IMG/VR virus record: IMGVR_UViG_3300044625_000188
Span: 1 to 26,322 of that record
Direction: 5' to 3' (one strand)
Origin: a virus
Length of the DNA: 26,322 nucleotides
Shown piece by piece: positions 1 through 26,322 of the stretch (positions are counted from its first letter, which is position 1; each line of letters starts with the position of its first letter). Under the pieces are notes generated by a model. That model worked only from the letters and a program-made list of their open reading frames with translations, did not search any database and was not told the DNA's origin. The translations under genes and the position numbers were made by a program.

Positions 1-2
1 TC

Positions 3-2126
3 AAGGGTAAGAAGCAGACCGTCAGCATTTTCGGTCGTTATGTTGACGACGGGACGCAACTTCAGGGTGGGCGACTCCTTGTGATGGAGGACGCTTACGA
101 TGATCTTGGCGAAGCAACTCCTGCCCTGACTGATGCTCTGAAGCGCATTCTTGACGATCCGGAAGCGAATGCTGTCCTTCCGAACATCACCAAGTATGAA
201 CCTTTGATCAGCCCAGAGAGGTTGTTGAAGGGTCGCGGGAGCGGAGAGCTGGCAAAGACAGTCGAACGGATGAAGCGTGTCACGGACTACTTCTTCGGGA
301 AACTGTATGGATACACGACGGCGTACCTTGACCGATCCCCGCTGTACCGTCAGGTGTATTACAAGCGCGTCGGTGAACTGTTCGATCTCATGGATGACGC
401 ATCGGTCGTGACATTCCGAGACAACATTCTCAAGGGTGCTGCCGATCTGAAACTTGACCCCGATGATTATGTTGGTTCGACCAAGCTGTGGAAGCGCATC
501 GAGGAAAGGGCAGCCAAACCGACTGGTGGTGGCCGCATCAACCTGACCCAAATGGATTCCTACGCCAAGGGTTTCGCTCTGGACGAATTGAACATCACGC
601 TCTATTCGGCTGTGTCGCGCAACAACTTCACGGACATCGCCCGTATTATCGCCCCATTCGGTCAGGCGTGGGGTGAGGTTCTCAACACTTGGGTGCGTTT
701 GATTGCGACGGATCCGAAGGTGCTGCGCCGTGCAAGCTTGATCGTTGAAACCGGCAAAGAAGCCGATCCCGACGGGGATGGTCGAGGTTTCTTCTACAAG
801 GATCCAGTCACCGGTGAGTATGTGTTCAACTATCCGCTGTCCGACAAGGGCATCGGCCTACTGACTGGTCCGATTGCCAAGGCACTGGACAAGGTGCCGA
901 TCTTGAACAGGTTCGGCTCGGACGCTGGTCCAGTCAATGCTTCGTTGACTGCACCAATCAAGTCGCTCAACATGGCGTTGACTCTGACCCCTGGTATCGG
1001 ACCGATGCTTCAGGTTCCGGCAGCGATCATTCTGCGCAACGTCCCAGGCATGGATCAGGTCAAGGAAGTGCTGATGCCGTACGGCGATCCCAGCCTGCGT
1101 GGGACGACGTTCATTCCTGCGTGGTTGCAGAAGTTTGCATCGGGTGTGTGGGACGGTCCAGACACCAGCCGACTCATGGGCCAAACCTACGCCGAGGTCG
1201 TCCAAAGCCTCCACGCCTCGGGCAACTACAACACGGCTGATCAGAACGACCGTGAGCGGATGTTCGAGGATGCCATCGGTATTTCTCGCCAGCTGACCGT
1301 TCTTCGGTCTTTCGGCCAGTTCATCGGACCAACCCGACCAGTTGTCGAGTTTTCCGACGGCGACATCATGACCGCGTTCTACGCCCAGATTCTGGAGCAA
1401 TTCCGTCTTGAGGATTACGACACCGCCACCTCACGGTTTATGGAACTTTTCCCCAATGCCATTTCCTATCTTGGCGCAAAGACCAAAGCCCAGTACGGCG
1501 GTCTTGACGCAGGCAATGTCTACGGCAAATGGGAAGAAGAGAACGGTGCCGTAATCAAGCGTTACCGCGATGTCGGAGGCTACTTCGGCCCAACCGGTGG
1601 CGACTTTGACATCGTCACCTACAGCCGCCAGTTGGCGCAGGGCAAGCGCAGCCGCATGACCGCCCGTCAGATCATCGAGCAGGCTGAGTTCCAGGCTGGT
1701 AACGCCATGTACAAGGAAGTTGCCAAGCAATTCCAAGGCCCGCGTACGGACGAAGTGCGTGAACAGTTGCGCCAGTATCGAGAATTGCTCGGGCAGAAGT
1801 ACCCAGGCTTTGCCACCCTCCAGTCCTTTGACACTCAGAAGTTCGACCGCGAAGTCGCGCAGTTGCGTCGTGCAACAACCGATAACGAACTAGAGGGTAA
1901 CCCCGTCCGCGATGCTGTTGAGATTTACTTGACGGCGCGTGATGAGGCTCTTGGCGTGGCGCAATCCCGTGGCCGTTCAAGCCTTGGTGGCCGCGACGAC
2001 GACGACCTTCGCCAGTTGCTCCGCCAGCTTGGCGAGACACTTGGTGAGAGATACCCAGATTTTGTCAGGTTGTATGATCGGGTGTTGTCCCGAGAAGTAG
2101 AGAGCGACACGGACCCCAATGGCTGA
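3..2126 (+). CDS. Large virion-associated protein, 5' end cut by window
   Basis: The reading frame is open from the first bases of the window to TGA at 2124-2126, so this is the C-terminal ~708 residues of a longer protein. The GTG at 81 and ATG at 84 are probably internal, because in-frame coding-like sequence (KGKKQTVSIFGRYVDDG...) precedes them. The protein is soluble-looking, mostly helical, with a Gly/Pro-rich apolar stretch in the middle (around nt 840-1080, ...LTPGIGPMLQVPAA...) and charged helices at the C-terminus. Its size and place immediately upstream of other long proteins and the scaffold/capsid genes fit a large internal or ejected virion protein of a podovirus-like phage; this is inference from context, as I recognise no catalytic motif. 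A portal or polyvalent enzyme C-terminus is the alternative. The next gene overlaps its stop by 8 bp. Confidence 0.75.
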   Translation, partial: KGKKQTVSIFGRYVDDGTQLQGGRLLVMEDAYDDLGEATPALTDALKRILDDPEANAVLPNITKYEPLISPERLLKGRGSGELAKTVERMKRVTDYFFGKLYGYTTAYLDRSPLYRQVYYKRVGELFDLMDDASVVTFRDNILKGAADLKLDPDDYVGSTKLWKRIEERAAKPTGGGRINLTQMDSYAKGFALDELNITLYSAVSRNNFTDIARIIAPFGQAWGEVLNTWVRLIATDPKVLRRASLIVETGKEADPDGDGRGFFYKDPVTGEYVFNYPLSDKGIGLLTGPIAKALDKVPILNRFGSDAGPVNASLTAPIKSLNMALTLTPGIGPMLQVPAAIILRNVPGMDQVKEVLMPYGDPSLRGTTFIPAWLQKFASGVWDGPDTSRLMGQTYAEVVQSLHASGNYNTADQNDRERMFEDAIGISRQLTVLRSFGQFIGPTRPVVEFSDGDIMTAFYAQILEQFRLEDYDTATSRFMELFPNAISYLGAKTKAQYGGLDAGNVYGKWEEENGAVIKRYRDVGGYFGPTGGDFDIVTYSRQLAQGKRSRMTARQIIEQAEFQAGNAMYKEVAKQFQGPRTDEVREQLRQYRELLGQKYPGFATLQSFDTQKFDREVAQLRRATTDNELEGNPVRDAVEIYLTARDEALGVAQSRGRSSLGGRDDDDLRQLLRQLGETLGERYPDFVRLYDRVLSREVESDTDPNG

Positions 2127-2886
2127 AACAACGACACCGCCGCCAACAACGGCGACGATTGACCAGAAACTGGCCGATCTTCAGGCCGGCTTCAAGCAGC
2201 TTGCTGCTCAGGGTGGCGGGGAGTCTCGCCTCGGTTACACAACGCCTCGTTACGGTGTGCCGGCTGGCTATACCCGTGCGGGCCGTGAGCCTGGTATCTA
2301 CAGCGTTGTGAGTGGCCAGAAAGTTCGAGACAGTTACTATGATCTAGAGAGCGATCCGTTCATTATTCTGTACGGAATTTCGGATGATGTGAAGCGTGAA
2401 GAACTTCGCAAGACGCTGTTCGCTAAGGGCTATTACCGCACAAGCAAGATCCCGACTGGCGCAGTTGATCGTGAAGATGAATACGCGATGTCTGAACTCT
2501 TGCGTGAGGCGAACATCAACCAGACCCAATGGGATCAGTACGTTGACGCTGTCAAGGCCCGGCCAGACAAGACGACTGGTGGGGCGGCACGTCCCCGTCT
2601 GACAGTTACTTCGGCTGATGACATTGTCGTCATTGCCAACCGTTTGGCTATCGAAACATTGGGTCGCAGGCTGAAAGACAACGAGGCTCAGACAATCGCT
2701 CGACTGTACCAAGCGCAAGAACAACAGGCTGGTATGCAGGCTGCCGTGTCGCGTACATCTGTTGCGGCACCCGATGTGACAACGACCGTGATGAACACCC
2801 TCGAGACAAAGTATGGCGGCGAGCAGGAAGCGTACGGTTATTTGCAGGCCGCTAATCGTTTGGCGCGTTTGGTGGGGGCCGTCTGA
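2119..2886 (+). CDS. Putative virion protein, 255 aa
   Basis: ATG at 2119 lies inside the end of the preceding gene (8-bp overlap), and the stop TGA shares a base with the next ATG (TGATG at 2884-2888), so translation is probably coupled. The N-terminus is Thr/Pro-rich and flexible; the middle has a segment with DPFIILYGISDDVKREELRK and a helical C-terminal half with TLGRRLKDNEAQTIARLYQA. No enzymatic motif is visible. Position between two long structural-type genes suggests a virion component or assembly partner. Function not recognised; the coding call is firm because of coupling and absence of competing frames. Confidence 0.75.
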   Translation: MAETTTPPPTTATIDQKLADLQAGFKQLAAQGGGESRLGYTTPRYGVPAGYTRAGREPGIYSVVSGQKVRDSYYDLESDPFIILYGISDDVKREELRKTLFAKGYYRTSKIPTGAVDREDEYAMSELLREANINQTQWDQYVDAVKARPDKTTGGAARPRLTVTSADDIVVIANRLAIETLGRRLKDNEAQTIARLYQAQEQQAGMQAAVSRTSVAAPDVTTTVMNTLETKYGGEQEAYGYLQAANRLARLVGAV

Positions 2887-4571
2887 TGGCAACGCTTCAG
2901 GAACTTGAAAAACTTCTTACCGATATCCAGACACAACTGGATGCGATTGATTCTGCTTCTCCGTCTGCAAGCACACCGCAGGGATCTGTTGAATATCGAA
3001 ACCCTGAAACGGGCCAAGTTGAAACTGTAAAACTTGCCGACCTTGACGTTTTGCGCAAGGGGTTGTCGGAGAACAAGAAGAAACTTCAGGCTGCACTCAA
3101 ACCATTGCGTGACGCGCAAAACACTTACCAGAACGAACTGGTTGGTTTGCGTAGGGCTAAGGAAATTGCGGCGAATCCAATTACAGAATCTGCTCAGGGT
3201 TTGTCGCAAAAGGAAGCTGATTCCAATGTCGTGGCTGCGGAGGCAAAAGTCAACTCTGCTGCACGGCAGGTAACTATTGCTACGCAACGTCTGGCCTCAA
3301 CCGAAGTGCCGGTCGTTCTTGGTACAACCAAGCCGAAAGCTGCTGGTGGCCCACGCACAACCCCGCCCCGAATGAGGATGCCCGAAGAGGCCGCCGACCG
3401 AGGTGTTGTTACTGGAAAGCCGCCGACCCCGCGTGATTTGGCTGGCGGCGGTGGTGGTGGCGGTGGAGCGACCCCGCCACCGAAGCCTGGTAAGCCTGGT
3501 GAAGCGTCTCCTGGTTTGCAGCAAGAGTTTTTGACGGTTGTCAATCAGCAGTTTGGGACATCGTTCAAGACTGTCAATGAATATTTGTCGGCCAAGGGTG
3601 TCAAGGGGATGGCACCTCGAGCGAAGCGTGTTGAGCGATACAACAAGTTCATTGCCGGCAAGGAAGAAACCACGCCAGAGGGCGGTCTGACGGAACGTGG
3701 CAAGCAGATTCTCCAGCAGGAATACGGTTGGGTTTCGGCATACATCGGTATCGATCCTGACGTGGATGCGGCGATGGGTCAGTTGGCGCGAAAGGAAATA
3801 TCCGAGGACGCATTTGACGCAAAGATCCGCTCGAGCAAGTGGTGGCAGGAACGCAACGATTTCACGCGGGCATGGGATGTCAAAGAACGTACACCTGGTT
3901 CTACCGCCCAGAAGGAGATTGACGACCGCGTTCAGTCGATGAAGGATTATGCTTTGTCCACGTTTGGTGTTGTGTTGTCACCGGAGCAGCTGCGTCCGTG
4001 GGCGAGGCAGACCCTCCGAGAGGGTGCGTCTGCCCCGACCCAAGAGAACGGTGTTGCTGCCATTATCGTCAAGGGTGGCAGCCAAGGTGCGATTGACCAG
4101 TTGCGTCAGGGTGGCGTGGCACAAAGAGTCAATGACGTGAACGCCCGTTACGGCTACAACCCTGGATCGGATTTTGTCAACCAGTCCATCTCGAACATTG
4201 CGTTGGGGACAATGACCGAAGATATGTATGAGTCAAAAGTCAAGAGTTTCGTCAAGACCATGTACGGTGCAGACGTTGGCGATTTACTGGACCGAGGCTA
4301 TTCGGTTGCAGATATTTCAGAGCCGTACGTCCAGACCGCCGCACGGATGCTTGAGACAAATCCGAACATGATTGACATGAAGGACACGAAGTTCCAAAAG
4401 GCTTTGGGCATGGTGGATGCTGACGGCAAGAAGCGTCAGATGACTTTGGGCGAGTGGGAGAAAACGCTGCGTACGGACCCGATTTACGGGTGGGATAAAA
4501 CGAACCAAGCAGCAGGTTTGGCTGTTCAGGTTGGCGAGCAGATTTTGCGCCAGTTCGGAAAGGTGCAGTAA
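2886..4571 (+). CDS. Putative virion protein with coiled coils and Gly-rich linker, 561 aa
   Basis: ATG 2886 overlaps the previous stop. Residues 1-25 and roughly 55-135 are charged heptad-like helices (for example LRKGLSENKKKLQAALKPL), followed by a Pro/Thr/Gly linker that includes eight consecutive Gly (residues 187-194) and a PPPKPGKPGE stretch. From about residue 210 to the end the protein is a compact, mostly helical domain without Cys clusters or recognised catalytic residues. A coiled-coil rod joined by a flexible linker to a globular domain is common in phage internal or tail-associated proteins. It ends in TAA directly abutting the ATG of the next gene. Exact role unknown. Confidence 0.75.
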   Translation: MATLQELEKLLTDIQTQLDAIDSASPSASTPQGSVEYRNPETGQVETVKLADLDVLRKGLSENKKKLQAALKPLRDAQNTYQNELVGLRRAKEIAANPITESAQGLSQKEADSNVVAAEAKVNSAARQVTIATQRLASTEVPVVLGTTKPKAAGGPRTTPPRMRMPEEAADRGVVTGKPPTPRDLAGGGGGGGGATPPPKPGKPGEASPGLQQEFLTVVNQQFGTSFKTVNEYLSAKGVKGMAPRAKRVERYNKFIAGKEETTPEGGLTERGKQILQQEYGWVSAYIGIDPDVDAAMGQLARKEISEDAFDAKIRSSKWWQERNDFTRAWDVKERTPGSTAQKEIDDRVQSMKDYALSTFGVVLSPEQLRPWARQTLREGASAPTQENGVAAIIVKGGSQGAIDQLRQGGVAQRVNDVNARYGYNPGSDFVNQSISNIALGTMTEDMYESKVKSFVKTMYGADVGDLLDRGYSVADISEPYVQTAARMLETNPNMIDMKDTKFQKALGMVDADGKKRQMTLGEWEKTLRTDPIYGWDKTNQAAGLAVQVGEQILRQFGKVQ

Positions 4572-5789
4572 ATGTCCAATATTGACAGGACTGATTACAC
4601 GTTCAGCAACATTGACTGGGCCGCGCTAAATACTGAGGCTTTCAATCCTCCAGTCTCACAGTCTGCAATGACCCCAGCCGAGGCAGAGGCGGCAGCAGCT
4701 TTGGCGGGTGGTGGCATTCCGCTGAACCGTCCTTTTGTTGCAGAGACACCGCCAGTTGAACAACCTACGGGCGGCGGCACTCAAACCGTGGAGGAAGAAG
4801 AACCTCAGTTTGTCAGACTGCCGCGAGAGATTGCCCCGATTGTCCAGCCACCGGCAAGTCAAACTCCGATTGAGCCACCCGCTCCGCCCGCGCCAGACCC
4901 AGAGGCAGCGAAAAGGGCTGCTCGAGCCTCGGCCCGACCAATGGCTGAGATTCTGACGGACTATCTCAAGCCGTATTTTTCGCAAGAAGATCTTGATGTT
5001 TTGTTGGGTGTGGCCATCGACAAGATCGTGGAGTTCGGGCAAGATCTTGCGCCGGCAATGGTTCCGATTGAACTAAAGAAAACGACCCAGTACAAGACTC
5101 GTTTTGCCGCCAATGCCAAGCGAATCGAAAAAGGTTTGCCGGAACTGTCGCCGGCTGAGTATGTCAGTTTGGAGCAGACGTACCGCGACCTGTTCAAGGC
5201 ATACGGAATGCCCGACTGGTCGTATGACGAAACAAACGACTTTGAGAAGATTCTTGAAAATAACATTCAGCCTGCTGAAATGAACCGTCGCATCGTCCAA
5301 GGTTTCAACGCTGTCAAAACTGCTCCGCCAGAAGTGATCAAGCAGTTCAAGGATCTCTACGACATTGATGAATCCAACCTTGCTGCGTATTTTCTTGACC
5401 CAACCCGAGGTGCGGAAAAGTTGGTACGTCAGGCCGAGGCCGCCCAGGTTGCTGGAATTGCCAAGCAGGCTGGCGGTATTACGCTTGGTGCTACGGCTGC
5501 CGAGGCTGCATCGTTTGCGGAACGCATCGCTGCCGAGGGTATTGCCCCGTCGGATCTTCAGGCCGGTTTCGCCCGCATTGCCGAACAGCAGGGTCTGTTC
5601 AGGCCGCTCATGCGTGGCGAAGAACAGATCTCCCAGCAGGAACAGGTTGAAGGGACTCTTGGCATCAATGCCGCTGCCCGTCAACGTATTGAGGCGCGTC
5701 GTCGTCGCCGGCAAGCAGAGTTCCAAGAGGGCGGTGGCTTTGCTGAGACTGCTCAGGGTGTCATCGGTCTGCGGACGGTTGGCGAATGA
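4572..5789 (+). CDS. Putative virion protein, Pro-rich N-terminus, 405 aa
   Basis: ATG 4572 follows the previous stop with no spacer. Residues ~45-120 are Pro/Glu/Gln-rich and probably disordered; residues ~125-330 are helical with an Ala-rich segment (QAGGITLGATAAEAASFAER), and the C-terminus carries a strongly basic stretch (RQRIEARRRRRQAEF, ~residues 368-382) followed by Gly-rich GGGFAETAQGVIGL. A basic patch could contact DNA or an acidic partner. This C-terminal style resembles hypothetical structural proteins preceding capsid genes in actinophages (recollection, not verified). It shares ATGA with the zinc-ribbon gene that follows. Confidence 0.75.
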   Translation: MSNIDRTDYTFSNIDWAALNTEAFNPPVSQSAMTPAEAEAAAALAGGGIPLNRPFVAETPPVEQPTGGGTQTVEEEEPQFVRLPREIAPIVQPPASQTPIEPPAPPAPDPEAAKRAARASARPMAEILTDYLKPYFSQEDLDVLLGVAIDKIVEFGQDLAPAMVPIELKKTTQYKTRFAANAKRIEKGLPELSPAEYVSLEQTYRDLFKAYGMPDWSYDETNDFEKILENNIQPAEMNRRIVQGFNAVKTAPPEVIKQFKDLYDIDESNLAAYFLDPTRGAEKLVRQAEAAQVAGIAKQAGGITLGATAAEAASFAERIAAEGIAPSDLQAGFARIAEQQGLFRPLMRGEEQISQQEQVEGTLGINAAARQRIEARRRRRQAEFQEGGGFAETAQGVIGLRTVGE

Positions 5790-5914
5790 TCGAATGCGAC
5801 GGCTGCGGAGTCAAGTACGACCCCGTCGGTTGTCGTTGGCGTTGCCCCAAGTGCGGACTCAAGTCGTCGTGCTGCGAGGGTGAAGCGCAAGATAGTTGCA
5901 CACACAACGATTGA
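5786..5914 (+). CDS. Zinc-ribbon miniprotein, 42 aa
   Basis: A 42-codon gene whose ATG (5786) overlaps the upstream stop as ATGA. The product has paired Cys motifs CDGC (residues 4-7) and CPKC (20-23), then CC (29-30) and a late Cys (38); the first two pairs are spaced as in a single zinc ribbon. Such miniproteins occur next to phage virion genes, but the role is unknown. Coupling and cysteine spacing support coding despite its small size. Confidence 0.7.
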   Translation: MIECDGCGVKYDPVGCRWRCPKCGLKSSCCEGEAQDSCTHND

Positions 5915-6050
5915 TGTGTAAAGTTCTCCACGATCCCGAGTGGAGGAACCGACCAGTAATCCCCCTAGCTGGTTGTGTATAAGGGGCGACCAACAACTAT
6001 GCAGCCATCACGGTCCTCCGCCGTGGTGAGGGCAAAAAGGAGAGTGCCAT
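5915..6050 (+). promoter_or_regulatory. Capsid-operon leader with two hairpins and a possible -10
   Basis: This 136-bp gap is one of the longest intergenic stretches in the window. It contains an inverted repeat CTCCAC/GTGGAG (5926-5931 with 5940-5945) and a second one CATCACGG/CCGTGGTG (6006-6013 with 6021-6028, one G-U pair), neither followed by a T-run. A TATAAG hexamer at 5978-5983 could be a -10 box, but no good -35 lies 16-18 bp upstream. The scaffold gene has a clear ribosome site AAGGAG at 6037-6042. The arrangement suggests a separate transcription or RNA-processing unit for scaffold and capsid; promoter activity is inferred only. Confidence 0.4.
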
Positions 6051-6497
6051 ATGTCCCAGATCGAAGATTTCGACTACGAGGATGACGACTTTGCAGACCG
6101 CAACCCTTTGCGGAATGTGAACAAGAAACTGGAGAAGGAACTTGCTGCTCTGAGAAAAGAGCGTGAGGAACTGCTCGCAGCCAAACGAGAGAACGCTTTC
6201 ATCAAAGCGGGCATCGACCCGAATGATGCGAAGTTCAAGTATTTCGTCAAGGGCTACGACGGTGATCTGACTCCAGATGCCATCCGAGAAGCAGGGATTG
6301 AGGCGCAGTTGATCGCCCCACCGTCGCCGGTGTCCGCAAGTGCGGACGAGCAGGCTGCGTGGAACCGCACCGCCAAGGTGGCTGCGGGTGCCAACGCAGC
6401 ACAAGCACCAGTCGATTGGGCAGCGCGAATCAACGCCGCCGAATCCCCCGCAGAGGTCGAAGCGATCATGGCAGAGGCACGAGCTGCCCTCGGGTAG
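6051..6497 (+). CDS. Capsid scaffolding protein, 148 aa
   Basis: The protein begins with a strongly acidic segment (EDFDYEDDDFADRN), continues into a charged coiled coil (residues ~20-46, KKLEKELAALRKEREELLAA), then a short domain with FIKAGIDPNDAKFKYFVKGY, and ends Ala-rich and helical. This composition, length and position immediately before the major capsid gene are the standard signature of tailed-phage scaffolding proteins, which template procapsid assembly and are then expelled or degraded. ATG 6051 is chosen for the AAGGAG eight bases upstream. No protease domain is seen, so maturation protease, if any, is encoded elsewhere. Confidence 0.85.
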   Translation: MSQIEDFDYEDDDFADRNPLRNVNKKLEKELAALRKEREELLAAKRENAFIKAGIDPNDAKFKYFVKGYDGDLTPDAIREAGIEAQLIAPPSPVSASADEQAAWNRTAKVAAGANAAQAPVDWAARINAAESPAEVEAIMAEARAALG

Positions 6498-6538
6498 CGA
6501 ATACCCCCAAATCACTTCAACCCTGAAAGGAAACCCAA

Positions 6539-7516
6539 GTGGCCGGAGAAACAACCACCTCCTCACTTTCGGTTGACCAGACAGCATTTGATCGCCTTGC
6601 GTACTTCGCTCTGCGTTCGGAACTTCTGTTCGACCAGGCTGCCGATGTGCAGCCGACCCAGCAGTCCATGCCTGGTTCTGCCGTCACGTTCACGATTTTC
6701 GCGGACATCGCAGCTGCCACCAGCACCCTCAACGAGGTCACCGACGTTACCCCGACCGCTCTGAGCGACTCGCAGGTCACCGTCACCCTCGCTGAATACG
6801 GCAACGCTGTCGTCACCACGGCCAAGCTCCGTGGCACGTCGTTCCTCGACGTTGACGCTGCTGCTGCGAACATCATCGGTTACAACGCTGGCGACTCAAT
6901 CGACCAGGTTGTCCGTGAAGTTCTCGCCGGCGGCCAGAACGTCGTGTACGCAACGGGTGGCGCAAGCGACCCGACGAGCCGTGCAACGGTCGGCAGCGAC
7001 GACACGATCACCGCGAACGACGTTCGCAAGGTCGTGGCCCAGCTCCGTGCAGCCAATGTCGCAACCTTCAACGGTTCGTACATCGGCTATATCCACCCTG
7101 ACGTGTCGTTCGACTTCCGTTCGGCAACCGATGCGGCTGGCTTCCGTAGCTCGGTCCAGTACACCAACGCGATGCCCTTCTACCAGGGCGAGATCGGCAC
7201 GTTTGAGTCGGTCCGCTTCATCGAAACCCCCCGCGCCAAGGTGTTCACGAACGCCTCGGACGGCTCGGGTTCTTCGACCGGTTCCAGCGCGACGGTGGAC
7301 GTGTACTGCACCCACATCATGGGCCGTCAGGCTCTCGCCAAGGCACACAGCATCACCGATGGCAACGGCTCCATGCCGAAGATCGTTCGCGGCAACGTGA
7401 CCGACCTTCTCATGCGCCTCCAGCCGATCGGCTGGTACTGGCTCGGTGGCTACGGACGCTTCCGTGAGGCAAGCCTCCGCCGCATCGAGTCGGCCTCGAG
7501 CATCGGCTCCAACTGA
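6539..7516 (+). CDS. Major capsid protein, N4-gp56-like, 325 aa
   Basis: GTG 6539 is preceded by GAAAGGA at 6525-6531. The sequence shows hallmarks I associate with the N4-gp56 family of HK97-fold coat proteins: an N-terminal helix with LAYFALRSELLFDQ, a beta-rich segment TFTIFADIAAATSTLNEVTD, the strand-rich TVTLAEYGNAVVTTAKL, and the domain segment YIGYIHPDVSFDFR. A Ser/Gly-rich loop (SDGSGSSTGSSATV, ~residues 240-253) interrupts the C-terminal part and could be surface exposed. It forms the icosahedral shell. Codon use is markedly C-ending, as expected for a highly expressed gene, and the gene is closed by a strong terminator. Family named from recollection of motifs, not a search. Confidence 0.88.
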   Translation: MAGETTTSSLSVDQTAFDRLAYFALRSELLFDQAADVQPTQQSMPGSAVTFTIFADIAAATSTLNEVTDVTPTALSDSQVTVTLAEYGNAVVTTAKLRGTSFLDVDAAAANIIGYNAGDSIDQVVREVLAGGQNVVYATGGASDPTSRATVGSDDTITANDVRKVVAQLRAANVATFNGSYIGYIHPDVSFDFRSATDAAGFRSSVQYTNAMPFYQGEIGTFESVRFIETPRAKVFTNASDGSGSSTGSSATVDVYCTHIMGRQALAKAHSITDGNGSMPKIVRGNVTDLLMRLQPIGWYWLGGYGRFREASLRRIESASSIGSN

Positions 7517-7539
7517 CACGATCAACCCGTGTAGCATCG

Positions 7540-7565
7540 GCCCCCTGCGCAAGCGGGGGGCTTTT
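7540..7565 (+). terminator. Intrinsic terminator after the capsid gene
   Basis: A GC-rich stem, GCCCCCTGC (7540-7548) pairing with GCGGGGGGC (7553-7561) around a GCAA tetraloop, is followed by TTTT at 7562-7565. The stem is nine pairs with one T-G wobble. It lies 23 bases after the capsid stop codon. This is a classic Rho-independent terminator, the best in the window, and would limit read-through from capsid into the fibre genes. Confidence 0.85.
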
Positions 7566-7573
7566 GCTATTAT
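7565..7573 (+). promoter_or_regulatory. Possible extended -10 promoter element
   Basis: TGCTATTAT matches the extended -10 pattern TGnTATnAT and sits directly after the capsid terminator, 17 bases before the next start codon (7591). No convincing -35 is present, as expected for extended -10 promoters, but the predicted leader would be only about ten bases with a GAGG at 7581-7584. A plausible restart promoter for the fibre genes; weak evidence. Confidence 0.3.
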
Positions 7574-7590
7574 CACGAACGAGGTAACCC

Positions 7591-7953
7591 ATGTCGATTT
7601 CCAACTACGCCGAGAACGCTCTGCTTGACACGCTTCGCAATCAGTCGTTTGCGGTCACCACAACCTACGTCAAGTTGCACACCGGTGACCCTGGTGAGGC
7701 CGGCACGTCGAACGCTGCGACGGAGACGACCCGCAAGTCGGTGTCGTGGTCTGCTGCATCAAGCGGTTCGATGGCTTCGTCGGCAACGCTGGAATGGACG
7801 AACGTCGCCGCGACCGAGACGTACAGCCATTGGTCGTTGTGGGACAACGCTTCTGCTGGCAACTGCTTGTGGTCGGGTGCGTTGTCATCTTCGGCTGCTG
7901 TTACGGCGGGCGACACTTTTCAGATCACATCGCTGACGCTGTCGCTGGACTAG
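7591..7953 (+). CDS. Small fibre- or decoration-like virion protein, 120 aa
   Basis: First gene after the capsid terminator. The protein is beta-rich with YVKLHTGDPGEAGTSNAA near residues 26-43, a TYSHWSLWDNASAGN segment near 80-95 and an Ala/Ser-rich C-terminal strand. Short proteins with the pattern 'LHTGDPGxxGTSN ... hWsLwDa' recur in phages, usually annotated as tail-fibre or capsid-decoration-like; I rely on recollection for that. It probably forms a trimeric or surface-bound virion accessory. No membrane segment or enzymatic motif. Confidence 0.75.
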   Translation: MSISNYAENALLDTLRNQSFAVTTTYVKLHTGDPGEAGTSNAATETTRKSVSWSAASSGSMASSATLEWTNVAATETYSHWSLWDNASAGNCLWSGALSSSAAVTAGDTFQITSLTLSLD

Positions 7954-7964
7954 CGGGGTAGGCG

Positions 7965-9026
7965 GTGGCTTCGCCGCTTGACAGGCTCACAGACTTCACC
8001 TTCGGGTTTGTCAATGGTGGGCAGTTTTACCTTGGCCCGATCAAGGATCGTACGGCCACGGGGTCTGGTACTGGCACCGCGACGACGGTCAATGTCGTCA
8101 TCAAGTTCCGCACCGCGACAGGTTCTGGTGCAGGGACGCAGTCTGCTACTGGGGTGCATATCGCTCCGCGTACCGCGACGGGGTCGGGTACAGGATCTGC
8201 AACCGTTGCAGGTCTACACATCGCGCCGAGGACGGCCACGGGATCTGGCACAGGATCGGCTTCGGTAACAGGTGTCCACATTGCGCCTCGAACGGCAACA
8301 GGATCTGGGCAGGGTACGCAGTCGGCTGATGGGGATTACATTCGTGTCCGCACGGCAACGGGGTCAGGTACGGGTGCAGGCGCAGCTGTTGGGGCTATCG
8401 TCTACGCCCGTACCGCTACCGGCTCGGGGGCTGGCACGTCGTCGTCGGTTGAAGTCATCGTTGTTATTCGTACGGCGACGGGTTCTGGGACTGGCACGGG
8501 GACGGCGGACGGTTCTTCGACTCGAGCCAGGATGGCCACGGGGTCTGGAACTGGGACATCGGCTGCTGACGGACTGCACATTGCCCCCAGAACGGCTTCT
8601 AACGCCTCTGTAGGCTCGTCTGCTGCGTCTGGGCTACATATTGCGCCAAGAACCGCCACGGGATCTGGGGCAGGCACACAGGTCGTTGTAGGGGCGAGGG
8701 TCGTTCGGGTGTCGGGGACGAACACGGGCAACGGGTCTGGCACGGCGGTGTGGGTCAAGTCTCGGATTTTCCGCGTCCCCGCCAAGCAGAAGGTTGGCTA
8801 TGCCCAGAGGCTTGGGGAAACCGACGCGGACCGGCTGTTCTCGTTCACGCCGAAAGGTCTGCGGGCTGACAATCTGTACAAGTTGACTAACGGGACGTAC
8901 ACGACCACGGATCCTCGTCGCCCCGAACTTGTTGTCAAGGTCTACTACGGTGGTCACGACATTTTCTTGGATGACACCGAAGTGGGAGAATTGACCGCAG
9001 CGGGTTACGGAGCGTACATCACCTAA
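7965..9026 (+). CDS. Repeat-built virion fibre-like protein, 353 aa
   Basis: GTG 7965 starts a protein with three parts. Residues 1-28 are a head segment (FTFGFVNGGQFYLGPI). Residues 29-248 are eleven consecutive units of exactly 20 residues, each beginning RTATGSGxG and usually ending in xxGxxIxxx; a degenerate twelfth follows. Residues ~270-353 form a C-terminal domain ending KVYYGGHDI...LTAAGYGAYIT that is repeated in the next gene. Strict 20-residue periodicity with small residues and beta-branched turns suggests a beta-solenoid or beta-helix shaft. Thr/Ser/Gly density makes it a plausible glycosylation target for the two glycosyltransferases just downstream. It overlaps the next start by one base. 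Role as a fibre or head decoration is inferred. Confidence 0.8.
   Translation: MASPLDRLTDFTFGFVNGGQFYLGPIKDRTATGSGTGTATTVNVVIKFRTATGSGAGTQSATGVHIAPRTATGSGTGSATVAGLHIAPRTATGSGTGSASVTGVHIAPRTATGSGQGTQSADGDYIRVRTATGSGTGAGAAVGAIVYARTATGSGAGTSSSVEVIVVIRTATGSGTGTGTADGSSTRARMATGSGTGTSAADGLHIAPRTASNASVGSSAASGLHIAPRTATGSGAGTQVVVGARVVRVSGTNTGNGSGTAVWVKSRIFRVPAKQKVGYAQRLGETDADRLFSFTPKGLRADNLYKLTNGTYTTTDPRRPELVVKVYYGGHDIFLDDTEVGELTAAGYGAYIT
8049..8708 (+). repeat. Eleven tandem 60-bp in-frame repeats
   Basis: The DNA encoding residues 29-248 of the fibre-like protein is 660 bp, i.e. 11 units of 60 bp without any indel between them. Units start with CGxACxGCxACxGG... coding R-T-A-T-G; the first half of each unit is well conserved, the second half is variable. 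Two units deviate most: the one starting near 8529 (M in place of T in the unit start) and the one near 8589 (RTASNASVGSSA). Third positions vary between units, so protein, not only DNA, is under constraint. Confidence 0.92.
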
Positions 9027-9322
9027 TGGCTACATTCAGACCACCAACCGACAACTTTGTGGCATTCGTACTGCCAGAAGATCCGAGTGGGGCTTTCCCA
9101 CTTTCCCTCGATGAACGCTTCGCCAACCAGTTGGGCTATCACATTCGCAATTCGTCACGCGGTCGCAACATCTACAAGCTTGTTGACGGCACCTACACCG
9201 ACGGACAACCGTCCGACTATGACCTGATCGTCAAGGTCTATTATGGGGGCCACGACATCGAAGTGGACGAGCAGGAGGTCGCTGACCTGACTGCTGCTGG
9301 ATACGGGGCATACATAACGTGA
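9026..9322 (+). CDS. Short paralogue of the repeat protein's C-terminal domain, 98 aa
   Basis: ATG 9026 shares a base with the upstream stop. Residues ~44-98 align closely with the last ~55 residues of the preceding protein: NIYKLVDGTYT versus NLYKLTNGTYT, the identical KVYYGGHDI, and the identical end LTAAGYGAYIT. The first ~43 residues differ (FVLPEDPSGAFPLSLDERFAN). A tandem duplication with loss of the repeat shaft explains the pair. Both copies may occupy the same binding site on the particle. Stop TGA overlaps the following GTG by four bases. Confidence 0.8.
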   Translation: MATFRPPTDNFVAFVLPEDPSGAFPLSLDERFANQLGYHIRNSSRGRNIYKLVDGTYTDGQPSDYDLIVKVYYGGHDIEVDEQEVADLTAAGYGAYIT

Positions 9323-9594
9323 AGCATCAAGAAGTGCATCCCAACCTGGACGTGGAGGGCTGTTTTGGTTGCAAGGTTGCTGGCATCCGCATGGGTACGA
9401 ATACGACAACAAGTCGAGGCGCGGTGGTCGATGAGATCAACAAGCGTGAGCGTGGCTGGCAGCAAGATATGCCGGCCTACAAGAGACTACGGCAAAACGG
9501 GTTGCAGCCGAAAAAGATCGACGGAGCCGCCGAAGTGGAACGCCGCGCGAAAGAGGCGTGGCAGGTAGAAACCGGCATTCTGCCGAATCGTTAG
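9319..9594 (+). CDS. Small conserved-type phage protein with CFGCK motif, 91 aa
   Basis: GTG 9319 lies in a GTGA overlap with the preceding stop. The N-terminus has HPNLDVEGCFGCKVAGIRMG, a CxxC next to His that could bind a metal; the C-terminal two thirds is charged and helical (INKRERGWQQDMPAYKRLRQ). I recall similar short 'GCFGCK' proteins in actinophages but know no function. Its stop TAG (9592-9594) interlocks with the stop of the minus-strand glycosyltransferase gene. Confidence 0.75.
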   Translation: MKHQEVHPNLDVEGCFGCKVAGIRMGTNTTTSRGAVVDEINKRERGWQQDMPAYKRLRQNGLQPKKIDGAAEVERRAKEAWQVETGILPNR

Positions 9595-10349
9595 GCTTCG
9601 GGGAATCCACCCCTGAACACAGCTCGGGGAATCTGCACACCCGTGTGTTCGGTAATGAAGTCAAGAAAGTCGTACACGATGCGTGGGTACAGACTCATGT
9701 GCGTTGCGATGGCTTCGCTGTCTGCCTGAAAAATTGACGGGTGGTGGCCGACGATGACGGTCGGTTTGGCAACGACATGGACGGGTTTGTCGAACAGGTT
9801 TTGCAGCATCCCGTAGTGGAACCCGTATCGCGTATCAAAATGGGCGAGGCACGAATCGGCAGACCAAGCGTCTCGAAGAAACGTGTTTGTTGAGATCAGA
9901 CTGTGGGCAGGGATGATCCAGCCTTTTCTTGTTGCCAGTAGGTGTTCGCAAAAGGCTTTGTAGTTCGGGTAGGTCACGCCCATCGGTATCCGCCAATTAT
10001 CGGATTTGGGTACTTGGAAGATCAGCCCAGGTTCTGTGCGTATTGCGGCCAGCGTTGTGGAGATCGCGTCCTCGGTAAGAACCTCGTCGTCGCCGATCAC
10101 CCACAAATAACGTCCGGTTGTTGAGACTTGGCACATGGCGATGTTTGCGTCCCCGCCGACGTTGTAGAGGTTTTCGCGGTATTTCACCCAGTCGGGCAGA
10201 ACATACGGTTGCGACGATTTGTTGACCGATACGAATACTTCAACTTCGTCAGTCATCTGTGGTTCAATGCTGGCAAGTAGATTGTTCAGCAATTCTTGGC
10301 GTTCCCATGTGGGGATGTAAATCGAAAGGGTTTTCTGCGGGTCAGTCAT
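9591..10349 (-). CDS. Family 2 glycosyltransferase (GT-A fold), 252 aa
   Basis: The only convincing minus-strand gene. The product begins with a typical GT2 strand-helix (LSIYIPTWERQELLNNLLAS), has NVGGDANIAM at ~63-72 and the acidic metal/nucleotide motif WVIGDDEV (DD at 87-88), which together define the nucleotide-sugar binding half of a GT-A enzyme. No membrane segment is seen, so it is probably cytosolic. ATG at 10349 is preferred; an in-frame TTG three codons upstream (10358) exists. Its ATG and the ATG of the plus-strand neighbour share CATG, and its stop interlocks with the upstream gene's stop, so it has no intergenic space on either side. Any promoter must lie within the neighbouring gene. 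Substrate unknown; virion or host-surface glycosylation is inferred. Confidence 0.85.
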   Translation of the reverse strand: MTDPQKTLSIYIPTWERQELLNNLLASIEPQMTDEVEVFVSVNKSSQPYVLPDWVKYRENLYNVGGDANIAMCQVSTTGRYLWVIGDDEVLTEDAISTTLAAIRTEPGLIFQVPKSDNWRIPMGVTYPNYKAFCEHLLATRKGWIIPAHSLISTNTFLRDAWSADSCLAHFDTRYGFHYGMLQNLFDKPVHVVAKPTVIVGHHPSIFQADSEAIATHMSLYPRIVYDFLDFITEHTGVQIPRAVFRGGFPEA

Positions 10350-11445
10350 GGCTACCAACTATCAGCATTGGGGCGGGTTTTCGGACGCACGGTTTGGTTA
10401 CGGCGAACATTGGCGTGGTTTCACGTCGCATTTGCCGGCGGGTGTTGTGTTGCATGATAAAGCATCGGTGAGCGTTCACATGGGTGTCCCCCAGTCATGC
10501 CACGGCTGGTGGGCTGGCCAATACCGCGTCCTGAATACCATGTGGGAAAGCGACAGGATCCCGTCAAGTTTTCTTCGCTACCTGCCGCTGTACGACATGA
10601 TCGTCGTTCCGAACGAGATTGACCAAGAACGGTTCGCTGAGCATCATCCGATTGTCAAGGTTGTGCCGTTGGGCGTAGACCGCAAGGAATACCCTGCGAT
10701 TGAGGTGCCGCGTCTGGATCGTTTCCAGTTCCGCGCTGGGGGCAGTCTGTGGTGGCGCAAGGGTCTGGACATCGTGGTGAAGGCATTCCACAAGCTGGGT
10801 CTGCCCGATGCCGATTTGCGGATCAAGGCTGCACCTCATGCCTCGGATGTCCCCAAGACTGACCTCGGCCCGAACGTGTATCTGGATCGGAAGTGGATGA
10901 GCCACGACGACAAGTGCCGTTGGTTTGCCGAATCAGACTGCTTCATCGCCGCGTCTCGAGGTGAGGGTTTCGGGCTGATGCCGTTGCAGACCATTGCGAT
11001 GGGTGTCCCGACGATTGTCAGCCTCACGACTGGCCAGATCCAGTTTTCGCATTTGGCGACGGGTCGGGTGAAGTGCGGCAAGTCGCCGGCGGTGATCGGC
11101 GGGATGTGGGATGAACCTGATCTGGACGAACTCTGCGAGTTGATGAAGGATCACTACGAAAACTTCAGCAAATACAAGACTCAAGCACGGGCCAATGCCC
11201 CCAAGGTGGATGAGTTTTCGTGGGATAACGCTGTGCAGAAGATGTTGACAACCCTGCCCGAGGGGACGCTGTTATCCACAAACGAGTGGGTGGAATCCGT
11301 TTCGTGGATACAAGTCAAGGTGCTGGACAATGTCGATGCGGACATCGGCAAGAACAAAGTCCGGCTGCGTAAGGGCGAAACGGCAACGATCACCGACGGC
11401 CAATACCAAGTGTTGTACGATGCAGGCAAGGTGGTGATGGCGTGA
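10348..11445 (+). CDS. Family 4-like glycosyltransferase with C-terminal appendage, 365 aa
   Basis: ATG 10348. Residues ~60-260 show GT-B/GT4 features: VVPNEIDQERF, VVPLGVDRKEY, RKGLDIVVKAF and the nucleotide-sugar motif SRGEGFGLMPLQTIAMGVPT. In the usual E-x7-E pair the second Glu is Gln here (E206 to Q214). The N-terminal Rossmann half is short (~105 residues). Residues ~315-365 (WIQVKVLDNVDADIGKNKVRL...) are not part of the GT4 fold and resemble small phage virion domains, which may tether the enzyme. With the divergent GT2 it forms a sugar-transfer module beside the repeat fibre gene. The stop overlaps the next GTG by four bases. Confidence 0.83.
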   Translation: MATNYQHWGGFSDARFGYGEHWRGFTSHLPAGVVLHDKASVSVHMGVPQSCHGWWAGQYRVLNTMWESDRIPSSFLRYLPLYDMIVVPNEIDQERFAEHHPIVKVVPLGVDRKEYPAIEVPRLDRFQFRAGGSLWWRKGLDIVVKAFHKLGLPDADLRIKAAPHASDVPKTDLGPNVYLDRKWMSHDDKCRWFAESDCFIAASRGEGFGLMPLQTIAMGVPTIVSLTTGQIQFSHLATGRVKCGKSPAVIGGMWDEPDLDELCELMKDHYENFSKYKTQARANAPKVDEFSWDNAVQKMLTTLPEGTLLSTNEWVESVSWIQVKVLDNVDADIGKNKVRLRKGETATITDGQYQVLYDAGKVVMA

Positions 11446-11603
11446 AGCAGAAGAAAGCCTTTTGGGAAACGAAGAATCCGAACAAGAAATCGACTCCGTT
11501 GACTCCGAAGCAGAAGGCGTTTGCCAAGTCTCGGGCGAAGAAGGCTGGGCGGCCCTACCCGAACCTTGTGGACAATGCTGCCGCTCGACGGATGGGCAAG
11601 TGA
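11442..11603 (+). CDS. Basic miniprotein, 53 aa
   Basis: GTG 11442 overlaps the upstream stop (GTGA) and its TGA shares a base with the next ATG. The product is Lys/Arg/Pro-rich: LTPKQKAFAKSRAKKAGRPY then PNLVDNAAARRMGK. I have seen similar 'AKKAGRPYPNLVDN' miniproteins in environmental phage genomes, without known function. The charge would suit DNA or RNA binding, or packaging with the genome. Confidence 0.75.
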   Translation: MKQKKAFWETKNPNKKSTPLTPKQKAFAKSRAKKAGRPYPNLVDNAAARRMGK

Positions 11604-11860
11604 TGGCTGAGTACAAGGGCAAGAAAGTCAGCCTCAACAAGCCACGCCCGATCCGGAAGGGCGAGCCGAGTTATGGACGCAAGAAATCCGTGGTCTATGT
11701 CTCGGACGGTGGCAAGGTCAAGCGGGTCACTTTCGGGGATCCGAACATGACGATCAAGAAGAACCAGCCTGGTCGCCGGTCCAATTTCCGTGCGAGGCAC
11801 AACTGTGCAGATCCTGGCCCCAAGACCAAGGCTCGCTACTGGTCCTGCAAAGCTTGGTAG
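11603..11860 (+). CDS. Basic small phage protein with FRARHxC / YWSC motif, 85 aa
   Basis: ATG 11603 is the TGATG-coupled start; a longer in-frame extension upstream overlaps the previous gene and is rejected. The sequence is rich in Lys/Arg with VVYVSDGGKVKRVTFGDP in the middle and NFRARHNC...KARYWSCKAW at the C-terminus, giving two Cys and a His that could bind zinc. Environmental phages often carry this pattern near structural genes (recollection). Function unknown. Confidence 0.75.
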   Translation: MAEYKGKKVSLNKPRPIRKGEPSYGRKKSVVYVSDGGKVKRVTFGDPNMTIKKNQPGRRSNFRARHNCADPGPKTKARYWSCKAW

Positions 11861-11906
11861 GCATACGGTAATATCGTCGTCGGTCCCGTCAACAGGAGGT
11901 GTGCCG

Positions 11907-12035
11907 ATGCCGATGGTCGGTAAGAAGAAGTTTGCGTACACGAAGGCCGGCAAGATGGCCGCAGCCAAGGAAGCAGCCAAGACTGGCAAGCCGATGAAGA
12001 AGGCCGCCAAGAAAATGGGCAGCAAGAAGAAGTAA
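11907..12035 (+). CDS. Lys/Ala-rich miniprotein, 42 aa
   Basis: A canonical AGGAGGT at 11894-11900 places the start at ATG 11907. The 42-residue product (MPMVGKKKFAYTKAGKMAAA..., ending GSKKK) has about one third Lys, with helix-forming KAAKKM segments similar to histone-tail or protamine-like composition. The stop TAA overlaps the next ATG by one base. The strong ribosome site implies substantial expression. Likely nucleic-acid binding by composition; role unknown. Confidence 0.75.
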   Translation: MPMVGKKKFAYTKAGKMAAAKEAAKTGKPMKKAAKKMGSKKK

Positions 12036-12193
12036 TGGCTAAGTCGATGCGTGGCAAGAAAGCCAAGATCCAAAAGGTCATGGGCGAGTACAAGCGCGGC
12101 ACCCTGCATTCAGGCAAGGGTGGACCGGTTGTCACGTCCAAGAAGCAGGCTGTTGCCATTGCCTTGACGCAGGCCCGCAAGAAGAAGAAGTGA
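12035..12193 (+). CDS. DUF6496-like basic miniprotein, 52 aa
   Basis: ATG 12035 overlaps the previous stop. The core KVMGEYKRGTLHSGKGGPVV followed by TSKKQAVAIALTQARKKK matches what I recall of the DUF6496 family ('KVMHEFKxGxLHSGSxxGPxVxSRKQAIAIALSEARK'), found in phages and bacteria, function unknown. It is the fourth basic miniprotein in a row; its stop overlaps the adaptor gene's GTG by four bases. Confidence 0.78.
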   Translation: MAKSMRGKKAKIQKVMGEYKRGTLHSGKGGPVVTSKKQAVAIALTQARKKKK

Positions 12194-13077
12194 CCACAGC
12201 CAGCACGATCATTACCCGCGCCAACAGGCAACTCCTGTCGGGGACGGTTGAACAGCGCAACAAGCTTGCGGCTTCTATCAACGCATCCACGGACACGGTC
12301 ACGTTCTCGTACGACCTTGAGGGAATCCGACAGGGTCAGGTTTTTGAGATTGATTCGGAATTGTTCTACGTTTGGGCGGTTTCGGTTGGTGCCAAGTCTG
12401 CAACTGTTGAGCGTGGATTCAACGGCACGACTGCTGCTGCCCACGACGCGAACGCTTTGGTGACGGTCAACCCGCGTTTCCCGCGCAACCAAATGCTCGA
12501 AGCACTCAACGATGAACTGGCCGATTTGTCGTCTCCGACGAACGGGCTGTTCAAGGTCACGTCGCTGAACCTTGACTACAACGGTTCCGACACGATGATT
12601 GACTTGACTGGCACGTCAAACATTCAGGACATTTTGTCGGTGTCGGTGCGGTATCTGACTGACGACTACATTCCGGTGCGGAAATTCCGTCTCATGCGTG
12701 ACGTTCCGACCGACGATTTCCCGACTGGTGTCGCCCTTCGCATGGATCAAGCTGTGCTGGCTGGCCGTCTGCGGATCGTCTACAAGTCGCCGTTCACCGC
12801 GCTGACTGCCGAATCGCAGGACGTGACCACGGTGGGCGGTGTGCCGGCATCGTGCGACGACATTCTGGCTTTGGGTGTGCAGATCCGCCTCATGTCGCCT
12901 CGAGAGATCAAGCGTAATTTTACCGAGTCTCAGGGGGATACCCGCCGAGCGGACGAGGTTCCGCAGGGGGCGGTGGGTAATTCGATGCAGGCTCTGTTGC
13001 GGTTGCGTCGTGACCGCATCACCGCTGAAGCGATGAGGTTGGCGCGTCAATACCCGACGCTGATGACAAAGGCGTAA
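12190..13077 (+). CDS. Putative head-tail adaptor/connector protein, 295 aa
   Basis: GTG 12190 in a GTGA overlap. Residues ~24-95 form a beta-module: TVTFSYDLEGI, FEIDSELFYVWA, VERGFNGTTAAAHD, which recurs in the tail fibre. The rest contains PRFPRNQMLEALNDELADLS and a helical C-terminus ending REIKRNFTESQGDTRRADEV...TAEAMRLARQYP. The first gene of the tail block and its domain style suggest the protein that joins the capsid vertex to the tail (adaptor or tail tubular A-like). Inference from order and recollection; alternatives are a tail terminator or base protein. Confidence 0.65.
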   Translation: MTTASTIITRANRQLLSGTVEQRNKLAASINASTDTVTFSYDLEGIRQGQVFEIDSELFYVWAVSVGAKSATVERGFNGTTAAAHDANALVTVNPRFPRNQMLEALNDELADLSSPTNGLFKVTSLNLDYNGSDTMIDLTGTSNIQDILSVSVRYLTDDYIPVRKFRLMRDVPTDDFPTGVALRMDQAVLAGRLRIVYKSPFTALTAESQDVTTVGGVPASCDDILALGVQIRLMSPREIKRNFTESQGDTRRADEVPQGAVGNSMQALLRLRRDRITAEAMRLARQYPTLMTKA

Positions 13078-13078
13078 C

Positions 13079-14956
13079 GTGGCTACGCCGTTCACGAATC
13101 ACCTCACGGTCAGGTTTTCGCCTGCTGAGGCATTCTTTACCGGCAAGCCTTCAGCGACCCTTGTCCCTGACGTTTTCCCTGTGGCGATCAATGGTCGTGC
13201 GTACATGGTCGATGTCAAGTCGGGCCAGTATGCGCGTGGTTTTGAGCAGCGTGTTCGTGACTCGCAGGACATCTCGACCGCTCCTGGCGAATCGTCCATT
13301 TCGACCGGTGGTTTGTGGCGGCGTGGCGAGGCTTCGTGGCATCTGGGTGCTGGGCAGGGTCGGGCCGATGTGGCCGACTCGGTCGCGTACCGTTTTGATG
13401 AATCCAAGGGCATCAATGTCTGGACGAAGGGCCAGCTGTCGCTGTTGAATGCGACCAAGTCTGCGCTGACTTCTGCTGCCACCAACCTGCCGATGATCGA
13501 GGTCAATGGCTACTTGTACGTCGGGGACAACCAGACCCTCAAGTACACGCAGGATCCGTTTGCTTCCACGCCGTCGTGGACGACGGTAACGGGCGGGCCG
13601 GCTGCTGCGATTAACGACATCACGACTGACGGTTCTCAGATTTATGTTGCGTACGCAAGTTCTGGTATCTACATGGGTGCGGTTGGTGGCGCATCGGTGG
13701 CAGCCCACTACGCTACGACCAGCAACACGAACTACACCAAGCTCGGTTTCGGGAAAGGTTTCGTTCTCGGCTTCCACAACGATACGTCGGACAGCCATAT
13801 CCACATCGTCCCGTACGCCACTGCAACATCGCACGGCACTCCGGTGGCAGAGTTCGCCAACCAGGCTTTTGTTTGCGCTGGTATTACGGGCGGCCAGAAC
13901 GCTGTCTACGTCGCGGGTCGTAACACCGACCGTGGCGTGGTGTACCGTCTGTCCTTGAAGAGCGACGGCACTACGCTCGAGAATCCGATTGTCGCGCTGG
14001 AACTGCCAACTGGAGAATACCCGACCAGTATCCTCGGGTATCTGGGCTACATCCTGCTTGGCACCAACAAGGGCATTCGCTACTGCTCAACTGACTCCAA
14101 TGCCAACCTGGTCGCGGGTGCTTTGATCCCGACGAGTTACCCCGTCTACGACATCGCTGCCGACGACCGGTTCGTGTGGTACACCCTGACCAACTACGAC
14201 GGGTATTCTGGTGGTTTGGGTCGGCTGGATCTCGCCAACTTCACGGGTGCCAACACGCCGGCATACGCGACTGATCTGATGTATGGCACCGACGCGGTCC
14301 CAATTACGGCGACCGTATTGTCTGTCGTGATCTTCAATGACAAGGCCGTGTTCAGCGTTTCGGGTGTCGGGGTCATTGCCGAGGACTCGGCCAACCTGGC
14401 GTCGTCGGGTGTCTTGACGACTGGCACCTACCAATGGGGCATTCCCGACCGCAAGTTCATCGCCAAGATCGACACCCGTTCCCGCCAGCTTTACGGCACG
14501 ATCATCCCGTCGATCTCGTTTGACGGCGGGGCGTACACCGTGCTTTCGGGCCAGACTGTCCCGCTCAGTTACGAATCGACCAGTAACCCGCCCCAGACCA
14601 AGTTCATTGAGGCCCGCCTGAAGTTCACCCTGAACCGTGACTCGGGGGCCGTCGGCCCGACAATGACCCGTTGGATGGCTCGAGCCTACGCAGCCCCCGC
14701 CCGCTCGGAGGTTTTCCGTGTGCCGGTGATGGTCCACAGCGTCATCAACCGTTGGGGGACGGACTACTACTTTGACGTGGAAGAGGAACTGTCCGAACTG
14801 CGTGGCCTGATCTCCGACCCCCGCGTCGTCAACTACCAAGAGGGAACCGACCAGTATTCCGTGATCGTGGAAGAGGTCGATTTCCAGCAGTACGACGTGG
14901 TGGAGCGGCGCAACGTGTTTGAGGGTACTGCTATTGTTACCATGAGATCGGTCTAA
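13079..14956 (+). CDS. Large tail (minor tail/tubular-type) protein, 625 aa
   Basis: GTG 13079, one base after the adaptor stop. The N-terminus has FPVAINGRAYMVD, then QRVRDSQDISTAPGESSIST, GGLWRRGEASWHLGAGQGRA, a pattern I recall from actinophage minor tail proteins. The middle (~residues 145-440) is built from short beta strands with repeated YVG/YVA/GIY motifs and looks like a beta-propeller (LYVGDNQTLKY, IYVAYASSGIYMG, VYVAGRNTDRGVVYRL). The C-terminal ~150 residues are beta-rich (IIPSISFDGGAYTVLS). Such proteins form the tail tube/nozzle or bind receptors. No hydrolase motif identified. Confidence 0.75.
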   Translation: MATPFTNHLTVRFSPAEAFFTGKPSATLVPDVFPVAINGRAYMVDVKSGQYARGFEQRVRDSQDISTAPGESSISTGGLWRRGEASWHLGAGQGRADVADSVAYRFDESKGINVWTKGQLSLLNATKSALTSAATNLPMIEVNGYLYVGDNQTLKYTQDPFASTPSWTTVTGGPAAAINDITTDGSQIYVAYASSGIYMGAVGGASVAAHYATTSNTNYTKLGFGKGFVLGFHNDTSDSHIHIVPYATATSHGTPVAEFANQAFVCAGITGGQNAVYVAGRNTDRGVVYRLSLKSDGTTLENPIVALELPTGEYPTSILGYLGYILLGTNKGIRYCSTDSNANLVAGALIPTSYPVYDIAADDRFVWYTLTNYDGYSGGLGRLDLANFTGANTPAYATDLMYGTDAVPITATVLSVVIFNDKAVFSVSGVGVIAEDSANLASSGVLTTGTYQWGIPDRKFIAKIDTRSRQLYGTIIPSISFDGGAYTVLSGQTVPLSYESTSNPPQTKFIEARLKFTLNRDSGAVGPTMTRWMARAYAAPARSEVFRVPVMVHSVINRWGTDYYFDVEEELSELRGLISDPRVVNYQEGTDQYSVIVEEVDFQQYDVVERRNVFEGTAIVTMRSV

Positions 14957-14966
14957 CGGGAGAGAA

Positions 14967-16613
14967 ATGGCACTACCTACACGGCGTTCGTATGCGGGAG
15001 GGGCAGCAGCTTGCACCTTGTCGTCCACGATCAATAGCTCTGCCACGTCATTCTCGATCAGCGGTACGACCACGGGCTGGCCTGCGACGGCTGGCGGTGG
15101 CTTCTACATGGTCATTGATCCAGGTCTGTCCACCGAAGAGAAGGTGTTTGTTGGGTCACGGTCGAGCGGTTCGCTGTCGTCGGTGACCCGTGGTGTGGAC
15201 GGCACGTTGTCCGCCAGCCACGATTCTGGTGCTACCTGCTACCCCGTTTTCACCTCGATTGACGCTGACCAGGCGAACAAACTTGCGTCCACCATGACAA
15301 CCAAGGGTGACTTGGTTTCGACCGATGGATCCGATCCGGCGCGTCTTGGTGTCGGCACGAACAACCACAGGCTTGTCGCCGCGTCGGGCGAAACGACTGG
15401 CCTCAAGTGGGTTGCCGATACACAGAATACGGTCATTGATGCCAAGGGCGATCTGTTGGTCGGTTCGGCGGCCGATACGGTTGCTCGCCTTGCGGTGGAC
15501 ACGACTGATGGTGCGGTTCTGATTGCGGATTCGACGGCTACGAACGGCGTGTCGTGGCAGGCGCAGAACACAGGTGTCCGGAACATTCTCTATAACGGTG
15601 CGATGCAGGTGGCGCAACGGGGAACTAGCACAGCGAGTATTACCACCAACGGCTATTACACGGCAGATAGGTGGCGAACTGCAATAATCACGTTGGGGAC
15701 ATGGACACAATCTGTTGAAGCCGACGCACCTACTGGTTCAGGATTTCGTAAATCCGTAAAGATGCTTTGCACTACTGCCGATGCTTCGCCAGCCGCAGGT
15801 GATTCGTTGGTTTTCCAACAACATTTGGAAGGCCAAGATTTGCAGGCAGTAAAGAAGGGAACTTCGTCTGCTCAACAATTGACTTTATCATTTTGGGTCA
15901 AATCAAACGTGACTGGAACATACATCGCAGAACTGCGTGATGCCGATAATGCACGATTTTGTGGCAAGGCTTATAGTATTTCGGCTTCGGCAACATGGGA
16001 ATTCAAGACCGTTACGTTTCCAGCAGACACAACAGGTGCATTCGATAATGATGAAGCATTGTCGTTAGCGGTGAACTGGTGGCTTAGTGCAGGTTCTGAT
16101 TTTACGTCTGGAACACTTCAATCAGGATGGCAAACCACGACAGCAAACCGTGCGGTCGGTCAAACCAATCTTGGTGCCGCTACTAACAACTACTGGCAAA
16201 TTACTGGTGTCCAGTTGAATGTTGGTGGGGTTGCTGCACCGTTCGAGTTTGAGAGCATTGGCACGACCATCGAGAAATGCCAACGATATTTTTCTAAGTC
16301 ATACAACCTGACGGTTGCTCCTGCGACTGTTACTACGGTTGGCGCAAGAGGATTTGAGTTGGGTGCTGATGCCAATCAAGAACGCTCTGTTACTTTGGAG
16401 TTTCCAACTGCGATGAGGGCAACGCCGACCGTTACGGCTTACTCTCCTGTGTCGGGTACGTCTGGGCAGTGGCGTGTGTACAATGTGGCAAGGACTCTCA
16501 ACAACGATTCCGCAGTAACTATTGTTTATCAGAGTGAGAAGTCTGCAGTGTTTGTATGTACCTTTAACGGTTCCAACATGCAAGGTCATTATCGTGCAGA
16601 TGCGGAGTTGTAA
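14967..16613 (+). CDS. Tail fibre / receptor-binding protein, 548 aa
   Basis: ATG 14967 with GGGAGAG at 14958-14964. Residues ~15-105 repeat the adaptor's beta-module (FYMVID, EEKVFVGS, VTRGVDGTLSASHDSGA). Residues ~108-200 hold two fibre repeats of the form KGDL...ARL.V...G..W. From ~205 a different domain starts (NILYNGAMQVAQRG, YTADRW, LSFWVKSNVTGTYIAEL, FEFESIGTTIEKCQRYF), typical of carbohydrate-binding, jelly-roll-like phage fibre tips. DNA from about 15600 to the end is visibly AT-richer than the 5' part, so the tip was probably exchanged by recombination. It ends in TAATG coupling to the next gene. Binds the host cell surface by inference. Confidence 0.82.
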   Translation: MALPTRRSYAGGAAACTLSSTINSSATSFSISGTTTGWPATAGGGFYMVIDPGLSTEEKVFVGSRSSGSLSSVTRGVDGTLSASHDSGATCYPVFTSIDADQANKLASTMTTKGDLVSTDGSDPARLGVGTNNHRLVAASGETTGLKWVADTQNTVIDAKGDLLVGSAADTVARLAVDTTDGAVLIADSTATNGVSWQAQNTGVRNILYNGAMQVAQRGTSTASITTNGYYTADRWRTAIITLGTWTQSVEADAPTGSGFRKSVKMLCTTADASPAAGDSLVFQQHLEGQDLQAVKKGTSSAQQLTLSFWVKSNVTGTYIAELRDADNARFCGKAYSISASATWEFKTVTFPADTTGAFDNDEALSLAVNWWLSAGSDFTSGTLQSGWQTTTANRAVGQTNLGAATNNYWQITGVQLNVGGVAAPFEFESIGTTIEKCQRYFSKSYNLTVAPATVTTVGARGFELGADANQERSVTLEFPTAMRATPTVTAYSPVSGTSGQWRVYNVARTLNNDSAVTIVYQSEKSAVFVCTFNGSNMQGHYRADAEL

Positions 16614-16783
16614 TGACTAGATACAAGATTTACACTCACTCATTCGGCGGTCAAAGCATCTGCGACACTCAACGAAACTGTTGGATACCGCTAGACGAAG
16701 CCAACACCGATTACCAGCAGTACCTAGCGTGGCTCGCTGAAGGCAACACACCCGAACCGTGGCAACCTGAGGAGAACAAGTAA
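16613..16783 (+). CDS. Small fibre-associated protein (assembly chaperone-like), 56 aa
   Basis: ATG 16613 overlaps the fibre stop and its stop overlaps the next ATG. The C-terminal half, WIPLDEANTDYQQYLAWLAE followed by GNTPEPWQ, matches the 'IPxDxxNxDYxxYLaWlaeGNTPeP' motif widespread in small proteins next to phage tail fibres, often as fibre-assembly or fibre-bound subunits. It shares the lower GC of the fibre tip, so it may have travelled with it. Confidence 0.75.
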   Translation: MTRYKIYTHSFGGQSICDTQRNCWIPLDEANTDYQQYLAWLAEGNTPEPWQPEENK

Positions 16784-17028
16784 TGGTCAAGATCCAATCC
16801 GTCATCGGTCGCGTGTTTGCCGTGTTCGGCTCGTCGGCTCTCGCCGCCCTTGCCGGTGGTGCAATCATCAACGTCGAGTTGTGGAAGGCCGCTTGTCTTG
16901 CAGGCTTCATGGCCGCCGCCAAGGTGACCGAACAGCTCTTGAAGTTTTGGGCTGAGGACGGTGTCCTGTCGAAGGAAGAAGTTGCCATCGCCTTCGGGAA
17001 GAAGCCTGAAGTTCCGTCGGCTGAGTAA
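16783..17028 (+). CDS. Small membrane protein, holin candidate, 81 aa
   Basis: ATG 16783. Residues ~9-30 (RVFAVFGSSALAALAGGAII) and ~34-50 (LWKAACLAGFMAAAKV) are apolar and could form two membrane helices; the tail is soluble (WAEDGVLSKEEVAIAFGK). The 'WWKAALLAG...DGxLTxxEIxxAF' layout is recalled from actinophage lysis regions. First of several membrane miniproteins around the endolysin, so it may be holin, antiholin or another lysis component. Its end overlaps the upstream part of the next gene if that gene uses its earliest start. Confidence 0.65.
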   Translation: MVKIQSVIGRVFAVFGSSALAALAGGAIINVELWKAACLAGFMAAAKVTEQLLKFWAEDGVLSKEEVAIAFGKKPEVPSAE

Positions 17029-18271
17029 AGCCGTCTCGGCGGCAGCCGGTTTACTTCTTCTTCTCGTCGCAACGACGGCCAGCGCGGAGAACGTCCGCGT
17101 CACCCAGGCAACCGACTACTGGTATCAGTTTGATACCACCTCGACTTTTTCGGTGCGGACGTATGCCGTTGCCGGCTATGGGTCGGATCCGATGCTGTGG
17201 TTCTACAACGCGGATGGTCAACTTCTTGCCCAAAATGATGACTGGTACGGGTTGCAGTCTCGGCTTGAGGTGCAGGTGGAACCTGGCTGGTATCGCCTCC
17301 GAGCGGGGGTCTGCTGCGGCAACCCTGACGCATGGTGGTCTGGGGTGCAGTACGACCTAGAGACGAACGTGGAGGCTGTGGTGCCGACCACATCGCAAAC
17401 CACGACAACCGTCGAAGAGACGACGACTACTACGGAAATGTCTACAACGACAACCGAGGTGGCCACAACGACGACCGAAGAGTCCACAACGACCACCACG
17501 TCAACGACTACAACCACCGAGCCGGAGCCGAGTAGTACGCTGGCGACATGGCAGACGACGACGAGCAGCGAGCCGCTTACGAGCGAGCCATCGACTACCA
17601 CCGTTTTGCCGACATCGTCCAGCACTACGACGACACAGCCCGACCCGACCACGACGACATCGACTACGAGCCTGCCAGCCTCGACCACCTCGACGGAGCT
17701 GACTACGACCTCTACGGAGACGACGTTCCCTGCATCGGAATCATCCTCCACATCAACAACTACATCATCTCTGTCGCCGAGGCCATCGAGCAGTTCGGTT
17801 CTTTCAAGGCCATCCCCGACGACTACGACCTCACCTCCAACGACGTTGACCTCTCCGTCATCTTTGATTGCGAATGTGGCCACAGTCCCACCAAACACCG
17901 GCTTGACGGCTGTTACGGTCATACCGACCCCGACGACGACGACGATCCAGACGATCCCCCAATCGCCGCTTGAGGCGGTAGAGGTACTGTCGGTTGACGC
18001 AACCCCCGAGCAGGTTGCTGCCGCCATCGACGTGATTGCCGAGAGCCTCGACACCCTGACCGAATCCCAGTTGGATGCCATCGTTGAAGTGATTTCGGTA
18101 GCCCCGACCGAAGTCAAACGGGAGTTTGAGAACGAGGTCAACATCTTCTCGGCTGGCTTGGACAACTATGTGCCGGCGGATTCCAAGATCACGGTGGCAG
18201 AACGGCGGGTTTTGGTGGCGGTAGGGGCCGTGATGGTGGCTGCCCCAGCGGTGGTGGGTAGGCGCAAATGA
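16961..18271 (+). CDS. Secreted Thr/Ser-rich surface protein with PPC-like domain, 436 aa
   Basis: Residues ~23-42 are a signal peptide (AAAGLLLLLVATTASA, likely cut before ENV). Residues ~43-136 resemble the beta-sandwich PPC domain (DPMLWFYNADGQLLAQNDDW, YRLRAGVCCGNPDAWW). Residues ~142-330 are mucin-like Thr/Ser/Pro repeats. Residues ~335-400 are helical (TPEQVAAAIDVIAES, TESQLDAIVEVI), and the protein ends in an apolar helix and GRRK (RVLVAVGAVMVAAPAVVGRRK minus none), a possible membrane or wall anchor. Start is uncertain: GTG 16961 overlaps the upstream gene by 68 bp, TTG 16982 is an alternative. Probable role: phage-encoded envelope protein in lysis, superinfection exclusion or adhesion; unproven. 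Confidence 0.72.
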   Translation: MSCRRKKLPSPSGRSLKFRRLSKAVSAAAGLLLLLVATTASAENVRVTQATDYWYQFDTTSTFSVRTYAVAGYGSDPMLWFYNADGQLLAQNDDWYGLQSRLEVQVEPGWYRLRAGVCCGNPDAWWSGVQYDLETNVEAVVPTTSQTTTTVEETTTTTEMSTTTTEVATTTTEESTTTTTSTTTTTEPEPSSTLATWQTTTSSEPLTSEPSTTTVLPTSSSTTTTQPDPTTTTSTTSLPASTTSTELTTTSTETTFPASESSSTSTTTSSLSPRPSSSSVLSRPSPTTTTSPPTTLTSPSSLIANVATVPPNTGLTAVTVIPTPTTTTIQTIPQSPLEAVEVLSVDATPEQVAAAIDVIAESLDTLTESQLDAIVEVISVAPTEVKREFENEVNIFSAGLDNYVPADSKITVAERRVLVAVGAVMVAAPAVVGRRK

Positions 18272-18284
18272 TAGATTCGTCCCG

Positions 18285-18455
18285 ATGCGTAAGTACCTGA
18301 CTCAGACTGCGGCGATCATTGCGGCCATGTGTGGGTCGTCCTACGTCATCATTACTCTTTCGGGGGCCACCCGTCGCCAAGCCCTGTGGATCACGGGGGT
18401 TCTGCTTCTGGCGATGGTGGTCACCGCGTACTACGAGATAAAGGATGACGAGTGA
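18285..18455 (+). CDS. Two-helix membrane miniprotein, holin candidate, 56 aa
   Basis: ATG 18285, ending in TGA at 18453-18455 that overlaps the endolysin GTG by four bases (GTGA). Two apolar segments, AAIIAAMCGSSYVIITL (~9-25) and ALWITGVLLLAMVVTAYY (~33-50), separated by a short basic turn GATRRQ, with acidic EIKDDE at the end. Coupling to the endolysin and topology fit a two-helix holin. No strong ribosome site is visible. Confidence 0.65.
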   Translation: MRKYLTQTAAIIAAMCGSSYVIITLSGATRRQALWITGVLLLAMVVTAYYEIKDDE

Positions 18456-19072
18456 AGTACCCTGTCCGCAAGTTTGTGGTGCCGTCGGAACTGGAAAAGT
18501 GTCCCAACGGCGACATTCCCCCGCACCTGCTGTCGAACATCAAGCCCTACGGGCAGCTTTACTGGAAGGCTGCGGCAGCGTGGGAGGCTCTGTGCGAGGC
18601 AGCCAAGGCTGACGGCCTCGAGTTCAGCCACGTCGGGGCGTTCCGCTCGTTGAAGGAACAGATCGCGCTGTTTGATTCGCGGTACTCCAAGAAGGCTACG
18701 AAGCGCATCCCGCAGGTTACCCGCACCTACAAGGGGAAAGTTTTTTTCCTCAAGGAAGGCATGGCACCGGCGGGGACACCTGGTACGAGTAAGCATGGGT
18801 GGGGGACGGCCCAGGACTTTGCGGCGATTGTCAACAAGAAACTGGTCAGCCTCGGATCTTCGCAGAAACACGTCGATTGGCTGGTCGCCAACGCTGACCG
18901 TTTTGGCTGGTCGTGGGAAGTGGAAGATACGTCCAACCCGAACTTCGAGATTTGGCACCTGATCTGCTACGACTGTGACAACCTGCCGGCTGAGATACTT
19001 TCGCGTTCGGTGTCTCAGGCGACGAAGATCGCCAAGCCGACCCGCAAAGAGAAGAAGGGACGCAAGGCTTGA
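18452..19072 (+). CDS. Endolysin, M15-family D,D-/L,D-carboxypeptidase-like, 206 aa
   Basis: GTG 18452. The zinc peptidase signature is complete: SKHGWGTAQDF gives His115 and Asp122, and FEIWH gives Glu166 and His169, as in VanY/M15 peptidases that cut peptidoglycan peptide cross-links. Supporting motifs are VGAFRSLKEQIALFDSRY (~61-78) and a basic tail (KPTRKEKKGRKA) that may bind the wall. There is no signal peptide, so release would need a holin, and holin candidates flank the gene. The gene is read through from the membrane miniprotein before it. Confidence 0.87.
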   Translation: MKYPVRKFVVPSELEKCPNGDIPPHLLSNIKPYGQLYWKAAAAWEALCEAAKADGLEFSHVGAFRSLKEQIALFDSRYSKKATKRIPQVTRTYKGKVFFLKEGMAPAGTPGTSKHGWGTAQDFAAIVNKKLVSLGSSQKHVDWLVANADRFGWSWEVEDTSNPNFEIWHLICYDCDNLPAEILSRSVSQATKIAKPTRKEKKGRKA

Positions 19073-19073
19073 A

Positions 19074-19190
19074 ATGGGCCGTCGTCTTGTTCTTGTTGCT
19101 GGCGGTCTGCTGCTCGGTACTGTTGCTGCTTTTACATTTCTTGTTCGTGACGCTCGGGAACGCTACGGATCTGGGATTCGATGGGAATGA
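19074..19190 (+). CDS. Single-pass membrane miniprotein, 38 aa
   Basis: ATG 19074 with AAGG at 19063-19067 just upstream; the product has basic MGRR, an apolar helix LVLVAGGLLLGTVAAFTFLV, then RDARERYGSG. Its stop overlaps ATG 19187 as ATGA. A competing 67-residue frame from TTG 19069 is also apolar at its start, but it runs through the next gene out of frame and lacks coupling. Could be a spanin-like or holin-accessory protein; function unknown. Confidence 0.5.
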   Translation: MGRRLVLVAGGLLLGTVAAFTFLVRDARERYGSGIRWE

Positions 19191-19363
19191 GCGAGGGGAT
19201 AATCGTCGCAGCGATAGCGGCTGTCGGCACGGTCTTAGCGGCCCTTGTGCAAGTCATGCGGAAAGAAAATAAGAACGATCACAACGTCGTTGCGGACTCT
19301 CTGAACCGGATCGAAACCAAGCTCGACAACCATATTGATGACCATCTGAAGGGCGAGATTTAG
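19187..19363 (+). CDS. Holin-like protein, 58 aa
   Basis: The ATGA overlap favours ATG 19187 (an in-frame ATG at 19181 adds two residues). One N-terminal membrane helix (GIIVAAIAAVGTVLAALVQV) is followed by a charged amphipathic helix (RKENKNDHNVVADSLNRI, then ETKLDNHIDDHLKGEI). This one-helix plus charged helix pattern with regularly spaced Asp-His is frequent among actinophage holin annotations. The position after the endolysin supports a lysis role. Confidence 0.7.
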   Translation: MSEGIIVAAIAAVGTVLAALVQVMRKENKNDHNVVADSLNRIETKLDNHIDDHLKGEI

Positions 19364-19394
19364 TACGTTTCGGGGTGCTAGGTTGCCGATCCCT

Positions 19395-19538
19395 ATGACG
19401 GCACAAACACTTTCTGTAATACACAAATACCTGTCTCGCGTCGTGGCACATGGCCCCGAGCAGGACGAACTGATCAAGGCAGTTGAGGCGGTCGAAAGGG
19501 AACTTTTGGCCCAGATCCGCCATAAACAGATCGCGTGA
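19395..19538 (+). CDS. Helical miniprotein of unknown function, 47 aa
   Basis: ATG 19395 to TGA 19536-19538. The product (SVIHKYLSRVVAHGPEQDEL, then IKAVEAVERELLAQIRHKQ) is a helix-turn-helix-shaped hairpin by prediction of amphipathicity, without Cys or membrane segments. It fills the space between the lysis genes and the next block, uses the expected codon style and has no competing frame. An in-frame TTG at 19383 is an alternative start. No function recognised. Confidence 0.55.
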   Translation: MTAQTLSVIHKYLSRVVAHGPEQDELIKAVEAVERELLAQIRHKQIA

Positions 19539-19561
19539 CACCCGCCTGTTAGGGTGGCGGT

Positions 19562-19843
19562 ATGACAGAGTCAGAGGGGTATCCGACGGTCGTGGTGGTG
19601 TGGGCTGATGCCCATTCCGGCGCAGAGCATTGGGCTGAACTGGACACGGACGACAAGTCCGAGTACCTGGTCAAGTCGTGCGGTTTCATCATCGAAACGG
19701 AACGCGGTGGCAAGCCTGAACACATCACGCTCGCTCAGAGTTACACCCCCGACCTAGATTTTGATCACGTCTTGCACATTCCGAAAGGGATGGTGAGGCA
19801 CATCCAATTCATGGAGGCATTCACGAAGAGGTTGTCTGTCTGA
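19562..19843 (+). CDS. Conserved-type phage protein of unknown function, 93 aa
   Basis: ATG 19562. The layout 'VVVVWADAHSGAEHWAELD ... YLVKSCGFIIE ... HITLAQSYT ... HIPKGMVRHIQFM' matches a small mixed alpha/beta protein I recall from many phage genomes near early genes, where it has no assigned role. The gene stands alone between two small gaps (23 and 57 bp). Its 3' end contains the -35 part of the candidate promoter for the recombination genes. Confidence 0.75.
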   Translation: MTESEGYPTVVVVWADAHSGAEHWAELDTDDKSEYLVKSCGFIIETERGGKPEHITLAQSYTPDLDFDHVLHIPKGMVRHIQFMEAFTKRLSV

Positions 19844-19900
19844 CACCCATCGTGTATGTTGACCGCATAACGTCATACACCTAACAAGAGAGAAGGGGAA
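19832..19900 (+). promoter_or_regulatory. Candidate promoter and operator for the recombination operon
   Basis: TTGTCT (19832-19837) and TATGTT (19855-19860) are separated by 17 bp; a second pair, TTGACC (19859-19864) and TAACAA (19882-19887), also has 17 bp but would leave almost no leader. A perfect 7-bp inverted repeat GTGTATG (19852-19858) / CATACAC (19874-19880), arm centres 22 bp apart, overlaps the first -10 box, as a dimeric repressor site would. GAAGGGGA just before ATG 19901 is the ribosome site. Promoter strength and regulator are inferred. Confidence 0.45.
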
Positions 19901-20860
19901 ATGGGAAGCAAGAGATACCGCATCGCCAAGCAGCCACACGGCTCGCAGGGGTGGCTCGAGGATCGTTACTGGGACGCAGAACACAACCTGCGTATCAGCG
20001 CATCGCCATGTGCAGCGATCTACGACAAGCACCCGTTCGTGCCGAAGGATGCCTACGCAGCTGAGATGCTCGCGGGTGTACCACCGCTGCCACAGAAGGC
20101 GACGTGGGCCATGCAGCGCGGCACCGATCTGGAGCCGGTCATCGCACGTTGGGTGATCGAACGCACCGGCGTGGAATACGACGAGCCGAAAGAAATGTTC
20201 TGCTTCGACACCGACAACGGTGCGAGGCTCATCGCCACGCTTGACCTGTTCTACGAGGACGGGGATATCCGCAAGGTGGTCGAGATCAAGTCACGCAACA
20301 AGCCGTGGGAAGGCGAACTGCCCGACTACTGGAAGTTTCAGGGGATTCACCAGGCGATCTGCGCCGACGTGGACGAGATCCTGTGGGCCGTGTTCGACTC
20401 TTCGATGCAGTTGTTCCTGCACAAGCAGGAAGTGACCGAGGCCGAGAAAGCGGAACACATCGCGGCCTGCGAATCGTGGCTGAACAGCATCGAGTTGGGC
20501 ATGACCCCGACTGGCGTGACGTGGTCATACGAGACTGTCGCGCAGCGGTTCCCCGAGCCTGCACCTTCAGAGACGAAAGAGTTGCCTGCCGAGGCTGCCG
20601 AAAAGTTTGAGCAGTTGCGTCACGTCAATTCGGAACTGAAGTCATACGAAGAACTGAAGGATCGGTTGAAGGCCGAACTGTGCGAGATGATCGGCACGGC
20701 AGAGGTGGCAACAATCAACGGGTCACCGGTCGCAACGTGGAAGGGCAAGACAACCAAGCGGTTCGATCAGAAGCGTTTCGTTGACGAGAACCCTGACATT
20801 GCCAAGCAATACATGAAAGAAACAACGACAAGAACATTCCTTCTGAAAGGGGAAAAGTGA
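19901..20860 (+). CDS. YqaJ-type phage recombination exonuclease, 319 aa
   Basis: ATG 19901 with GAAGGGGA in front. The lambda-exonuclease/YqaJ PD-(D/E)XK fold is recognisable: N-terminal HGSQGWLEDRYW and LRISASPCAAIY, then RGTDLEPVIARW (Glu78), ATLDLF (Asp115), VVEIKS (Glu128, Lys130) and YWKFQGIHQ (Gln147). The enzyme resects double-stranded ends 5' to 3' to expose single strands for the annealing protein encoded next. The C-terminal ~100 residues are helical (FEQLRHVNSELKSYEELKDR) and may be a multimerisation or partner-binding part. Stop and next start overlap (GTGATGA), typical of obligate partner genes. Confidence 0.88.
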   Translation: MGSKRYRIAKQPHGSQGWLEDRYWDAEHNLRISASPCAAIYDKHPFVPKDAYAAEMLAGVPPLPQKATWAMQRGTDLEPVIARWVIERTGVEYDEPKEMFCFDTDNGARLIATLDLFYEDGDIRKVVEIKSRNKPWEGELPDYWKFQGIHQAICADVDEILWAVFDSSMQLFLHKQEVTEAEKAEHIAACESWLNSIELGMTPTGVTWSYETVAQRFPEPAPSETKELPAEAAEKFEQLRHVNSELKSYEELKDRLKAELCEMIGTAEVATINGSPVATWKGKTTKRFDQKRFVDENPDIAKQYMKETTTRTFLLKGEK

Positions 20861-21555
20861 TGAGTGAGAAGAAGGTTGGGCTGGGCGATGTCCTGGCGAA
20901 GTACGGTGTGCCGGATCCGAAGATCGTCGGCAAGCTGCCCAAGGGTGGAACGACCCTCGACTTTGTCGGCCACGCCGATGTCACGAAGATGCTCATTGAG
21001 ATCGATGAGAACTGGACGTGGGAGCCGGTCGCGTTTGACGACCAGGGTCTGCCCGCGTACCGCGTCGAGAACGGCATGGCTCACATGGCTGGCTGGATGA
21101 CGATCCACGGCGTTCGCCGTCTCGGCATCGGCTCGGTTCAGCACAACAAGGGCGACCTGCTGAAAGAACTGGTCAGCGACTTCATTCGCAACGCGGCCAT
21201 GCGTTTCGGTGTCTGCCTCGCGCTGTGGACGAAGCAGGAATGGGACGATGTCGATCACGCACCGACAGCCCCGAAGCCTGCTGCCCCTGCGCAGAAGAAG
21301 GTTGGCACGGCTGTCAAGAACCCGACGGCTGCCCCGAACAATGTCCCCGAGCAGAAGCCTGCCGAGAATCAGGAAGGGCTGGTTGAGATCACGGCCCAGC
21401 AGCGTCAGCAGTTGCTCGAGGCGTGTGGCAAGAATGCCATCGACGTTCGTGAAATGGCAAAGCTGGCGGGTCGTGACTGGGACGAACCGATCTACGAGTT
21501 TGACCTCGCGGCATTGCGTGAAGCGTTCAAGACTCTCAAAGCACAGCGGGGTTAG
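20860..21555 (+). CDS. Single-strand annealing protein (ERF/Rad52-like), 231 aa
   Basis: ATG 20860 is chosen for GAAAGGGG seven bases upstream (GTG 20857 is in frame). The conserved part is residues ~25-125: LPKGGTTLDFVGHADVTKML, DENWTWEPV, VRRLGIGSV and LKELVSDFIRNAAMRFGVCL, a pattern I associate with actinophage Erf-like annealing proteins. A Pro/Ala/Lys linker (~130-165) and a helical C-terminal tail follow, a common place for SSB contact. It would anneal strands produced by the exonuclease. SSB encoded 2.6 kb downstream completes the set. Confidence 0.8.
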   Translation: MSEKKVGLGDVLAKYGVPDPKIVGKLPKGGTTLDFVGHADVTKMLIEIDENWTWEPVAFDDQGLPAYRVENGMAHMAGWMTIHGVRRLGIGSVQHNKGDLLKELVSDFIRNAAMRFGVCLALWTKQEWDDVDHAPTAPKPAAPAQKKVGTAVKNPTAAPNNVPEQKPAENQEGLVEITAQQRQQLLEACGKNAIDVREMAKLAGRDWDEPIYEFDLAALREAFKTLKAQRG

Positions 21556-21557
21556 TC

Positions 21558-21746
21558 ATGCCGAATCGCAGAACGGTTGACCCGACTGGTCAGCAGCCGT
21601 CGTCCAAGATGGTGTCATTCCGCATCGATCCCAGCCAAGAGGTCGAGATGGATCTTCTCTGCAAAGCCTACGACTGTTCGCGGTCGTCGCTGTTCCGTCG
21701 CCTGTTGAAGCAGGCGGTGCAGCAGGTGCAGGAGGGTACGGTCTGA
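21558..21746 (+). CDS. Ribbon-helix-helix DNA-binding protein, 62 aa
   Basis: ATG 21558. After a disordered start, SSKMVSFRIDPSQEVEMDLL is a beta-ribbon strand with helix A, followed by CKAYDCSRSSLFRRLLKQAV as helices of a MetJ/Arc-like fold. RHH dimers bind short inverted repeats, so this protein is a candidate ligand of the palindrome at 19852-19880 upstream of the same operon. Its stop overlaps the next ATG. Function in gene control is inferred from fold and position. Confidence 0.75.
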   Translation: MPNRRTVDPTGQQPSSKMVSFRIDPSQEVEMDLLCKAYDCSRSSLFRRLLKQAVQQVQEGTV

Positions 21747-21856
21747 TGACTCTTGAGGAGGCGATGGGCTGGATGATGACCGGCTACATCGTGACAGCTG
21801 GTGTGTTGATTATCGGGTGGTGGATCCACAAGTACAACAACAAGAAGGGGAAGTAA
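21746..21856 (+). CDS. Single-pass membrane miniprotein, 36 aa
   Basis: ATG 21746 and TAA 21854-21856 both share a base with their neighbours' stop and start codons. The product has one apolar helix, MMTGYIVTAGVLIIGWW, followed by basic IHKYNNKKGK. A lone membrane peptide inside the recombination block is unusual; exclusion or membrane signalling are possible but unsupported roles. Confidence 0.6.
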   Translation: MTLEEAMGWMMTGYIVTAGVLIIGWWIHKYNNKKGK

Positions 21857-22065
21857 TGGCTGACGAGATTTGGGAGTATTACGCACGGGACGCGCAGCGG
21901 GCTATCGAATCGCTGACCGAACAGTTGCGTGAAGAGACTGCCGAGCGTAAGCGTTGGCAGGCTGTAGCCGAAAGGTTCTTCAACCTGCACCCTGCCGACA
22001 TTCCTGGTTGGCAATACGCCATCGTTGCGTACGAAGATGCGGAGAAGAAACGTGATGCAGATTGA
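21856..22065 (+). CDS. Coiled-coil miniprotein, 69 aa
   Basis: ATG 21856 overlaps the upstream stop. Residues ~1-42 are one charged helix (DAQRAIESLTEQLREETAER, KRWQAVAERF), followed by FNLHPADIPGWQYAIVAYED. No catalytic or metal-binding motif. An ordinary early-region phage protein of unknown function; the next gene begins inside its last codons. Confidence 0.7.
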   Translation: MADEIWEYYARDAQRAIESLTEQLREETAERKRWQAVAERFFNLHPADIPGWQYAIVAYEDAEKKRDAD

Positions 22066-22225
22066 TCAGGTCGTTTCGTTTCGGTTGACCACCGACAAGG
22101 GTCCGATCCCGATCACCCTCTGCGCTTGCGGTGTGTTGGTGCTGTCGTCCATGACTGGACATTTCAACGGTTGCGAGTATCTCGCCATGAGGAAGGAGGA
22201 AATGGGTGAGCAAGCAGAGGGCTAA
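22055..22225 (+). CDS. Small protein with CxC motif, 56 aa
   Basis: ATG 22055 (GTG 22052 in frame just before) with GAGAAG upstream, overlapping the previous gene by 11 bp and the next by 20 bp. The sequence VVSFRLTTDKGPIPITLCAC, GVLVLSSMTGHFNGCEYLAM has a CAC pair, a His and a later Cys in a beta-rich context, possibly a small metal site. Function unknown. Confidence 0.6.
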   Translation: MQIDQVVSFRLTTDKGPIPITLCACGVLVLSSMTGHFNGCEYLAMRKEEMGEQAEG

Positions 22226-22541
22226 GGGGACGCGGGCCGAATCTGGTGTCGTGGAGTTCCTGCGCCAGAACGGTTTCCCGTATGCCGAGCGTCGTGCATT
22301 GCACGGGGCATTGGACAAGGGTGACATCACGGGGATACCTGGCGTGGTCATCGAGGTGAAGGATCACGCGAAGATTACGTTGGCCGAGTTCATCTCGGAG
22401 TTGAGGGAGGAAGTGAACAATGCCAACGCTGAGACTGGTGTGGCTGTCATCAAGCGCAGGGGTACTCTGCAAGTGGGTGACTGGTACGCCGTGATGCCGG
22501 TGTCGTGGTGGGTCGATCTGCTGAAGGAGGCTGGTTACTGA
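22206..22541 (+). CDS. Holliday-junction-resolvase-like PD-(D/E)XK nuclease, 111 aa
   Basis: GTG 22206 is placed by AGGAGGA at 22194-22200. The catalytic pattern is clear: Glu12 in GTRAESGVVEFL, Asp40 in KGDITGIPG, Glu50 and Lys52 in VIEVKDH, the spacing of small archaeal-Hjc/VRR-NUC-like phage nucleases. A helical C-terminus follows (ITLAEFISELREEV). It probably cuts branched DNA arising from recombination or during packaging. The stop overlaps the next ATG. Confidence 0.8.
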   Translation: MSKQRAKGTRAESGVVEFLRQNGFPYAERRALHGALDKGDITGIPGVVIEVKDHAKITLAEFISELREEVNNANAETGVAVIKRRGTLQVGDWYAVMPVSWWVDLLKEAGY

Positions 22542-22738
22542 TGAAGTGGCGACCTTTTCAGAGCGGTGTCCCCTACACCTGTCAGGAATGTCCTGCGTAT
22601 GTCGAGTTGATCGCAGACCGTGACCGCTGGAGGATGCTTGCCGAGTTTTTGTGTGACCAGCCTCCAAGCGTTGTCGTGCCGGACGAGATTGCACGTTTGT
22701 TCCCGCAGCCGATGGTAAGGGAGGAAGGTGGTGGTTGA
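22541..22738 (+). CDS. Small protein with CxxC, 65 aa
   Basis: ATG 22541 overlaps the nuclease stop. CQECPAYVELIADRDRWRML contains a CxxC near residue 14-17, followed by a helix and VVPDEIARLFPQP. The third Cys (~43) does not complete an obvious zinc site. Function unknown. The next gene starts within its last codons. Confidence 0.65.
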   Translation: MKWRPFQSGVPYTCQECPAYVELIADRDRWRMLAEFLCDQPPSVVVPDEIARLFPQPMVREEGGG

Positions 22739-22907
22739 CAAACTGAATCATGCCGGTGACCGCATCATTTGGGAAAGCCCAACCGAGATGCTCGATGACA
22801 TTTGGAAAGCCCGCGCCGAGCGGGATGCCGCACGTCGTCGGATCAGCGACCTTGAGATGATCATCAAGTTCATGCAGAACGGCGACGAAATCTACGAGGT
22901 GCAGTAA
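22731..22907 (+). CDS. Helical miniprotein, 58 aa
   Basis: GTG 22731 follows GGAGG at 22720-22724 (GTG 22728 is also in frame). The product is one long charged helix, IWKARAERDAARRRISDLEM, with a short acidic end, and resembles the coiled-coil miniprotein encoded at 21856 in style. Stop TAA overlaps the next ATG by one base. Function unknown. Confidence 0.65.
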   Translation: MVDKLNHAGDRIIWESPTEMLDDIWKARAERDAARRRISDLEMIIKFMQNGDEIYEVQ

Positions 22908-23107
22908 TGGCTATCGGGAGCGGAGCCGAGATCGGCATCGTGTTCGGCAGGTGGGGCGACATGACCGATGCTGAAAAGGATCATTGGTGTGCCACGTTCC
23001 GTGACCGGTTCGGTGCTGACCTACTGAAGGGGTATGCGACCCTGCACTATGCAAGGAGGGATCATGGAGCAGAAGTCATCGACCTCTCGCAACATCGTAG
23101 AGCTTGA
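22907..23107 (+). CDS. Small phage protein of unknown function, 66 aa
   Basis: ATG 22907. The product has RWGDMTDAEKDHWCATFRDR and a C-terminal half GYATLHYARRDHGAEVIDLS, mixed helical, no recognised motif. It overlaps the next gene by 44 bp, but the next gene's ribosome site AAGGAGGG lies inside it, so both frames are credible. Confidence 0.6.
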   Translation: MAIGSGAEIGIVFGRWGDMTDAEKDHWCATFRDRFGADLLKGYATLHYARRDHGAEVIDLSQHRRA

Positions 23108-23561
23108 CGAATACGAACTGTTTCACGCAGCCACGGCTGGTGTGCAGCGTCGTATCTCGAGCCTGAAGAAGAACCGTCCCCAGTTGTACGGTGCCGACGA
23201 GCGGCGCAACTACTGGGAGATCGACATTATTGGGATGATGGGCGAGTACGCGGTATCGAAGTACCTGAACATTCATTGGCAGCCGGCGACGAACAAGCGT
23301 CTGTCCGAGTTGCCTGGTGACGTGGGTCGGTACGAGGTTCGGTCATCGACGTGGCCTGATGCCCATCTGCTGGTGCGTGAAGCCGACAAAGACAAGTCGC
23401 CGTACATTCTGGCTATTGTCCACGAATCGTCGGTGGATCTGCGCGGGTTCAAGTTTGGTGTCGATGCCAAGCAACCCCAGTACCATCGTGAGCGTCAGAC
23501 GTATTGGGTTCCGCAAGCGGATCTCGAGCCAATGGCAATGCTGCCCTTCCTGCTAGGGTAG
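23064..23561 (+). CDS. Putative PD-(D/E)XK-fold protein, 165 aa
   Basis: AAGGAGGG at 23053-23060 fixes ATG 23064; the longer upstream in-frame extension is rejected. The segment IGMMGEYAVSKYLNI (Glu61), GDVGRYEVRSS (Asp86, Glu91, Arg93) and later YILAIVH...RGFKFGVDAKQP matches a layout I recall from uncharacterised phage proteins with a restriction-endonuclease-like core, where Arg replaces the usual catalytic Lys. That substitution could mean a weak or inactive nuclease. Last gene of the dense early run; a 70-bp gap follows. Confidence 0.65.
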   Translation: MEQKSSTSRNIVELDEYELFHAATAGVQRRISSLKKNRPQLYGADERRNYWEIDIIGMMGEYAVSKYLNIHWQPATNKRLSELPGDVGRYEVRSSTWPDAHLLVREADKDKSPYILAIVHESSVDLRGFKFGVDAKQPQYHRERQTYWVPQADLEPMAMLPFLLG

Positions 23562-23631
23562 TTCTTTGTGTCATACAGATCGGAGGTTTATGGGAACTAA
23601 CTGACCTTGTCCGTTGTCGAAAGGAGCCATC

Positions 23632-24099
23632 ATGCGGAAACGCATCCTGACCCCAGTAATCCTGTCCCTGTCCCTACTAGCCACAAGCCCCGCAGAGGCC
23701 GCTGGAAGCCCCGCTGAGGGCCGCAACAGCGATATCTGCACCAAGTACGTCAACCTCGCCAGGAAGGTGGGTTGGCCGAAATCCGACCGATGGATGCTCA
23801 GGCTGGTGCTTCACCGCGAAAGCCGGTGCCAGCCAACCAGCATCGGACGGAACCGTAATACGAAGGGCGAGGTAACTTCCCAAGACTGGGGATTACTTCA
23901 GATCAATGATGTGTCATGGGTTCGGTATCTTCGTGACCTGGGCATCATCAAAGATCGTGAGGATCTTCTGAATCCACGAATCAATCTCACCGCGGGACTA
24001 GCGTTGAGAACCTACAGCGTCGAGAGGGGACTATCACCGTGGCATCAATGGCGAACAAGCAGTCCGAATGGGTCTGCCGGTTCTGCGGTGTCTCCGTGA
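23632..24099 (+). CDS. Secreted lysozyme/transglycosylase-like protein, 155 aa
   Basis: ATG 23632 is set by AAGGAG at 23621-23626. Residues 1-24 form a signal peptide (MRKRILTPVILSLSLLATSP, then AEAA). The lysozyme-like core has the catalytic Glu63 in VLHRESRC, the SQDWGLLQINDVSW motif and NPRINLTAGLALRTY, GLSPWHQW, as in SLT/lysozyme superfamily proteins. Export by its own signal makes it independent of a holin. It lies far from the main lysis genes, next to SSB, so an early or entry-related wall function is conceivable. Its 3' 61 bp overlap the next gene in another frame. Confidence 0.8.
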   Translation: MRKRILTPVILSLSLLATSPAEAAGSPAEGRNSDICTKYVNLARKVGWPKSDRWMLRLVLHRESRCQPTSIGRNRNTKGEVTSQDWGLLQINDVSWVRYLRDLGIIKDREDLLNPRINLTAGLALRTYSVERGLSPWHQWRTSSPNGSAGSAVSP

Positions 24100-24191
24100 A
24101 AGTTTTCGTTCGACTGTCAGTACCACCAACACATAGCTGCCGCAAGAAACGGTGGCAGCAGATCAACCTCACCTTGAAAGGGGAGCAATGA
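24039..24191 (+). CDS. Zinc-finger-like miniprotein, 50 aa
   Basis: GTG 24039 is preceded by GAGAGGGGA (24022-24030); ATG 24048 is the alternative start. The product has WVCRFCG and later THSCRKKRW, i.e. Cys-x2-Cys and His-x-Cys spaced for one zinc ion, ending in NLTLKGEQ. Its stop overlaps the SSB start (ATGA). It shares its first third with the end of the lysozyme gene in another frame. Function unknown, nucleic-acid binding likely by type. Confidence 0.65.
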   Translation: MASMANKQSEWVCRFCGVSVKVFVRLSVPPTHSCRKKRWQQINLTLKGEQ

Positions 24192-24589
24192 ATACCATCA
24201 TCATCACGGGAAACGTGACGAAGGATCCCGAGATCCGTTACACCAACAACCGGACCGCGATCTGCGTGTTCTCCGTTGCCACGTCATACGGCAAGGACGA
24301 CAAGAAGCAGACCACGTTCCATGACGTGAAGGTTTTCGGTGACATGGCCGAGAACGTCGCAGCGTCGATCACCAAGGGTGTGCGTGTCACGGTCCACGGT
24401 CGTCTCGAGAAGTCAACGTACGAACGCAAGGACGGCGGCAAGGGTATGTCGGTTGACATTGTTGCCGAGTCGGTTGCCCTCGACGTGCGGTTCCGTCCTG
24501 CGTACGCAGACCAGACCGACAACACGATGAAGCAGGTGAAGCAGCAGTTCCCGAACGCGCAACTGCTCGATGAAGAACCTCCGTTCTGA
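24188..24589 (+). CDS. ssb: Single-stranded DNA-binding protein, 133 aa
   Basis: ATG 24188 with AAAGGGGA upstream. The OB-fold is standard: MNTIIITGNVTKDPEIRYT, AICVFSVATSY, TTFHDVKVFGDMAENVAASI, KGVRVTVHGRLEKSTYERKD. The C-terminus ends DEEPPF, the acidic-aromatic tip used to recruit replication and repair partners. The linker is short compared with bacterial SSBs. It protects strands exposed by the YqaJ exonuclease and serves replication. Confidence 0.93.
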   Translation: MNTIIITGNVTKDPEIRYTNNRTAICVFSVATSYGKDDKKQTTFHDVKVFGDMAENVAASITKGVRVTVHGRLEKSTYERKDGGKGMSVDIVAESVALDVRFRPAYADQTDNTMKQVKQQFPNAQLLDEEPPF

Positions 24590-24605
24590 TGTGAGAGCCG
24601 GCGTG

Positions 24606-24800
24606 ATGGCCGAAATACCGGCAACCGAAAAACAACTCAAGATGCTTTGGTCTTTACAGAAACGGTTGGGTATAGAACCGAAATGGTTTGATGACATGAG
24701 CAAGAGACAAGCTCAAGAGTTGATCAGCGACATGGTCGATAAATGCACCGTGATTGAAAACATGAAAATAAACCAGTCAACTAATGATTGGTCGTTGTAA
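24606..24800 (+). CDS. DUF3072-like small helical protein, 64 aa
   Basis: ATG 24606 with GAGAG upstream (GTG 24603 and 24591 are in frame). PATEKQLKMLWSLQKRLGIE and KRQAQELISDMV show the 'TxKQ...L..L...LG.....s...A..lI..m' rhythm seen in DUF3072-type and helicase-appended small domains. It would bind protein or DNA; the role is unknown. It abuts the next TTG start directly. Confidence 0.65.
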   Translation: MAEIPATEKQLKMLWSLQKRLGIEPKWFDDMSKRQAQELISDMVDKCTVIENMKINQSTNDWSL

Positions 24801-24962
24801 TTGTGTGAGCATTGTGGGACAGTCTCGCGGGCGTTGACCGTCTGGTCTGTTGAGGACACGGCGTTCTGCGCCTGCGACTGCCATAACGCGCGGCGTTATG
24901 ACCAAATGAACACGAAACAACGGAAGAAAGCAAGGGGAAAAGATGAAGTTCGCATACGCTGA
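24801..24962 (+). CDS. Cys-rich zinc-binding-type miniprotein, 53 aa
   Basis: TTG 24801 directly follows the previous stop. The frame is open for 53 codons and gives CEHCG at the start (Cys2, Cys5), FCACDCHNARR (Cys24, 26, 28, His29) and a basic tail KQRKKARGKDEVRIR. The cysteine placement suggests a treble-clef-like zinc site. It overlaps the next gene by 20 bp. A start at an internal ATG would lose the metal site, so TTG is preferred despite a weak ribosome site. Confidence 0.5.
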   Translation: MCEHCGTVSRALTVWSVEDTAFCACDCHNARRYDQMNTKQRKKARGKDEVRIR

Positions 24963-25248
24963 CCCGCCCTATCTCGGCAACGGGAAGCGCAGGTATGCAC
25001 CTTTCCACGAGAACGCAGGTGAGTATGACGACGTTCAGGCTCATCTTGATCTTGTAGCGCGGCTTGTCGATGAATACCCAGATGGCTGGGCGTTGTCATG
25101 CAACCCAAAAGATTTGCGGTGGGTGTTGCCGGCATTGCCTGACACGGTGCGAGTTTGTGCATGGACCAAGACGTTTCACCAGATCCGCGTCAATGTTTCT
25201 GTGCAGTACGCATGGGAACCCGTGGTTCTGGGGGGGGTCGGGACATGA
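24943..25248 (+). CDS. DNA methyltransferase, N-terminal part (DPPY), frame broken at G8
   Basis: ATG 24943 with AAGGGGAAAAG upstream. FAYADPPYLG carries the catalytic DPPY (motif IV) of amino-group DNA methyltransferases, followed by a domain with LVDEYPDGWALSCNPKDLRW and WTKTFHQIRVNVSVQYAWEP. The frame ends at TGA 25246-25248 just after eight consecutive G (25230-25237), before the SAM-binding motif appears. The rest of the enzyme is in the -1 frame. See the next entry. Together they make a ~167-residue enzyme with motif IV before motif I, the order of beta-type or minimal phage methyltransferases. Confidence 0.78.
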   Translation: MKFAYADPPYLGNGKRRYAPFHENAGEYDDVQAHLDLVARLVDEYPDGWALSCNPKDLRWVLPALPDTVRVCAWTKTFHQIRVNVSVQYAWEPVVLGGVGT

Positions 25249-25448
25249 GGCATCGCAGGCCAATGACTCGAGACTGGATGGCCTGCCCTATCGCCATGCG
25301 AAAGGGTCTGCCTGGTGCGAAGCCGGCCGCGTTCTACAACTGGGTGTTGGACATGATCGGCTGGGAGGAAGGCGATGTGATTGATGATCTGTTTCCTGGC
25401 ACGAATGGTTTAGCGGAAGTGATTAGTCAAAGGGGATCCAAAGAATGA
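25245..25448 (+). CDS. DNA methyltransferase, C-terminal part with SAM-binding motif
   Basis: ATG 25245 overlaps the previous TGA as ATGA. The 67-residue product contains GAKPAAFYNWVLDMIGWEEG and VIDDLFPGTNGLAEVI; the 'KPxxF...LD...GDVxxDLFPGTN' stretch is the SAM-binding motif I (DxFxGxG type) that the upstream piece lacks. Removing one reading-frame step at the G8 tract joins the two parts without gap. Whether it is translated by -1 frameshifting, by restart at the ATGA, or only looks split because of a one-base error in the G run cannot be decided here. Could be a pseudogene. Confidence 0.72.
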   Translation: MRHRRPMTRDWMACPIAMRKGLPGAKPAAFYNWVLDMIGWEEGDVIDDLFPGTNGLAEVISQRGSKE

Positions 25449-25825
25449 TCGAAAGACCTAGATGGATGCGTCGGGGAAATTGTGTCGGGGTTGCCGGCAC
25501 GGTGTTCTTTCCAGACCTGGTGGGGATCAGCGACAAGGTGGCGTTTCGGGAGGCCCGAGCCTTGTGCGAAACCTGCGAAGTGCAAAAGGAATGCCTCGAG
25601 CAGGCGATGCGGAACGAACTCGAGCAGCCGCGCAGGTTCGGGATGTGGGGTGGCCTGACACCGAAGGAACGGCGCGGTCTACAATCTGAGCGTGACGCGC
25701 AAGCGGCGAGGGAATTGCAGCGAATCCGAGTGCAACCTGCCCGCCAAGGGCAAGGGACTCTGCAATCGTCACTACTTGAGGCTTTACCGGACCCAGAACT
25801 TGGAGCGTTCGAGGGAAGCTGCTAG
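25445..25825 (+). CDS. WhiB-family Fe-S transcription factor, 126 aa
   Basis: ATG 25445 in an ATGA overlap. Four iron-sulfur cysteines are at 13, 41, 44 and 50 (C-x27-C-x2-C-x5-C), followed by the WhiB turn motif GMWGGLTPKERRGL (67-80 region). WhiB proteins bind the host sigma factor sigA region 4 and tune transcription; phage copies such as TM4 WhiB interfere with host WhiB and exclude superinfection (established for TM4, inferred here). Residues after ~82 overlap the HNH gene by 134 bp and lie outside the conserved domain, so the true functional end is near 25690. Confidence 0.87.
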   Translation: MIERPRWMRRGNCVGVAGTVFFPDLVGISDKVAFREARALCETCEVQKECLEQAMRNELEQPRRFGMWGGLTPKERRGLQSERDAQAARELQRIRVQPARQGQGTLQSSLLEALPDPELGAFEGSC

Positions 25826-26210
25826 ACGCTACGCCGAGACGCACCGTGAACAGCGTCAGGAATACAAGCGTTTGTATAGGGCCGAGAATCGGGACAAGAT
25901 CCGTGCCGACATGGCTGCGTACCGTAAGCGACACCATGATCGTGTTCATGCTGGGCGTATGCGCCGCGACCGAAGGCTGAAAGAGAACGGGGTATTCTTG
26001 GTTACTGAGGCTGACATTCGCAGGCTACGCCGGCAGCCCTGCTACATCTGTGGTCTGCCTGCCGACACCATCGATCACCGTGTCCCGATAGCCAAGGGTG
26101 GTCGGCATTCGGTCGGGAACCTCGAGGCTTGCTGCCGATCCTGCAACTTTTCCAAGCGTGATGTCCTGCTAGTGCAGTTTCTCAGGAGAAAAAGAAACCC
26201 CGCAGCCTGA
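25692..26210 (+). CDS. HNH endonuclease with N-terminal zinc motif, 172 aa
   Basis: GTG 25692. The N-terminus has CSESECNLPAKGKGLCNRHY, a Cys4/His zinc knuckle common in phage HNH proteins, then a long charged helix (~40-100, many Arg). The nuclease core is CYICGLPADTIDHRVPIAKG with HSVGNLEACCRSCNFSKRD: HNH residues in DHR...N and two CxxC pairs (PCYIC, CCRSC) for structural zinc. Possible homing endonuclease or packaging nuclease; a stand-alone HNH far from terminase favours homing. Its 5' third is coded within the WhiB frame tail. Confidence 0.87.
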   Translation: MTRKRRGNCSESECNLPAKGKGLCNRHYLRLYRTQNLERSREAARRYAETHREQRQEYKRLYRAENRDKIRADMAAYRKRHHDRVHAGRMRRDRRLKENGVFLVTEADIRRLRRQPCYICGLPADTIDHRVPIAKGGRHSVGNLEACCRSCNFSKRDVLLVQFLRRKRNPAA

Positions 26211-26243
26211 GCAGGGAAGGGGATACCTGTCGGCGCGGGGTTT
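26195..26243 (+). terminator. Possible terminator after the HNH gene
   Basis: A perfect 9-bp inverted repeat AAACCCCGC (26195-26203) / GCGGGGTTT (26235-26243) brackets a 31-base loop that itself has a short CAGG/CCTG pairing. It starts inside the last codons of the HNH gene and ends with only three T. It fits an A/T-flanked bidirectional-type terminator, weaker than the capsid one because of the long loop. Confidence 0.5.
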
Positions 26244-26322
26244 CGGAGCGTGAGACTATCAGACTTTGTGTGTCTCAGTTTGATGAGTCGCCCTTAGTGG
26301 TGACCGCAATCGGGCGGCTCGC
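26244..26322. other. Structured noncoding tail of the window
   Basis: No gene is visible. Two inverted repeats lie here: TGAGAC/GTCTCA (26251-26256 with 26272-26277) and GAGTCGCCC/GGGCGGCTC (26285-26293 with 26312-26320, one G-T pair). Together with the preceding hairpin this makes three stem-loops in 130 bp. Possible roles are a terminator cluster, a small RNA or an origin; the window ends before this can be judged. Confidence 0.45.

Follow-up and report, generated by a model that had tools for sequence, protein, structure and literature searches.

A poly-G tract at the frame break of a phage adenine methyltransferase gene, interpreted as a candidate phase-variation switch

Is a methyltransferase gene that is split between two reading frames at a run of eight G a decaying gene, an assembly error or one position of a switch? 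The question is raised by a locus in the window, the whole stretch of 26,322 nucleotides of viral DNA analysed here (IMG/VR record IMGVR_UViG_3300044625_000188). The answer that we favour, with a probability of roughly 0.7, is that the run is a poly-G contingency (phase-variation) tract in a phage methyltransferase gene, and that the window would carry its OFF form.

The frame break and the predicted enzyme

The G8 tract, our proposed slipped-strand switch, occupies positions 25230-25237 of the plus strand and no other G run in the window exceeds six. On the same strand, an ATG frame at 24943-25248 encodes the N-terminal 101 aa of the methyltransferase, including motif IV (MKFAYADPPY...WEPVVLGGVGT*), and stops at a TGA directly past the run (25246-25248). 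The C-terminal part lies at 25238-25448 in the -1 frame (RDMRHRRPMTRDW..., with the motif I-like DDLFPGTNG), which reads ...GGGRDMRHRRPMTRDW...DDLFPGTNGLAEVISQRGSKE* and stops at 25446-25448. Among the best 80 of 271 viral homologues, the two closest (L001 and L002, from the phage genomes G001 and G002, with no difference between them in 1,522 bases) have 97% protein identity, a G9 run and an intact frame of 168 aa, to which the N-terminal frame of the window is 97% identical. The G8 thus divides a 168-aa phage DNA methyltransferase of the N6-adenine type, and a step of -1 rejoins the two halves exactly. The coordinates, the G8, the two frames and their ATGA overlap, as given in the original prediction, were all confirmed in the sequence, and its reading of the gene as a methyltransferase broken at the G run, with halves joined by a -1 step, is supported. 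Since 0.74 runs of at least eight G or C are expected by chance in the window (first-order Markov model), the length of the run alone is not the point; what goes beyond chance is that the gene changes frame exactly at the G8 and that homologues carry such runs at the corresponding codons.

The product is predicted to be a small orphan DNA amino-methyltransferase with the motif order of the beta class. The intact relative was modelled (pLDDT 87, pTM 0.84), and a fold search with this model returned the N6-adenine methyltransferases M.BceJIV (TM 0.67-0.69 by query), CcrM, MboIIA and RsrI, and also METTL3. In the homologue alignment DPPY is invariant and the DDLFPG-type motif strongly conserved, and the predicted protein combines an N-terminal DPPY, a C-terminal SAM motif and a Rossmann-like methyltransferase fold, as in the beta class of amino-methyltransferases. 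The likeness to M.BceJIV, CcrM, M.MboIIA and M.RsrI is one of predicted fold and motif order, whereas identity in the structural matches is 12-17% and the phage enzyme, with 168 aa, is much shorter. The cut-off of 22 of the Pfam family MethyltransfD12 (PF02086) was not reached by the window frame (16.1 bits) or by the intact relative (15.6 bits), the adenine methyltransferase matched no family of PHROGs or NCBIfam, and the fold search alone gave relatives in the PDB, phmmer having found none. As the break sits between the DPPY and the SAM-binding motifs, the truncated product should be inactive.

The surroundings are those of a tailed phage. A gene for a single-stranded DNA-binding protein is located upstream (24188-24589, plus strand; PHROG 44, E 3e-35 for the frame 24152-24589), and downstream, on the same strand, a WhiB-like regulator gene (25445-25825; Pfam Whib E 4e-16, PHROG 472 E 3e-20), whose ATG overlaps the methyltransferase stop as ATGA, is followed by a gene for an HNH endonuclease (25692-26210; Pfam HNH E 3e-8, PHROG 1035). 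The remainder of the window encodes a major head protein, a RecE-like exonuclease, an annealing protein and a RusA-like resolvase. From the WhiB-like gene, the host of the phage is presumably an actinobacterium. A predicted protein at 16961-18271 has a long low-complexity stretch rich in Thr and Ser (TTTTS repeats).

The G run in close relatives and distant homologues

A gapped DNA pattern searched in IMG/VR retrieved three records with this allele family, namely those of L001 and L002 (G9) and G006 (IMGVR_UViG_3300044846_000733), which has G8. G006 (37,357 bp) is circularly permuted with respect to the window and differs from it by 3 mismatches over 26 kb, which all fall within 13 bases (19750-19762). 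The G8 is therefore present in two assemblies, although these could share reads.

This bears on the possibility that the real run is G9 and the gene intact, the one-base error of sequencing or assembly that the original prediction had offered as its alternative. Homopolymers are prone to such errors, and two contigs of a related phage, from the sample of G002, meet exactly at the second G9 run of a C5-cytosine methyltransferase gene, where one ends and the other (reverse complement) starts (L224 and L096; IMGVR 3300006875_000717 and _000096), as if the assembler had met mixed tract lengths there. By contrast, G006 has a separate IMG/VR identifier, another contig start and mismatches elsewhere, and shows the same G8, with the reservation on reads made above; other lineages are broken at the identical site, and the longer runs of relatives (G10) were assembled in frame. 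We consider an error improbable, given the G8 of G006 and the similar breaks of other lineages.

Comparison with the intact relatives places the break in DNA of recent common origin. Between the window and L001, the codon changes upstream of the tract were synonymous in 30 cases and non-synonymous in 4, and those downstream of it in 6 and 1, respectively. The divergence from G001 is a mosaic, around 17% at 24952-25175 and 3-4% at 25176-25474, and the tract therefore lies in a recently shared segment; the sharp change inside the methyltransferase gene suggests recent recombination. An ON allele of the window's own population was not found in IMG/VR, nor was an ON/OFF pair inside one near-identical population, the closest pairs differing by about 4-6% of the DNA around the gene.

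The same codons carry long G runs in far more distant genes. The tract corresponds to the x-G-G codons of WE[PA]V-L-x-G-G-R, where in most homologues the first residue is H, Y, F, W, R or M and the Gly codons after it are mixed. Runs of 8-10 G, as lengths of assembly consensuses, are found at these codons in homologues of 58-77% identity (G10 or G9 in those of 58-60%), with twelve loci at G10, two at G9 and further ones that have W or R followed by G8. All nine distinct runs of at least ten G or C in some 577 kb of non-redundant fetched DNA are at this site; some of the loci in this DNA had been picked by their G-run pattern, while most G10 loci had come earlier via protein similarity. Of the Gly codons outside the site, 10.8% are GGG, and the 11 Gly-Gly-Gly tripeptides at the site are all written GGG GGG GG[G/T], in all-G runs of 9-10. 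The two main G10 clades agree at only about one quarter to one third of their fourfold-degenerate sites, and a comparison of eight tract genes left 1 of 35 such sites invariant versus 3 of 3 tract codons (p ~2e-5 if sites are alike). These data point to a tract whose conservation exceeds what the protein sequence and codon use can account for. The protein tree requires 6-8 changes of tract state, and some of the G10 populations found in several samples have the same tract length throughout. In cultured phages there are only distant homologues (<60% identity), none of the five examined having a G run at the site, and a tract-bearing motif pattern gave 7 chance matches in 84,980 bacterial and archaeal genomes, no methyltransferase among them.

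Breaks at the tract occur in five lineages and in both directions. The window and G006 (G8), L101 (G9) and L102 (G8) are one G short and need a -1 step, and L118 (A+G10) and L223 (A+G9) are one G over and need +1; the sequences of L102 and L118 end shortly past the tract. The frame changes with one base, from G8 OFF in the window to G9 ON in L001 and L002, and from G9 OFF in L101 to G10 ON in its relative L106, in such a way that the site shows both an in-frame tract whose length shifts the frame and natural length variation to either side, as contingency loci do. A break between the halves was found in 5 of 20 distinct tract-bearing sequences versus 0 of 83 tract-free ones (p = 1.8e-4), the breaks of L118 and L223 coming from scans that required a G run. 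With only the loci retrieved by the downstream half as query, a query that does not favour intact genes, the figures were 3 of 15 versus 0 of 43 (p = 0.015). The downstream halves of L102 and the window differ by 16 synonymous and 1 non-synonymous codon changes, and those of L101 and L106 by 5 and 2. Judged by these substitutions, the out-of-frame halves are still under coding constraint and have not decayed, and the OFF state would be recent or transient.

The main rival is plain decay, in which a single slippage event took one G from a G9 and inactivated the gene in this phage, the run being a mutational hot spot that is not selected for switching. A single base separates the G8 of the window from the G9 of its relatives, IMG/VR holds no ON allele of its population, and loss of the gene is tolerated: in the cultured Xanthomonas phage PBR31 (L218, 2992-3500) the homologous methyltransferase is frame-broken at a tract-free site, so simple gene loss also happens. 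(The broken gene of PBR31 is annotated as a short hypothetical protein.) However, decay leaves the maintenance of the run unexplained, that is, all-GGG codons kept despite saturated synonymous sites and long G runs concentrated at one codon site, and it has to face several independent lineages broken in both directions with downstream halves that remain constrained. It is therefore regarded as unlikely, though clearly less so than an assembly error.

The possibility that a G8 gene yields the full-length enzyme, through programmed -1 ribosomal frameshifting or transcriptional slippage on G_GGG_GGG, was also weighed. The in-frame heptamer is present (CT[G GGG GGG]), a -1 step rebuilds the exact junction sequence of L001, and low-level leakiness is plausible. 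Against it, the need for a shift is not conserved, as 98 of 102 distinct homologues are read through without one; two OFF alleles (L118 and L223) need a step in the opposite direction; and the RNA downstream shows no unusual folding (z = 0.59 and -0.63). The -1 slip by which the halves were originally thought to be read through is thus poorly supported, and we give this explanation very little credence. A short stretch just upstream of the junction folds better than its shuffles (z = -2.7).

The least credible explanation, to which we assign next to no weight, is that of two coupled polypeptides, produced by restart at the ATGA (25245-25248) and reassembling into an enzyme, as had been envisaged. 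A G-rich stretch upstream of the ATGA could act as a ribosome site, and the incomplete OFF frame of L102 also ends in an overlapping ATGA. The overlap nevertheless lies in GAC ATG AGG, which encodes a conserved Asp-Met-Arg; its ATG is an internal in-frame Met in the intact L001 and L002, and for this reason the overlap is judged incidental. The OFF alleles L101, L118 and L223 have no ATGA restart and, apart from the window's population and L102, the roughly 100 homologues are either one chain or a break with no restart.

Proposed phase variation and known switching systems

Phase variation, already suggested in the original prediction, fits well with a tract that recurs across the homologue alignment and with frame toggling by one base in five lineages. 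In this reading, the Gly-rich loop that separates the halves is encoded by codons forming a continuous stretch of G, in which slipped-strand mispairing during replication would gain or lose one G. In the window lineage G9 would give the full-length enzyme (ON), and G8 a product truncated ahead of the SAM motif (OFF), in such a way that phages with and without the enzyme would be produced within one population. The benefit could be bet-hedging, with some hosts restricting unmodified DNA and others DNA that is methylated. Switching within a population, activity of the enzyme and the benefit are what we infer from the alleles described above. Against this reading stand the failure to find an ON/OFF pair inside one near-identical population, tract lengths that are assembly consensuses, the constant length in several samples of some G10 populations, the lack of the tract in most homologues, the tract-free break of PBR31, and the dependence of the L118 and L223 breaks on scans for a G run.

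The source study for polyG tracts in receptor-binding proteins of Campylobacter phages is reportedly that of Sorensen et al. 2021, Cell Rep 35:109214. Hypermutable polyG phase variation of these proteins is described in two papers that cite this study (PMC11868660; PMC10579305), and the likeness to our locus is that the length of a phage poly-G run sets the frame and gives mixed phage populations; they differ in that the Campylobacter genes encode a receptor-binding protein with switching shown in culture, whereas the present ones encode methyltransferases known from sequence alone. Bacterial methyltransferases are also switched by simple repeats, such as ModM of Moraxella (PMC6902483) and those with tracts in H. 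pylori (PMC12003011). The bacterial phasevarions resemble the phage gene in having a DNA methyltransferase under the control of a simple repeat, but the bacterial phase-variable enzymes are longer and belong mostly to restriction-modification, in contrast to the small orphan enzyme of the phage. No report of poly-G switching in phage methyltransferases was found in the open-access literature.

A wider proposal, for which we see about even odds, is that uncultivated tailed phages keep poly-G contingency tracts in several methyltransferases, such as the adenine-type and C5-cytosine enzymes that are neighbours in G001, and so hedge their methylation state, as a phage counterpart of the phasevarion. 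If true, each population would continually make particles with different methylation states, against both types of restriction. Phages are usually described as having or lacking a protective methyltransferase; with a switchable gene, one population would have both states and could meet opposite restriction preferences without new genes. Poly-G at fixed codons of phage methyltransferases is a signature whose frequency could be determined from metagenome reads already available. Phage methyltransferase genes that look broken in databases may be a single slip short of working.

Cytosine methyltransferase genes of related phages

In G001 a C5-cytosine methyltransferase gene (PF00145) lies between the gene for the single-stranded DNA-binding protein and that for the adenine methyltransferase, directly upstream of the latter, and it is missing from the corresponding place in the window. 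In L097, which is also G001, this C5 gene spans about 2949-4440 of the reverse complement and is divided among three frames by two G9 runs, at 3752 and 3908. Among 80 C5 homologues, two positions repeatedly have runs of G8-G11, one ahead of SETL/QRDA and the other ahead of VSPTLNAF, and in the genes with such runs (seven loci serving as examples) the conserved parts are mostly in different frames. One further phage, L117 (IMGVR 3300027971_000198), combines a G9 in its C5 gene (position 12940 of the reverse complement) with an in-frame R+G8 in the adenine methyltransferase. The extension of the switch to the C5 tracts is suggestive only, because those genes carry further frame breaks. The variable region of the C5 proteins resembles shuffled modules, such as SFTPSSHA..GVGTLRANGGD, FSHTQGLDAQPSEIA..PTLR, DYKGVGNQYV and RVYDDEITPCLKNRMGTGGNN.
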